Positions 1 through 64,000 of a stretch of 64,000 nucleotides of DNA are shown in pieces. The notes beneath the pieces were generated by a model. The model did no database searches and was not told the origin of the DNA. It saw only the letters and a program-made list of their open reading frames with translations. The translations under genes and the position numbers were made by a program. This DNA is from Alphaproteobacteria bacterium (GTDB taxonomy: Bacteria > Pseudomonadota > Alphaproteobacteria > Caulobacterales > Hyphomonadaceae). The stretch covers positions 1 to 64,000 of the forward strand of contig JAHJSB010000042.1 in assembly GCA_018830285.1 (NCBI GenBank), given 5' to 3'. The first letter of the stretch is position 1. Every line of letters begins with the position of its first letter.

Positions 1-2
1 GC

Positions 3-113
3 CGCAATCTGGACGTCCAGCCTTCGATCACAATCCGGCCCGGCTGGCGGCTCGGCGTACTGGTGAACAAGGACATTGTCCTGAAACCCTATGAAGGAGG
101 TAGACAGCCATGA
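3..113 (+). CDS. trbI: TrbI/VirB10-like conjugal transfer protein (C-terminal fragment)
   Basis: Only the last 36 codons are in the window. They read RNLDVQPSITIRPGW followed by a GVLVNKDIVL segment, which matches the conserved C-terminal strand of TrbI/VirB10 (TrbI family), the channel-scaffolding protein of type IV secretion that spans both membranes. The stop TGA overlaps the ATG of the next gene (ATGA at 110-113), so the two are translationally coupled. An AAGGAGG stretch at 94-100 within this gene is the ribosome binding site for the downstream gene. The N-terminus lies outside the window. Confidence 0.8.
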   Translation, partial: RNLDVQPSITIRPGWRLGVLVNKDIVLKPYEGGRQP

Positions 114-328
114 GTGACGTCAATTTGAAGATCGGGCCGCTGCCGGACCGGACGCCGCAGAAACTGACGGTGCTCGTCGATCCCCTGCTTGCGTCGGAGT
201 TGGACGCGTATGCGCGGATCCATTCGCAGAAGTACGGAACGGACGTTTCGGCCTCGGCACTGGTGCCGCTGATGCTGGAGACCTTTCTGGCGAGTGACAG
301 CGGATTTCGAAGAGCAAAGAAATCTTGA
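110..328 (+). CDS. DUF2274 domain protein of the trb conjugation cluster
   Basis: A 72-residue protein starting MSDVNLKIGPLPDRTP, with a lysine/threonine-rich N-terminus and a C-terminal helix ending LASDSGFRRAKKS. This is the DUF2274 pattern; the family is almost always encoded directly after trbI in Proteobacterial conjugative elements. Its molecular role is unknown. The start is fixed by the ATGA overlap with trbI and by AAGGAGG at 94-100. It is probably the last gene of the trb operon, because the next gene is 46 nt away and has its own ribosome binding site. Confidence 0.8.
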   Translation: MSDVNLKIGPLPDRTPQKLTVLVDPLLASELDAYARIHSQKYGTDVSASALVPLMLETFLASDSGFRRAKKS

Positions 329-374
329 AGGAGCGTCTTCGCTCAAAAACAGTATCAATAGTGGAGTAAACGCA

Positions 375-569
375 ATGGCTAAGTTGATTACAGCGCAACA
401 GGTTCTCGAACTGACCGGGTATCGCAGCAGGACAACACTGTGGAGAAAGGTCAGAGCGAAAGTCTTTCCTGCCCCGGTGAAGCTTCCAGGCGATGCCGTT
501 CGTTGGCGCGAACAGGAAGTTCAGGACTGGATCGAGGAAGCTCCCCGGCAGACATATACCAGGTCGTGA
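375..569 (+). CDS. AlpA-type helix-turn-helix regulator
   Basis: A 64-residue protein: MAKLITAQQVLELTGYRSRTTLWRKV followed by FPAPVKLPGDAVRWREQEVQDWI. The layout (helix-turn-helix, the F-P-x-P-x-x-L wing, then W-x-x-x-x-V-x-x-W-I) is typical of AlpA/phage regulator and excisionase-like proteins. The ATG at 375 has GGAG at 363-366, 8 nt upstream, so I use it rather than an earlier in-frame start near 294. In mobile elements such proteins activate integrase genes or act as recombination directionality factors. Its position between the trb end and the integrase fits that, but the role here is inferred. Confidence 0.75.
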   Translation: MAKLITAQQVLELTGYRSRTTLWRKVRAKVFPAPVKLPGDAVRWREQEVQDWIEEAPRQTYTRS

Positions 570-579
570 ATACTCCCGC

Positions 580-1890
580 TCAAGTCAGCAACTTGGCCGA
601 GCGTTTACGCATCGCATGGCCAATTCCTTCAACCAGAAGCTTCGGAAAATCGTCTGGCATGATTGCGGCGGTTCGCTCGAGGGCACCCTCAATAGTTTCG
701 CCAAGACTGCCAAAGAGACTCCTGACCCGATCTTGCGCCATTCCGGCCGCTTTCGCGTCCTCAAGGAAGTGGTACGGGAGGATGCTTTCCATCGCATAGT
801 ATCGATTGTCCCCAATCGCCATGGAGAGACGAAATTCCTTCCGCCTGAGCTGCTTCGCCGCATAATTCGGCTGCAAGGACATGATGTCGTAGAGCGGCGT
901 CATTCGGTAGCGTCCTCCCGGTGTCAGAAAGAGGCTGAAATTCTTGGCATGGCCATCAGTAGCGCCAATAAGCCAGAACACGATCTGGGCCTTCAGGAAG
1001 GCCAGCCTGTCCTCTTCAGCATAGTCGCTGCCAGCCAGGAGACCGAGACATTCGCGAATGCCTGGTCCGCCGTCATTGTTATACTTGCGTGTCGGCGGCA
1101 CCGAGAGCGCCTGGCAGAAATCCTCCTGGGGAATGCGGAGCAAACGGCCATCACTCGCTCTCAGGCGATCAAAGCGCTCCACAGCGAGAATGCGGATGCC
1201 ATCGACATCAACAATCTGACTTTGCGCCACTTCAAGCCCGAGTTCCCGGCAAAGCGTGAGACAGAAATGCTCGTTCTCGACACTCTGGGTCATGTCGAGT
1301 CCATTCGGAAGCTTGCCGAGTCCGGGCTTCAGAATATGCGTGGTTGGCGTTGTGCCCTTTGGCAAACACCAGCCATCATTCCAAAGCAAGGCCGTTTTTT
1401 CCTGGGCGCCTGCAATGGAGATCCGCAGTTCCCGTTCGCCGCTCGGCCTGACACCCAGCGGCGCTGTGGCCAGATTGCGAATGATCTCAGCGACGTCTGC
1501 GTCGCTCAGCTGGAGATACTCAGGCTGTGTGGGCGGTGTTACCTCATCACCTTCCGGTACGAATTGCAGAGCCCCGACGCAGTCACGGCCGATCTGATTC
1601 AGGAGGCTGAACGCGTCGGTGCCCTCCGCCCCCACCTTTTCGGCAACCTTGCGCCTGATCTGGTCATTGTCGGGAAGAAGATTGTCGAAGAAGGCGGACA
1701 CTTCCGCCCCGGTATAACGCTCCTCACGCAACGGAAGCGACAATGAGACAGGTATGGCCCGGCGCGCATCGGCGAGCCATTCCTTGTCATACGCAAATGA
1801 GATTGCGCCGTTCGGGGCGCGATCAAGCAACCCCACGACGCGGCCATTGAGAGCGACGACCAGTCCTGCGCTACGCCGCGGCCGGGACAT
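580..1890 (-). CDS. hipA: HipA-family serine/threonine kinase toxin
   Basis: 436 residues, the normal length for full HipA. The N-terminal subdomain 1 (about 1-110) includes FFDNLLPDND. The glycine-rich loop is SIAGAQEKTALLW (about 158-170). The kinase core shows N-x-x-D/G-H-x-K-N as ATDGHAKNFS (catalytic D312, N317) and the metal-binding D335 in PLYDIMS. HipA toxins phosphorylate aminoacyl-tRNA synthetases and cause growth arrest or persistence; the exact target of this copy cannot be read from the sequence. It overlaps hipB by ATGA at 1889-1892, so antitoxin and toxin are coupled. All catalytic motifs are intact. It sits inside the mobile element and probably stabilises it. Confidence 0.9.
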   Translation of the reverse strand: MSRPRRSAGLVVALNGRVVGLLDRAPNGAISFAYDKEWLADARRAIPVSLSLPLREERYTGAEVSAFFDNLLPDNDQIRRKVAEKVGAEGTDAFSLLNQIGRDCVGALQFVPEGDEVTPPTQPEYLQLSDADVAEIIRNLATAPLGVRPSGERELRISIAGAQEKTALLWNDGWCLPKGTTPTTHILKPGLGKLPNGLDMTQSVENEHFCLTLCRELGLEVAQSQIVDVDGIRILAVERFDRLRASDGRLLRIPQEDFCQALSVPPTRKYNNDGGPGIRECLGLLAGSDYAEEDRLAFLKAQIVFWLIGATDGHAKNFSLFLTPGGRYRMTPLYDIMSLQPNYAAKQLRRKEFRLSMAIGDNRYYAMESILPYHFLEDAKAAGMAQDRVRSLFGSLGETIEGALERTAAIMPDDFPKLLVEGIGHAMRKRSAKLLT

Positions 1891-2141
1891 CAGAACAGAT
1901 CCTCAATGTCACTGTGCGAGCCTTTGGTCCGCTGGCGGACAACAATCTCAAGGTCGAGTGCCCGCAGCAGGTCCATCACCGTGTTGAGCTTGACCGTTTC
2001 AAGCCCGTTCTCCACATGTGATATGGTGCCTTGTCTCACGCCGGCTCGGCTGGCCAGGTCAGCCTGCGTCATCGCCTGCGTACGACGAGAACGCCGCAAG
2101 GCGACGCCAAGCTGCTTGGGTGATCTGACGAGTTGGGACAT
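1890..2141 (-). CDS. hipB: HipB-like Xre antitoxin / repressor
   Basis: 83 residues with one Xre/Cro helix-turn-helix: LGVALRRSRRTQAMTQADL then RAGVRQGTISHVENG (about 12-50), and a short C-terminal tail RQRTKGSHSDIEDLF. HipB antitoxins bind HipA and repress the operon. The start CAT at 2139-2141 lies 31-73 bases from two operators at 2172-2187 and 2199-2214, and its stop overlaps the hipA start. Normal length for a HipB. Confidence 0.88.
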   Translation of the reverse strand: MSQLVRSPKQLGVALRRSRRTQAMTQADLASRAGVRQGTISHVENGLETVKLNTVMDLLRALDLEIVVRQRTKGSHSDIEDLF

Positions 2142-2168
2142 TGGCGAGCTTCCTGACTATTCATGACC

Positions 2169-2197
2169 CCCATACGCCACAGCGTATAAAATGTCAA
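2169..2197 (-). promoter_or_regulatory. hipBA promoter
   Basis: On the minus strand a perfect TTGACA (2197-2192) is followed by a 17-base spacer and TATGGG (2174-2169), 28 bases upstream of the hipB ATG. The -10 is weak but the spacing is ideal. One operator (2172-2187) covers the -10/spacer and the other lies just upstream of the -35, as expected for autorepression. Confidence 0.6.
2172..2187. promoter_or_regulatory. Predicted HipB operator, site 1
   Basis: ATACGC-CACA-GCGTAT, a perfect 6-base inverted repeat with a 4-base spacer, overlapping the hipBA -10 region. It shares both arms with the second site 27 bases away. Confidence 0.65.
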
Positions 2198-2198
2198 T

Positions 2199-2214
2199 AT
2201 ACGCTACGGCGTAT
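2199..2214. promoter_or_regulatory. Predicted HipB operator, site 2
   Basis: ATACGC-TACG-GCGTAT, identical arms and spacing to the first site, placed directly upstream of the -35 hexamer. Two sites with identical arms in the hipBA promoter match the multi-operator architecture known for hipBA operons. Confidence 0.65.
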
Positions 2215-2285
2215 GATAAAGCTTTATCACCTGCAGCGCATAATTACCTTTTGGTCGAATGGATTAATGGCGCGACAGGGCAGAC

Positions 2286-3596
2286 TTACACTGGATCATA
2301 GTGCAGGCTATAAGTTGACTGGCGAGGTGCGTTCGAACGTGCGGAAACCTTGGCTGAGCGATGGCCCAAATAGTTACTCCAGTCAGCCATCATGCGGCGG
2401 CGTTTTTCTACTTGGGAAAGCCTCTTATAGGCCAGTTCTGTCTCTGACCCTTGCTTATGAGCAATTGCGATTTCAGCGAGTTCGCCCGGGTAGTTGGTAC
2501 ACTCAGCAATCCAATCCCTGAAAGTTGACCGCAGCCCGTGCGGCACCGCGCGCTTCCCTGTCTGTTGATCCAGGAAGCCCTTTCGACCGGCTGCGATCTC
2601 CTCCAGGTGAACTTCCCGCATAAGTTTGGCGATCGTATTTTCGCTCATAGGGCAACCATTGAGTCCCGCGAAGACATACTCGCCGTTCTGTTCCTGTTTT
2701 ACCTTTCGCAGTAGCGCCAGCATCGGCTCGGTAAGCGGCACCTTGTGGTCTCGGGTCTTGAGTTTTGTCCCTTGTCTGTTCGGCGGTATCGTCCAGACTC
2801 TCGTGTCGAAATCGACCTCACTCCAGGACATGTATCTCACATCACCCGACCTTACCGCCGTAAGACACAGAAACTCGAGTGCTCGCGCAGCCAAGCTCTT
2901 CTTCTGGCGGATCAATTCGAACCACCTCGGCGCGTCAACGAATGGCACCGCTGGCCGATGCGCGGCTTTCTTATCCCGTCCCAGGGGATCCAAAATCGGT
3001 TTCAGGTCCACCCATTTCGCGGGACTGTCTTGCTCCCGATAGCCCGTTGCCTTCAACCAGACAAATATCTTGTCGAGGCGTACCCTAATCTTCTTGGCGA
3101 GTTCGCGCTTCGTCGACCAAATTGGCTTGAGCACATCTGCGATGTGAAGCGTAGTAATATGCTCAACGTCCAATTTTCCAATGATCGGAACAGCATAGGT
3201 ATGGAGCGTATTTTTCCACGCTTTAAATTCTTTCTCCTTAACCTCGGACAATTCAGTTTCGAAAAACTGTTCGACAGCCTTGGCAAAGATAATTCGCTTT
3301 TGCTCAACTGTTTCTTCCTTGAAAGTGGGGTCAATCCCATCTGCCAACTGCCTGCGGTACTCACGTGCTTTCTCGCGCGCTTCGCTGAGTGACAACTCGA
3401 ATGCCGAGCCCAGACCGATTTCTTTGCGACGTTTGTTCAATGTACCCCGAAGCAACCAACACCGAGCCCCACTCGCATAAGTGACGAGATACAATCCGGC
3501 AATGCCGCCCACCGAATGCCTCGATTTTTCGCCCGTACCTGAGTGTTTCAGAGACGCGACAGCTTTGGCTGAAAGAGGAGTAAGTAACTTTGGCAT
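2286..3596 (-). CDS. P4-type tyrosine integrase (DUF4102 + phage integrase)
   Basis: 436 residues from MPKLLTPLSAKAV. It has an N-terminal Arm-binding DUF4102 domain (about 1-95), a core-binding SAM-like domain (about 105-190) and a C-terminal catalytic domain with R249 (AVRSGDVRYM), H353 and R356 (HGLRSTFRDW), H380 (AIAHKQG) and nucleophile Y390 (LAYKR). All tyrosine-recombinase residues are present. An upstream in-frame extension to 3959 exists but is compositionally non-coding; the start at 3596 fits the conserved DUF4102 beginning. It catalyses site-specific integration and excision of the conjugative element. The gene points inward with its 5-prime end towards the predicted att border. 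Confidence 0.92.
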   Translation of the reverse strand: MPKLLTPLSAKAVASLKHSGTGEKSRHSVGGIAGLYLVTYASGARCWLLRGTLNKRRKEIGLGSAFELSLSEAREKAREYRRQLADGIDPTFKEETVEQKRIIFAKAVEQFFETELSEVKEKEFKAWKNTLHTYAVPIIGKLDVEHITTLHIADVLKPIWSTKRELAKKIRVRLDKIFVWLKATGYREQDSPAKWVDLKPILDPLGRDKKAAHRPAVPFVDAPRWFELIRQKKSLAARALEFLCLTAVRSGDVRYMSWSEVDFDTRVWTIPPNRQGTKLKTRDHKVPLTEPMLALLRKVKQEQNGEYVFAGLNGCPMSENTIAKLMREVHLEEIAAGRKGFLDQQTGKRAVPHGLRSTFRDWIAECTNYPGELAEIAIAHKQGSETELAYKRLSQVEKRRRMMADWSNYLGHRSAKVSARSNAPRQSTYSLHYDPV

Positions 3597-3801
3597 ATGG
3601 TTTCGCCCCACAAACCGCCCCACAAAAGAATTTCGATAGAGTGATATAAAATGGAACACCACAAAACAAGCCTGTTCTCCAATGAGTTGTATTAAATGAA
3701 TTTTTTTACATTTTTTGGAACAACATGGAACGGCATGAAATACTGGGGTGGCTCCTACTCGCGGACCCACTCCCCTTCCCCAGAGCAAGCGCGCCAATGC
3801 G
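3597..3801. other. Presumed element border (att region), no gene
   Basis: 205 bases between the integrase start and the first chromosomal gene. It is AT-rich near 3600-3740 (including runs of T around 3698-3715) and becomes GC-rich after about 3740. This compositional step is compatible with the element/chromosome junction. I see no tRNA 3-prime end, T-loop or direct repeat that would identify the core att sequence. Confidence 0.35.
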
Positions 3802-4737
3802 TCAACTCGCGTCCAGGCGCGCAAACAGGTCCTGCGTCCGGAACGCCCGGCCGATCTGGTTCGCATGGTGGCGGGAATCGCAGACCAGTTCGAACCTGGG
3901 AAACGGCGGCTGCTTGACCAGCTTGACCCGCCCAGGCTCCACGGATTCCATTTCGGCAAAATCTTCCTTTACCTCCGTGAACACCGACCGGACGAAAGCA
4001 TCGTGCCGCGCAATATCCTCAGGTCGCGTGTAATATTCACTCGGCAAGGCAATAACGACTTCTGCATTGGGGAATGTCGCCTCGAAGAAGGCCGTCATAT
4101 TGGCAATCGATCGTGCAGACGCCGCAACGTTGTCCTGCTCGAAAAACTGCCCCTCCTGCGGAAGCTCGCCGCAGTCAAATTGCTCGAAATCCAAATCGCC
4201 GCTGCGGGTTGGCAAAGGAAATTCTTTGGACTTCAGGACGCCGCCTTCGAAAACGGTCTGGGTGAGAAAACTCCAGGCGCTGACACGGGGTTTGATCGCA
4301 AGTGGCAGGTGACCGGTAATGTCGCCGTCGAAATCGTTGCGCTCGTCGAACCTGTTCGCCCGAAACGGCAATATGGTCGAATAAACGACCAGACGGACCT
4401 GCGTCTGGTCCAGCTCGCCGGCGACATCCTCGACCCAGCCGCGATAATTCTCATCCGAGAACCCTTCATTCAGCAGCGAGGCATTGTACCAAACCATGCC
4501 GCTCAATTCTTCGAGCTGATCTGCCGACAGGCTGAACACTGAATTGGAGCCACCGAACACAAGTGCATCGACATGGTCCAGCTCAGCTATATTGCTGAGA
4601 TGCTCGCGCATGATGGCAATGCGTCCGCCGTCCGACTGGCTGCTATATTCCCAGACCAGATAGCCACCGTAAGCAACCACCAGGGCCGGAATCCCGAACC
4701 GCCAGACGAAACGGTTAACGCTGACCATAAACGGCAT
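3802..4737 (-). CDS. SGNH/GDSL-like membrane-anchored partner of MBOAT protein
   Basis: 311 residues. One N-terminal membrane segment (about 8-28, FGIPALVVAYGGYLVW), then a soluble domain with FGGSNSVFSLS (about 60-70), resembling the G-x-S-x-S nucleophile block of DltD/AlgJ-like acyltransferase partners, and a late D-x-x-H-like region (CDSRHHANQIG) near the C-terminus. It overlaps the upstream MBOAT gene by 23 nt, so the pair is co-translated. Proteins of this type receive or transfer acyl groups onto extracytoplasmic polysaccharides in partnership with an MBOAT enzyme. The family assignment rests on context and the serine motif; the substrate is unknown. Confidence 0.65.
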   Translation of the reverse strand: MPFMVSVNRFVWRFGIPALVVAYGGYLVWEYSSQSDGGRIAIMREHLSNIAELDHVDALVFGGSNSVFSLSADQLEELSGMVWYNASLLNEGFSDENYRGWVEDVAGELDQTQVRLVVYSTILPFRANRFDERNDFDGDITGHLPLAIKPRVSAWSFLTQTVFEGGVLKSKEFPLPTRSGDLDFEQFDCGELPQEGQFFEQDNVAASARSIANMTAFFEATFPNAEVVIALPSEYYTRPEDIARHDAFVRSVFTEVKEDFAEMESVEPGRVKLVKQPPFPRFELVCDSRHHANQIGRAFRTQDLFARLDAS

Positions 4738-5986
4738 AATCCATCCCCACTCCGTTTGCGATCGTGGCCAGCATCAGCGCAAGCATCGCGAACTGGACCA
4801 CGGGAAGCCGGTAGAACTTGTAGTTTCGCTGAGAGAAATACGGCTTGGTCTGGAGCAGGATCTCCATCGCCACGAACACGATAATCAGCCCGAGCGCGAG
4901 AAGCGTCGTCCAGGGCATATGGATCAACTTGTAGACAACGGAAAAATCGACGAAGCGGAAATGCAGTTTCTCGAACAGTCGCGCGGAATCGGAGTCCGCA
5001 AACAGCATGCGTCCGATCACGACCGCAATGCCGAGCACGAAGAAGGCCGGCACCTTGAACCCGCGCTTCAGCAGCCGCAGCGTGATCACGAACATGAGGG
5101 CGTGGAAGAGGCCCCACAGAGCGAAATTGAGGGTCACACCATGCCACATGGCCGATCCCATATAGACGGTGAAGAGCGCGGCAGATGTGCCAAACTGCTT
5201 CTTGGTCGGCGCGTAGAAGAGGCTTTTCAGCACGACCGACAGCGACGTGTGCCAGCCCCGCCAGAATTCGATCACGTTCGTCGACGAGAAAGGCTGCCGG
5301 AAGTTGAGCGGAATCTTGAACCCGAGGAGTCCGGCCAGGCCGAATATGATGAGCGATAAGCCGCAAAAGTTGGCATACACAAACAGCTCGAAAATCGTCG
5401 CGAAGGTCAGCGACGAAACAACATCGGTCTCCTTGAGAAGATCAAATGTCTTGGTCAGCGGTGTCGCGATCGTCTGCTGCAGGAAGAGGCCGAGAAAGAC
5501 GAAGGGGAGATAATAGTCCGCCCGGCTGCGCAGGCTGCGGTAGCGAACGTCCCTGAACTGCGTGGCGACCGGCCCCGTGATGATCAGCAGCGGGTTGCTG
5601 GCCAGCACCGCCGCGCGCGGGGTCAGCGAGCGGCTCCGTGCAATATAGGCAAGCGACGCAGTATAGAAGGACAATCCATAGAGCAGCAGGTTGGTCGACG
5701 AGGCATGCGATCCGGTCAAAGTCTTTGTGAGGCCGAAGATCGACGTCGCTGAAATGGCGAAGAACAGGATATAAGGCGCAATTGTCGTCCGCTCACGCTC
5801 CCCGGCGATCAAGAGCAGGGCAACAATGGCAACGCAGACCGCCAGCGGAATGGCCGACTTGAGTGCAAAACCGGGTAACGCACTTGGTTCCCAGACGCCC
5901 AGGCCATTAACCATTACTTGCGCAATAGCAAGGATAGCCACACCGGATATCCAGAATACACCCATCTCCCGCATCTGTTTTGTCAT
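4715..5986 (-). CDS. MBOAT family O-acyltransferase (DltB/AlgI-like)
   Basis: About 423 residues, nearly all hydrophobic with around ten predicted membrane segments. The MBOAT signature is clear: NVIEFWRGWHTSLSVVL (re-entrant helix, R-x-W-H) and the catalytic histidine in AMWHGVTLNFALWG. These enzymes move acyl groups, usually acetyl, across the inner membrane to a cell-surface polymer. The ATG at 5986 is chosen because an AT-rich, promoter-like stretch lies just upstream; an in-frame TTG at 6079 would add 31 residues. It is coupled to the SGNH-like gene. No polysaccharide synthesis genes are adjacent, so the acceptor cannot be named. Confidence 0.85.
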   Translation of the reverse strand: MTKQMREMGVFWISGVAILAIAQVMVNGLGVWEPSALPGFALKSAIPLAVCVAIVALLLIAGERERTTIAPYILFFAISATSIFGLTKTLTGSHASSTNLLLYGLSFYTASLAYIARSRSLTPRAAVLASNPLLIITGPVATQFRDVRYRSLRSRADYYLPFVFLGLFLQQTIATPLTKTFDLLKETDVVSSLTFATIFELFVYANFCGLSLIIFGLAGLLGFKIPLNFRQPFSSTNVIEFWRGWHTSLSVVLKSLFYAPTKKQFGTSAALFTVYMGSAMWHGVTLNFALWGLFHALMFVITLRLLKRGFKVPAFFVLGIAVVIGRMLFADSDSARLFEKLHFRFVDFSVVYKLIHMPWTTLLALGLIIVFVAMEILLQTKPYFSQRNYKFYRLPVVQFAMLALMLATIANGVGMDYAVYGQR

Positions 5987-6278
5987 AAGCCCAGAAGCCC
6001 ACAATATAGTTCGCCCAATTTCAGTAGACTTATTTACTATTACATGGTCAACAGAATTTTCGTCAGTCAGTTCCAGCAAAGCCGCCGAGTCGTTTCTTGT
6101 CCGGAACGAATGGGGTCAGCCTCATGGCGACCGCTTGCATGTCCCGGCAAGCGGCAAGTAGCAGGGCTCGCCTGCAAAGACCGGTTCCGGCCCGTGACAC
6201 ATGGCCCTATAAACCGCCCGACTCAACGACTCCGTTCTCCTCCCCCATCCCCGAACTTGCCTGCGGAGATTTTTCGCG

Positions 6279-7160
6279 ATGCACGCCCCATTTGACCTGG
6301 TCGAAGTTGAAGCTGGCCGCCGCCTCCATGTATTGGTCGAAGGGCCGGAAAATGCGCCATGGGTCGTGTTCGATCACGGTGCGTTCGGGTCCTATGTCGA
6401 CGGATGGTGGGTCAAGGAAGCGCTGAAGGCTGACCACCGCGTCGTGCTGTATGGCCGGGCTGGCATGGACTGGAGTGATCCGGCGCCCGAAGGCACGTCC
6501 CTGACACCGGAATTCCATATCGCCGACCTGCGCCGCCTGCTCGTCGCGCTTGGCGCACGTCCGCCTTACGTGCTGGTCGGGCACTCCATGGCGGGCTTGC
6601 GCCTGCACGCCTTTGCCAATCTTCATCCCGACGAGCTGGCAGGCCGCGTCTTCGTCGACGCGATGAACCCCAAATACCTTCGCAAGCCAGGCGGCATGCG
6701 CCTGCTCAATGCTTTTACCCTTCTATTGCGGGCCGGCGGCGTGCTCGCGGAATCCGGTCTCCTGCGCGCGGTCGCGCCTTTCACCGGCGACGATATCGAC
6801 CTGCCGCGGGAGCGTCGGGCCGAGAAACGATACCTGTTCCGCAAGCCCGATCACTGGACCGCTGCGCGCGACGAAGTCGCCGCAATTGATCCCGGCGCCG
6901 CTTATTTCGACCCGGCCGTCACGGTCAACTCGCCCGTATCTGTCTTTTCGCGTGACGCTGACGGCGGCGAGAATGCGGGCCTCGTCCGGTCCGTCTCGAA
7001 CCAGGGCGGCTATGGACGCCTGTTCGGGCTCGACGGCGAAACCCATACATCCTTGCTGAACCCGGCCCATGCCGCCCGCATCGCCCGGGAAGTGCGCTAC
7101 ATGACACGCATGATGGTTCCGCTGGCCCAGGACCGTCCCAGCCGGTTCATCAGTTCGTGA
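6279..7160 (+). CDS. Alpha/beta-fold hydrolase
   Basis: 293 residues with an alpha/beta hydrolase fold: oxyanion-loop region FDHGAFGS (about 33-40), nucleophile elbow GHSMAG (about 95-100) and a late histidine in GETHTSLL (about 258-262). No signal peptide, so cytoplasmic. It is a single-gene plus-strand unit between the minus-strand MBOAT and serine ammonia-lyase genes. Substrate cannot be inferred; haloalkane, ester and epoxide hydrolases share this pattern. Confidence 0.8.
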   Translation: MHAPFDLVEVEAGRRLHVLVEGPENAPWVVFDHGAFGSYVDGWWVKEALKADHRVVLYGRAGMDWSDPAPEGTSLTPEFHIADLRRLLVALGARPPYVLVGHSMAGLRLHAFANLHPDELAGRVFVDAMNPKYLRKPGGMRLLNAFTLLLRAGGVLAESGLLRAVAPFTGDDIDLPRERRAEKRYLFRKPDHWTAARDEVAAIDPGAAYFDPAVTVNSPVSVFSRDADGGENAGLVRSVSNQGGYGRLFGLDGETHTSLLNPAHAARIAREVRYMTRMMVPLAQDRPSRFISS

Positions 7161-7223
7161 CCGGCCTGCGATCGGAGCATAGTGCCGGATAGGCCATATG
7201 GCATGTTCACCAAGGACCGAGCC

Positions 7224-8600
7224 TCAGCACTCGATGACGTTGACAGCCAGCCCGCCCTGGCTCGTTTCCTTGTACTTGGATGACATGTCGATGCCCGTCT
7301 GGCGCATCGTCTCGATCACCTGATCGAGCGATACCTTGGTCTGTTCCACCGAGTGAAGCGCGAGCCGCGCAGCGTTCACCGCCTTCACCGCGCCGATCGC
7401 ATTGCGCTCGATACAGGGTATCTGGACCAGCCCGCCGACCGGGTCGCAAGTCAGGCCCAGATTATGCTCCATACCTATCTCGGCGGCATTGGCACATTGT
7501 TGCGGCGTGCCGCCCCACACCGCAGCCAGTCCGGCGGCTGCCATGGAGCAAGCGACACCCACCTCGCCCTGGCATCCCATCTCTGCACCGGAAATGGAGG
7601 CGCGCTGCTTGTACAAGAGGCCCACGCCGCCCGCCGTCAGCAGGAACTTGCGCAGCCGCTCTGCGCCATCGTCCGCACCGACGCAATAATGCTTGATGAC
7701 AGATGGAATGATCCCGGCGGCCCCGTTCGTGGGCGCGGTCACGACCTGCCCGCCGCTGGCATTCTCTTCGTTCACGGCCATGGCATAGACATTCAGCCAG
7801 TCAAAGATCTGTTCACGCTCATTCGACTGTGGTGACGCCTGCAGCTTCTTCCATATCTCGGGCGCCCTGCGCCGCACCTTCAGGCCGCCCGGCAAGACAC
7901 CCTCGCGTGCCAGTCCCCTCTGGATACAGCCCAGCATGACATCCGCAATCCGGTCGAGCGCCGCTTCCGTCTCCACCCGCGGACGCATTGCGTCCTCGTT
8001 GGCAAGAATCACATCGTGAATGGCAACGCGCTGGTCAGCGCAGATCGACAGAAGGTCTGCGGCGGATGCAAACGGATGCGGAACCTCTTTCCCCGTCTTC
8101 ACGATATCGTCGACCGGCGGCGCCTTCAGCTGTTTGGCGGTGGCGATGAACCCGCCGCCGGTAGAATAAAGGGTCTCTTCCAGCAATACGCCGCCACTCG
8201 CTGAAAAGGCGCGCAGCATCATGCCGTTCGGATGCAGCTCGGGCAGAACATGATAGGCAAAGACAATGTCCGTCTCCGGATTGAAAGCGATCACTCTGCC
8301 ATCAGCAAGAGGGAGGCGTTTGCCGGTATAGACCTCGGCCACCTGCGCGTCGGCGGTGTTCGGGTCCAGTGTCTCGGGCTCCAGTCCCAGCAGGCCCAGC
8401 ACCACAGCCTTCGGCGTCGCATGCCCCACGCCGGTTAGCGCGAGCGAACCCTGAAGCTCGACCTCTATGCGCGCCACCTGCCCCAGAACGCCGGCCTCAC
8501 CCAGTGACGCCGCGAACCGGTTGGCGATCCGGATCGGCCCCACAGTATGGGAACTCGACGGGCCAATGCCGACGCGAAAGAGATCAAGGACCGAAAGCAT
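7224..8600 (-). CDS. sdaA: L-serine ammonia-lyase, single-chain iron-sulfur type
   Basis: 458 residues, the usual length for the fused alpha/beta SdaA/SdaB enzyme that deaminates L-serine to pyruvate and ammonia using a [4Fe-4S] cluster. Seen in the sequence: N-terminal beta domain with [10 protein letters not shown] (about 12-21), the [21 protein letters not shown] block in the alpha domain, and cluster cysteines in [11 protein letters not shown] and [14 protein letters not shown]. Monocistronic as far as can be seen. Likely provides pyruvate from serine, consistent with amino-acid use as carbon source. Confidence 0.95.
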
Positions 8601-8654
8601 GATTGTGCCCGTAAATAGCTGGCAGGAGGGACAATGCCTGCCCGTTGCTGCACA

Positions 8655-9860
8655 CTAAGGCAAGGGTTTCCCGCGCTGGGTGGCCGTCACGTCATGGCCA
8701 TAGATCCAGTCATTGCGGGAGTGCACGAAGCCCGGTGCGGCGCGCCCCGCCAGCCACATCGGTCCATACGTCGCCAGTTGGGTGAGCGGATTGTGCCGGT
8801 GAAACAGTTTCGCATTCGCCCGTGCGCCCGCCTGCACGGCACTCGTCCGCCTCTGTCGATCCGCTTCATAATCCGCGAAAGACGTCGCGATATCGGTTCC
8901 CTCCGACAGTCGCGCAGCAAGCACCCACGCATCCTCCACGGCCATCACAGCGCCCTGGGCGAGAAAGGGCAGCATCGGATGACAGGCATCGCCCAGCAGC
9001 ACGACCCGGCCATCGCTCCAGCGGGCCAGCGGTGCGCGATCGAACAGCGCCCATCGGTTCAGCTTGGTCGCGTTCCGGATCATGTTCACGATCACGGGGT
9101 GGAACGCAGCGAAGTCGTTCAGCGCGTCTTGCTTGGCGCCTTCGCCAGACCACGATTCCACCTGCCACCCGTCATGTTCCACCACGCCGACAAAATTCGC
9201 GAGCAACCCGCTGCGCAATCGGTAGGTCACGGCATGGCGGCCCTTGCCCACCCACGCACAGGCGGTCGGCGGTGGCAGGTCCGTGCCCAACAGGTCAATC
9301 GGCACGACGGCACGCCACGCCACATTGCCGGTGAAACGCGGCATGTCGGGCCCCAGCATCTGCTCGCGCACGACTGAATGCATGCCATCCGCCCCGACCA
9401 GCACGTCTGCACTGAGGCGCGTGCCATCTTCGAGTTGGGCCGAAACGCCGTTTTCATCCTGGACGTAACAGGCCAGCCTCGCGCCCAGCTTCACGGCCTG
9501 CGGCGCACGCTCGGCCAGTTCATCGCTCAGTGCCGTGACCAGGTCTGCCCGGTGCAGGTGAAGATAGGGTCCGCCCCAGCGGTCAGCTGCAGCCAGGCCC
9601 AGCGGGATGTCAAAGACGACACGGCCGCTCTGGCCGAGACGCATTTCGATGCCTTCCGGCTGGAACGCATTCTCGGCGATCCGGTCGGACAGGCCCAGCG
9701 CCTCGAACACTTTCATGCCATTAGGGCTTATCTGAAGTCCGGCACCGACTTCGCCCAGCGAATCGGCCTGCTCCAGAACCGTCACATCATGCCCGAATTG
9801 CGTGAGCGCCAGTGCGGCTGTCAGTCCGCCGATACCGCCCCCTGCAATCAGGATTTTCAT
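8655..9860 (-). CDS. FAD-dependent aromatic monooxygenase (salicylate hydroxylase-like)
   Basis: 401 residues, class A flavoprotein monooxygenase. Motifs: GxGxxG dinucleotide-binding motif as IAGGGIGGLTAALAL (about 4-18), the DG motif as LVGADGMHSVVREQ, and the GD motif as VVLLGDACHPMLPFLAQG. This order is typical of salicylate 1-hydroxylase and 3-hydroxybenzoate 6-hydroxylase relatives that use NAD(P)H and oxygen. It starts 9 nt downstream of the zinc-finger gene and is probably cotranscribed with it. No ring-cleavage genes are nearby, so the substrate is not determined. Confidence 0.85.
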   Translation of the reverse strand: MKILIAGGGIGGLTAALALTQFGHDVTVLEQADSLGEVGAGLQISPNGMKVFEALGLSDRIAENAFQPEGIEMRLGQSGRVVFDIPLGLAAADRWGGPYLHLHRADLVTALSDELAERAPQAVKLGARLACYVQDENGVSAQLEDGTRLSADVLVGADGMHSVVREQMLGPDMPRFTGNVAWRAVVPIDLLGTDLPPPTACAWVGKGRHAVTYRLRSGLLANFVGVVEHDGWQVESWSGEGAKQDALNDFAAFHPVIVNMIRNATKLNRWALFDRAPLARWSDGRVVLLGDACHPMLPFLAQGAVMAVEDAWVLAARLSEGTDIATSFADYEADRQRRTSAVQAGARANAKLFHRHNPLTQLATYGPMWLAGRAAPGFVHSRNDWIYGHDVTATQRGKPLP

Positions 9861-9869
9861 GACTCAGCC

Positions 9870-10076
9870 TCACCTGGGCGTTTTGCGACGATCTTCCTTG
9901 CCGCCGAGCAGGATGTATCGCCGGTCGCAATACTTGCACTCAACAAAGTCCTCATCGCCCATCTCGTACCAGACTTTCGGGTGGCCAAGGGCTCCGCCGC
10001 CGCCATTGCAGGACACCTTGCGGCTGGTCGCCAGCACGATTTCAGGTGGACTGAAGACATCACGGGGTTTTTCCAT
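9870..10076 (-). CDS. zf-CHCC zinc-finger domain protein
   Basis: 68 residues with VSCNGGGGALGHPKVWY then EDFVECKYCDRRYIL. The C-x8-H-x14-C-x2-C arrangement is the zf-CHCC family, related to the zinc-binding C-terminus of mitochondrial complex I subunit NDUFS6. In alphaproteobacteria such small proteins are common stand-alone genes and may act in complex I assembly. It is 9 nt upstream of the FAD monooxygenase on the same strand. Confidence 0.85.
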   Translation of the reverse strand: MEKPRDVFSPPEIVLATSRKVSCNGGGGALGHPKVWYEMGDEDFVECKYCDRRYILLGGKEDRRKTPR

Positions 10077-10194
10077 CGGTCGCGGCTTTCCATGGAGTTT
10101 ACGGCGCGAGTCCTTGTTCGCGCTGCTTCATCGACTTAACTAGTCCGCAGGGCCGCGCTGCGCAAGATCGCCCTGCCATAGCATTGAGGCCCGA

Positions 10195-11154
10195 ATGACC
10201 GACGCGACGACCGCCCCCGAATACGCCATCGAAGTCGAACACCTCGAGAAAATCTACCATGCGTCCGGCAAGATGCCGGAAAAGCACGCCCTCAAGGATA
10301 TCAGCCTGCGCATCCCGCGCGGCTCGGTATTCGGCCTGCTGGGCCCCAATGGCGCTGGCAAGTCCACCTTTATCAACATCCTCGCCGGTCTCGTGAACAA
10401 GACCTCGGGCACAGCCCGCATCTGGGGCCTCGATATTGACAAGCATCCGCGCCAGAGCCGCGCCGCCATCGGTGTCGTGAACCAGGAAATCGTCGCCGAT
10501 CCCTTCTTCACGCCCATGGAGATGCTGGAGCTGATGGCCGGGTTCTATGGTGTGCCGAAGAAAGAGCGCCGCAGCCTTGAAATTCTCACCGCCCTCGGTC
10601 TCGACGATAAGGCTGACGCCTATGTGCGCCAGCTGTCTGGCGGCATGAAGCGCCGGCTTATGGTCGCCAAGGCCCTTGTCCACAATCCGCCCGTTCTGAT
10701 TCTCGACGAGCCGACTGCTGGTGTCGACGTGGAACTGCGCCGTTCGCTCTGGACCTATGTACGCGAATTGCATGACCGCGGCACCACGATCATCCTGACC
10801 ACGCACTACCTCGAAGAAGCCGAAGAGCTCTGCGATTCCATCGCCATCGTGAATCATGGCGAGATCGTCGCCTGCGAGCCGACGCCGAATTTGCTGGCGC
10901 GCCTCGACTACAAGACACTGGTGATCACCCCGAAAGAAGCACTCAGCGCCGTACCGGCAAGCCTGGTGGGCCTCGATGCCCAGATCCGCCCGGACGGCAC
11001 GCTGGCGATCACGTTCCGCACCAGCGAGACCGGTATCGGCCGACTGCTCGAACAGGTCCGCAGTGCTGGAATCAGTATCGGGGACCTCGTTACCGAAGCC
11101 CCCGACCTGGAAGATGTCTTCTTGTCGCTGACCCGCGAGCCAGAGACGGCCTAG
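10195..11154 (+). CDS. ABC transporter ATP-binding protein (orphan)
   Basis: 319 residues. Walker A GPNGAGKST (about 53-61), Q-loop VVNQE, signature LSGGMKRR, Walker B VLILDEPTAG, and the switch histidine in TTHYLEE. The about 80-residue C-terminal extension is typical of NodI/DrrA/YadG-like exporters. No ABC-2 permease is adjacent on either side, so its membrane partner must be elsewhere. Its stop overlaps the convergent trxA stop (CTAG at 11151-11154). Confidence 0.9.
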   Translation: MTDATTAPEYAIEVEHLEKIYHASGKMPEKHALKDISLRIPRGSVFGLLGPNGAGKSTFINILAGLVNKTSGTARIWGLDIDKHPRQSRAAIGVVNQEIVADPFFTPMEMLELMAGFYGVPKKERRSLEILTALGLDDKADAYVRQLSGGMKRRLMVAKALVHNPPVLILDEPTAGVDVELRRSLWTYVRELHDRGTTIILTTHYLEEAEELCDSIAIVNHGEIVACEPTPNLLARLDYKTLVITPKEALSAVPASLVGLDAQIRPDGTLAITFRTSETGIGRLLEQVRSAGISIGDLVTEAPDLEDVFLSLTREPETA

Positions 11155-11471
11155 ACGCTCGCTTTGATCCAGTCGGCGATGGCCTGCTTGCTCATCGCGC
11201 CGAGATGGGTCGCGGCAACCTTGCCATCCTTGAACACCATCAGGGTCGGCATACCGCGCACACCATATTTGGAGGCGGCCATCGGGTTCTCGTCGACATT
11301 GATCTTGGCGACCTTGACCTTGCCGGCCATATCAATCGAAACGGCTTCGAGATGCGGCGCCATCTGCTTGCACGGGCCGCACCATTCCGCCCAGAAATCC
11401 ACCACGACAGGCACGTCGGACGTCGCGATCACATTGTCGAATTCGTCGTCGGTCACGTTAATTGCAGCCAT
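11151..11471 (-). CDS. trxA: Thioredoxin
   Basis: 106 residues with the WCGPCK active site (C31, C34), the cis-proline region RGMPTLM and the conserved FWAEWCGPC strand. Cytoplasmic general disulfide reductase. It is the last gene of the minus-strand tsaE-amgK-murU-addB-addA-trxA run, 55 nt after addA. GAGG sits a few bases upstream of the ATG at 11471. The convergent ABC ATPase gene overlaps its stop by 4 nt. Confidence 0.95.
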   Translation of the reverse strand: MAAINVTDDEFDNVIATSDVPVVVDFWAEWCGPCKQMAPHLEAVSIDMAGKVKVAKINVDENPMAASKYGVRGMPTLMVFKDGKVAATHLGAMSKQAIADWIKASV

Positions 11472-11526
11472 GACAGGCTCCTCTATCTTGCTTCACTGGA
11501 TGATACATAGGGACTCAGCGCCGAAG

Positions 11527-14500
11527 TCAAACCTCGCTCTGCGCACGCTTTAGCGCCGCTAACAGGTCCGCTTCCGGCAGGACCATCAGTTTCGGCCCGT
11601 CCGTCCAGCAAAGCGCCGCCACGACCTCCCGACCGCTATAGGCCTGCTTCAGCACCGCCCAATAGGCCGCCATCTGGGTCATGTACGTGGCCGCGACCCC
11701 CGAAACCTTGTCAGGCGCGGGCTGGTCGGTCTTGAAGTCCACCACCAGCACCCGGTCGGGCGTCACCACAAGGCGGTCGACCCGGCCATTGATGATGGTA
11801 CTTCCCAGCAATTCCGGATCCGTGCCAATCACCGCCGCCTCGGCCCGCCCGCCTGGCGCGAACAGGTCCGCCATCGCCGGATTCTCCAGCACGCCCATCG
11901 CTGCACCCAGCATCTCGGTCCGCTGGGCATCATTCAGGTCGACGTCCCGCCCGAGGAATTCCCGGCCCGCATCTTCACGTCTCGCCTCAGGAAGTTCCGG
12001 CAGGTATTGCAGCAAGGAGTGGATCAGCCGCCCGCGCTTCATCTGCGCCTCACGATGCGGGCCAAACGGCGCCAGCACCGGCGTGCGACGCGACAGGAGA
12101 CCGGTCGGCGCACTCAGGCGGCGCGCCGGGCTATCGACTCGCGGCGAGCGCAATGCCCAGTCCGGAACGGCCCCTTGCTGCCCCCTTGCCGCCTCCTCAC
12201 CACCCTTCAACGGCCCCGGCACCCCATGCCGACGAACGGCCTCATTTCCCTCTGGCGCGAATGCATTCATCGCCTCCGCACACAGCGCGTACCAGGATTT
12301 CTTGTGATGGCCTTCCTTGCCGCCACCATGCCAGTGCCCGGCAATGATCAGCCTGTCCTGCGCCCGCGTCAGCGCCACATAGAGCAGCCGCCGGTGCTCC
12401 TCCTCCGCCTTGGCATCTGCAATGGCCCGTGCAGCGGCCAGCTCCGGCGTGTCGGCATCCTTGCGCGGTGACCAGACCGGCACGCCGTACAGGTCGAACA
12501 TGCGCGCCGAGCCCCCGCGCGGTCCGGCCGTCGTGTCCGGCAACACCACGACCGGTGCCTGCAGGCCCTTGGCCCCATGCACCGTCATCACCCGCACTTC
12601 GCGCTCCGGCGCCGCCAAATCCCGTTTTATTTCAGTGTCATGCGCCTCCATCGCCGCAAGGAACCCCTGCAGCGACGCCGGTTTCGCGGAGTCATGAGCC
12701 AGCGCCCGCGACATCAGCGCCTCGACCGGATCGCGTGCCGGCGTCCCCAGCCGTGCATTGATCTTTTCCCAGCCGGTCTGACCATCCCTACCAGGCTGGT
12801 CCAACACGGATGACAGGAATTCGTAGGGCGCCAGATGCGTCCGTTCCAGCAGGCCGCGCAGGAAATCCGCTGCTGCCTGCACGTCGGGATCCTTGCTGTC
12901 CTGGATACGGTTCCACAGCGACATGCCCTTGTCGCGTTCGCCAGCAAGCGGATAGAGATAGCGATCATCGTCCACCAGGCCGAGGAAAGGCCCGCGAAGG
13001 ATTTCCGCCAGCGTCAGGTCCGCTTCCGGCAACACTGCGAACCGCAACAGATTCAGGCAGTCCTGCACCCCGATATGGTCGAGCAGCTTCAGCCGGTCGG
13101 CGCCCGCGACCGGCAGGTTGAGCGATTTAAGCGCCCCGATCATCGCGTCGAACAGGCCGCCCGTCCGCCCGCGTACCAGCACCAGCACATCCTGCGGCTC
13201 CATCGGCCGGCGTACCCATGACCGGTCCGGCAGTTCAACCCAGATCGTTTCGCCGCTGTCGATCATCGTCTTGATCTGGGTCGCGAGCCGTTTGGCCAGC
13301 TGCGCCTTGGGTGAGGCTGAGCGCATGGCGTTCACGGGCCGGTCCCACGCATCCTCGGGAACATCCTCGGCCATCGGCTCGATAGGCCACAATTCGACAC
13401 AGCCCGGCTGGCTCGCCCGTCGCGCGGTATGCATCACGATATCGGCTGTAAGCGGCGCCGACGGCGCATGCGCGACATCAATCGGCGGCGCGCTGTTCCA
13501 GACCTGGTCGACGAATTCCAGCACCTGCGGCGAGGACCGGAACGACATGTCCATCGACAGCCGGAGCATGTCGGCCGACTGCAGGCTCAGCTCCTGCGCC
13601 TTGTCCCGGAACTTCGACGGGTCAGCCCCCTGGAACGAATAGATCGACTGTTTCTCGTCACCGACAATGAACAAGGTGCGCGGATCCTGCTGGCGTTCAG
13701 GGCCCAGACCGGAAAAGAATTCTGTCGTGAGGGCCGTGATCAGCTCCCATTGCGGCGGGCTCGTATCCTGCGCCTCGTCCAGCAGGACATGGCTGAGGCC
13801 GCCGTCGAGCTTGTAGAGCACCCAGTCCGACATGCCGTTCTGTGTCAGCAAGAGGCGCGTCTTGTGGATCAGGTCGTCAAAGTCGAGCGCCGCGCGCACC
13901 GCCTTGGCTTGCTGGTAGGCTTGCAGGGCGGGAACGCCGACGCGCAGCAGCGCTGACGTGCGCTCGAAGGCCCGCGCGCGGGCGAGCAATTCGGCCAGTT
14001 GGCGCACACGGGCGACTTCCCGGCCTTCGCCATCCTTCATCTGGAACAGGTCGGGGATCAGGGGCGACTGTTTCACGCTGGCGGCCGTGTAGGGGTTCGA
14101 CTTGCGATAATCGCCACTGCCCGTGGTGAAGATACCGAGATAGATTTCCCACCGGTCTTCCGACTGGGTTGTTTCGAGAACCGCGATCAGCGCCTCGGCT
14201 GTCTTCTGGTCCGTCGCGGCGCCACCCAGCAGAACCCGGATGGCCGCTTTGATATCAGCCACCGGCAGCTCTTCGCCCATAGCGAGGTCCAGCATTTCAC
14301 CGACGCTTGCTTCTGGCGCATTCAGGCCCTCACGCAGCGCGAAATCCATCGAGTCGAAATCAGAACCGTGCGCCTCGGCAAAATCGAGCACAGCGCTGGC
14401 CGACCAGCGCAGCATGTCGAGGCCAGCCAGCGCCCCGTCATGTCCGCCCTCCAGCGCCAGCAGGTCGAGAAGCGCGGGCGACGCGTCCCGGGCCTGCAGC

Positions 14501-15057
14501 ACGGCGCGGCCGCGCGCGGCTTGCCACAGCGCCGCCGCCTCATCTTCCTCGATCTCGGTAAAGCCTGGCAGCACGCCCGCCTCCTGCGGGAACCGCCTCA
14601 GGATACGTGCGCAAAAAGCATGGATGGTTTCGATGCGCAGGCCACCGGGAGATTCGAGCGCGCGGGCGAACAGCGCCCGCGCCGCTTTCAAATCGTCGGG
14701 CTTGTAGGCGGCGTCGGTCCGCCCTTCGAGTTTGGCCAGTTCCGTGCGGAGCCGCGCATCCTCCATCACCGACCAGCGGCCGAGTGTTTTGAACAGGCGA
14801 GACAGCATCTCGCTTGCCGCCGCCTTCGTATACGTGATGCAAAGAATGGAATCAGGCGCTGCCCCCGGCCGTCCATCCTCCCGGCGCAGCAGCAGGCGCG
14901 CCACCCGGTCGATCAGGACCTTGGTCTTGCCGCTGCCGGCATTCGCCGACACGAAAGCCGGAATCGCCGGATTGGCGACGGCGGCCTGCACGCCGATTGC
15001 GCTCAGGAAAGCGTCGGCTTCGTCGCTTTCGAAGACCGGTTCGAAGGGATCAGCCAT
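11527..15057 (-). CDS. addA: Double-strand break repair helicase-nuclease AddA
   Basis: 1176 residues from MADPFEPVFESDEADAF. UvrD/Rep superfamily 1A helicase with Walker A SANAGSGKTKVL (about 38-49), motif II VLLDEAQDTS, the QSIYSFQGAD motif, and VMTVHGAKGLQAPVV (motif V). The C-terminal RecB-type nuclease region shows LLGSTIINGRVDRLVV and VLVVDFKTDQ (catalytic D and K). With AddB it resects broken ends and loads RecA. The start at 15057 overlaps the addB stop by 8 nt; 24 further codons upstream are in frame but lie inside addB. Confidence 0.94.
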   Translation of the reverse strand: MADPFEPVFESDEADAFLSAIGVQAAVANPAIPAFVSANAGSGKTKVLIDRVARLLLRREDGRPGAAPDSILCITYTKAAASEMLSRLFKTLGRWSVMEDARLRTELAKLEGRTDAAYKPDDLKAARALFARALESPGGLRIETIHAFCARILRRFPQEAGVLPGFTEIEEDEAAALWQAARGRAVLQARDASPALLDLLALEGGHDGALAGLDMLRWSASAVLDFAEAHGSDFDSMDFALREGLNAPEASVGEMLDLAMGEELPVADIKAAIRVLLGGAATDQKTAEALIAVLETTQSEDRWEIYLGIFTTGSGDYRKSNPYTAASVKQSPLIPDLFQMKDGEGREVARVRQLAELLARARAFERTSALLRVGVPALQAYQQAKAVRAALDFDDLIHKTRLLLTQNGMSDWVLYKLDGGLSHVLLDEAQDTSPPQWELITALTTEFFSGLGPERQQDPRTLFIVGDEKQSIYSFQGADPSKFRDKAQELSLQSADMLRLSMDMSFRSSPQVLEFVDQVWNSAPPIDVAHAPSAPLTADIVMHTARRASQPGCVELWPIEPMAEDVPEDAWDRPVNAMRSASPKAQLAKRLATQIKTMIDSGETIWVELPDRSWVRRPMEPQDVLVLVRGRTGGLFDAMIGALKSLNLPVAGADRLKLLDHIGVQDCLNLLRFAVLPEADLTLAEILRGPFLGLVDDDRYLYPLAGERDKGMSLWNRIQDSKDPDVQAAADFLRGLLERTHLAPYEFLSSVLDQPGRDGQTGWEKINARLGTPARDPVEALMSRALAHDSAKPASLQGFLAAMEAHDTEIKRDLAAPEREVRVMTVHGAKGLQAPVVVLPDTTAGPRGGSARMFDLYGVPVWSPRKDADTPELAAARAIADAKAEEEHRRLLYVALTRAQDRLIIAGHWHGGGKEGHHKKSWYALCAEAMNAFAPEGNEAVRRHGVPGPLKGGEEAARGQQGAVPDWALRSPRVDSPARRLSAPTGLLSRRTPVLAPFGPHREAQMKRGRLIHSLLQYLPELPEARREDAGREFLGRDVDLNDAQRTEMLGAAMGVLENPAMADLFAPGGRAEAAVIGTDPELLGSTIINGRVDRLVVTPDRVLVVDFKTDQPAPDKVSGVAATYMTQMAAYWAVLKQAYSGREVVAALCWTDGPKLMVLPEADLLAALKRAQSEV

Positions 15058-18000
15058 TGTCGCTCTCCCCATCCTCGGTATCGCCCGCCCATTCGGCGCG
15101 CCGCGCAAGCCGGTTGAAACCATTGTCATATTTCACGAATTTCACGCGCGGCGCCGACAGGAACGTCGTGTCAGGCTGGCGATAATTGGCGATCAGGCGC
15201 TTGATGCCCGCCTCCGCCGTGTCGGCCAACTCGCCGGGCGTCGCGGTTAGCGCCTTTGACACGCCCACCAGCCTAGCTTCCGGCTTGGCCTTGAACGCCA
15301 CGTATTCCAGCGCCGCAACGGTCGCTGCCGGTATGCCCTTGTAGCCACCCTCGCGGGCGATCAGCGCCTGAAGCGGCATCTGCTGGCTCAGCTCCGTCGC
15401 GATCTCCTTGTCCGAGGGCGGACTACCCGTCTTGAAATCGACAATCACCAGATCGCCATGAGCTGTGCGCTCAATCCTGTCGGCATTGGCCGAAAGTGTG
15501 AACGGATAGCCCGCAATGTCGAATTCCAGCCGACCGTTCACTTCCAGCTTCGGCTTGGCCCCGCCTGTGTCGCGTCCCGCGCGCCAAGCCAGGTACCAGT
15601 CGACCGTCCGCTGCCAGACGGCGCGGCGCGCGGCCCAGTCCTCTGCCGGCTCGCCGACGCGAGCGAGTTCCTGCTCCAGCAGCAGCATCAGGTGCGCCGC
15701 TGTCTTGGGCGTACCATCGTCTTCCAGCAGTTCCAGCGCGTGGTGGATCGCCGTGCCACGCGGCGCTGGGCCGAGCAGGGCGTTCATCGGATCAAGCGGT
15801 GACAGGCCAAGCACATTCTCGGCCCACATCGCGTAGGGATCGCGCTGCAGCAGGTCGATACGGGTCACGGACAGGCGCTTCGGCCACCCTTCCGGACGCC
15901 GTGCGGGTTTCGGCTCGGCAAAGTCCGCCGGCAGGGTGCCCGTGCTCCGCGATTGCATCGCGAAGACCCATTCCAAGGGAGACCCCTTGTCCGGCGCCAG
16001 TGCAGCAGCGGCCTTGTCCTCCAACGCGCCTTCAACGAGCGTCTTCAGGCGCCAGACCCAGCGCGAGGCGACCGCTGGCGCATCATCGCGCCGCGCGGCG
16101 TACAACATCACGACCTTCGGCGCACAGGCCAGCTGCGCGAAATCATGCGCCGACAGGCCGAGCCGGTCTTCCGGGTCATTCAGGCCAAGTTCGGCCCGGA
16201 ATCGCCGCGGCAGGAATGCGTCGGGTGGCGGACGATGTGGCCACACATCCTCGTTGAGGCCAGCCAGGATCACCCGCCCGGCCGATTGCAGGCGCGCTTC
16301 CAGCGGCCCCCAGATCGCGAGACGCGGATGCTCCACCAATCCGGCGCTGACCGTCACCTGCGCGCTCTGCGCATGGATCAGCTCGACCAGCGCATGCGGC
16401 GGCATCGGCCCCAGCTGTTCGGAGATTTCCCTCATGCTGATGAACAGGTCGGACGCCTTGCGCCCATCCTCGCCCGCCCATGGCAGCGGCGCTTCGCTGA
16501 TCCGGCCCGCCAGCGCAGCTATCCTTTCAGCTGCATCACTCCCATCAACTTCGGCCTGTTCGGACAAATCCGCGCCTGTCTCGGCAAAATCCGCTATCAA
16601 CCGGTCGACAAGGGTAATCGCCTTGTCCTGATCGGCGCGGTCAAAGCTCGGATAGGGCTCGATCTGGTGACGCGTGTTGATACTCTCCCGCAGGCCTGAC
16701 AGGTCCCGCCACCGCCGCGGGCCTCTCAGGAAATGCCGTTCCAGCGTCGCCAGCCCTTCGCGGTCCTTCACGAAATCATGTTTCATCGCGGACGCCAGCG
16801 CGACCGGTTCAGATGGATCTATGGCCCATGTCGCGCACAAGCCGATCAGGCTGCCCGCAGGCGTCCGCCCGAGCGGCACGCCCGCCGACGGCGGCACGTC
16901 CACGCCCCACCGCTTCAACAGGGCCGACACGCGCCGCGCCATGCCCGCGTCGGGCGTCACCAGCGCCGCTGTCTCGCCGGGCGTTTCCAGCGTCTCGCGC
17001 ATCAGCAGGGCGGCGGCCTCGGCCTCTGCGGCCTCGTCCGGCGCCTCGATCACGACAAGCCCGTCCAGCGCATCCGTCGCGAATCCGGGAACCGTCGAGC
17101 CTGTGGCCTTGGCCAGCGTCTTCAGCGTGTCACGCCAGTCCGCCGTCGCATCGGCAGGGGCCAACGCCTCGTGAATCATTCGGCGGCGGGCGGCGTCGAT
17201 TGCGCTTTGGGCAATGTCGGGCCAGGTGCCGACTGCGACGGGCGCCACATTCAACTGGTCCAGCGCATCGATCAGCGCGTTCTGCGGGTGGCTCACCGAC
17301 GCGCGGATCGCATTCCACGCGGCGTCATCCGCATCCATGTCGAGCCCCGGCAGCACGATCAGCCCCTTGGGCAATTCAAGCGCGGCTTTCATCAGCACCC
17401 GCCCGGCAGGCGTCGCGCCCGTCGAACCCGCGATCACGACTGGCGCGGCAGGCGGCTTGGCCGCCCAGTCCGCCGCGAGCGCCCTGGCCGCCGCCAGCCG
17501 CCGGGCAAACGGATCCATCGCATTATTGGCGTCCAGCCATTCCGGCCATGCCTCGGTAATGATCTTCAGGAATTCGACCGAGCCGTGCCAGTGCGCCGCA
17601 AGGTCGGATTCCGCGACCAGTCCGTCCAGTTTCGACCAGTCCACGTTGTCGCTGAGCGCGGCCTGGTCCAGCAGGCGAGACAGTTCGCGCGCCGCCGCTA
17701 GCGCCGATGCAGGCGGCAGGTCGATCCTGTACCTGGCCGCATAATAGCCGCGAACGAGACTGGCGAGCGCCCCCAGCCGCCGCGCAGGCGACATGGCAGG
17801 TGGCAGGCCGGCCAGCGCCGTCTCCGCGTTCGGCGGCGCTTCCTCGCTCTCGAGATCACCCAGCGTACGCACGTCCGGCGGCAGGATCGGCTTGCCGCCT
17901 GCCGCGTCGAACAGGGCAAGCATCAGCGCTCGTGCCGACCGGCTGTTGGGCACATAGATGATCGCCTCACTCAGGGCATCGGGGCGGTCAGAGAGGCCCG

Positions 18001-18106
18001 TCTCTCGCGCCAGCGTTTCCGCCAGGACGCGCAGGAAATTCGCACCCGGTGGGATCGACCAGACTTTCGGGCGCCCCGCACCGAAGACCTGCGCCTCATT
18101 CGCCAT
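15050..18106 (-). CDS. addB: Double-strand break repair protein AddB
   Basis: 1018 residues from MANEAQVFGAGRPKVWSIPPGANFL. The N-terminal helicase-like half has a degenerate nucleotide-binding region, and the C-terminal half carries a RecB-family nuclease with FDIAGYPFTLSANADRIE and LVIVDFKTGSPPSDKE (D and K of the nuclease). Length and layout are as in alphaproteobacterial AddB. It forms the AddAB complex with the next gene. Its start overlaps the murU stop by 11 nt, and the whole run is translationally packed. Confidence 0.93.
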   Translation of the reverse strand: MANEAQVFGAGRPKVWSIPPGANFLRVLAETLARETGLSDRPDALSEAIIYVPNSRSARALMLALFDAAGGKPILPPDVRTLGDLESEEAPPNAETALAGLPPAMSPARRLGALASLVRGYYAARYRIDLPPASALAAARELSRLLDQAALSDNVDWSKLDGLVAESDLAAHWHGSVEFLKIITEAWPEWLDANNAMDPFARRLAAARALAADWAAKPPAAPVVIAGSTGATPAGRVLMKAALELPKGLIVLPGLDMDADDAAWNAIRASVSHPQNALIDALDQLNVAPVAVGTWPDIAQSAIDAARRRMIHEALAPADATADWRDTLKTLAKATGSTVPGFATDALDGLVVIEAPDEAAEAEAAALLMRETLETPGETAALVTPDAGMARRVSALLKRWGVDVPPSAGVPLGRTPAGSLIGLCATWAIDPSEPVALASAMKHDFVKDREGLATLERHFLRGPRRWRDLSGLRESINTRHQIEPYPSFDRADQDKAITLVDRLIADFAETGADLSEQAEVDGSDAAERIAALAGRISEAPLPWAGEDGRKASDLFISMREISEQLGPMPPHALVELIHAQSAQVTVSAGLVEHPRLAIWGPLEARLQSAGRVILAGLNEDVWPHRPPPDAFLPRRFRAELGLNDPEDRLGLSAHDFAQLACAPKVVMLYAARRDDAPAVASRWVWRLKTLVEGALEDKAAAALAPDKGSPLEWVFAMQSRSTGTLPADFAEPKPARRPEGWPKRLSVTRIDLLQRDPYAMWAENVLGLSPLDPMNALLGPAPRGTAIHHALELLEDDGTPKTAAHLMLLLEQELARVGEPAEDWAARRAVWQRTVDWYLAWRAGRDTGGAKPKLEVNGRLEFDIAGYPFTLSANADRIERTAHGDLVIVDFKTGSPPSDKEIATELSQQMPLQALIAREGGYKGIPAATVAALEYVAFKAKPEARLVGVSKALTATPGELADTAEAGIKRLIANYRQPDTTFLSAPRVKFVKYDNGFNRLARRAEWAGDTEDGESDNG

Positions 18107-18821
18107 GGCAGCGCAGCCACATCTCGGCATCCTTCAGCGCGCCCGGATCGCCGACATGCAGCCAGAACCGGTCCAGCGGCCAGCCCATCAGGCGGCGCTC
18201 CGCAATGAGCCGGTCCCAGACCCGCAGCGCCGAAAAGCGCTCGACCGGTTCGGCATCATATAATTGCGGCTTGATGATCCGCGCACCGGCATAGGCCCAG
18301 GGCGCCGACTTGGCGTCGCCGCGCCGCACCATCCGATGGTCCTCGCCAAGGAAGAAATCGCCCGCGCCGTCAAAGCCGAGACATCGCCCCGTATCGGCCA
18401 CCATCAACAGGGCGTCCGCATGGTCAGGATCAAACGCATCTGCCAGCGCGATAAGGGGCGCGCCCGATTCCGGCGCCCAGAAGGCATCCGTGTTGATGAC
18501 GAAGATCGGATCGTCGCCGAGCAATGGCCGCGCCTTGGCCAGCGCCCCACCTGTTTCAAGCACCTCGCCGCGCTCGTCCGAAATCACGACCTCAAGGTCC
18601 GTCCGTGCAGCCAGGTGCGCCTCCACCTGTTCGGGAAGGTAGTGCACGTTCACGATCACCCGCTTTACCCCGGCGGCGGCAAGTGGATCGAGCATCCGGT
18701 CAATCAGCCGTTTGCCGGCCACCGCAATCAGCGGCTTGGGCATCTCGTCCGTCAGCGGGCGCATGCGGGTGCCAAGACCGGCGGCGAGCACCATGGCCGT
18801 ATGCGGAACAGGAACACTCAT
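18096..18821 (-). CDS. murU: MurNAc-1-phosphate uridylyltransferase-like nucleotidyltransferase
   Basis: 241 residues of the sugar-nucleotidyltransferase fold: MVLAAGLGTRMRPLTDEMPKPL (about 10-30; G-x-G-T/M-R, P-K-P) and FVINTDAFW (metal-binding aspartate). Together with the AmgK-like kinase directly upstream (ATGA overlap at 18818-18821) this is the MurU of the anabolic peptidoglycan-recycling route, which makes UDP-MurNAc without GlcNAc-6-P and confers intrinsic fosfomycin tolerance. The pathway is established in Pseudomonas and Caulobacter; the assignment here rests on the pair. Confidence 0.82.
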   Translation of the reverse strand: MSVPVPHTAMVLAAGLGTRMRPLTDEMPKPLIAVAGKRLIDRMLDPLAAAGVKRVIVNVHYLPEQVEAHLAARTDLEVVISDERGEVLETGGALAKARPLLGDDPIFVINTDAFWAPESGAPLIALADAFDPDHADALLMVADTGRCLGFDGAGDFFLGEDHRMVRRGDAKSAPWAYAGARIIKPQLYDAEPVERFSALRVWDRLIAERRLMGWPLDRFWLHVGDPGALKDAEMWLRCHGE

Positions 18822-19912
18822 GGCTTGGCCTCGAAGACGAAGGGCGTCGTCTCGCGCACGAAGGCCGACATGCCCTCAAGCGCCGGGTGCGACAGGTTCT
18901 TTGCGAGAATCGACAATTGCCGCGGCTGGAATTCGCCATAACGCGGCTTGCCATCGCGGATCATCAGTCGCGCAAACACGCCCGCGATCCGCAGCGCGTT
19001 CAGAGCGCCGATCACGGCGAGGCGCTCATCGAATTCGGTGCGCAACTTGCCGGTCCGATCGAGATAGTGACGGATCGCTGCTTCCGCCGCCTCAGGCGAC
19101 ACGGCCCGGCGGGCATCCTGCGTCAGCATCGCCATGTCCCAGGCATCCCAGCCTTTTACGGCATCCTGGAAGTCGAGCAGGCCGATCCGCCCGCCCTCCA
19201 GCCAGAGCAGGTTCTCGGCGTGAAAGTCGCGCAGGGTAAATGTGCGGGGGAAGGCCATGGCCTGTTCGATTAGCGCGTCACGCTCGCGCTCCCAGCGCGC
19301 CCGCGTCGGCCCGGTCAACGCATCCCCACCCGCCTGCTGCGGCAGCCAGTCGGCATAGAGGTCGGCATTGGTCGCCAGCGCCAGCCGGTCGAATTCCAGG
19401 ATCGGCCAAACTTCACCATGCGCTTCCAGCCGGTCGGGCACCGGCGCGGCGTGCAGTTTCGTCAGCACATCGGCGGCGGCAACGTAAGCCTCGGTCTCGT
19501 CGACCAGTCCACGTTCGATCTGCCGGGCGAGTTCCCTGCTGTCGCCGAAATCCTCGATCAGGGCGAGGCCAGCTTCAGTATCGTGCGCCAGCACCCGCGG
19601 CGGGTGAAAACCCAGCGATGCGAGATGCCCGGCCAGCAGCACGAACGCGTCCACCCGCGAGGCCGCCAAACGGGTCTGCGCGTTCCAGCCCATCGCATTG
19701 CGCACTGATTCATCGGCGTCCGGCGGGCACGGATCAGCCTCGAGGCGTGGGGCATCCATCAGCAGGGCCTGCGCGGCATCTGGCCGCACCAGCCGGATAT
19801 AGCGGCGTGTCGAGGCATCCTGTCCGAGCGGCGTGCGCACGGCATCGCCCCACCCGGCTTTCGCCAGGAAAGTGTCGATCAGTGCGTTACGGTGACGAGA
19901 ATCGAAATCCAT
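18818..19912 (-). CDS. amgK: AmgK-like N-acetylmuramate/N-acetylglucosamine anomeric kinase
   Basis: 364 residues from MDFDSRHRNALIDTFLAKAG. Aminoglycoside-phosphotransferase (APH) fold with the QDASTRRYIRL nucleotide-binding segment, the catalytic loop TLRDFHAENLLWLEG (D and N; F replaces the usual D/H position) and the DFQDAVKG metal-binding motif. Phosphorylates MurNAc at the anomeric carbon to feed MurU. The chosen ATG overlaps the tsaE end by 26 nt; a longer frame up to 19981 lies inside tsaE and is unlikely. Part of the cotranslated tsaE-amgK-murU-addBA-trxA series. Confidence 0.82.
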   Translation of the reverse strand: MDFDSRHRNALIDTFLAKAGWGDAVRTPLGQDASTRRYIRLVRPDAAQALLMDAPRLEADPCPPDADESVRNAMGWNAQTRLAASRVDAFVLLAGHLASLGFHPPRVLAHDTEAGLALIEDFGDSRELARQIERGLVDETEAYVAAADVLTKLHAAPVPDRLEAHGEVWPILEFDRLALATNADLYADWLPQQAGGDALTGPTRARWERERDALIEQAMAFPRTFTLRDFHAENLLWLEGGRIGLLDFQDAVKGWDAWDMAMLTQDARRAVSPEAAEAAIRHYLDRTGKLRTEFDERLAVIGALNALRIAGVFARLMIRDGKPRYGEFQPRQLSILAKNLSHPALEGMSAFVRETTPFVFEAKP

Positions 19913-20351
19913 CCAGCCGCTTCTGCCAGTCTTCGCCGACCGGTTCCAGCCTTGCCCGACGCTGCTCCCCAAGCATTTCAAGCGTAAGGTCCAGTCGCAC
20001 CGCCGGCAAATGCCGTCCCGCCCGTTCCGGCCACTCGATCAGGGCCACGCCCTCCTGCGTTTCGTCCCAGCCAAGCTCCCGCACCTCATCCGGCCTGTCC
20101 AGGCGGTACAAATCGAAGTGCCATATGGGAAAATCGGGGCCGTCATAGGACTGCACCAACGTATAGGTCGGGCTCGGCACCTCCTCGCCCGCCCCGCAGA
20201 TCGCCTGGATCAGGCCGCGCGTCAGGGTGGTCTTGCCGGCGCCCAGTTCGCCGTGCAGCGCGATCACATCTCCCGCCTTCAACAGGCCGGCCAGCGCCGC
20301 GCCGAGGGCACGAGTCGCCGCATCGTCCGCAAGGGTGAACCTGTGTTCCAT
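19887..20351 (-). CDS. tsaE: tRNA t6A synthesis ATPase TsaE
   Basis: 154 residues from MEHRFTLADDAATRAL. P-loop GELGAGKTTLTRG (about 33-45), switch-like VPSPTYTLVQSY, and the WPERAGRHLP C-terminal motif. TsaE is the ATPase that resets the TsaB-TsaD complex during threonylcarbamoyladenosine-37 formation on ANN-decoding tRNAs. The ATG at 20351 gives the standard length; 14 more in-frame codons upstream are atypical. First gene of the minus-strand operon. Confidence 0.93.
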   Translation of the reverse strand: MEHRFTLADDAATRALGAALAGLLKAGDVIALHGELGAGKTTLTRGLIQAICGAGEEVPSPTYTLVQSYDGPDFPIWHFDLYRLDRPDEVRELGWDETQEGVALIEWPERAGRHLPAVRLDLTLEMLGEQRRARLEPVGEDWQKRLDGFRFSSP

Positions 20352-20516
20352 GATGGGGTATATAAAGGATAAGGTCGCATTCGCTATCGTCATTTACCGG
20401 TGCGCGTCGGGGCAGTTCTTGACACCCGGCCCCGCGACTGGAACTCCGGTGCGAGAAAGTATTGCAAAGTTGACGCTGGCGTCATAATTTGTACAAACCG
20501 AATTGGGAGCGGGACT

Positions 20517-21764
20517 TTGGACCTGACAAGCGCATCACGTATCGTCGTTATCGGCGGTGGCCAGGCTGGCGCGCAGGCTTTGCAGTCGCTGCGCCAGGGT
20601 GGCTATGCTGGCGCATTGACGCTCGTCGGTGATGAACCCGCCCTGCCCTACCAGCGCCCGCCGCTCTCCAAGGCTTATATGAAGGGCGAAATGGCCGAGG
20701 AGCGTCTCTATTTCCGGCCGGCTCCCTGGTATCAGGACCAGAATATCGAAGTCATCCTCTCGACACCCGCCAAGCGCATCGACCGGGTCAATCGCAAGGT
20801 CGAACTCGCTCACGGCGGCCAACTCGACTATGATGCGCTGATCATCGCGACCGGTTCGCGCCCCCGCGTCCTGCCGACCAAAGGCGCGACACTTCACGGC
20901 GTCCACGACCTGCGCGACCTGTCAGATGTTGAGCGGATCCGCCCGAACATGATCGCCGGTCGCAAGATGGTCATTATCGGGGCTGGCTATATCGGCCTTG
21001 AAGCCGCCGCCGTGGCGCGCCAAATGGGCCTCGACGTCACGGTGCTGGAAATGGCACCGCGCGTGCTCGCCCGCGTTACCAGCCCGGTAATGAGCGAGTT
21101 CTTCGAAACCGAACATCGCGCTCAGGGCGTGCAGATTCTCACCGGCGCCCGCCTCGACCATCTCAACGGCGAAGACAACAACGTCACCGCCGCCATTCTC
21201 GCGGACGGCACCCGTATCGAAGCCGACATCGTGCTCGTCGGCATCGGCATCCTCCCCAACGAGGAACTCGCCAAGGACGCCGGCATCGCCTGCAACAATG
21301 GCATCCTGGTCGACCGCGACGCCCGCACTTCCGATCCGCGCGTCTTTGCTGCCGGCGACTGCGCCAGTCGCCCGCTCGTGCACTACGGTCGCTCCGGTCG
21401 GCTCGAGAGCGTCCACAATGCCATCGAACAGGGCAAGCTCGCCGCCGCTGCCATCCTTGGCAAGCAGCGCCCGGCTGAAGATTGCCCGTGGTTCTGGTCT
21501 GACCAGTACGACCTGAAGCTCCAGATCGCGGGCCTCAGTCAGGATTATGACGAAATCGTTGTGCGCGGCGACCCGAAGGACCGCAAGTTTGCGGCCTTCT
21601 ACCTGCGCAATGGCACCCTGATTGCAGTGGATGCCATCAACAGCCCGCCGGAGTTCCTCGCCTCGAAAAAGCTCATCATGTCAGGGGCAAAGCTTGCGCC
21701 TGACGTGCTTGGCGATACATCAATATCCATGAAAGACATTGCAGCGGCAGCCCTTGCCGCCTGA
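20517..21764 (+). CDS. NAD(P)H-dependent ferredoxin reductase (FAD)
   Basis: 415 residues starting at TTG 20517, with GGGAG at 20505-20509, 7 nt upstream. FAD-binding [10 protein letters not shown] near the N-terminus, ATGSRPR motif, NAD-binding [15 protein letters not shown], and [10 protein letters not shown]. This is the putidaredoxin/rhodocoxin reductase family that passes electrons from NADH to a [2Fe-2S] ferredoxin. The next gene, 17 nt downstream, is exactly such a ferredoxin. An in-frame upstream region to 20400 lacks a ribosome binding site and family similarity. Confidence 0.9.
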
Positions 21765-21781
21765 AGGAGACAATACAGCCC

Positions 21782-22102
21782 ATGACCAAGATTATTTACA
21801 TAGACAATGACGGCACCGAACGCGTCGTCGAGGCCACGAATGGCGAATCCGTCATGGAAGCAGCCGTGAAGAATTCAATTCCCGGCATTGATGCCGACTG
21901 CGGCGGTGCCTGCGCCTGCGCAACCTGCCACGTCTATGTAGACGCCTCTTTCATGGACAAGGTCGGCGAGCAGCAGGAAATGGAAAAGTCGATGCTCGAC
22001 TTTGCCGAGAACGTTCAGCCCAATTCGCGCCTGTCCTGCCAGATCACGATCTCCGATGCACTCGATGGCCTCAAGGTCACGACGCCGGAAAGCCAGCACT
22101 AG
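21782..22102 (+). CDS. [2Fe-2S] ferredoxin, putidaredoxin type
   Basis: 106 residues. The cluster motif is [14 protein letters not shown] (C-x5-C-x2-C) with the fourth cysteine in LSCQITIS about 37 residues on. This vertebrate-adrenodoxin/putidaredoxin-like class supports cytochrome P450s and some other oxygenases, and also FeS assembly (Fdx). The adjacency to a putidaredoxin-reductase-type gene argues for a dedicated electron chain. No P450 gene lies in the window. GAAGGAG upstream of the ATG supports the start. Confidence 0.92.
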
Positions 22103-22105
22103 TCT

Positions 22106-22897
22106 TTGGCCGCCTATACAGATCTCCTCGCCGGCATCACACGTGATGGCGCGAACGCTGCCACTGTGGTCATTCCGGACTCATGGATGCAGGGACGCAC
22201 GACCTATGGCGGCCTCACCGCTGCGCTGTGTCTCGAGGCCGCTACGCCACTGGCACCCAGCATGCCGATCCGGTCGGCGCAGGTCGCCTTTGTCGGACCG
22301 GTTGGCGGCGAAGTGATCTGCACGCCAACCTTGCTGCGTCAGGGCAAGAACACGGTCTTCGTATCGGTCCGCATGATGGGCGCTGAGGGTATCGCCGCTG
22401 AAGCCATTTTCGCGTTTGGCCTGGCGCGCGAGTCGGCGCTGCGGTTTGCAGACCTCCCGGCTCCTGACGTCACCTCACCGGAAGAGACGGCAAGCTATTT
22501 CGGCGATAATCCGAACCGCCCCAATTTCACGCGCAATTTCAACATGCGCATGGCTGCGGGTACGCGGCCAGTCTCGGGATCGGACAGGGGCGACGTGTCG
22601 ATCTGGATGCGCCATGTCGATCCGGCGGCCCCGACCGACGCCGTGGCGCTGCTCGCCATTGCCGACGCACCGCCTCCGGCAGCCATGTCCATGTTCAAGG
22701 CACCTGCCCGCATCAGCTCGATGACATGGATGGCGGAATTCCTGACCGACGAGATCACCACCACGGATGGCTGGTTCCTCGCACGCCACGTCGCAGAGAC
22801 GGCTCGCGACGGTTATTCCAGCCAGGCCATGACCCTGTGGAACACGACTGGCGAACCGATGATGATCGGCCGCCAGACGATTGCTATTTTTGGGTAG
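22106..22897 (+). CDS. Acyl-CoA thioesterase family protein (double hotdog)
   Basis: 263 residues starting at TTG 22106, 3 nt after the ferredoxin stop. N-terminal hotdog with GRTTYGGLTAALCLEAA and RSAQVAFVGPVGGEV, C-terminal hotdog with SSMTWMAEFLTDE and WFLARHVAETARDGYSSQAMTLWN. This is the TesB/acyl-CoA thioesterase-like double hotdog family. Cotranscribed with the ferredoxin pair; it probably hydrolyses an acyl-CoA, substrate unknown. Confidence 0.82.
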   Translation: MAAYTDLLAGITRDGANAATVVIPDSWMQGRTTYGGLTAALCLEAATPLAPSMPIRSAQVAFVGPVGGEVICTPTLLRQGKNTVFVSVRMMGAEGIAAEAIFAFGLARESALRFADLPAPDVTSPEETASYFGDNPNRPNFTRNFNMRMAAGTRPVSGSDRGDVSIWMRHVDPAAPTDAVALLAIADAPPPAAMSMFKAPARISSMTWMAEFLTDEITTTDGWFLARHVAETARDGYSSQAMTLWNTTGEPMMIGRQTIAIFG

Positions 22898-22912
22898 GCT
22901 GGCCTGCCTGTC

Positions 22913-23320
22913 CTAGTGGACGAGCACGGCTTTCAGGCTTTCGAGATAATCGAAATGTGCCTGCAATGCGGCCTTTGCCGAATCATCCTTGTCGAGTGCC
23001 TGGATCTTCAGCAGCGTCGCATTCATTTCCGCCTGGACCTCTTCGGCTTTCACGCCTTCAAGGTTGCGCGCTTCTTCGGCGAGGATGGTCAGGCCGTCAG
23101 GCGTGATGTCGGCAAAGCCGCCGCGCACGAAGATACGCATCTTCACGGCGTCGCCTTCAAGCACGCGCACGACGCCGTTCTTCAGCGTGGTCATGAACGG
23201 CGCGTGGTTCACCAGAACGCCGAATTCGCCGTGCGTACCTGGCGCGATCACATGGTCGACCTCGCCAGAGAAAAGCTCCCTGGCGGGCGACACGAGAGAG
23301 AAGTGCAGTTTGTCGGCCAT
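22913..23320 (-). CDS. atpC: F1 ATP synthase epsilon subunit
   Basis: 135 residues. N-terminal beta-sandwich (LHFSLVSPARELFSGEVDHVIAPGTHGEFGVLVNHAP) typical of AtpC, then a short C-terminal helical part. Last gene of the atpHAGDC operon, 17 nt after atpD. Convergent with the thioesterase gene with a 15-nt gap. Confidence 0.95.
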   Translation of the reverse strand: MADKLHFSLVSPARELFSGEVDHVIAPGTHGEFGVLVNHAPFMTTLKNGVVRVLEGDAVKMRIFVRGGFADITPDGLTILAEEARNLEGVKAEEVQAEMNATLLKIQALDKDDSAKAALQAHFDYLESLKAVLVH

Positions 23321-23337
23321 AAGGCTGATCCTGTGTC

Positions 23338-25970
<2,633 letters not shown>

Positions 25971-26015
25971 GTCAGGCCTTCTGGTTGTTCAAACGGTGCG
26001 TCAGGACGGGCGGGA

Positions 26016-27551
<1,536 letters not shown>

Positions 27552-27559
27552 CGAGCTGA

Positions 27560-28120
27560 CTATGCTCCTTTCATGGCGGTGTTCATGCGATCAAGTTTGG
27601 CGGCAATGCTGGCATCAACGAGTTTCGACCCGATGCGCAGCTGGATGCCGCCGATGAGCGAGGCATCAACCTCGCTTGTAAGTTCAACCTCGCCGCCAAC
27701 GGCCTTGGCGAGGATCGATTCGATGCGGGCGCGCTGGTCGCCCGTCATGTCTTTTGCGGTGCGGACAACGGCGCGCTGGACGCCGCGCTGCTTCGCGTAA
27801 AGTTCGTCAAAGGCGATCTGCGCCTGTGATATCTCGCCCGACCGGCCATTCGTTGCCATCACGCCGACGAAATTCGACATCAGGGCGCCAAGACCGGACT
27901 TGGCCATGATCGCGGCCAGTGAGTCGACTTTCTCGCCGCGCGAGAAGGCTGGGGAATCAAGCAGGATGGTCAGGTCTTTCGAGCTTTTCGCCATCGCGAC
28001 GAAGGCCTTGAAATCGCTGTGGACCTCGGCCAGCCGGCCCTTGTCCTGCGCCAGTTCGAACAATGCCCGCGCATAGCGCCGGGCAGCTTCACTCGCATGT
28101 GTAGATGTCGATGCCGCCAA
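27560..28120 (-). CDS. atpH: F1 ATP synthase delta subunit
   Basis: 186 residues. Starts [24 protein letters not shown], with the C-terminal [24 protein letters not shown] motif of OSCP/delta. First gene of the operon; a TATAAT lies 43-48 bases upstream. Confidence 0.96.
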
Positions 28121-28162
28121 GGGTCCAGGATCCGTTGCTTGTCGGGGCGGGTAAGGCCCGGA

Positions 28163-28191
28163 ATTATATTAAAGGAACAGCGTGCCCGACA
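28163..28191 (-). promoter_or_regulatory. Predicted atp operon promoter
   Basis: Minus-strand perfect TATAAT (28168-28163) with TGTCGG (28191-28186) 17 bases upstream. The -35 is a poor match but the -10 and spacing are good, and it is the only candidate near the atpH start. Lies in the 180-base gap between atpH and priA. Confidence 0.5.
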
Positions 28192-28300
28192 CGCGCGCCC
28201 CATTGATCTGTGCGCCGCTTAGCACCAGAAAATCACCCTGACAACTCGACCGCAGCGCCAATTTCTGCGGCGGAATGGCACGTGACAGGCAGAACGCCGC

Positions 28301-30469
28301 CTACATGAACGAGTAAGGGTCGATATCGACCGATATCCTTACCGGGCGCGGCAGCTTCAGGCGGACCGTCCAGACGGCCATATAGGCTGAAAGATCAACG
28401 TTTCTGGGGCTTTTGACGAGGAATCGCCGCCTGTGGCGTCCGCGCAGCACGGTGATCGGCGCCGGGGCTGGCCCGAACAGCTCGATTCCCGCCCCATTCG
28501 GCGCCGCCAGCGATATATCGCGGCAGGCCTCTTCCACCATTTCCGCACTTGGCGCCGAGACAATCAGGGCCGCAAGCCGCCCGAATGGTGGCAGGCCAAG
28601 CTCCGCCCGCACATCCCGCTCGATCTGCAGGAAGCCGTCCCGGTCCCCGTCGGCCAGCGCCATCATGGCCGGATTGTCCGGCGCATAGGTCTGCACCAGC
28701 GCCCGCCCGGGCCGCTCGGCCCGCCCGGCCCGGCCCGCCACCTGGCTCAGCAGCTGGTAGGTCCGCTCCCCAGCCCGCAGGTCACCGCCCTTCATGCCCG
28801 AATCGGCGTCGACCACGCCGACCAGCGTCAGGTTCGGGAAATTGTGCCCCTTGGCCACGATCTGCGTCCCGATCAGCACGTCGATCTCGCCCGTCTCCAT
28901 ACGCTCGATGATGCCGCGCGTCGCGTCCCCGCCCATCGCCGTGTCCGACGAGAATATCTCGATCCGGGCCTCCGGCATCAGCACGCGCACCTCCTCGGCC
29001 ACCCGTTCCACCCCCGGGCCGACCCCGATCAGCGAATCCTTCGCCCCGCAACTCGGGCACACGGTTGGCTTCGGAATCGAATAGCCGGTCACATGGCACA
29101 CCAGCCGCCCGCTATAGCGGTGCTCGGTCAGCCAGTTCTCGGTGCCCGGCGTCTTCAGCCGTTCGCCGCACGCCTTGCACAGGACCAGCGGCGCATAGCC
29201 CCGCCTGTTCAGGAACAGCAGCGTCTGCTCGCCGGCCGCCAATGTGTCCCGCATCGCATGGATCAGGTGCGGCGACAGCCAGTGATTCTTCTCCGGCGGT
29301 GCCCTGCGCAAGTCCACCAGCTCGACGTCCGGCAACCGCGCCGCGCCCGGCCGCGCCGCCAGCATCAGTCGCGCATAGCGTCCGGCTTCGGCATTCACCA
29401 CCGTCTCCAGCGCCGGCGTCGCCGAGGCAAGCACCACGCCTGCCCCCTCCAGCTTCGCCCGCATCACCGCCATGTCGCGTGCATGATAGGTGACGCCGTC
29501 TTCCTGCTTGTAGCTGCCATCATGTTCTTCATCGACAATGATCAGCTTCAGGTTGGCATAGGGCAGGAACAGCGCCGAACGCGCCCCGATCACGATCCGC
29601 GCCCGCCCATGCGCCGTCTCGCGCCAGGTCCGGCGGCGCTCCTTGTCAGACAGGCCCGAATGCCACGGCGCCGGCGCCGCCCCGAACCGTTCCTCGAACC
29701 GTGACAGGATCGCCTGCGTCAGCGCGATCTCCGGCAGCAACACCATCACCTGTGCATTGGGATCCACCCTCAGCGCCTCGGCGATCGCCTCGAAATACAC
29801 TTCCGTCTTGCCCGAACCGGTGACGCCATCCAGCAGGAAGGCCGCAAAGCCCCCCGCCCGCATCGCGGCTTTGAGGGCATCCGCTGCCTCGGCCTGCTCG
29901 CCTGTCAGGTCGGCGCCCGGCAGGTCCGGCTGCGGCACCGCAAACGGCGCATCCGCCGCCATCTCCTCGGCCCTGAGCGCCCCCGCACTCACCAGCCCCT
30001 TCACGACGCCGCTCGACACGCCTGCCGCCGCCGCCAGCGTCGCCGCATTCGCCGGCCCCACCTCCTCAGCCGCATCCAGCACGCGCCGCCGCGTATCGGT
30101 CAGGTTCTTCGGTTCCGCGCCCGTCAGGTGGAACACCGTCTCGGTCGGCGACGGCAACAGCCCGCCCCGAGCGCGCAACGTCATGCCCAGCACATGCCCC
30201 GGATGCGACACCGTATATTTCGCTGCCCATGATATAAAGTCGCGCATCGCCTGCCGCATCGGCGGCACCGGATAGACGGAAAGCACCGGCTTCAGCGACC
30301 GCCCTGCCACCGCTTCATCACCCAGAAGGTCCCACACAACCCCCAGCCGCTCGGTCTGTCCCAGCGGCGCGGTCACGTAGGAGCCGACGCTGACATCCAT
30401 TCCCTCCGGCACCGCATAATCAAACGGTTCGGGTAGCGGCAGGACGAAGAGAATCCGGGCGACAGGCAT
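28301..30469 (-). CDS. priA: Primosomal protein N-prime, PriA helicase
   Basis: 722 residues from MPVARILFVLPLPEPFDYAVP. DNA-binding N-terminus, then helicase motifs: LLDGVTGSGKTEVYFEAI (Walker A), VDEEHDGSYKQEDG (DEEH box), ASATPALET, and LLSQVAGRAGRAERPG (motif VI). PriA restarts stalled replication forks. The zinc region is odd: LCKACGERL and VCPSCGAKD keep one Cys4 site, but the second expected CxxC is replaced by TPGTEN and the third pair reads CHVTG, so the second zinc site looks lost. ATG at 30469 chosen over an upstream in-frame start because it begins the conserved segment. Confidence 0.94.
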   Translation of the reverse strand: MPVARILFVLPLPEPFDYAVPEGMDVSVGSYVTAPLGQTERLGVVWDLLGDEAVAGRSLKPVLSVYPVPPMRQAMRDFISWAAKYTVSHPGHVLGMTLRARGGLLPSPTETVFHLTGAEPKNLTDTRRRVLDAAEEVGPANAATLAAAAGVSSGVVKGLVSAGALRAEEMAADAPFAVPQPDLPGADLTGEQAEAADALKAAMRAGGFAAFLLDGVTGSGKTEVYFEAIAEALRVDPNAQVMVLLPEIALTQAILSRFEERFGAAPAPWHSGLSDKERRRTWRETAHGRARIVIGARSALFLPYANLKLIIVDEEHDGSYKQEDGVTYHARDMAVMRAKLEGAGVVLASATPALETVVNAEAGRYARLMLAARPGAARLPDVELVDLRRAPPEKNHWLSPHLIHAMRDTLAAGEQTLLFLNRRGYAPLVLCKACGERLKTPGTENWLTEHRYSGRLVCHVTGYSIPKPTVCPSCGAKDSLIGVGPGVERVAEEVRVLMPEARIEIFSSDTAMGGDATRGIIERMETGEIDVLIGTQIVAKGHNFPNLTLVGVVDADSGMKGGDLRAGERTYQLLSQVAGRAGRAERPGRALVQTYAPDNPAMMALADGDRDGFLQIERDVRAELGLPPFGRLAALIVSAPSAEMVEEACRDISLAAPNGAGIELFGPAPAPITVLRGRHRRRFLVKSPRNVDLSAYMAVWTVRLKLPRPVRISVDIDPYSFM

Positions 30470-30556
30470 GGCGCACGGCTTAGCGCCGATAGCACCGCCC
30501 GTCATCCCGTCTGGTCAGGCTCAATGCCAACCCGGCCCGCAGCCAGTTGGTGCAAT

Positions 30557-32347
30557 CTAGCGAAACGTCAGTCCATCAAACGCGCCTGACTCCCGCCATG
30601 CGGCGATATGCTTGAAATACGCGCCCGCACCGCCCGGATGGCCAACTGCATACTTGTTGGTCTCGGTCAGGCCCTTGCCTTCATTGTTGTAGTAGCCGGG
30701 GGTACAGTCTGGCGAACCGATCATCATGCCTGCGCCGCTGAGGATCAGCTCGACCCAGGCATCTTCGGCCTCTTTGGTGACGTCCACCTGCGCGTGACCC
30801 GCCGCCTCTGAATGGGAAACAATCGCCGCAATTGTCTTGGCGTGATCAACAATATTGTGCGGCACGTTGGAAATCAGGTTCGCTGCCTGGCTGGGCTGGA
30901 CGATAAATGCATTCGGAAAGCCGTGAACCTGGATGCCGTGCTGGGTGCGCATGCCGTTTGCCCAGTACTCGGACAATTTCTGGCCATCGCGCCCCGTCAT
31001 GTCAAAGCCCGCACGCGCGGTATAATCCGACCCGACTTCGAAGCCCGACGCGTAGATGATGCAATCTACTTCGTATTCTTTGCCATTCACCACCACGCCG
31101 GTTTCGGTGATGCGCTCGACACCCTTGCCGTCAGTGTCGACAAGTTGCGTGCCCGGCTCATTGAAGGCCTGCAAGTAGGCATCATGGAAACAAGGCCGCT
31201 TGCAGAGCTGCCGATACCACGCCTTCAAATTTTCCGCCGTCTCGCCGTCATCGACGATGGAATCGACGCGGTTGCGGATTTCTTCCATCTTTTCGAAGTC
31301 GGCATCCTCAAATGCCATCATCATGTTCTCCGGCGTCCAATCCGACGGCGGCAGCGACATGACCTTCTCGCGGATCCGGCGGGAGATTTCCGTCCAGCCG
31401 TCCATTACGAGGTCGACTTGCGGCATTCCCTGAGACTGGTTTTCGACGAAATTGTCGAACCAGCGCTGCTGCCACCCCGGCTCGGCAATGCTCTTGAACC
31501 AGTCCGGATCAATCGGTCCATTGTTGCGCGCGTCCACAGAAGACGGCGTGCGCTGGAACACGAGCAATTGCTTCGCTGACTTGGCCAAATGCGGTACGCA
31601 CTGCACAGACGTCGCCCCCGTGCCAATCAATGCGACACGCTTGTCGGCAAGGTTTGCCAACGGTGCCCCCAGTGGGTCGCCGCCTGTATAATCATAGTCC
31701 CAGCGGCTGGTATGAAACGACTTGCCCTTGAAGGTTTCGATGCCGGCAATGCCCGGCAACTTGGCGACATGCAGCGGCCCCGTGCCCATGCCGATATATT
31801 TCGCCGTAAAGGCGTCGCCCCGCGAGGTTCTGACCACCCAGCAGCTATTGGCATCATCCCATTCCAGATCCGTGACTTCCGTCTGAAAAAGCGCATTATC
31901 GTAAAGTCCGAACTGATTGGCGATACGCTGGCAATGTTCGCGAATTTCGGGCGCGTGGGCATACTTCTCAGACGGCATATGCCCGGTCTCTTCGAGCAAA
32001 GGCATATAGATCATCGAAGCCGTGTCGCACTGCGCGCCGGGATAGCGATTCCAGTACCAGGTACCGCCAAAGTCACCGCCCTTTTCGATGACGCGGAAAT
32101 CATCGATTCCCGCCTGCTTCAGCTGAGCCCCAACAACGAGGCCAGCAAAACCACCGCCGATAAAGGCAAAGGTCACGTGATCGGTGACCGGAGCACGATC
32201 CACCCATGGCGAATGGGGATCCTGAGCGAGGTCTTCAAACTCCACCAGTCGCTTGTACTGTGCGTTTCCCTCCGGTCTCAGCCGCTTGTCACGTTCAGCC
32301 TTGTACTTTTTCTGGATTGCATCCTTGTCCAGCGCGGTCGTGCTCAT
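30557..32347 (-). CDS. Baeyer-Villiger-type flavin monooxygenase
   Basis: 596 residues from MSTTALDKDAIQKKYKAER. FAD-binding FIGGGFAGLVVGAQL, GGTWYWNRYPGAQCDT, the BVMO fingerprint FKGKSFHTSRWD (F-x-G-x3-H-x3-W-D/P), and NADPH-binding LIGTGATSVQCVP. Most like the cyclohexanone/phenylacetone monooxygenase group, which inserts oxygen next to a ketone. The long N-terminal lead before the FAD motif (about 55 residues) is also seen in steroid/cyclododecanone BVMOs. Single gene; the substrate cannot be named. Confidence 0.9.
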   Translation of the reverse strand: MSTTALDKDAIQKKYKAERDKRLRPEGNAQYKRLVEFEDLAQDPHSPWVDRAPVTDHVTFAFIGGGFAGLVVGAQLKQAGIDDFRVIEKGGDFGGTWYWNRYPGAQCDTASMIYMPLLEETGHMPSEKYAHAPEIREHCQRIANQFGLYDNALFQTEVTDLEWDDANSCWVVRTSRGDAFTAKYIGMGTGPLHVAKLPGIAGIETFKGKSFHTSRWDYDYTGGDPLGAPLANLADKRVALIGTGATSVQCVPHLAKSAKQLLVFQRTPSSVDARNNGPIDPDWFKSIAEPGWQQRWFDNFVENQSQGMPQVDLVMDGWTEISRRIREKVMSLPPSDWTPENMMMAFEDADFEKMEEIRNRVDSIVDDGETAENLKAWYRQLCKRPCFHDAYLQAFNEPGTQLVDTDGKGVERITETGVVVNGKEYEVDCIIYASGFEVGSDYTARAGFDMTGRDGQKLSEYWANGMRTQHGIQVHGFPNAFIVQPSQAANLISNVPHNIVDHAKTIAAIVSHSEAAGHAQVDVTKEAEDAWVELILSGAGMMIGSPDCTPGYYNNEGKGLTETNKYAVGHPGGAGAYFKHIAAWRESGAFDGLTFR

Positions 32348-32722
32348 ATCGATTTTCCCGTTATCATTCGACCCAGTCGGCCATGCCATGCATGACTTGA
32401 TGACAACATTGCCCGTGCGGAAGCCAAGCAAAGGTTAGCCCCGCCACGTTTCGTCACAAGCAACTCAAAGTGCCTAAGTGTCGCATTCCCGGCACCCGAG
32501 CCTCGGGCCTGAGGGCGTCAGTCTGCCCCAGCAGTGAAGTGTGGGCGCGTTTCGTGGCGGATAAATGCCATTGATCGCAACGCAGAAATTTATGGCCAGC
32601 GATGGGTTGAGCATCGAATATGCCTGGCTCCCCCGGTCGCGCTTGTCGGAATCGGCGGTGACGCCGCCACTCCTGTTCCGGCGGCGTTGGGTGCATGCAA
32701 TTCGTGGGTCACGAACTCGCCT
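32348..32722. other. Intergenic region, no convincing gene
   Basis: 375 bases between the monooxygenase start and the TetR gene end. Short frames exist on both strands but have no ribosome binding site or recognisable domain. A perfect inverted repeat CCCGAG-C-CTCGGG lies at 32495-32507. The upstream control region of the monooxygenase must be here; I see no clear -35/-10 pair. Confidence 0.5.
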
Positions 32723-33319
32723 TCAGACGAACCCGCTGCGTCCCGCCCGGGCCGCCTCGAACAGCGCCCTCAACTCTACCGCAGCCTCGACCAGCGGCGA
32801 CTCGTCGCCCGATACCCGGCATTGGATCAGCGCACCCTCCAGTGCCGATATCGAGAACCGGGCCAGCGTTGCGGCACGATCCGGCGCGATTCCGCTATCA
32901 TGCGCCACACGCGCAATCGTCTCTACCCATGAGCCAAACGCCGCGCGCCCGGCCACATGAATCGCCTCGTGCTGCGGTACCGTTTCCAGCAGGGTCGTCG
33001 TGATGGGACAGCCATCGCGAAAACCCGATTGCGCCATCCAGCCGGCCATAAGTGTCAGGTACTGCGCCACCAACTCACCCGGGTCGGTCACTCGCGTCGC
33101 TAGTTCATCCAGCGTTCCCGCCACTTTCGCGCCAGCTACGGTCACCGCCTCAGCCCCGATCTCCGACTTGCCGCCCGGAAAGTAATGATAGAGCGACCCC
33201 TTTGGGGCGCCACTCTCCGACAGGATTTCGGCAAGCCCCGTCGCGGCATAGCCCTGCCGGCGAAACAGTTTCACGGCGCTCGCAAGAATGGCCTCACGGT
33301 GTTTGCGGGGAGCGGGCAT
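32723..33319 (-). CDS. TetR/AcrR family repressor (YxaF/LfrR-like)
   Basis: 198 residues. N-terminal helix-turn-helix: REAILASAVKLFRRQGYAATGLAEIL then GAPKGSLYHYFPGGKSEI (about 7-52), with the GSLYHYF recognition helix of TetR proteins. The C-terminal domain (CPITTTLLETV, FSISALEGALIQCRV) matches the LfrR/YxaF-type ligand domain. It is divergent from two thioesterase genes, and a perfect palindrome lies between them, so it most likely represses both transcripts. Confidence 0.9.
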   Translation of the reverse strand: MPAPRKHREAILASAVKLFRRQGYAATGLAEILSESGAPKGSLYHYFPGGKSEIGAEAVTVAGAKVAGTLDELATRVTDPGELVAQYLTLMAGWMAQSGFRDGCPITTTLLETVPQHEAIHVAGRAAFGSWVETIARVAHDSGIAPDRAATLARFSISALEGALIQCRVSGDESPLVEAAVELRALFEAARAGRSGFV

Positions 33320-33343
33320 GCAGGCAACCTCAAGATTACTATA

Positions 33344-33355
33344 TAGACCGGTCTA
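33344..33355. promoter_or_regulatory. Predicted operator of the divergent TetR regulator
   Basis: TAGACC-GGTCTA, a perfect 12-base palindrome located 24 bases upstream of the tetR ATG and 48 bases before the thioesterase ATG at 33404. A TATAGT on the minus strand overlaps its edge (33344-33339). Position and symmetry fit a TetR dimer site controlling both directions. Confidence 0.6.
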
Positions 33356-33403
33356 CATCTTTAGCCTATACGTTCTCGCGTTAACAGACAATGAGGTCCG
33401 ACG

Positions 33404-33832
33404 ATGAATCAGGACATTCCCGAAGGCTTTTCGCCCCACTTCCGCAAGAGCGGAATGACCGATCCGTGGGAGCCGCTCTATTCCCGCAACACAGGCGACG
33501 CCATCTTCTTGGGACTGCGTGCCGGACCGGCCCACGCCAATTCACGTGGCTTCGTCCACGGCGCGCTGATCACCGCCCTTGCCGACAATGCCATGGGGCT
33601 GAGCTGCGGCCTGAAGCTTGAGGGCGCGACCGGCCTCGTCACCGTCGGCGTCTCGGTCGACTTCATTGCCACGGCCCGGCTCGGCCAATGGCTCGAGATA
33701 CGCCCTGTCGTCCTGAAATCAGGACGCAACCTCTCCTTCTGCGCCGCCACCGTACATGCAAGCGACACGCTCTGCGCCCGCGCCAACGCCACCTTCCGCG
33801 CCCTCATGTCAGAAAAGTCCCCTACATCATGA
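33404..33832 (+). CDS. PaaI-type hotdog thioesterase
   Basis: 142 residues. Single hotdog domain with SRGFVHGALITALADNAMGLSC (the H-G-G/A-x-x-x-x-x-x-D/E catalytic helix) and VTVGVSVDFIATARLGQWLEI. Hydrolyses small acyl- or aryl-CoA thioesters. Its stop overlaps the ATG of a second hotdog gene (ATGA at 33829-33832). Under the predicted TetR operator. Confidence 0.88.
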   Translation: MNQDIPEGFSPHFRKSGMTDPWEPLYSRNTGDAIFLGLRAGPAHANSRGFVHGALITALADNAMGLSCGLKLEGATGLVTVGVSVDFIATARLGQWLEIRPVVLKSGRNLSFCAATVHASDTLCARANATFRALMSEKSPTS

Positions 33833-34242
33833 CCACCACTGACCTTCTCACCACACTCCGCGACATCAATGATCGTGCCGCTTTCAATCGCTGGGCAGGC
33901 TTCACAGTCTCGCACGCTGCTCCCGGCGAAGCAGATCTCACCCTCGTATGGCGCGACGATCTCGGCCAATATGCCGGATTCCTGCATGCAGGCCTCGCCG
34001 GCGCGCTGATCGATACAGCTTGCGGCTTCGCGGCAGTGACGCTCTCGGGTGCCGTCCTCGCGTCCACCTTCACCGTAAACTGCCTCGCCCCGGCTATGGG
34101 CGAGCGATTCATCTCCCGCGGACGTGTCATTCGGGCCGGCCGAAAACAGGTCTTTACCTCCGCCGACCTATTCGCCGTGAAGCAAGGCAAGGAAAAGCTC
34201 GTGGCCACCGGAACAGCCATTCTCGTTCCCTCAGCTGCCTGA
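33829..34242 (+). CDS. PaaI-type hotdog thioesterase, second copy
   Basis: 137 residues from MTTTDLLTTLRDINDRAAF. Hotdog motifs YAGFLHAGLAGALIDTACGFAAV and STFTVNCLAPAMGERFI. A diverged paralog of the preceding gene, fused to it by an ATGA overlap; together they may form a heteromer, as tandem hotdog proteins sometimes do. The start is fixed by the overlap; an in-frame region upstream to 33688 lies inside the first gene. Confidence 0.87.
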   Translation: MTTTDLLTTLRDINDRAAFNRWAGFTVSHAAPGEADLTLVWRDDLGQYAGFLHAGLAGALIDTACGFAAVTLSGAVLASTFTVNCLAPAMGERFISRGRVIRAGRKQVFTSADLFAVKQGKEKLVATGTAILVPSAA

Positions 34243-34245
34243 ACC

Positions 34246-34261
34246 AGGGCCGCTCGGCCCT
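34246..34261 (+). terminator. Hairpin after the thioesterase pair
   Basis: AGGGCCG-CT-CGGCCCT, a 7-base perfect stem immediately after the stop at 34242. There is no following T-run, so it may end transcription only weakly or protect the 3-prime end. Confidence 0.35.
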
Positions 34262-34502
34262 CACCACTCTGCATCCTTGGGCCAAAACCGGCAGGTAGAC
34301 GCCGACGTATCGAGGAGAAAATCGACTATCATGTCGTCCGGAGTGGTGAAGGTTGAGTCTACAAGTTGGGAATACTTAGGCTGAAACCCGCACCCAATCA
34401 GACTACTTCGCCGGGCACCGCGACGTGTTTCCGGCTACGGGCCCACCCTTGCCCCAGCGATATGCCTTGCCAGCCTTTCACCCGCCCCCTACCCCTTTTG
34501 GC

Positions 34503-35495
34503 ATGGCAAAAGACATTTCCACCGGCTACGAGCCGCTCAGTTCAATCGATGCAGTCACCGCAGGACTCGCCACCGTTGGCTATATTTCCACACGCGAGAT
34601 TTCGACGGCGGTGTTCCTGGCCCATGGCCTGCGCAAGCCGATCCTGATCGAAGGCCCGGCCGGCGTCGGCAAGACCGATCTGGCCCAGTCGCTCGCCAAA
34701 TGGCTCAGCCTCCCGGTCCTGCGCCTGCAATGCTATGAAGGCCTCGACGAGGGCAAGGCGCTGTATGAATGGAAATACGGCAAGCAGCTGCTCTACACCC
34801 AGATTCTCAAGGAGAAGCTGAACGAGCTGATCGGCTCGGCGGACAATCTCTCCACCTCGCTCGGCAAGCTCGCCTCCTTCGAAGACCTTTTCTTCTCCGA
34901 GCAATTCCTCGAATCGCGCCCCCTGCTGACAGCCATGCAGCAACCTGCTGGGTCTGTCCTGCTCATCGACGAGATCGACAAGTCGGATGAGGAGTTCGAG
35001 GCCTTCCTTCTGGAAGTCCTGTCAGACTACCAGGTCACCGTCCCCGAAATCGGCACGATCCGCGCCAATGTCCCGCCGCTGGTGATCCTGACCTCGAACA
35101 ATGTCCGCGAACTCGGCGACGCCCTCAAGCGCCGCTGCCTGCACCTTCATATCGGTTTCCCCGATGCAGCCCGCGAACGCATGATCGTCCAGGCCCGCGT
35201 GCCGGATGTATCCGACATCCTGTTGAAACAGCTGGTCAGCTTTGTTCAGGGCGTGCGCGAAGCCGACGTCAAGAAACGCCCTTCCATCTCGGAAACCGTC
35301 GACTGGGCCCGCACGCTTCTCCTCATGCACACAACGGCGCTCGATGAAGAATTCGTGCGCACCACGCTGAACGTCCTGCTCAAGCATGAGAGCGATATTG
35401 CCGCCGTCTCCAAGGAAGTCCCCCGGCTCGTTCGCGAGGCCACCGGACCGGACAAGGCCGGACGCACCGCCTCCGGCTATCCCGAACTCGGGTAG
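34503..35495 (+). CDS. MoxR-family AAA+ ATPase
   Basis: 330 residues from MAKDISTGYEPLSSIDAV. Walker A EGPAGVGKTDLAQSL (about 48-62), Walker B VLLIDEIDKSDEEFE, sensor-1 LTSNNVREL, and the RCLHLHIGFPD arginine-finger region. MoxR ATPases act with VWA-domain proteins as chaperones for metal or cofactor insertion. The next gene, 6 nt downstream, is a CoxE-like VWA protein. Upstream frames lack a ribosome binding site; the ATG at 34503 follows a pyrimidine-rich stretch without a clear one either. Confidence 0.88.
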   Translation: MAKDISTGYEPLSSIDAVTAGLATVGYISTREISTAVFLAHGLRKPILIEGPAGVGKTDLAQSLAKWLSLPVLRLQCYEGLDEGKALYEWKYGKQLLYTQILKEKLNELIGSADNLSTSLGKLASFEDLFFSEQFLESRPLLTAMQQPAGSVLLIDEIDKSDEEFEAFLLEVLSDYQVTVPEIGTIRANVPPLVILTSNNVRELGDALKRRCLHLHIGFPDAARERMIVQARVPDVSDILLKQLVSFVQGVREADVKKRPSISETVDWARTLLLMHTTALDEEFVRTTLNVLLKHESDIAAVSKEVPRLVREATGPDKAGRTASGYPELG

Positions 35496-35501
35496 CGGAG
35501 A

Positions 35502-36845
35502 ATGGAGCGCACGCTCACCAATTTTATCCGGGCGCTGCGCTCTTCCGAAGTGCGTGTCTCCACCGGCGAAGCCCTCGACGCGACCCGCGCTGTCGCCCTG
35601 ATCGGCTATGGCGACCGGTCCCTGCTGAAGGATTCCCTTGGCTGCGTGCTTGCCAAATCGGATCAGGAAAAACAGGTCCATGACCGCCTGTTCGATCTCT
35701 ACTTTTCCCATTCGGAATCGCAGGCAGACAACGCGGCGAGTGCAACAGGCAATGAGGCAGAAGACGGCGCCTCCCAGCCACCGCCCGGAGACCTTGTCGA
35801 ACTGCTCCAGTCAGGGGACGAGTCCGCAATCTCGACCGCCATGGAACGCGCCGCCGAAGCTGCCGGGATCGACGATATCCGCTTCTCGACCCAGGTGGCT
35901 TATTACGCCCAGCAGATCATCAAGCAGATGGGCGGCGAAGGCCTGCAGCAACGCCTGCTCGAAGCCCTGCAGGGCCGTGAGCCCGGCGACGAGGCCGAGG
36001 CCCAGGACCTCATCGACCTCCGCCGCGACCTGACCATGCGCGCGCGCGAGCGGGCCGAGCGCGCCTTCGATGTCTTCGGCGCCGGCGAAACCCAGCAATT
36101 CCGCGACGATTTCGCCGCCGAGAAACGGCTCAACGCGCTCGACCGCTACGACATGGAGCGCATGAAGGGCCTGATCGCCAAGATCGCCAAACGCCTCGCG
36201 GTCAAACACTCGCGCCGCCGTCGCAAGCGCAATCGCGGCCAGCTCGACGTGCGCCGAACGATGCGCGCCAATGCCGGGCTCGACGGCGTACCGTTCAACG
36301 TGATCTGGCGCCAGAAGAAGAAGGACCGCCCCAAGATCGTGGCGATTTGCGATGTCTCCGGCTCGGTCGCCCAATATGTGCGCTTTCTGCTGCTCCTGCT
36401 CTATTCCCTCGCAGACGCGGTACCGGACATTCACGCCTTCGCCTTCTCCCACCGCCTGAAGCCTGTCGACGACATTCTCGCCGACAACGAGTTCGAGGCC
36501 GCGATGGCCAAGATCATCCGCGAACTCGGCATGGGCTCGACCGATTATGGCCAGGCCTGGTCTGACCTGAAGGTCGAGCATGAAAGCATCATCGACCGGC
36601 GCACGACGGTGATCGTCCTCGGCGACGGGCGCTCGAATTACGGTGACCCGCGCGCCGACCTGTTCCGCGACTTTGCCCAGCGGGCGAAAAGCATGATCTG
36701 GCTCAACCCCGAAGGCCGCTCGCAATGGGGCACCGGCGACAGCGCCATTCCGCGCTACCTGCCTTTCTGCACACAGATGAGCCATGTCGCGACTCTGAAA
36801 GATCTTGAACGCGCCGTCGACGAGGTGCTCAGCGCCTATGGGTGA
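35502..36845 (+). CDS. VWA domain protein (CoxE-like), MoxR partner
   Basis: 447 residues. The N-terminal part is helical and acidic; the C-terminal von Willebrand A domain has the MIDAS DVSGSVAQYVRFLLLLLYSL (about 282-301), the threonine in GMGSTDYGQ and an aspartate in VLGDGRSNYGDP. The basic stretch KHSRRRRKRNRG (about 232-243) precedes the VWA domain. With MoxR it forms a chaperone-like pair known from CO dehydrogenase and other metalloenzyme maturation; no such enzyme is adjacent. Ends in a 10-nt convergent overlap with the DUF1294 gene. Confidence 0.87.
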   Translation: MERTLTNFIRALRSSEVRVSTGEALDATRAVALIGYGDRSLLKDSLGCVLAKSDQEKQVHDRLFDLYFSHSESQADNAASATGNEAEDGASQPPPGDLVELLQSGDESAISTAMERAAEAAGIDDIRFSTQVAYYAQQIIKQMGGEGLQQRLLEALQGREPGDEAEAQDLIDLRRDLTMRARERAERAFDVFGAGETQQFRDDFAAEKRLNALDRYDMERMKGLIAKIAKRLAVKHSRRRRKRNRGQLDVRRTMRANAGLDGVPFNVIWRQKKKDRPKIVAICDVSGSVAQYVRFLLLLLYSLADAVPDIHAFAFSHRLKPVDDILADNEFEAAMAKIIRELGMGSTDYGQAWSDLKVEHESIIDRRTTVIVLGDGRSNYGDPRADLFRDFAQRAKSMIWLNPEGRSQWGTGDSAIPRYLPFCTQMSHVATLKDLERAVDEVLSAYG

Positions 36846-37438
36846 GGTACGCCCAGCACGTTGATCTGCACGAACGCGGCCATGTTGATGGCAACAGTCA
36901 TCCAGAACAGGTAACGGAACGTGCCCTTGCGCGTCTTGTGGCGGAAAACCTCCTGCGCGATGATCGCACCCGGCCAGCCGCCGACCAGGCCGAGCAGCAG
37001 CAGGACCGTTTCCGATATCCGCCAGTTCTTCTGGATCGCTGCATTCTTGTCGATCCAGTAGCCAATGATGCAGCCGAAGCTCGCGACACCATAAATGATG
37101 TACCAGTTCGTCGAAACGGGAATGATGCTGGCGACGGATGCGACAATCCCGAAAAACGCCGCGATCACCAGGAAGGGCGGAACATGACGCAGGTACGATA
37201 GAACGGGCCGTTTCTCCACCACGACGGGTGCGATGATCGGTACGGCGTTTTCAGCCCGCTCGCGACCGGTCGGATCGAGCACGGCATCGAAAGCATAGGC
37301 TTGGCCGATATCGAGCCGTTTGTCGGCCTTGGGCAGGTTCTTGATATGCAGGAATACGTTCGGCCCACCATCGTCTGGCGCGAGGAAACCGAAACCGCGG
37401 TCCGCGTACCATTCAACAAGCCGGCCTTCACGTCGCAT
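36836..37438 (-). CDS. Cold-shock domain plus DUF1294 membrane protein
   Basis: 200 residues from [19 protein letters not shown]. An N-terminal cold-shock domain (about 1-65; [12 protein letters not shown] and NVFLHIKNL are the RNP-like motifs) is followed by a DUF1294 region with about four membrane segments and the [17 protein letters not shown] signature. Known architecture; function unknown. Its start overlaps the prfB end by 11 nt, so both are probably one transcript. The stop overlaps the convergent VWA gene by 10 nt. Confidence 0.85.
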
Positions 37439-38547
37439 CGTCAGTTCCGTTTCCTTGTTCCACAGCTGCCGCCAGGGCCGCGCTGAGGAAACGATCAATG
37501 TCACCGTCGAGTACACCCTGAGTGTCTGAGGTTTCAACCTCCGTGCGCAGGTCCTTCACCATCTGATAGGGTTGCAGCACATAAGAGCGGATCTGGTGAC
37601 CAAAGCCGATGGCACTCTTGGATGCGTTCGCATCGGAGGCCGCATCCCGGCGTTTCTGCAATTCCTGCTCATAGAGTTTCGAGCGCAGCATGCGCCAGGC
37701 CTGGTCGCGGTTCTGGTGCTGCGACCGCGAGACCTGGCAGGCCACAACGATGCCACTGGGCGCGTGGGTCAGGCGCACGGCACTGTCAGTCTTGTTGATA
37801 TGCTGCCCGCCAGCGCCTGAAGCCCGGTAAGTATCGGTGCGCACATCGGACGGATTGATTTCGATTTCGATCGTGTCGTCGATCACGGGGGAGACGCTGA
37901 CCGAGGCAAAGCTCGTATGGCGCCGCGCCGAACTGTCGAATGGCGAGATCCGCACAAGCCGGTGTACGCCCTGCTCCGATTTCAGCCAGCCATAGGCATT
38001 TTCGCCCTTGATCTGGATCGTGGCAGACTTGATGCCCGCCTCTTCACCCTCGCGCTCGTCGAGTTCCTCGACCTGCATGCCGTGGGCATCTGCCCATCGC
38101 ATGTACATGCGTCTGAGAATATTGGCCCAGTCCTGGCTCTCGGTGCCGCCTTCACCCGCATTGATCTGGACGAACGCATCATTCGCATCCACTTCGCCGG
38201 ACAAGAGCGCCGCGAGTTCGGCCTTCTCGGCGCGTTCGGCCGCCTTGGATAAGGTGCGTTCAATGTCTGCAATCATCGACGCATCACCATCGGCGAGCTC
38301 GAGCAATTCCTCGGCATCGTCCGCTTCCGTGCGCAGCGTCTCGACCATCGCAATCCCATCGGAAAGGCGCTGGCGTTCGCGCATCATGGCCTGCGCCGCC
38401 TGGGAATCGTCCCAGAAGTCCGGACGCTCGGAAAGGCTGGTCAGCTCATCAAGACGTTTCGTGGCAGTATCCCAGTCAAAGACGCCTCCGTAGCAGGTCG
38501 GACGACTGGCGAATCTGGTCGATCAGGGATTTTATTTCTGCGGACAT
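37428..38547 (-). CDS. prfB: Peptide chain release factor 2 (programmed frameshift)
   Basis: About 372 residues made by joining two frames. Frame 0 starts at ATG 38547 ([19 protein letters not shown]) and stops at codon 24, TGA 38478-38476, in the CTT TGA C context. Plus-one frameshifting continues with [22 protein letters not shown] and the rest of RF2, including the SPF anticodon-like motif as [10 protein letters not shown] and the GGQ motif [15 protein letters not shown]. This is the classical autoregulation of RF2 at UGA. Terminates translation at UGA and UAA codons. The coding region after the shift is open to 37428. Confidence 0.95.
38475..38490 (-). promoter_or_regulatory. prfB programmed +1 frameshift site
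   Basis: Minus strand CGGAGGCGTCTTTGAC: an internal Shine-Dalgarno-like GGAGG, the slippery CTT, and the in-frame TGA followed by C. This matches the RF2 frameshift signal of bacteria that retain the autoregulatory mechanism. Confidence 0.9.
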
Positions 38548-38633
38548 GTGAACAAGCCTTGTTGGGCGCAATTGCGAAAAGGGAACAGCAGGAGCCGGGA
38601 TAGCCGAGCAACTCCCTGCGGTCAAAAGCCTGG

Positions 38634-41264
38634 TCAGAAAATACCGTCGAGATTGTCGTCGGCAGACTTTTCAGGCACCTTGCGCGGCTGGCCGTCCTCC
38701 GGGACCGGCTGTTCGCCAGTGCGCGGATCGAAGGTTCCGAACGTGCCCGAACCTGAGCCGGAATTTCCACACGCACCCGAAATCGACAGGCAGTCATCGG
38801 TACCGTTGAAGGCTGCCATGCCGGGCTCGGTACCCGGGCGGAACGCCTCGTCGATGATGACCGATGTACCCGGCCCCGGCAGCTCACCGGTGCGGGCATC
38901 GAGCTTCACCAGCCGCACGCCGGGAGGGATCCGGAACGGGATGGCGGGCGTGAACTCGAGGGCCTTTTCCATGAAGTCAGTGAAGATTGGCGCAGCCACG
39001 GAGCCGCCAGCCTCGCCTTCACCCAGCGAGCGGTTGTCGTCGAACCCGACGCGCACGCCGACCACAATGTCAGGCGAGAAGCCCAAGAACACCGCGTCGC
39101 GATAGTCATCTGTCGTACCAGTCTTGCCAGCCAGCGGCTTGCCAACCCGCAGGGCCCGGCGGCCGGTCCCGCGCTCGACCACGCCTTCCAGCATGTGGGT
39201 GATCTGGTAGGCGATGATCGGGTCGAGCACCTGTGCGCGATTGTCAGGCAGTTCCGGTGGGGCCTGCCCGTTCCATTCCTCGGCCTCGCAACCCGTGCAG
39301 GCGCGTTCGTCGTGACGGAACAGGGTGCGTCCGTGACGGTCCTGCACGCGGTCGAGCAGTGTCGGGGTCACCATCATGCCGCCATTGACGAAAGCGGCGT
39401 AACCGCGCGCCAGATTGATCAGGTAGACATCGCCTGCACCGAGGGACATGGCCGAGTAAGCCGGCAGCTTGTCATAGACGCCCAAGCGCTCGGACAGCTC
39501 GGACACGGATTCCATGCCGATGTCCTGGGCGACACGCGCCGTAACCTGGTTGAGGGATTTCTCCAGCGCGATGCGCAGCGTGACCATGCCGTAGGAACGC
39601 CCTTCGGTATAGTTGGCCGGACGCCAGTAATCGCCAGTCGATATGTCGAACGACACGAACGGCGCGTCCAGCATCCGGGTCGCCGGCGTGTAGCCTTTTT
39701 CGAGCGCCGCCGCATAGACGAAAGGCTTGAAGCTTGAGCCGGGCTGGCGCTTCGACTGCGTGACGCGGTTATAGTTGCTCTTGAAGAAGGAATAGCCGCC
39801 CTGCATGGCCAGTATCCGACCAGTATGCGGGTCGATTGCGATCAGAGATCCATCGACCTCCGGCACCTGGCGCAGCGTGGCGTTGCCGACAGGCAGGAAC
39901 ATGGATTGAGCAACAGGCCTGGCAATCGGATTGCCCTCTTCATCGAGTTCCGGCGTCTCGGGGTCAGGCGCGCCAGTCTCCCTCGCATTCAGGACCTGGC
40001 GCTTCAGCTCGGCCAGGATGACATAACCGACCTGCAGGCCGGGCTTGCCGACCTCCGGATCAAACGTCTTGGCCCATTCTAGCTCTTCGGCCGGCAGCTT
40101 GATCTTTGCGCCATCGGTCAACAGGAGCTCTGCGCCCTTGGAACTGATCGAGGTTACGAGGCCGGCTTCCCATGTGCCGTAGCCGCCGGGCAGGTCGACG
40201 GCGTTCAGCGCCTCAAGCATGCCATCGCCAATCGGCAGCGTTGTCACGGGTCCGCGATAGCCGTGGCGCCGGTCATACGCGACAAGGCCGTTCTGCAGGG
40301 CTTGCTGGGCGGCCAGCTGCATGCGCGTATCGATGGTCGAACGGATCGACAATCCGCCCTGCTCCAGCGTTTCCTCACCATAGGTCTTGATCAGGTCGCG
40401 GCGCAGTTCCTGCACGAAATAGGTGGCGGCCGCATATTCCGGGCCGCGCAGGCGCTTTGTCGTGGTCAGCGGCAGTGCGATCGCCTCATCGGCCTGTTCA
40501 CGCGTAATATACCCGTCCTCGACCATGCGGTTGAGAACGTAGTTGCGGCGGAAGAGAAGCTTTTCCGGGTTAGTGTAGGGGTTCACCGCCGACGGCGCCT
40601 TGGCCAGTGACGCCAGCACAGCGGCTTCCGAAATGTTCAGCTCCGGCAGGGACTTGTTGAAATAGTTGAGCGCAGCGGACCCGACGCCATAGGAGCGTCC
40701 GCCGAGATAGATCTCGTTGAGATAAAGCTCCAGGATCTCGCCCTTCGTGAACTCTTTCTCCATGCGCTGGGCGACAATCGCTTCCTTCGCCTTGCGCTTG
40801 AGATTCTGGTCGCGGGTCAGCAGCATGTTCTTGGCAACCTGCTGCGTGATCGTCGAGCCGCCCTGCAGCCCCCCCGATCCGGTGACCTTGTTCTTGGCCG
40901 AATTCACGGCGCCGCGCGTGATGCCGACATAATCGAGCCCGTCATGCGTGAAGAAATTCTTGTCCTCTGCTGCCACGAAAGCGTCGATGACGTGCTTGGG
41001 GATCGACTCGTAGGGCACGAATACGCGGTGCTCGTCGGCGAACTCGGCAATCAGAGTCCCGTCGCCGGCATGAACCCGCGACGTGATCGGCGGCTCATAC
41101 TGTTTTAACTTCGAAATACTCGGCACATCCCGGCCCAGCGCGGCAAAATAAAGCCAGATCGCAATGAAACCGATTACGGCCAGAACAAAACCGGCAATGA
41201 CGCCCCACTTCGCCACGGGCCAAACCCAGGTCGGAATGCGGGGTTTCTCGTAGGCATCAGCCAT
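38634..41264 (-). CDS. mrcA: Penicillin-binding protein 1A, bifunctional
   Basis: 876 residues. One membrane anchor (about 14-40, WPVAKWGVIAGFVLAVIGF), GT51 glycosyltransferase with EDKNFFTHDGLD and GGSTITQQVAKN, an OB-like insert, then the transpeptidase: SxxK in PGSSFKPFVYAAALEKG, SxN in SLNQVTARVA and KTG in GKTGTTDDYRDA. All catalytic residues are intact. Polymerises and cross-links peptidoglycan. Transcribed towards prfB with 86 bases between; the C-terminal tail is rich in glycine and acidic residues. Confidence 0.95.
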   Translation of the reverse strand: MADAYEKPRIPTWVWPVAKWGVIAGFVLAVIGFIAIWLYFAALGRDVPSISKLKQYEPPITSRVHAGDGTLIAEFADEHRVFVPYESIPKHVIDAFVAAEDKNFFTHDGLDYVGITRGAVNSAKNKVTGSGGLQGGSTITQQVAKNMLLTRDQNLKRKAKEAIVAQRMEKEFTKGEILELYLNEIYLGGRSYGVGSAALNYFNKSLPELNISEAAVLASLAKAPSAVNPYTNPEKLLFRRNYVLNRMVEDGYITREQADEAIALPLTTTKRLRGPEYAAATYFVQELRRDLIKTYGEETLEQGGLSIRSTIDTRMQLAAQQALQNGLVAYDRRHGYRGPVTTLPIGDGMLEALNAVDLPGGYGTWEAGLVTSISSKGAELLLTDGAKIKLPAEELEWAKTFDPEVGKPGLQVGYVILAELKRQVLNARETGAPDPETPELDEEGNPIARPVAQSMFLPVGNATLRQVPEVDGSLIAIDPHTGRILAMQGGYSFFKSNYNRVTQSKRQPGSSFKPFVYAAALEKGYTPATRMLDAPFVSFDISTGDYWRPANYTEGRSYGMVTLRIALEKSLNQVTARVAQDIGMESVSELSERLGVYDKLPAYSAMSLGAGDVYLINLARGYAAFVNGGMMVTPTLLDRVQDRHGRTLFRHDERACTGCEAEEWNGQAPPELPDNRAQVLDPIIAYQITHMLEGVVERGTGRRALRVGKPLAGKTGTTDDYRDAVFLGFSPDIVVGVRVGFDDNRSLGEGEAGGSVAAPIFTDFMEKALEFTPAIPFRIPPGVRLVKLDARTGELPGPGTSVIIDEAFRPGTEPGMAAFNGTDDCLSISGACGNSGSGSGTFGTFDPRTGEQPVPEDGQPRKVPEKSADDNLDGIF

Positions 41265-41371
41265 GTGCTCGTCCTGTTACAAGGGCCAGAGATCCCTGGC
41301 ATCAAGCGCCGGAATCGCATCCGTTTCCGGCGATACTAAGGCGCGTTGGCGGCGCGTTAAAGAGCCCAGTG

Positions 41372-43285
41372 TCAGATGTCCTGCCGATCCACTTCGCCGT
41401 CGGTCAGTGAAACATCAGGCAGAGGTCGCTTCTCGGGCGCCGGCGCGGACAGGCCTGATGCAAGTTTCTCTTCCAACTTGCGACGCTCGACAACCGGCGG
41501 GCGATTGTCGAGGGCATATTGCCAGGCCTCGCGCGCGTCATCCTTGAGGTCGAGATACCAATAGATATCGCCGAGATGGCTTTCGATCTCCCAGTGCCGG
41601 TGCGGCTGCAATTCCTTGCGCGAGGATTCCACCAGTCGGCGCGCAGCTTTCAGGTCGCCCATCTTGAACAAGGCCCAGCCGAACGAGTCGGAAATATAGG
41701 GATCATGCTGCGCCAGCGCCTTGGCGCGGGCGAGGATGCGGTATCCTTCCTCATACTTGTCCGTATTGACGATAAGGAAATAACCCAGAGAATTCAGCGT
41801 GTAGGGATCATTCGGGCGGGCCAGCCGCTCGGTGCGCAGCAGGATGATCGCCTCATTGACCTTGCCCGCCTTGCCCCACGCGTCTGCCAGCGCGAGACGC
41901 CGGTCATGCGTGTCGTCGAGTTCGCGGGCCTGCTCAGCGTTCGCGGCCGCTTTCGCATAATTGCCGAACTGGCCATAGATTTCGGCCGCGAGCCCATGCG
42001 CGGCGGCTCTTTCTGCAGGCCCCTCGGCGGACGCAAGCAGGTCGTCCAGCAAGCCTCCCGCGGCGGCTTCGTCATCAAGCAAGGTGCGCAACTGGAGCGC
42101 GCCGTAAAGCGTTTGCAGGCGGTTTTCATCGTCTGACAGCGCGATCGCCCGGTCGATGGCTGCCCGGGCCGCATCCTCCTGCCCCGCCATCAGCAGGGCC
42201 TGGCCGGCTGCGATTTCCAGCGGCGCCGTCGACTTCGGACCTGCCAGAGCGACATGCGCGGCGGATTCGTAAAGCGCGTTTTCGTAGAAATCATCCACGA
42301 TGGATGTGCGCAGGCCCTCGTCTTCGGGATAGACAAGCAAGGCCACCTGGTCGAGCGCCGAGCGCTGGTCATCAAACCCGTCCGGGCGCCCGCCCAACAT
42401 GATCTTGCGGATGATCCGTTGCTCCTGCATGGCCCGCGACACATCGGCCAGCGACTGCGCAAAAGCGGCCCGCACGGTCAGGGGCTTATTCCTCAGGTTC
42501 TTGCCCGTCTCGAGACTGTCGAGTGCGGCAGCATAGCTGATGGCCTCTTCGGGTTCGGCATCGGCAAGGCGCTGGTAGACGGCCTTCGCTTCATCAATGC
42601 GCCCGAGCCGCTGCAGCAACAGGGCATGGCGCGAAATCACGGTTTTCACGTGTGAGTAAAGCAGCCCCTTGGGGTCAAACTGGTGCTCGGGGGCCTCGAT
42701 CTTCGACGGCGTCAGGGACTCGTAAACTGCCAGCGCCTGTTCCGGTCGGCCAACAGCTTCCAGCATGGCGGCCAGCGACAGGTCGCCCGTCAGTCCGGGC
42801 ATGCCGGACGACGTCCCGCGATGCCGTTCGATGGCGGCATCGGTCTGTCCGTCCATCGCGAGGAACCAGGCATCGAGATAGCCATACAGCCGCGACCGGC
42901 TGGTGGTCTCGTCCGCGTCATCCTGGATATCCAGAATCACCCGCGCGCCGGCCGTGTCGCCAGCCGCCGCGCGGTCGATCGCCAGGAATGCGTTGAAAAG
43001 CGGATTGGACTCCTTGTCTTCCGGAGCCAGCCCTTGCGTCATCAGCAGGAACGCCGCCATGTCGCCCGCCTTCACCGCGTCGATCGGCGCCGGATAGGCC
43101 GAAATGCCGACGGGCTTTCCATTCGCGCCGATCACGGCCGTCGAACGGGCTGCCGCCGACAGACCTGTGTCCGCGTATGCGGAAGCAGCCCCATCAACGA
43201 TCTGGGCGGGTTCGGTTGAGGCGCAGCCTGCAAGCGAAATGGCGATTGAAAGGGCAGAGGCGGCTAAGACAGGCTTGAAGCGCAT
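41372..43285 (-). CDS. TPR-repeat outer-membrane-type lipoprotein
   Basis: 637 residues from MRFKPVLAASALSIAISLAGCAS, with a lipobox LAGC (lipidated C21). The mature part is helical tetratricopeptide repeats, clearest from about 380 to 600 (e.g. YGQFGNYAKAAANAEQARELD and PYISDSFGWALFKMGDLKAARRLVE). Likely scaffold at the periplasm or outer membrane. Located between mrcA and ETF-QO; an in-frame extension to 43348 would precede the signal peptide and is rejected. Partner unknown. Confidence 0.88.
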   Translation of the reverse strand: MRFKPVLAASALSIAISLAGCASTEPAQIVDGAASAYADTGLSAAARSTAVIGANGKPVGISAYPAPIDAVKAGDMAAFLLMTQGLAPEDKESNPLFNAFLAIDRAAAGDTAGARVILDIQDDADETTSRSRLYGYLDAWFLAMDGQTDAAIERHRGTSSGMPGLTGDLSLAAMLEAVGRPEQALAVYESLTPSKIEAPEHQFDPKGLLYSHVKTVISRHALLLQRLGRIDEAKAVYQRLADAEPEEAISYAAALDSLETGKNLRNKPLTVRAAFAQSLADVSRAMQEQRIIRKIMLGGRPDGFDDQRSALDQVALLVYPEDEGLRTSIVDDFYENALYESAAHVALAGPKSTAPLEIAAGQALLMAGQEDAARAAIDRAIALSDDENRLQTLYGALQLRTLLDDEAAAGGLLDDLLASAEGPAERAAAHGLAAEIYGQFGNYAKAAANAEQARELDDTHDRRLALADAWGKAGKVNEAIILLRTERLARPNDPYTLNSLGYFLIVNTDKYEEGYRILARAKALAQHDPYISDSFGWALFKMGDLKAARRLVESSRKELQPHRHWEIESHLGDIYWYLDLKDDAREAWQYALDNRPPVVERRKLEEKLASGLSAPAPEKRPLPDVSLTDGEVDRQDI

Positions 43286-43361
43286 GAGCGTCAGGTTTCT
43301 CCGTTTCGCATGTGCGAAGAATGAAGCAGTCCCGTGAGGCGAGAACAAGGCCCCATATGGT

Positions 43362-43391
43362 AAAAGCGCGGACAGGTTCCCCTGCCCGCGC
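43362..43391 (-). terminator. Rho-independent terminator after ETF-QO gene
   Basis: Minus-strand stem GCGCGGGCAGG (43391-43381), loop GGAA, and CCTGTCCGCGC (43376-43366) with one G-U pair, followed by TTTT (43365-43362). Located 28 bases after the ETF-QO stop. Confidence 0.8.
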
Positions 43392-43418
43392 GCTCGTCAC
43401 ACCTATGTTTTGGCAAAC

Positions 43419-45101
43419 CTACATATTCGGATAGGCCGGGCCACCGCCGCCTTCGGGCACGGTCCAGTTGATGTTCTGGTTCGGGTCCTTGATGTCGCAC
43501 GTCTTGCAGTGGATGCAGTTCTGCGCGTTGATCTGGAACTTCAGCTCGCCACCCTCTTCGATCCATTCATAGACACCCGCCGGGCAGTAACGTGCCGAGG
43601 GGCCGGCATAAACGTCATGCTCGGACGATTTCTGCAGGGCCATATCCAGCACTTTCAGGTGAACCGGCTGGTCCTCGCCATGGAATGTGTTGGTGAAGGA
43701 CACATTGGTCAGCTTGTCGAAGCTGAGCACGCCATCCGGCTTCGGATAGGTGATCGGTGTATAGTCCTTGGCCGGCTTCAGAGACGCCGCATCCGTCTTG
43801 CCGTGCTTCAGCGTGGGCAGGAAACCAAACCCGAGCAGCGAACGCATCCACATGTCGGGCACGCCGATCATGGCGCCGATCATCGTACCGAAGCGCGACA
43901 TCAACGGCTTCATGTTGCGCACCGTCGACAGGTCTTTCTGCACCCAGCTGGCATGCATCGCATCGTCATACTCGGTCATCTCGTCGCCAGACCGGCCAGC
44001 CTTGATCGCTTCGAACGCCGCTTCGGCGCCGAGCATGCCGGTTTTCATGGCATTATGCGTACCCTTGATGCGCGGCAGGTTCACGAACCCGGCGCAGCAG
44101 CCAATCAGCGCGCCACCCGGGAAGCTGAGCTTCGGAATCGACTGCAGGCCGCCCGACGTGATCGCCCGGGCGCCATAGGCGACGCGCTTGCCGCCTTCGA
44201 GATAGCGCTTGATGTCGGGATGGTGCTTGTAACGCTGGAATTCCTCGTACGGCGCGAGGTAGGGATTCTTGTAATTGAGGTGGACGACGTAGCCGACCGA
44301 CACGAAGGGCTCGCCATTGTCGCGGAAATGGTAGAGGAAGCCGCCGCCATTGCCGTCCTTGTCCCGGACCGGCCAGCCGAATGAGTGCTGCACCAGGCCA
44401 TCGACAAAAATCTCTTCTGGCACGGACCAGACTTCCTTCAGGCCGATGCCGAATTTCTGCGGGTCGCAATCGGCCTGCAGGTCGTACTTGTGCATGACCT
44501 GCTTGGTCAGCGAGCCGCGCGCGCCTTCCGCGAACAGGACATATTTGCCAAGCAATTCCATGCCGGGCTCGTAGTCTGGCTTCTTCTTGCCGTCCGCACC
44601 GATGCCCATGACGCCGGCAACGACGCCGCGCACTTCGCCGTTTTCGCCGTAAACGACGTCAGAGGCGGCAAAGCCCGGATAGATTTCCACGCCCAGCGCT
44701 TCCGCCTCGCGGCCGAGCCAGCGGCAGACATTCGCCAGCGACCCGGCATAGCAGCCATGATTGCTCATCAGCGGCGGGAAGGGCAGCCAGCCGAGTTCGG
44801 CCGACCCGCTCTCGCCTAGCAGCTTGTAGCGGTCGATCTTGACTTCGGTCTTCAGCGGGCAATCGCTATTGTTGCGCCAGTCGGGCAGGAGCTCGTCCAG
44901 CGCCTTCGGGTCGAGCACGATGCCCGAAAGGATGTGCGCGCCGATTTCGCCGCCCTTTTCCAGCACGACAACCGACAGGTCTTCGCCAGCTTCATTGGCA
45001 ACCTGTTTGAACCGGATCGCCGCCGACAGGCCGGCCGGGCCACCGCCGACGATGACCACATCATATTCCATCGACTCGCGCTGCGGGGCGTCATCGGCCA
45101 T
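43419..45101 (-). CDS. Electron transfer flavoprotein-ubiquinone oxidoreductase
   Basis: 560 residues. FAD-binding VIVGGGPAGLSAAIRF (about 15-30), the ubiquinone-binding region SFGWPVRDKDGNGGG, and the C-terminal [4Fe-4S] ferredoxin domain with CPAGVYEW and CIHCKTCDIKDPNQN. Carries electrons from ETF (fatty acid and amino acid oxidation) to the quinone pool at the inner membrane. Divergent from the UDG gene. Confidence 0.97.
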   Translation of the reverse strand: MADDAPQRESMEYDVVIVGGGPAGLSAAIRFKQVANEAGEDLSVVVLEKGGEIGAHILSGIVLDPKALDELLPDWRNNSDCPLKTEVKIDRYKLLGESGSAELGWLPFPPLMSNHGCYAGSLANVCRWLGREAEALGVEIYPGFAASDVVYGENGEVRGVVAGVMGIGADGKKKPDYEPGMELLGKYVLFAEGARGSLTKQVMHKYDLQADCDPQKFGIGLKEVWSVPEEIFVDGLVQHSFGWPVRDKDGNGGGFLYHFRDNGEPFVSVGYVVHLNYKNPYLAPYEEFQRYKHHPDIKRYLEGGKRVAYGARAITSGGLQSIPKLSFPGGALIGCCAGFVNLPRIKGTHNAMKTGMLGAEAAFEAIKAGRSGDEMTEYDDAMHASWVQKDLSTVRNMKPLMSRFGTMIGAMIGVPDMWMRSLLGFGFLPTLKHGKTDAASLKPAKDYTPITYPKPDGVLSFDKLTNVSFTNTFHGEDQPVHLKVLDMALQKSSEHDVYAGPSARYCPAGVYEWIEEGGELKFQINAQNCIHCKTCDIKDPNQNINWTVPEGGGGPAYPNM

Positions 45102-45193
45102 TGGTAACTCCTCATTTTGGCGTGTAGGATAACGCCGTACATTTCAAACACTAAGCAATTACAGCCTGTTTCAGGAAGGTCCAGAGCGTCGCA

Positions 45194-45997
45194 ATGCCAA
45201 ACCCCGCGTCAAGTGAGGCCCTTCAGGCCCTGACCGACTGGTGGCAGGACATGGGCGTCGAAGTGGATTCCGCCCGGATCGACGCGCTGATGCGGGAAAT
45301 GAAGGCCGCGTCGCCCGTGCTGAAAGAGATTGGCGACGCTGTAAAAGTCGCACCCAAAACCACGTCGCGGCGTAGCCGTGGGCCCGTCGACTGGGTCGCC
45401 GAGGCCACGAAGGCAGCTGCCGCCTGCGATTCGCTCGACGCGCTGAAAGCCGCCATCGAGGCATTCGACGGCTGCCCGCTGAAAGCCGCAGGCGAGCACA
45501 CCGTTGTGTATGACGGCGTCCCGGGCGCCGACCTGATGGTCATTGGCGAGGGCCCCGGCGCCGAAGAGGATCGGCAAGGCCTGCCGTTTGTCGGCAAGGC
45601 GGGCCAGTTGCTCGACCGGATGCTGGCAGCCATCGGGCGCTCGCGCACCGAGAATACCTTCATCACCAACGTGAACTACTGGCGTCCGCCCGGCAACCGG
45701 AGCCCGGACGCGGAAGAGCTGGACGTCTGCCGCCCCTTCGTCGACCGGATGGTCGAACTGGGAAAACCGAAACTGATCATCGCGGCGGGCGGCGTACCGG
45801 CCAAGGCTCTCCTGGACGGCTCCGACGGCATCATGAAGATACGCGGGACAGAGCACGTCTTCACCACGCCCGGCGGTGCCACTGTGCCGCTGATCCCGAT
45901 CCTGCACCCGGCCTACCTGCTCCGCCGCCCCCAGGACAAGAGCCGCGCCTGGCGCGATCTCCTGCTGGTGGAACAGCGGCTCAGCGAACTCGCCTGA
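45194..45997 (+). CDS. Family 4-like uracil-DNA glycosylase
   Basis: 267 residues. Motif A GEGPGAEEDRQGLPFVGKAGQL (catalytic region) and motif B HPAYLLRRP are those of family 4 UDGs, plus the NVNYWRPPGNRSP loop. The family 4 [4Fe-4S] cluster uses four cysteines; here the first of the CxxC pair is F (AFDGCPL) and the KC of KCRPP is W (NYWRPP), so only two remain. An N-terminal 75-residue helical extension is present, as in many alphaproteobacterial relatives. Removes uracil from DNA. Confidence 0.88.
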   Translation: MPNPASSEALQALTDWWQDMGVEVDSARIDALMREMKAASPVLKEIGDAVKVAPKTTSRRSRGPVDWVAEATKAAAACDSLDALKAAIEAFDGCPLKAAGEHTVVYDGVPGADLMVIGEGPGAEEDRQGLPFVGKAGQLLDRMLAAIGRSRTENTFITNVNYWRPPGNRSPDAEELDVCRPFVDRMVELGKPKLIIAAGGVPAKALLDGSDGIMKIRGTEHVFTTPGGATVPLIPILHPAYLLRRPQDKSRAWRDLLLVEQRLSELA

Positions 45998-46000
45998 CTG

Positions 46001-46477
46001 CTATTCTTCCAGTTCGGATTCGGCCTTCGTGTCGACGAGGCTGCGTTCCTTCTTCTTGCACGTGTCGAACGTGGCGGCGATTTCGCCCGGTGCATCCGCG
46101 CCCAGAACCTTGCGCGCCGTTTCGAAGATTTCGTTCTCTTCTTCGTCGATATGGTGCTCGTAGCGGTCGCGCATCGTCTTGAACCGAGCCAGCCAGCCCG
46201 GCGAGCTGAAGTCCATGCCTTCGATGTCCTGGATCATCTCGTCGAGTTCGTGGTGCTCGGAGACCGAGTGCCGCGCCTTGGGCTGGCCCTTTGATGCCTC
46301 CATGAGCGGCGCATAGAAAGCCTCTTCTTCCGCGGCCGCATGCGCACCAACATCATAGTAGAAACGTCTCCACAGTTTGCGCCGGTCACTGCTGTCGCCG
46401 GACGTTTCGGCAAGGTTGGCCAAAAGCGCACGGTGGGTGTCATGGTCTGACTTCAGGCGGTCATAGATGGTCGTCAT
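46001..46477 (-). CDS. Hemerythrin HHE-domain protein
   Basis: 158 residues from MTTIYDRLKSDHDTH. Four-helix bundle with iron ligands at H11/H14-type, the HAAAEEE segment, SEHHELDEM and YEHHIDEEENEIFETA. Binds oxygen or iron; possible roles in oxygen or nitrosative sensing. The C-terminal tail is charged. Divergent from the glycosyltransferase gene; a long in-frame extension upstream is non-coding. Confidence 0.9.
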   Translation of the reverse strand: MTTIYDRLKSDHDTHRALLANLAETSGDSSDRRKLWRRFYYDVGAHAAAEEEAFYAPLMEASKGQPKARHSVSEHHELDEMIQDIEGMDFSSPGWLARFKTMRDRYEHHIDEEENEIFETARKVLGADAPGEIAATFDTCKKKERSLVDTKAESELEE

Positions 46478-46568
46478 GGGTGGCGTCCTTGTGCAAGTTG
46501 GATTGCAGATGGAACGCGACTGGCCCAAGAGAGTTCCTGAGATCACAAGCGCCTGCCAGGGATTTTCC

Positions 46569-47252
46569 ATGACCGCTCCTCTCTCGATCATTATTCCCAC
46601 ACTGAACGCAGCGGCCGACCTGCCGTTATGCCTCGAAAGCCTGATGCCTGGCCTCGAGTCCGGCCTCATACGCGAAGTGATCGTGTCGGACGGCTTCTCG
46701 GAGGATGAGACCGCCGCCATCGCCGAGGCCTCGGGTGCAACCTTCCTTGCCTCCGCCAAAGGCCGCGGACGCCAGCTGGTCGCCGGGGCCGAGGCCGCGC
46801 GCGGTGACTGGTTCCTGTTCCTGCATGCCGACACGGCCCTCTCGCGGGAATGGGCCGAACGCGTCGGCGACCATATACGCGACCGGCCGGGCAAGGCGGG
46901 CATCTTCCGTCTCAAGTACCGCTCGGACGACAAGGGCGCGCGCTGGCTGGAAACCCGCGCCAATCGCCGGGCCCGCTGGCTCGGCCTGCCCTATGGCGAC
47001 CAGGGCCTGCTGATCTCCCGGAAACTCTATGACCAGGTTGGCGGATACCCGGACGTGCGCCTGATGGAAGATGTCATGATTGTCCGCGCTGTCGGCAAGG
47101 ACAACCTGACCTTCCTTGACGCTGACGCGCGAACCTCTGCCGTGAAATACGAGCGCGACGGCTGGCGCAAGCGGGCGTGGAAAAATGCCTGGATGCTGGC
47201 GCGCTTCCTGCTCGGTGCCAGCCCCGACAAGCTGGCGGAAGACTATACTTAG
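46569..47252 (+). CDS. TIGR04283-type glycosyltransferase family 2
   Basis: 227 residues from MTAPLSIIIPTLNAAADL. GT-A fold with SIIIPTLNAA, EVIVSDGFSEDET, and FLFLHADTALS (D-x-D-like). Closest to the TIGR04283 family associated by name with arsenosugar biosynthesis. Its companion TIGR04282 gene is 600 bases downstream, separated by a lipoprotein gene on the other strand. Radical SAM ArsS is not adjacent, so the actual sugar product is uncertain. Confidence 0.82.
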   Translation: MTAPLSIIIPTLNAAADLPLCLESLMPGLESGLIREVIVSDGFSEDETAAIAEASGATFLASAKGRGRQLVAGAEAARGDWFLFLHADTALSREWAERVGDHIRDRPGKAGIFRLKYRSDDKGARWLETRANRRARWLGLPYGDQGLLISRKLYDQVGGYPDVRLMEDVMIVRAVGKDNLTFLDADARTSAVKYERDGWRKRAWKNAWMLARFLLGASPDKLAEDYT

Positions 47253-47788
47253 TCCTCTTTCCAGAATGCCTCGGACTCGAAATCCGCACTGTGAACTGCG
47301 ATCAGGTATTGCTTGAACGCGTCCAGGTCGGTCACCCGGCAAGCATAATTGTCCGCCCGCTCGATGCCGAACGTCTCCAGCATCCCGTCAGGCGCATCAT
47401 TGCACGACGGCATGGCAAATTCGTAGGTCGGCACGTGGGTTGTGGCGTCCATCCTCATGTGGGCGACGAGGTATTGGTAGCTCACGTCCTGGTCATCATC
47501 ATCGCGCATTTCGGCTTCGGCGAGGTAGACCGGATTGTCTTCGTTCGCGATCAGGACCTGGAAGCGGACGAATAGCGGCTTGTCGTCTTCATCCTGCGGG
47601 GGCGAAATCTCGTACACGCCGTCCTCATCCGCCATCACGATGCGGCAATCGTCGTCAAGACAGAGCACGACGCCATTGTACGGTAATGTGACTTGCTCGT
47701 CGGGCGGGATCAACGGCACCTCGCTGTAGAAACAGGCGGACAGCGTGATCAGTCCGATCAGGGCTGCAAGAATCCGGGGCGGTAACAT
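47249..47788 (-). CDS. Hypothetical lipoprotein
   Basis: 179 residues from MLPPRILAALIGLITLSACFYSEVP, with lipobox LSAC (C19). The mature part is acidic, about one-fifth D/E, with four cysteines (VLCLDDDC, PSCNDAP, NYACRV) that could form disulfides in the periplasm. I recognise no family. It sits between two glycosyltransferase genes on the opposite strand; its stop overlaps the first by 4 bases. Confidence 0.75.
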   Translation of the reverse strand: MLPPRILAALIGLITLSACFYSEVPLIPPDEQVTLPYNGVVLCLDDDCRIVMADEDGVYEISPPQDEDDKPLFVRFQVLIANEDNPVYLAEAEMRDDDDQDVSYQYLVAHMRMDATTHVPTYEFAMPSCNDAPDGMLETFGIERADNYACRVTDLDAFKQYLIAVHSADFESEAFWKED

Positions 47789-47851
47789 GGCATGTCTCCC
47801 TTGATTGATTTGGAGCTTTCCTCTGATTGAGGTCGAAAGTAAGGCCATGGA

Positions 47852-48463
47852 ATGAAAAAAGCGACCGTCCTCATTTACGCCAAACCGCCGCGCATGGGCC
47901 TTGCCAAGACGCGGCTGGCAAAAGGGCTGGGCCTGACCGAGGCACGCCGGGTCGCCCATTTCACCCTGTCCCGAACGATGCGGGCAGCCCTGTCGGGGCC
48001 CTGGACTCCCATCCTTTATACTGCGCCTGACGGCGCCCTTGGCGAAAGCCTTGGCGGCATCTGGCCGGCCCATCTTGTCCGTCGCAGCCAGGGCATAGGC
48101 GGGCTGACCGCACGGCTGGACCGTGGCCTGGCCGAATCGCCTCCCGGCCCGGTCGTGTTCATCGGCGCCGATGCGCCTGATGTGACGCCTGCCCTCCTCC
48201 GCGCAGCCATCCGTGCCTTGCAGCGCCATGATGCCGTTTTTGGCCCGGCACGCGATGGCGGCTTCTGGCTCTTCGGGATCAATAAACGCGTACGCTCCCG
48301 GTCTCCCTTTGAAAACGTCCGGTGGTCCGGCCCGCACGCCATGGAGGACGTCTGGAACAATCTTCCGGCAGACGCCGCGGTTGCACGTCTGCCGACACTT
48401 ATCGATATCGACGCTTCGGAAGACTGGCGCGACTGGAACGAGGAACGCTCGACCAACGGCTGA
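47852..48463 (+). CDS. TIGR04282/DUF2064 glycosyltransferase-like protein
   Basis: 203 residues. Nucleotide-diphospho-sugar transferase-like fold with VLIYAKPPRMGLAKTRLAKGLG (about 6-27), FIGADAPDVTPALLRAA and GPARDGGFWLFGI. The DUF2064/TIGR04282 family often occurs next to TIGR04283 proteins, as here. Substrate unknown. Its end is 4 bases from the convergent sulfatase gene. Confidence 0.82.
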   Translation: MKKATVLIYAKPPRMGLAKTRLAKGLGLTEARRVAHFTLSRTMRAALSGPWTPILYTAPDGALGESLGGIWPAHLVRRSQGIGGLTARLDRGLAESPPGPVVFIGADAPDVTPALLRAAIRALQRHDAVFGPARDGGFWLFGINKRVRSRSPFENVRWSGPHAMEDVWNNLPADAAVARLPTLIDIDASEDWRDWNEERSTNG

Positions 48464-48467
48464 CCGC

Positions 48468-49865
48468 CTAGTCTGCGCCGACCGCAAGATCGCTGGTCAG
48501 CTGCGGTCCGATGGGCGCATCCGGGTTTGACGGCTTGAAGGGGTTGTAAGCCTCCTTCTTCATCGGTTCGATCTCTTCTCTCAGCTTGTTCACCTGCGCC
48601 AGAAGGTGTGCGGCCACGCCAGGCTGTTCCCGCATGAAGCTGAAACGCTCTGACGGGTCTGTTACCAGATCAAACAGCATGGTGACGCCATAGACCTCCA
48701 GCGGCACATAAAAGTTACGGTAGTACTGGTTCAGCACGAGTTTGAACCGATCGTTACGTACACTGACGATATCATCGCCATTGAAGAAAAAGAGGGCTTC
48801 GTGGACTGGCTCGACCGCACCGGACAGCAATTCCGTGAGGTCCCGGCCATCAATCACGCGGTCGTCCGGCAATTCTGCGCCCGAAATTCGCGCGATCGTC
48901 GGCAGCAAATCAATCGCCATGGTCATCTGATCGCTAACGCTGCCGGGCGCAATTTTGCCAGGCCAGCGCGCGAGCATCGGCACGCGATAGCTGCCCTCAT
49001 AAGTGCCACCCTTGCGGTCACGCAAGCCGCCTGTATCGCCTTCAAACCAGGGGCCATTATCACTGGTGAAGATGATCAGTGTATTGTCCGCAATACCGGC
49101 GCGATCAACCGCATCAAGTATCTGCCCGACACCGCGATCCAGTTCCTCGACCACGTCGCCATAAAGCCCGGCTTGAGATTGGCCCGCAACCTCATCAGGC
49201 ACCAGCAGCGGCGCATGCGGTGCATTCTCCGCCACATAGAGAAGAAATGGCTGATCAGCATGTGCCGCAATGAATTCTTCTGCCTCAGCCGAATACATCC
49301 GGGTCAGCTGCTTCTGGTCTGCCGGGCTTTGGATGACAGTCTTGTCTTTGTAAAGATCGAATGGTTTCATGTCGTTTGAATAGGCAACGCCGTAGAAGGA
49401 ATCGAATCCCTGATTTGTCGGCCAGAACGCATCATAGTGTCCAAGGTGCCATTTTCCGATCATCTTCGTCGCATAGTCGCGCGTCTTGACGATCTCGGCG
49501 ATCGTGATTTCACTCGCGGGCAGCCCGTCAGTCGATTGCGGATAGACAACATGCTGCATGCCGGTGCGGACCGGATAGCGCCCCGTCAGAAGAGCCGCGC
49601 GTGACGGTGTGCAGACATTTGAACCGGCATAGAAACTCGTCAGCTGAATGCCTTCCCGGCCAATCCGGTCGATATTGGGCGTCTTGATGAGCTCATTGCC
49701 ATTCAGGCTGATATCCGCCCACCCCAGATCGTCCGTCAGGATGATAATGATGTTCGGGCGGTCAGATGCAGGCGAGTTCGTACTGGCATCGTTTACGTCC
49801 GCCACCGATGAACATGCAGAAAGTGACAATATTGATGTGAGAACAAGTGTCCGCAGATGGATCAT
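48468..49865 (-). CDS. Lipoprotein sulfatase
   Basis: 465 residues. Lipobox LSAC (C18) followed by the sulfatase catalytic module: metal-binding DD45-46 (ILTDDLGWAD), the formylglycine-forming CTPSRAALLTGR (C85), KWHLGH, and a late metal site FTSDNGPW. The C85-T-P-S-R form needs conversion of cysteine to formylglycine. Anchored in the periplasm, it removes sulfate esters from a glycan or glycoside. It follows GH3 by 18 bases and is part of the sulfated-glycoside locus. Confidence 0.93.
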   Translation of the reverse strand: MIHLRTLVLTSILSLSACSSVADVNDASTNSPASDRPNIIIILTDDLGWADISLNGNELIKTPNIDRIGREGIQLTSFYAGSNVCTPSRAALLTGRYPVRTGMQHVVYPQSTDGLPASEITIAEIVKTRDYATKMIGKWHLGHYDAFWPTNQGFDSFYGVAYSNDMKPFDLYKDKTVIQSPADQKQLTRMYSAEAEEFIAAHADQPFLLYVAENAPHAPLLVPDEVAGQSQAGLYGDVVEELDRGVGQILDAVDRAGIADNTLIIFTSDNGPWFEGDTGGLRDRKGGTYEGSYRVPMLARWPGKIAPGSVSDQMTMAIDLLPTIARISGAELPDDRVIDGRDLTELLSGAVEPVHEALFFFNGDDIVSVRNDRFKLVLNQYYRNFYVPLEVYGVTMLFDLVTDPSERFSFMREQPGVAAHLLAQVNKLREEIEPMKKEAYNPFKPSNPDAPIGPQLTSDLAVGAD

Positions 49866-49883
49866 GAGACAGCCTTTTCAAAG

Positions 49884-52001
49884 TTAGAGTTTCACCGAAA
49901 CCTGCAGACGTTCAGCCATCAGGCTCGAGCCACCGACAAGAATCCCGTGCGCGCCCGACTCCGTCTTCCACGTTGCCGTCTCAGGGTCGTACCAATTGAG
50001 GCCATCAGCCGGAACCGTGAAGCGAATGGTCTTTGTCTCACCGGGCGCCAGCTCGACTCGCTGGAAACCACGCAAGATCTTCTTTGGACGTTCTGCGGCA
50101 ATTCCCGGCGGTGCCAGGTAGAGCTGCGCCACTTCCGTCGCCGCATGTGCGCCATCGTTGCGGACTGAAACCTGGGCAATGATGTCGCCGCCTGGCGCGC
50201 ATCGCGCGCTCAAGGCGCGATACGAGAAATCGCCGTAGGTCAGTCCATATCCAAAGCAGAATGCGGGCGCGATGCCATCCCTGTCCAGCAAGGCGTAGCC
50301 ATGCCAATACCCGTAGTCGATTGCGTCGGCATTCTTGTCGAAATGCGGATAGTGAGCTGGGTCAGAGGCGACCGTAAACGGCAACTTTCCCGAGGGACTG
50401 ACCTCCCCAAACACAAGGCGCGCCAGGGCGCGCCCACCTTCCATGCCCGAATAGAATGTTTGCAGCACAGCGCCGACCTTCGACACCCACGGGCCGAACA
50501 AGACGGCCGATCCGGCCAGCACGACGACAATCGTTCTCGGGTTTGCAGCAGACACGGCTTCGATCAGCGCGACCTGGCTTTCCGGCAGGGCGAGACTGTC
50601 GCGATCACCCCCGCGTGGTCCGTTATTGTTTCCGGCGCTCGCACCTTCAAGCGCCTCGACAATGTCGGCTGCGAGTACATCCTGACCGAGGTTCAGGTCG
50701 CCGGGAATGTATTCGCCCTCCTCATCCGCCGTGTAGCCGACGATGACCACCGCGACGTCAGCCGCAGATGCGGCCTGTGCGGCAACATCAACGTCGCTCT
50801 CATTGCCGCCCAGGATGACTTTCGATTCCCCTGCATATTCCTGCAGACCGCCAAGCGGGGTGATCGTGTAGGGGGCGCGCACGCGGGACGATCCATTGTC
50901 GCCCGTGTTGGGCAGATCCGCCAGATTTCCGAAAACCGCCACGCAGCCGACAGTCGCCAGATCCAGCGGCAACAGGTCTTCATTGCGCAACAGCACGGCT
51001 GACTTTTCAGCCACCTCCAGCGCGAGCGCCCGGTGCTGAGGCGCCGCAACGAGTTCCAGCGGATAGTCTTCCAGTGGGTCTTGCGCACAAGCGAAGCGGT
51101 AATAGGTGTTCAGGATGCGTCGACAGGCCGTATCAACAACCGATTTCGCGATCTGTCCGTTTTCGACAGCCCCGATCAGCCTGGCCGCATAATGCACCGG
51201 TTCCGGATTCTCAATATCGAGCCCCGCCACGGCGCCCCAGGGCGAGCGCACACCCATGATCCAGTCCGAGTGAACGAACCCGTCAAATCCCCATTCATGC
51301 CGCAGAATGTCCGTCAGCAGCCGCTGGTTTTCACCGCAATATTCACCATTCAGCTTGTTGTAGGCGCTCATCACTGTTGCGCAGCCAGCTTCAAGAATAC
51401 GTTTGAAATGGGGCAGGTAAACTTCCCGCAGCGCCCGTTCCTCGACACGCACATCAACTTTGAAGCGGCAGTTTTCGATACTGTTGACCGCGAAATGTTT
51501 CACGGTAGCAGCGACATTGTGGACCTGAATGCCCTCCGACAAGGCGGCCCCCATCTCGCCGAGATGGTATGAATCCTCGCCATAGGTTTCCTGCGCCCGT
51601 CCCCAGGCCGGATGACGCAGCAGGTTGACGCAGACCGCACCCGACAGGTTGCATCCCTGGGCCCTGATCTCGATACCCATGACCTCGCCGACACGTCGCT
51701 CAAGGTCTGTGTCGAAGCTGGCGCCGCGCGCCATCGTGCATGGGAACGCCGTGGACCGCCCGCGCGCGACACCGCGCGGACCGTCGGTAAAGTAGAAGGG
51801 CGGAATGCCAAGGCGCTCAACACCGCCGCCCGCACGATAGGGATCCGATCCCCATACGCCTGATGCCTTGTGCAGCGCAAAGAAGCCACGACCCGACATC
51901 ATGGCCACTTTTTCTTCAAGCGTCGCTTCGACAATTACGGAGTCGACGAGTTCGCGAATGTCTTCAGGCGTCAACCCTTTTTGGGGAGAGAAATCGGTCA
52001 A
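49884..52001 (-). CDS. Glycoside hydrolase family 3 beta-glycosidase
   Basis: 705 residues. GH3 N-terminal domain with KHFAVNSIENCRF, the nucleophile motif GFVHSDWIMG (D246), then the C-terminal domain and a fibronectin III-like tail (EVAQLYLAPP, KILRGFQRVELAPGETKTI). No signal peptide is present, so hydrolysis is probably cytoplasmic, after import by the MFS transporter encoded nearby. The size and tail match beta-glucosidases. In the receptor-GH3-sulfatase operon, with a terminator just upstream. Confidence 0.92.
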   Translation of the reverse strand: MTDFSPQKGLTPEDIRELVDSVIVEATLEEKVAMMSGRGFFALHKASGVWGSDPYRAGGGVERLGIPPFYFTDGPRGVARGRSTAFPCTMARGASFDTDLERRVGEVMGIEIRAQGCNLSGAVCVNLLRHPAWGRAQETYGEDSYHLGEMGAALSEGIQVHNVAATVKHFAVNSIENCRFKVDVRVEERALREVYLPHFKRILEAGCATVMSAYNKLNGEYCGENQRLLTDILRHEWGFDGFVHSDWIMGVRSPWGAVAGLDIENPEPVHYAARLIGAVENGQIAKSVVDTACRRILNTYYRFACAQDPLEDYPLELVAAPQHRALALEVAEKSAVLLRNEDLLPLDLATVGCVAVFGNLADLPNTGDNGSSRVRAPYTITPLGGLQEYAGESKVILGGNESDVDVAAQAASAADVAVVIVGYTADEEGEYIPGDLNLGQDVLAADIVEALEGASAGNNNGPRGGDRDSLALPESQVALIEAVSAANPRTIVVVLAGSAVLFGPWVSKVGAVLQTFYSGMEGGRALARLVFGEVSPSGKLPFTVASDPAHYPHFDKNADAIDYGYWHGYALLDRDGIAPAFCFGYGLTYGDFSYRALSARCAPGGDIIAQVSVRNDGAHAATEVAQLYLAPPGIAAERPKKILRGFQRVELAPGETKTIRFTVPADGLNWYDPETATWKTESGAHGILVGGSSLMAERLQVSVKL

Positions 52002-52051
52002 GCGTGATCCTATTGGTTTATGGTCTCGGCAACATGTTTGAACTGTAAGTC

Positions 52052-52089
52052 AAAAACCTGCCAGCCCGTAAGAGGTACAGGCCGGCAGG
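52052..52089 (-). terminator. Intrinsic terminator between the TonB receptor and GH3 genes
   Basis: Minus-strand stem CCTGCCGGCC (52089-52080), 13-base loop, GGCTGGCAGG (52066-52057) with one G-U pair, then TTTTT (52056-52052). It is 25 bases after the receptor stop and 51 bases before the GH3 ATG. It may reduce transcription into the enzyme genes relative to the receptor. Confidence 0.75.
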
Positions 52090-52113
52090 CGTCTGGGAGG
52101 AAACCTGGTTTAC

Positions 52114-54468
52114 TTAATAGTCGAGAGAGAGCTTCACGCCGAAGCTCTGTTCCGATTCAAAGGACTGGAACTGGGAATAGCCGCCCGTGTCAAATGCCTG
52201 GCCAACAATCGCTTCCACGAATTTCTCATCCGTCAGATTACGACCGAATATGCTGAGCGCGCCACGACCGTCCCAGAACTTCACACCCAGCGACGCATCG
52301 ACCAGCGTATAGGCATCCAGCACCGTGTTCGGATCGTTGGTATTGCTCGAAATCGCATCACCACGATACTGCGCACCGACCTGTACGAATGCGTCAAGGT
52401 TCTGGGTCAGGGCGAAATCATACCGGGCCAGAGCGTTGATGATCCATTCCGGCGACTGGGCGAGATCCTTGCCATTCAGGTTCTGGAATTCGCCGCGTCC
52501 ATCCGCGTTCGTATCGATGCAACCATTCGGTCCGACCGTCTGAAGCGCGTAGCAAGGCGCATCGGGAAAGTCCTGGAAGGTTGCGTGCGTGTAGGCAAAT
52601 GACGTCGACAATGTGAGGCCATCAACAGGCAACAGTGTGATGTCGCCCTCAAGTCCATACGTCTCTACGCTACCCGCATTCGTCACCGAGAAAATCGACG
52701 TGCCAGATGGTCCCGGCACGAGGGCCTGCGCCTGGAAGTCTTCGATTTCAGATCGAAATGCCGTGAAATTCGTGACCAGTCGCCCATCCATCGAAACGGC
52801 GCGGATACCTGCTTCGATCTGAACCGGCACTTCTGGTTCGACCATAGGAAGCGCGGTTCCACCGACTTGCGTTGCGTTGATCGTCAAACCCGATACGATT
52901 CCGGCCGACTTGTAGCCACGCGAGACCGTGGTGAACACGTTGACGTCATCATTGATGAAGTATTGCAGGCCAAGACGCCACACGACTGCAGTATCGTCAG
53001 TATCACCCGTCAAAGGTGATGCTGTGATGCTCTGGCCGGCGAATGGACCAACCGCGCCGGGCGTGATGCTGCGCGAGAGGCTGGCCGAAATGTCTGAGTT
53101 CAGTACGCGTAAGCCGCCAATCGCGGTCAGCTTGTCAGTCAGCGCGTACTCGGCCTGGCCAAACAGCGCCATGTTGGTTTCTTCAACTGTCGAGATAAGG
53201 TCCGTGCCCAACAGAAGACCGGGCGGCAGCGCGCCGAGCAGATTGAGGCCTGCCGTGCCGGACTGCGTATTGGTCTGATCAATTTCCTGATGGAAATAAT
53301 AGGCGCCAACCGTGTATGTCAGGGCCTGGTCGCGCGGCGATACAAGCCGGAATTCCTGACTGAACTGGTTCTGGTCCAAGTCGGCATTGTTCACGGCAAG
53401 GAATGGCAGTGGGATCAGATCCGCGTCGTTATTGTCAAAGCTTTTCCATTCACGAATCGATGTCAGCGAGACAAGGTCAAAATCGCCAAACCGCTTGTTG
53501 GCTTCAGCATATACGCCATACGATTCCATCTCCGATTCGAAGGTACCGTTGGACGCGATTTGCTTGTTGTCCGGGCCGGGCTTGATGCCAACGGACGCAG
53601 AGACCGGGCCGATGACCTGAACGCCAAACCCCAGCAATCCTGTGCCGGGTCCTGGTGACGATACGGAGCGCAGCGTCAACGCGCCTGCTGACTGGTCACG
53701 TTTGGAATAGTCCGCGCCCAGCGTCAGGTCGAATGTGTCGGAGGAATCGAATTTGAGCTTCCCGCGGACGCCGAACTCATTGCGTTCGTTGACGTCGCTC
53801 TGCGGCGCGGCCGGGTTGATATTCGTTATATAGCCGTCGCGCGTGTTATTGTATCCGCTCAGTCGCCCCTTCACACCATCGGTGATCGGGCCGGAAATGG
53901 CAGCAGACACCGATGTTTCGTTGAACGAACCATATGAAGCGTCGAATTCGGCAGCAAACTCATCTGTAGGCTGTTTGGTGACAATCGAGATAACACCGGC
54001 AGAAGCGTTCTTCCCGAACAAGGTTCCTTGTGGTCCGCGAAGGACCTCGACGCGTTCGACATCAGAAAAATCGAAGATGCCCGCACCTTCGCGCCCGAGC
54101 ACCACGCCATCGACCGCGACCGCAACGCTGCCCTCAATACCGATATTGAACAGGCTGGTACCAATTCCGCGAATGGTAGACGCCGATTGACGCGCGTTCA
54201 GGCCGGCATTGAAGCTCAGGCCCGGGGCTATGTATTGCAGCTGGTCAAAACTGTCGATCTGGCGCGCATCAAGCGCGTCCCCATCGATCGCCGTCACGGA
54301 AATCGGCACAACCTGCAGGTTCTGTTCGACACGCTGGGCGGTGATGGTCACGATGTTGAGCCGACGGTCGTCCTGTGACGACTCCTGCTCTTGCGCACCC
54401 ACTGAAGGCGCCAGGCTCGCAAACGCCATAACAGCGATGGTCGCGCCTGAAAGAAGGCGGTTCTGCAT
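52114..54468 (-). CDS. TonB-dependent receptor
   Basis: 784 residues from MQNRLLSGATIAVMAFASLAP, with a signal peptide (cut near GAQEQ). The plug domain begins VTITAQRVEQNLQVVPISVTA and contains IRGIGTSLFNIGIEGSVAV; VEVLRGPQGTLFGKNASAGVI is the plug signature. The barrel ends SEQSFGVKLSLDY. Imports a substrate too large for porins across the outer membrane. GAGG is 9-12 bases upstream of the ATG. No SusD-like partner. Its promoter carries two operators. Confidence 0.93.
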   Translation of the reverse strand: MQNRLLSGATIAVMAFASLAPSVGAQEQESSQDDRRLNIVTITAQRVEQNLQVVPISVTAIDGDALDARQIDSFDQLQYIAPGLSFNAGLNARQSASTIRGIGTSLFNIGIEGSVAVAVDGVVLGREGAGIFDFSDVERVEVLRGPQGTLFGKNASAGVISIVTKQPTDEFAAEFDASYGSFNETSVSAAISGPITDGVKGRLSGYNNTRDGYITNINPAAPQSDVNERNEFGVRGKLKFDSSDTFDLTLGADYSKRDQSAGALTLRSVSSPGPGTGLLGFGVQVIGPVSASVGIKPGPDNKQIASNGTFESEMESYGVYAEANKRFGDFDLVSLTSIREWKSFDNNDADLIPLPFLAVNNADLDQNQFSQEFRLVSPRDQALTYTVGAYYFHQEIDQTNTQSGTAGLNLLGALPPGLLLGTDLISTVEETNMALFGQAEYALTDKLTAIGGLRVLNSDISASLSRSITPGAVGPFAGQSITASPLTGDTDDTAVVWRLGLQYFINDDVNVFTTVSRGYKSAGIVSGLTINATQVGGTALPMVEPEVPVQIEAGIRAVSMDGRLVTNFTAFRSEIEDFQAQALVPGPSGTSIFSVTNAGSVETYGLEGDITLLPVDGLTLSTSFAYTHATFQDFPDAPCYALQTVGPNGCIDTNADGRGEFQNLNGKDLAQSPEWIINALARYDFALTQNLDAFVQVGAQYRGDAISSNTNDPNTVLDAYTLVDASLGVKFWDGRGALSIFGRNLTDEKFVEAIVGQAFDTGGYSQFQSFESEQSFGVKLSLDY

Positions 54469-54511
54469 TTTCGATTCCTCCCGAATGAGCCAGCTCACAA
54501 TAGCCGGTTCT

Positions 54512-54529
54512 ATTATCCAATCGGATAAT
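54512..54529. promoter_or_regulatory. Operator O2 of the glycoside locus (TonB receptor promoter)
   Basis: ATTATCC-AATC-GGATAAT, a perfect 7-base inverted repeat with a 4-base spacer. It overlaps the -10 hexamer of the receptor promoter. Confidence 0.75.
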
Positions 54530-54552
54530 ATATTCGAAGACCCCCGTGTCAA
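54525..54552 (-). promoter_or_regulatory. TonB receptor promoter
   Basis: Minus-strand perfect TTGACA (54552-54547), 16-base spacer and TATTAT (54530-54525), 57 bases upstream of the ATG. Flanked upstream and covered at the -10 by operators, so it is built for repression. Confidence 0.7.
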
Positions 54553-54555
54553 TCC

Positions 54556-54573
54556 ATTATCCGAACGGATAAC
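54556..54573. promoter_or_regulatory. Operator O1 of the glycoside locus
   Basis: ATTATCC-GAAC-GGATAAC, one mismatch between arms, directly upstream of the -35 of the receptor promoter and 44 bases (about four helical turns) from O2. Confidence 0.7.
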
Positions 54574-54590
54574 GGGTGAATTTATCCTTC

Positions 54591-55280
54591 TCAGCTGAGC
54601 CTTGGAGTTTTCGCCGCGTTTACAACGGAGTGATTGAAGAAGAGCTCGATGATCGCGTCAGCGTGGGCTTCAATCACCTTCGGATCGGAGGTGTCGATCC
54701 CGTAAATCAGCTTCACCTCATGCCCAAGCATGAACAGGTACTGCGACACGGCGACAATAATGTACGTCATCGAATGGCGGGAAATATTCGGGTAGAGACC
54801 GTTTTTTACATTCTTGTCGAACAGCCATGTGCGGCTGTCATGATCTGGCTTGATGAAATTGTCGACCGCCCACCTGAGACGGTCAGAATCGCGAATAGAT
54901 TCCTGCACCATGATTCGGGCATGCTCGGGATGGCGGGCACAATAGGCAACGTAACGGCGTATCCATGACTTGAGCTGCTCAAAGGCAGGCAGTTTGTCGT
55001 CACCTTCCGGGGGCGAGATTTCATCATGCATCCGGATGAAAAGGAATTCGACCGCAGACTTCCAGAGATTATCCTTATCGCCGAAATGATACTTGATGAG
55101 ACCATGATTGACGCCAGCGGCCGCCGCAATGTCTCGGACAGTCGCGCCTTCAAACCCGCGCTCGGCGAAAGCCTCGAGCGCACACTCGAGTATGCGCGCG
55201 CGCGTGCGGGCCTTTTGCTCAGCACGCGTCTCAGTTTTCTCGATCTTTTGAGCCGGCACCAATTTCTTTGTTTTGCCCAT
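54591..55280 (-). CDS. TetR family regulator of the glycoside locus
   Basis: 229 residues. An N-terminal basic tail (about 1-25), then the helix-turn-helix ARILECALEAFAERGFEGATVRDIA and GVNHGLIKYHFGDKDNLWKSAV; the C-terminal ligand domain is helical. Lies between the receptor and transporter genes on the same strand. The same type of inverted repeat stands before this gene, the receptor and the transporter, so it is the likely repressor of all three. Ligand unknown. Confidence 0.9.
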   Translation of the reverse strand: MGKTKKLVPAQKIEKTETRAEQKARTRARILECALEAFAERGFEGATVRDIAAAAGVNHGLIKYHFGDKDNLWKSAVEFLFIRMHDEISPPEGDDKLPAFEQLKSWIRRYVAYCARHPEHARIMVQESIRDSDRLRWAVDNFIKPDHDSRTWLFDKNVKNGLYPNISRHSMTYIIVAVSQYLFMLGHEVKLIYGIDTSDPKVIEAHADAIIELFFNHSVVNAAKTPRLS

Positions 55281-55290
55281 TCCGGAACCT

Positions 55291-55317
55291 TTTCATTATC
55301 TGTTCTGGATAATGAAA
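55291..55317. promoter_or_regulatory. Operator O3 upstream of the TetR gene
   Basis: TTTCATTATC-TGTTCTG-GATAATGAAA: perfect 10-base arms with a 7-base centre, 11 bases from the tetR start. The core arms ATTATC/GATAAT match O1 and O2, though the spacing is one base longer. Predicts autoregulation. Confidence 0.7.
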
Positions 55318-55338
55318 TCCATTGAACCTGCCGATCCG

Positions 55339-56733
55339 TCAAGGCGTATCGTTCGTTTGGGGAACCAGGCTCCGCTTCCGGTTTCGCCAGTCAATCGCCC
55401 GAACCAGCCGCGCATGAAGGGGCTTGTCGACCGGATAAAACGCTATCAATGCCGCAGCACAAAAACTGCATGCAAACGGCACCAGCGTGCTGAGCAGACG
55501 CAAGCCCTGCACCGTGTCAGGCGCCTGCGCTTCGTTCGCCACGTAGCCAATCGCTTCGAGCAGGAATCCCAGCAATCCAATACCCAGGCCGGTCGCCGCT
55601 TTCAGCGCAAGCTGGTTCAGGCCGAACACAAGCCCTTCATCCCTGACACCTGATCGAAATTGCCCGTATTTGATTGTGTTGGGCAGCATCGACCAGAACG
55701 TCACCGCGAAGGCTGCGTTGCCAATACCCAGCATTACAAGCAGCACAAGGAATGGCCCAACGGTCGCGGGCGGCGCCGCGAAGAGCACCAATTGGGCCGT
55801 CATTCCCAAACCAGCTCCCAAGAGCCAGACCATTCGCTTCGAGAGCCAGCGCGAAGCAGCCATCCAGATCGGCACGCCCAGTGTGACTGACGCAGTCAAG
55901 GTGATCAGCGCAAGCGTGACGCTGATATCCAGGCCGGCGACGTAGAGAACATAATAGACCAGCGCTTTGCCGAAAATCGCGCCCCCCATTCCGCCAAGAA
56001 CAATGGCTGAGATCAGCAGCAGCAGGGCACGGTTCCGGGAAAGATACCGCCACAGGTCGGCCGGCGCAGATCGAAAGCCGGGAGTGAGCTCCACACGCTC
56101 ACGGGTCGCCTTGAACGTCGTCATGAACAGCGCCGTTGCAATTACCGCAAAGACGACGCTCACATAGAAAAACCCCACTTTCATGTCTCCCCCGCCAAAT
56201 CTGGCGGCGAAGGGCAGCATCACGAACACGGTGAACAGTCCGCCGGTTGCAGCAAACAGGATCCGGACACCGGCCAGCGCGCCGCGTTCACCACTATCCT
56301 GCGTAATCTTGGCCGACATGGCGCTGTAAGGCACTGACACCACGGTATAGCAGGTGCGAAACAGGATGTGGGCCGCGGCGGAAACCGCAACGACGGCGCT
56401 CGGAAACAGCAACGGCGCGGCAAACATCAAGACAAAGCTCAAGGCCAGCGGAATTGCCCCGAAAAGGATGTAGGGTCGGTAGCTGCCGAAGCGGCTCCGG
56501 GTTCGGCTCGCAATCATTCCCATCGCCGGGTCCGTCACCGCATCCCAGAACAAGGGGATCGCAAAGATGAGGCCCGCAACGGCCGGGCGTATGCCCAGCA
56601 CATCCGTATAGTAGTAGAGAAGGAAGAGGTTCAGCCCCGTATAGTAAAGGTTGAACCCGAAATCCGCGACGCCAAACCCGACGCGCTGGCCAACTCCCAG
56701 GCGGACTTTCGACGCCACACTATTCTCGCTCAT
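55339..56733 (-). CDS. GPH-family MFS glycoside transporter
   Basis: 464 residues, about twelve membrane segments. N-terminal GFGVADFGFNLYYTGLNLFLLYYYTDVLG and DAVTDPAMGMIASRTRSRFGSYRPYILFGAIP are the glycoside-pentoside-hexuronide:cation symporter signatures (MelB/XynB type). Takes up a glycoside across the inner membrane with a cation. Precedes tetR by 58 bases; the intergenic gap holds O3. The supposed substrate would then meet the cytoplasmic GH3. Confidence 0.92.
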   Translation of the reverse strand: MSENSVASKVRLGVGQRVGFGVADFGFNLYYTGLNLFLLYYYTDVLGIRPAVAGLIFAIPLFWDAVTDPAMGMIASRTRSRFGSYRPYILFGAIPLALSFVLMFAAPLLFPSAVVAVSAAAHILFRTCYTVVSVPYSAMSAKITQDSGERGALAGVRILFAATGGLFTVFVMLPFAARFGGGDMKVGFFYVSVVFAVIATALFMTTFKATRERVELTPGFRSAPADLWRYLSRNRALLLLISAIVLGGMGGAIFGKALVYYVLYVAGLDISVTLALITLTASVTLGVPIWMAASRWLSKRMVWLLGAGLGMTAQLVLFAAPPATVGPFLVLLVMLGIGNAAFAVTFWSMLPNTIKYGQFRSGVRDEGLVFGLNQLALKAATGLGIGLLGFLLEAIGYVANEAQAPDTVQGLRLLSTLVPFACSFCAAALIAFYPVDKPLHARLVRAIDWRNRKRSLVPQTNDTP

Positions 56734-56753
56734 TCGCTTCAGCCCGGCTTTTT

Positions 56754-56771
56754 GTTATCCGTTTGGACAAT
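56754..56771. promoter_or_regulatory. Operator O4 upstream of the GPH transporter
   Basis: GTTATCC-GTTT-GGACAAT, imperfect but same spacing as O1/O2. A minus-strand TTGACA is at 56790-56785, so this operator covers the expected -10 position, 21 bases upstream of the transporter ATG. Confidence 0.6.
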
Positions 56772-56850
56772 GAAAATCCGACGCTGTCAATCAACTCCGG
56801 CGCGTTTTCGCTGCAGGCGACAGGCAAGAACAGAACGCATACCCGTCTCG

Positions 56851-57299
56851 GTCGTACAGTTTCATCCTGGTGATGAATTGGCCAGCGATCAACGTCGTCC
56901 GATCAAGACCTTGAGGACATTGTCGCGGCCGGCGCCGATCAAAATGCCAGAATGTCGATCACCGGCCTGCTCCTGTTCAAGAACACCAAGTTCATGCAGG
57001 TGCTCGGGCACGGACAGCCCGGCGCCGAAGGGCTCTCCGCCCGCATCGCGGAAGACAATCGGCACGTGTCCGTCTCCACCATCGTGACCAAAAATGCCCA
57101 GACGCGGATCTTTGACCCGTCGGCGATGCTGTTCAAAACTTGGCCCGCCAATTCGCCTGCTCAGGATGCGCGCATTGATATGGCAGATGTGATGGCGCTG
57201 AAAATGCCGGACCCCGTGCGCAAGATCATTCCCAATTTCGATTCCCCTCCCAGGATTGATCGGGCCCGATCCATCCACATATTTTATACGACACGATAG
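56851..57299 (+). pseudogene. BLUF photoreceptor domain, disrupted
   Basis: The downstream part (from 56952) reads MSITGLLLFKNTKFMQVLGHG, matching the BLUF core strand and the conserved glutamine; then ARIAEDNRH as in BLUF domains. Upstream, the frame continues DQDLEDIVAAGADQNARM but meets a stop. Removing the 14 bases 56887-56900, which lie between two copies of GATCAA, joins HPGDELASDQ to DLEDIVAAG in one frame and recreates the first BLUF helix. No start codon is evident further upstream, and the flavin-contact Tyr region is not recognisable. I infer a degraded gene. A 115-residue product from 56952 is possible but would lack the first strand. Confidence 0.6.
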
Positions 57300-57335
57300 A
57301 ATTTGTTCTTGTTTTGTTCTGACGCTTGTGGGCAC

Positions 57336-58478
57336 ATGAGAACCATGAGAACCGGACAGAAACTGACGCCCACAGGGCGTGTCACACCGCTGGATACAAG
57401 GCAGGCTGCCGAGCGCCTTGAACAGCGCGGGCGCGGGGCCGTCTCCAATCAGACCGGACGCTACGAACCCGAGACACGGCACGCCTTCGATGATGGCTGG
57501 GACGGGCTGGAAGCGCCGCCGTCACGCCTCAAGACGGAGCTGACGAAAGAGACCGCCCGGACGATCATCACTTTCAACAAGTCGCCCGACATCTCGTTTG
57601 ACCGGTCGATCAATCCCTATCGCGGCTGCGAGCATGGCTGCATCTATTGTTTCGCCCGGCCCAGCCACGCCTATGGCGGACTTTCGGCGGGGCTCGATTT
57701 CGAAAGCAAGCTCTACATCAAGTCCAACGCGGTCGAACTTCTGCAACGCGAACTGTCACGTCCCGGCTATATGGCGCGCCCAATCGCGCTGGGCGTGAAC
57801 ACGGATGCCTACCAGCCGGCTGATCGCGACACCGGCATCACGCGGGAATTGCTGGAAATCCTGGCCGCGCACAATCACCCGGTCAGCCTTTTGACCAAGT
57901 CCTCCCTGATCGAACGCGACATCGATATTATCGGCCCGATGGCCGAGAAGGGCCTCGCCAAGGTCGGCGTGTCGATCACGACGCTCGACCGTACACTCGC
58001 GCGGAAGATGGAACCACGGGCGGCGACCCCGGCAAGACGCCTGCAGACCATTCGCGCGCTGGCAGATGCTGGCATACCTGTCACTGTGATGACGGCGCCG
58101 GTGATCCCCGGCCTCACCGATCACGAAATCGAATCCCTGCTCGACGCCGCCGCTGCGCATGGCGCCACTGGTGCAGGCTATGTGCTTCTTCGCCTGCCTT
58201 ACGAGATCAAGGACCTCTTCCACGAATGGCTGGTTGCGCATGTGCCCGACCGGGCCGCGAAAGTGATCAACACGATCCGCGAAATGCGCCGGGGCCAGGA
58301 CTATGACGCCCGCTGGTTCGAACGCGGAACCGGGCGCGGTCCCATTGCCCACATGATTGGCCAGAGATTTGCGCGGGAGACAAAGCGACTCGGACTGGAC
58401 ATTCCGCGTCCCGACCTGCGGACCGATCTGTTCCGCCCGCTGGAAACACCGGAAGGCCAGTTATTGCTGGGTTTCTAA
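57336..58478 (+). CDS. PA0069-family radical SAM protein
   Basis: 380 residues. The radical SAM motif is RGCEHGCIYCFARPSHAYGG (C-x3-C-x2-C, about 95-105), preceded by FNKSPDISFDRSINPY. The SplB-like partial TIM barrel continues with NTDAYQP and LLTKSSLIERD. Often annotated as PA0069 family, distantly related to spore photoproduct lyase; function unknown. It starts 37 bases after the BLUF remnant. Start codon uncertain: ATG at 57336 or 57345, both without a strong ribosome binding site; TTG 57303 is also open. Confidence 0.87.
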   Translation: MRTMRTGQKLTPTGRVTPLDTRQAAERLEQRGRGAVSNQTGRYEPETRHAFDDGWDGLEAPPSRLKTELTKETARTIITFNKSPDISFDRSINPYRGCEHGCIYCFARPSHAYGGLSAGLDFESKLYIKSNAVELLQRELSRPGYMARPIALGVNTDAYQPADRDTGITRELLEILAAHNHPVSLLTKSSLIERDIDIIGPMAEKGLAKVGVSITTLDRTLARKMEPRAATPARRLQTIRALADAGIPVTVMTAPVIPGLTDHEIESLLDAAAAHGATGAGYVLLRLPYEIKDLFHEWLVAHVPDRAAKVINTIREMRRGQDYDARWFERGTGRGPIAHMIGQRFARETKRLGLDIPRPDLRTDLFRPLETPEGQLLLGF

Positions 58479-60782
<2,304 letters not shown>

Positions 60783-60824
60783 CTGCGTCTTTTCCTAGCC
60801 ATCAAGCCGTGCTTGTCTTGGGGA

Positions 60825-61400
60825 ATGGTCACAAGATCAACCCTCGACCCGATTGAAGAGGCGCGCGCGCGCGTGCGACTTCGTTACCAGAGGGCACGCA
60901 AGGTGCATCCGGGAATCCCCCAGATCGGCCTCGCCGCCGAACGGCTGGGTCGCAAGGTTGGCGCCAAGAAACTGCCTGCCGTGCAGCTGTTGCAGCGGCG
61001 CTGGCGCGAAATCGTCGGCGAGAAACTCTATCCCTTCTGCCGGCCCGAGAAGATCACCGGCGGCAAGGATGGCCGCGTGCTGACCTTGCGGGTCATCCCG
61101 CAGGCCGCACCCATCGTCCAGCACCAGGTCGAGACCATTCGTCAGCGCGTGTCAGTGTCGGCTGGCGGCGACATCATCGCTATCAAGATCGTACAGGGCG
61201 CGCTCAATACCAGCGACCCGACCAAGCCGCGGCGCAAGACGCCGCCCCTGACGGCAGGCCAGCGCAAGCAACTTGAAGACAGCACGGCGGCAATCGAAAG
61301 CTCCGCCCTGCGCGCAGCGATTGTTGCGCTGGGGACAGCTGTGCTAACCGCAGACGACTCGACTATTTCGCCCGTTCCGGACCCAGGTCCGAAAAAATAG
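60825..61400 (+). CDS. DUF721 (DciA-like) protein
   Basis: 191 residues from MVTRSTLDPIEEARARVRLRY. The DUF721 domain is seen as VQLLQRRWREIVGEKLYPFCRPEKI and LTLRVIPQAAPIVQHQVETI. The family includes DciA, a helicase-operating factor in bacteria lacking DnaC; alphaproteobacterial copies are usually small and uncharacterised. Same conserved neighbourhood (mutY, DsbA, smc). Confidence 0.8.
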   Translation: MVTRSTLDPIEEARARVRLRYQRARKVHPGIPQIGLAAERLGRKVGAKKLPAVQLLQRRWREIVGEKLYPFCRPEKITGGKDGRVLTLRVIPQAAPIVQHQVETIRQRVSVSAGGDIIAIKIVQGALNTSDPTKPRRKTPPLTAGQRKQLEDSTAAIESSALRAAIVALGTAVLTADDSTISPVPDPGPKK

Positions 61401-61425
61401 CCCCCATCCTTGAAGGCTCTTCCCC

Positions 61426-62088
61426 ATGGCTCTCGTCTCCCGCCCCTCTGCCCTCGTCTCGGTCCTCGCGCTGGTGATCGCCGCCTGCGGCAATGCGACA
61501 GGCGATGATACCACGCCCGCCCCGGCTGAAGTCACGGCGCCCGCCGTCCTCGGCCACGTCAAAGGCGCAGAAGACGCACCTCTCACAATCATCGAGTACG
61601 CTTCTCCCACCTGCTCGCACTGCAAGCATTTCCATGATGACATCATGCCGACCCTCGAAGGGAAATTCATCTCGACGGGAAAAGTGAAGTTCATTTTCCG
61701 GGAGTACCCGCTGAACGATCTCGACGTTGTCGCTTATGCGATGGCCAACTGCGCTGGCGAGGACAAGTTCTTCGACGTGCTCGATGACCTGTTCGAACAC
61801 CAGCCGGATGTCTTCGAAGCTTCGAAGACCGGCGCGGTCAAGCAGGTTTTCCTCGGCATCGCTGCCCGGCACGGTATCGCTGATGAGGCCGCCTTTGATG
61901 CCTGCATCGCCGATCGACCGATCCGCCAGCGCATCGCAGACACGATGATGACAGGCGATACATTCGGCGTGAACGCCACGCCGACATTCATCGTCAACGG
62001 CACGGTCAAGCCTGCCGATGGCGACGTGCGCAGCCCCGAAGCATTCGAGGCTTACGTGAACGGTGAGTTGGAAAAGCTGGCGCAATAA
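61426..62088 (+). CDS. DsbA-like thioredoxin-fold lipoprotein, Sec type
   Basis: 220 residues. Signal with lipobox IAAC (C21), then the thioredoxin fold with YASPTCSHCKHFH (C63-S-H-C66) and the cis-proline motif NATPTFIVNG. Periplasmic disulfide-exchange protein. The CSHC active site differs from the neighbour's CPAC. Sits in a tandem with a paralog and smc. Confidence 0.9.
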   Translation: MALVSRPSALVSVLALVIAACGNATGDDTTPAPAEVTAPAVLGHVKGAEDAPLTIIEYASPTCSHCKHFHDDIMPTLEGKFISTGKVKFIFREYPLNDLDVVAYAMANCAGEDKFFDVLDDLFEHQPDVFEASKTGAVKQVFLGIAARHGIADEAAFDACIADRPIRQRIADTMMTGDTFGVNATPTFIVNGTVKPADGDVRSPEAFEAYVNGELEKLAQ

Positions 62089-62150
62089 CCAGCAGCGCAC
62101 CGCATTAACGATTTGGCAACCAAGACGACTCAATTCTTAACGCAAAGGTT

Positions 62151-62822
62151 ATGATGATGGAACGCATCTCCAGACGAACTGCTTTGGCCGCCGTTTCGGC
62201 GCTGGCGCTGGTTGCCTGTGGCAATAATGAAAATGAAAGCAGCGCGGTGTCGGGCAAGGGCGAAACCGACCCGGCCGCCATAGGGCATGTCATAGGTTCC
62301 GCAGACGCGCCGGTCACCGTCATCGAATATGCATCACCCACCTGCCCCGCCTGCAAGTACTTCCATGATACGGTCCTGCCCGAGATTGAGGAAAAATATG
62401 TCTCGACAGGCAAAGTGCGCTTCATCTATCGCGAATACCCGGTCCATGAAATCGACGTTCCGGTCTATGCGATGGCGCTGTGCACTGGCGAGGCCAACTT
62501 TTTCGATGTTCTGGATGATTTGTTCGAGCATCAGTCCGGCATCACGGATGCTGCGAGCAATGGTGTCTTGAAGGCCGCGCTCGTCGCCATCGGTCAACGT
62601 CATGGCATCGCCGACGAAGCCGCGTTTGACGCCTGCATGGCAGACGAGTCGATCCGGCAACGCCTGAAGACGACCTATGACGAAGCCCAAAAAGACGGTG
62701 TCGACAGTACGCCGACCTTCATTTTTGACGGTGAAATGTCTCGGTTTGAAGGCGATATTCGCAATGTCGAAGGCTTTTCAGCAAAGCTCGACACACTTCT
62801 CGCCAACGCGGCAGGACAATAA
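62151..62822 (+). CDS. DsbA-like thioredoxin-fold lipoprotein, Tat-like signal
   Basis: 223 residues. Starts with three in-frame ATGs at 62151, 62154 and 62157. The signal is ERISRRTALAAVSALALVAC: twin arginines (R8R9), hydrophobic core and a lipobox-like VAC (C23), suggesting Tat export of a lipoprotein. Active site ASPTCPACKYFH (C65-P-A-C68) and cis-proline DSTPTFIFDG. Paralog of the previous gene, 62 bases downstream of it. Oxidase or isomerase role unknown. Confidence 0.9.
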   Translation: MMMERISRRTALAAVSALALVACGNNENESSAVSGKGETDPAAIGHVIGSADAPVTVIEYASPTCPACKYFHDTVLPEIEEKYVSTGKVRFIYREYPVHEIDVPVYAMALCTGEANFFDVLDDLFEHQSGITDAASNGVLKAALVAIGQRHGIADEAAFDACMADESIRQRLKTTYDEAQKDGVDSTPTFIFDGEMSRFEGDIRNVEGFSAKLDTLLANAAGQ

Positions 62823-62838
62823 GGATATGAGGCCAGCA

Positions 62839-64000
62839 TGCAGATAACAGAACTCCGCATCGCTGGCTTCAAGTCGTTCGTCGACCCGCAAACCATTCCC
62901 GTGGAACCGGGCCTCACGGGCATCGTGGGCCCGAACGGCTGCGGCAAGTCAAACCTGCTCGAAGCGCTGCGCTGGGCCATGGGTGCAAGCTCGGCCAAGG
63001 CGATGCGCGGCGGCGAGATGGACGACCTGATCTTCTCGGGCGCCCAGGGCCGCCCCGCGCGTGAAACCGCTGAAGTGACGCTGGTACTGGACAATTCCCA
63101 ACGTACGGCCCCACCGGAATTCAACTCGTCCGATACGCTGGAAATCGTGCGCAAGTTGCGTCGCGGCGCGGGCACTTCGTACAAGCTGAATGGTCGAACC
63201 GTTCGCGGCAAGGATATCCAGCTCCTGTTCGCCGACGCATCGACAGGCGCCAACTCCCCAGCCCTCGTGCGCCAGGGCCAGATTTCGGAACTGATCGGAT
63301 CGAAGCCGCAGAACCGCCGCCGTATTCTTGAAGAAGCCGCCGGCATCGCCGGCCTGAATACCCGCCGCCATGAGGCAGAACTGAAACTGAACGGCGCCGA
63401 GACGAATCTTGAACGCCTCACCGAAGTCTCCGCCGAGGTCGAGCGCCAGCTCGCCAGCCTCAAGCGCCAGGCCAGCAAGGCGCGCAAATACCGCCGCCTG
63501 TCTGACGAGATCCAGGCGCTCGACGCGCTCGTCGCACACCTGCGCTGGAGCGAAGCCAAGCTCGCCTGCGACATCGCCCGCGAAAAACTCGAGGAGACAC
63601 GCCGCGCGGTTGAAGACCTGACACGTCAGGACGCCGTCTGCGAACGCCAGCGGATCGAAGCCGGCGAAGGCCTCGGGCCGCTGCGTGAGGCCGAAAGCGT
63701 TGCGTCCGCCAAGCTTGGCCAGTCTCGCATCGCGCTGGCCCGGCTTGAAACCGAGCGCAAGGTCGCCGCCGATGCGCATGCGCGGCTCGAAGCCGAGGCT
63801 GCTCGCCTTGTCGAAGACCTTGAGCGCGAACAGGCCGCCAAGAGCGAAGCCGAAGCGGCGACAGAGAACGCCCGTCACGAATTGTCGGCCCTGCCGGTGA
63901 TGGACGAAGCGCGCAATGACGAGATCGAAGCGGAAATCCGCGCCTCGCTGGAAGCCGCACGCAATCGCCTGTCTGCCGCAGAAGAAGCAGCCGATGCAGC
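62839..64000 (+). CDS. smc: Chromosome segregation protein SMC (5-prime part)
   Basis: About 387 codons before the window ends. MQITELRIAGFKSFVDPQ then Walker A GIVGPNGCGKSNLLEALRWAMG (about 30-50), and the Q-loop GQISELI; GIAGLNTRRHEAELKL starts the long coiled coil that fills the rest. The ATPase core and hinge continue beyond 64000. AAGGATATGAGG before the ATG supplies the ribosome binding site. Forms condensin with ScpAB. Confidence 0.95.

Follow-up and report, generated by a model that had tools for sequence, protein, structure and literature searches.

The five genes examined here raise the question of whether the uptake and breakdown of a sulfated sugar compound are governed by one TetR-family repressor, and of what that compound is. 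They lie in a 64,000-nucleotide stretch of a Hyphomonadaceae genome (contig JAHJSB010000042.1, positions 1 to 64,000; hereafter the window), whose host, a marine-type bacterium, probably uses this compact set to import, desulfate and split such a compound. We put the probability at roughly 0.7 that they form a TetR-repressed, CUT-type carbohydrate-uptake locus for a sulfated beta-glycoside. Its operator can be put to the test, and could allow regulons to be read from sequence in a set of aquatic sugar loci that appear to be uncharacterised.

The gene content was established in silico from open reading frame coordinates and Pfam/NCBIfam profiles, which confirmed the five genes, all on the minus strand, at the positions given in the original prediction. 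The type I sulfatase gene (48468..49865; PF00884 and SGSH_C) encodes a predicted lipoprotein; the CTPSR motif at C85 reported earlier was found, and so was a lipobox-like LSAC. Type I FGE-dependent sulfatases are defined by a C-x-P-x-R signature; CxPSR was present in all 23 listed sulfatase homologues, and two matches to PF03781 (FGE-type, sulfatase maturation) exceeded the cut-off in the host genome, giving candidate maturation enzymes. A lipobox pattern occurred in 7 of the 23 homologues; the others had mostly a Sec-like N-terminus as judged by eye, a few being too short to judge. The nearest solved sulfatases by sequence and modelled fold are those of the human arylsulfatase A and steryl-sulfatase group (31-36% identity), unlike which the locus enzyme is bacterial and lipoprotein-like. 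The GH3 beta-glycosidase (49884..52001; N, C and Fn3-like domains PF00933, PF01915 and PF14310) is predicted to be cytoplasmic: by eye, and with script-chosen start codons, none of 37 GH3 sequences carried an obvious signal peptide. Its D246, in HSDW, was invariant across 16 aligned rows. Upstream lie the genes for a TonB-dependent outer-membrane receptor (52114..54468; PF00593 and PF07715), a predicted TetR-family repressor (54591..55280; PF00440 and tree placement, its best solved relative reaching only E 1.4e-11) and a MelB/GusB-type GPH cation symporter (55339..56733). The symporter carries an MFS_2 domain (PF13347, 310 bits), scored 314.7 bits on the GPH family model TIGR00792 against a cut-off of 231.35, has MelB as its nearest solved relative and is predicted to import glycosides across the inner membrane. 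For the receptor, ATG 54468 is the most probable start codon, which makes the mechanical reading frame to 54552 too long and places the first operator, O1, upstream of the start.

Four inverted repeats of the form ATTATCC-N4-GGATAAT had been proposed as operators. Three, O1, O2 and O4, were borne out with 0-2 mismatches, while O3 proved to have a spacer of 5 rather than 4 bases. The predicted receptor promoter (54525..54552, minus strand) consists of TTGACA at 54552-54547, 16 bp and TATTAT at 54530-54525. As proposed, the repeats cover or flank it: O1 (54512-54529; ATTATCCAATCGGATAAT, 0 mismatches) overlaps the -10 element, and O2 (54556-54573; 1 mismatch) lies 3 bp upstream of the -35 element, 44 bp from O1. 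O3 (55295-55313; ATTATCCAGAACAGATAAT on the minus strand), before tetR, matches ATTATC-N7-GATAAT perfectly, and O4 (56754-56771; 2 mismatches), before the GPH gene, lies downstream of a TTGACA. The ATTATCC-N4-GGATAAT pattern had 4 matches in the window, with 0.77 expected, and at least 4 in none of 100 shuffles; one of the 4, at 49728 inside the sulfatase gene, was dropped as chance. Across the 3.56 Mb host genome, TTATCCN4GGATAA with at most one mismatch had 4 matches, 3 of them in the locus, against 3 for the reversed control, so that in this genome alone it is the clustering and not the count that is unusual. The fourth genomic site was rejected as a regulon member, as it lies inside an L13-like reading frame, presumably that of ribosomal protein L13.

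We next extended the operator count to relatives. In 20 loci of the same TetR group (344 kb), TATCC-N4-GGATA occurred in 27 perfect copies. TATCC ranked first of 1,024 half-sites, the next having 11 copies, and 29 reorderings averaged 0.10 copies. A spacer of 4 gave the 27 copies, and every other spacer from 0 to 10 gave no more than 1. The genes matched by tblastn contained none of these 27 sites. For this count L057 was left out as a near-copy of L048, L116 was included with the main group at an unsupported tree placement, and the distant TetRs of L044 were assigned to neither group; duplicate records (L035/L084, L043/L085, L037/L115 and others) were used once here and in the module counts, and a further cross-locus comparison took in both L048 and L057, plus the sister-clade loci L059 and L069. 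Four loci with a group TetR (L086, L087, L047 and L117) had no perfect site in the available stretch, but L086, L047 and L117 had one-mismatch sites. A scan of 17 genomes returned 24 sites versus 4 for the reversed control; 19 of the 24 lay within a TetR locus, and the 5 off-locus sites preceded GH3/GPH, sulfatase, TonB-receptor/sulfatase, cellulase-like or epimerase/xylulokinase genes. Three of these genomes (G078, G744 and G848) had no site at scan stringency. The receptor promoter arrangement recurred as well: of 10 receptor upstream regions inspected, 9 had TTGAC with an operator-like repeat on either side, and 5-base spacer variants preceded tetR also in L085, L117 and L118. Thus, across relatives the repeats do not occur at background frequency near unrelated genes; they are enriched and placed at sugar and sulfate genes. 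This enrichment and placement support in silico the proposal of a single TetR whose common operators serve the receptor operon, the transporter and tetR alike, and co-repression of the locus genes by TetR via shared operators is, at the level of sequence, strongly supported.

The module itself is conserved. Among 21 loci of the TetR group, a GPH gene was found in 20 (partial in L116), a sulfatase gene in 18, a TonB receptor gene in 17 and a GH3 gene in 17, the last count being biased because many loci were found via GH3. Gene order and strand vary among loci, and in G852 the sulfatase genes are found away from the TetR gene and its neighbours, so not every relative has the compact unit of five genes. 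Matching DNA sites recur in distant relatives, and in both alpha- and gammaproteobacteria a single repressor appears to link sulfate removal with sugar release. Acidobacteria were rejected as the home of the module; L045, labelled as acidobacterial, has a counterpart, L111, in a genome grouped in the window's own genus and is taken to be mislabelled.

In the accessible part of PMC1790865, CUT loci are defined by a TonB receptor gene beside genes for a degrading enzyme, an inner-membrane transporter and a sugar-related regulator, and are described as proteobacterial loci with a lone receptor, set apart from those of Bacteroides. The present locus has this gene content, its TetR being counted as sugar-related from its predicted regulon; a receptor that is induced by its carbohydrate and required for taking it up is a further mark of the class. 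Like the sux locus and other CUT loci from Xanthomonas and aquatic members of the Proteobacteria, as far as that part describes them (PMC1790865), it brings together receptor, transporter, enzyme and dedicated regulator; unlike them, it has a TetR regulator, a GPH porter, a signal-less GH3 and a built-in sulfatase. The receptor scored 59.4 bits on the SusC model TIGR04056 versus a cut-off of 368.25, and Pfam profiles found no SusD among the five genes, which thus lack the SusC/SusD pair of a classic PUL. Sulfatase-bearing algal loci (carrageenan, ulvan) likewise combine sulfatase, TonB receptor and glycosidase; unlike them, the five genes include no endo-enzyme and are under predicted TetR control. 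The closest working analogue is E. coli gusRABC, whose GusB belongs to the GPH porters and whose GusA is a cytoplasmic GH2 enzyme. According to the accessible part of PMC9881133, the gus/uid system (gusR, gusA, gusB, gusC) pairs a TetR-type repressor with a glycosidase and the GusB transporter, with operators O1 and O2 upstream of gusA, a glycoside inducer and a membrane-associated uptake helper. Unlike gus, the locus has a GH3 enzyme in place of a glucuronidase, a TonB receptor in place of GusC and an added sulfatase, the likeness being one of gene content and operator layout; its sole glycosidase gene is GH3, and with no beta-glucuronidase gene among the five it is not a gus operon. The original prediction mentioned neither the gusRABC likeness nor the off-locus regulon in relatives, and it gave O3 a 4-base spacer. 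No paper on the module or its operator was recognised among the listed titles and abstract starts of open PMC texts, and the accessible part of PMC5507952 mentions neither a TetR nor a sulfatase.

These features suggest a mechanism in which we infer the direction of control (repression), the order of compartments, the inducer and the substrate. Without substrate, TetR dimers on O1 and O2 would bracket the receptor promoter, with the -35 element between them and the -10 element in O1, and dimers would also occupy O4 and O3. The transporter gene and the receptor-GH3-sulfatase operon would thereby be shut off, and so would tetR, though perhaps less strongly. Substrate would enter via the TonB receptor, the anchored sulfatase would strip sulfate in the periplasm, and the GPH symporter would take up the glycoside for cleavage by the cytoplasmic GH3, an order with which the gene content is consistent. 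The imported glycoside or its product would then free TetR from the DNA.

Two views of the substrate, both variants of this explanation that retain TetR control, were weighed. The substrate may be oligosaccharides of a sulfated polysaccharide, as in algal cell walls, with the locus taking up the final oligomers left by enzymes that act outside; we regard this as a real possibility, somewhat short of even odds. The modelled sulfatase has carrageenan S1_19 and S1_16 enzymes among its apparent fold neighbours, and in G852 the same predicted operator precedes two sulfatase genes as well as one gene that resembles a cellulase, but the window's five genes include no endo-acting enzyme and only a single, signal-less GH3. 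The original prediction favoured a small, aglycone-bearing sulfated conjugate, which we hold to be plausible without being probable. Its argument from the absence of SusCD and of AraC/LacI regulators is weak, because CUT loci with a lone TonB receptor are established in Proteobacteria, as the accessible part of PMC1790865 describes. A GPH porter with a cytoplasmic glycosidase does resemble gusRABC glucuronide uptake as outlined in PMC9881133, likewise seen in part; PhyH-type oxygenase genes adjoin the predicted operator in L112 and L116, and carboxylesterase, flavin monooxygenase-like and AMP-binding enzyme genes surround the sites of a sister-clade locus. Against it, the five genes of the window include none for degrading an aglycone.

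As to the sugar, xylose-catabolic genes lie under the same predicted operator in G227 and G330, both of one genus, in scans of which some, including the one behind these two genomes, scored at most 7 candidates per genome. This makes a xylose-containing substrate the best single guess in some relatives, a guess not established for the host genome, where XylA is absent and the sole XylB-type match falls below the cut-off. The solved relatives nearest to the locus GH3 are mostly beta-glucosidases, and its conserved D73, in DGPRGV, is what we take to be the glucosidase type, which counts against a xyloside. The sulfatase model lies nearest in fold to human arylsulfatase A (35% identity), and its nearest folds act on very different sulfates; fold comparison of the GH3 and sulfatase models singled out no single substrate for either.

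The TetR-palindrome link rests on neighbourhood, so that another regulator of the same genome might read the palindromes instead. We consider this very improbable, as operator presence tracks the TetR group: a perfect site occurred in the own locus of 16 of 20 group rows versus 1 of 19 sister rows, and the 19 sister loci, of equal total length, held 1 perfect site in all, within a GH3 match. Furthermore, sister TetR clades keep the NNTCC-N4-GGANN frame with half-sites of their own, CATCC, TTTCC and ATTCC. Chance palindromes beside unrelated neighbours, for which the near-equal relaxed and reversed counts in the host genome might speak, were rejected as a vanishingly small prospect on the cross-genome enrichment and placement of the sites.

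Control by the locus TetR therefore remains our preferred reading, and the sister clades suggest how its operator may be specified. We lean slightly towards a TetR subfamily, mostly for sulfated glycosides, with a fixed NNTCC-N4-GGANN frame whose two outer bases switch with recognition-helix residues, giving TATCC, CATCC, TTTCC, ATTCC and perhaps AGTCC by clade. These residues directly follow a conserved His: His-Gly/Ala goes with A and His-Thr with T, while His-Ser perhaps pairs with G. In each of the 33 rows scored, the residue next to the His and the second base of the half-site agreed, with labels assigned by hand. The tree holds only 2 independent changes of that base and 3 of the whole half-site, which keeps the code a hypothesis. 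A pair count, 1 on starred branches and 2 on all, used the same label as both traits and so reflects the scarcity of independent changes rather than testing covariation. L100 (Gly) had none of the expected sites, and single copies of another clade's half-site occurred in the window locus, L040, L097, L102, L103, L109 and L117. The ATTCC pattern has a genome-wide background: of 15 sites found in the five genomes with that clade, 8 fell at the locus, and five genomes in which use of ATTCC is not expected gave another 6, against 1 for the reversed control in all ten. The matched helix and half-site changes form a small natural set for reading the TetR DNA code. The half-site switch may also insulate parallel sugar circuits; against this, G029 has two TetRs with TATCC at both loci (L085 and L112), whereas the idea is prompted by G038 and G030, each of which holds paralogous TetRs with different codes in one genome.

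We located the five genes expected of the locus, all on the minus strand of a window whose host is an alphaproteobacterial genome of 3.56 Mb: in transcription order, a GPH symporter (55339-56733), a TetR regulator (54591-55280), a TonB-dependent receptor (52114-54468), a GH3 glycosidase (49884-52001) and a sulfatase (48468-49865). Plausible long ORFs next to this set lie on the opposite strand. The sulfatase carries a CTPSR signature and a lipobox-like site, and an obvious signal was not seen at the N-terminus of the GH3. The closest locus in a named record (L035, an uncultured Hyphomonadaceae MAG) has a GH3 identity of 81%. A second sulfatase gene lies elsewhere in the window's genome (G000:C52:67785-70067), near an FGE-type maturation gene, and the genome-wide search with a relaxed operator pattern found no near-perfect TATCC operator there.

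Four related ATTATCC-N4-GGATAAT repeats had been noted. This held for O1 (54512-54529, no mismatches) and O2 (54556-54573, one mismatch) at the receptor promoter and for O4 (56754-56771, two mismatches) before the GPH gene, but not for O3 (55295-55313) before tetR, where the same half-sites enclose a spacer of 5 bases, not 4. From this spacer we infer weaker autoregulation of tetR; the 5-base form was also found upstream of tetR in the related loci L085, L117 and L118. At the receptor promoter, 3 bp separate TTGACA (54552-54547) from O2, and TATTAT (54530-54525) overlaps O1. Furthermore, TTGAC was flanked by two operator-like repeats (at most two mismatches in 10 core bases) in 9 of the 10 receptor upstream regions inspected, among which L039, L046 and L048 are close relatives; the exception was L085. 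Repeat starts in these nine are spaced 44-47 bp apart, and five have an exact TTGACA.

Within the window's genome, the relaxed pattern occurred at 4 places, 3 of them in the locus, and the reversed control at 3, so a single genome is weak evidence by count. Across genomes, the evidence against chance palindromes is decisive. In 20 loci of the same TetR group (344,414 bp), TATCC-N4-GGATA occurred 27 times, never inside a tblastn-matched gene, compared to a mean of 0.10 for 29 half-site reorderings and a maximum of 11 for any other of the 1,024 half-sites; the TATCC palindrome with any other spacer from 0 to 10 occurred at most once each. The background frequency at unrelated genes that would have spoken against the original prediction is therefore not what these loci display. 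The 19 loci of the sister clades (348,169 bp) together contained one occurrence. An earlier count gave 24 perfect sites in 20 loci with a TetR homologue, none in 17 loci with distant GH3 relatives (291,261 bp) and one in 10 loci without the TetR; the last is in L045, and the TetR of that contig shows up in L111.

The module was compared across 21 TetR-group loci (the 20 with the 27 TATCC-N4-GGATA sites, plus L057). The GPH gene was present in 20, L116 with its partial copy among them, and the sulfatase was present in 18, the others (L087, L112 and L061) each being at a contig end. The TonB receptor and the GH3 were each present in 17, the GH3 count being biased because many loci were found via GH3; the sulfatase and GPH counts are less affected. 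The loci differ in the order and strand of their genes, and carriers span alpha- and gammaproteobacteria, including Alkalicaulis, Erythrobacter, Pseudohaliea and Haliea. The TetR itself is rare, with matches in 27 of 105 family genomes at 1e-20 and, at 1e-40 and counting the window's genome, in 3 of 385 class-sample and 3 of 398 phylum-sample genomes.

The in silico analysis shows which genes are present, that they are conserved and where the operators lie. The locus is most likely a carbohydrate-uptake (CUT) locus, as defined in PMC1790865, under a switch like that of E. coli gus, where, according to PMC9881133, GusR acts with operators O1/O2 and glucuronide brings about induction. We infer that TetR would keep the receptor operon and the transporter off, with basal expression admitting substrate; sulfate would be taken off in the periplasm, the GPH porter would bring the glycoside in, GH3 would free the sugar, and the glycoside or its product would relieve TetR. 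As to the substrate, the small conjugate originally proposed now shares equal weight with a sulfated oligosaccharide. The sulfatase model (mean pLDDT 80.9) is closest to arylsulfatase A, GALNS, steryl-sulfatase and carrageenan S1_19 enzymes, and the GH3 model (mean pLDDT 78.8, weakly predicted from the nucleophile on, at residues 247-269) to beta-glucosidases; neither model settles the substrate or favours one candidate.

Scanning 17 genomes with YTATCCNNNNGGATAR gave 24 sites versus 4 with the reversed control; three genomes (G078, G744, G848) had none, and 19 of the 24 sites were inside the TetR locus. The four off-locus sites in G852 were upstream of divergent GH3 and GPH genes, of a cellulase-like gene, of a TonB receptor gene with a sulfatase gene behind it, and of a sulfatase gene that has its upstream region in common with a mannose-1-phosphate guanylyltransferase gene. 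The off-locus site in G330 precedes paired genes for an aldose epimerase and a xylulokinase, and the sole site in G227 overlaps the beginning of a run of epimerase, xylulokinase and xylose isomerase genes adjoining tetR; in L050, another record of that contig, the xylose isomerase scored above the cut-off and an end-truncated xylulokinase below it. Perfect operators lie directly upstream of the epimerase and xylulokinase pair at L118:5322-5339, with a xylose isomerase present in the locus, and at L133:2114-2131. These would put xylose catabolism under the TetR in one genus; as G227 and G330 share a genus, the xylose-gene operators count as one observation. L044 has the three genes behind GH3 and no perfect site, with a PhyH gene after them. 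Since XylA was not found in the window's genome, and its only XylB-type match was below the cut-off, the xylose lead concerns relatives only. A PhyH-type (phytanoyl-CoA dioxygenase family) gene adjoins perfect TATCC operators at L112:301 and L116:8964. Another perfect operator, at L052:11131, lies in the start region of a protoglobin/chemoreceptor-like gene, which suggests that chemotaxis may be tied to the substrate.

In the TetR tree, 16 of the 20 rows of one group (support only 86/92) had a perfect TATCC site in their locus; L116 is a further carrier apart from this group, and 1 of 19 sister-group rows had one (L102, inside a GH3 match). Each sister subclade had a leading 4-spacer palindrome of its own. 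CATCC occurred 7 times in five loci, with 5 of the copies preceding a TonB receptor; TTTCC occurred 12 times across six loci, always close to the start of tetR, GH3 or a receptor; and ATTCC occurred 17 times, in 5 of 6 loci. Only one of the 17 ATTCC sites was near a query-matched gene, and 16 were outside long ORFs, each with one 19-244 bp downstream of it in that locus. The ORFs of this kind that were scanned, in L094 and L103, encode a GH43 with a xylosidase-type C-terminal domain, a carboxylesterase then a TonB receptor, and a further TonB receptor; an AMP-binding enzyme lies opposite the GPH gene. ATTCC-N4-GGAAT is repeated around GPH-GH3, GH43, carboxylesterase and TonB receptor genes in L094 (5197-11937), L096, L098, L103 and L104, in none of which the sulfatase queries used found a sulfatase. 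The ATTCC loci are probably a parallel glycoside circuit.

The second half-site base followed the residue after the His of what we take, by analogy with TetR, to be the recognition helix: Gly or Ala with A and Thr with T, in 33 of 33 rows scored. As this base changed only twice on the tree, we offer a code between helix residue and half-site base as a hypothesis, not as proven. In L108, the helix reads RHS versus NHG, with Ser after the His, and a pair of one-mismatch GTCC sites precedes tetR: two AGTCC/CGTCC-like N4 palindromes (L108:8878-8925), 32 bp apart.
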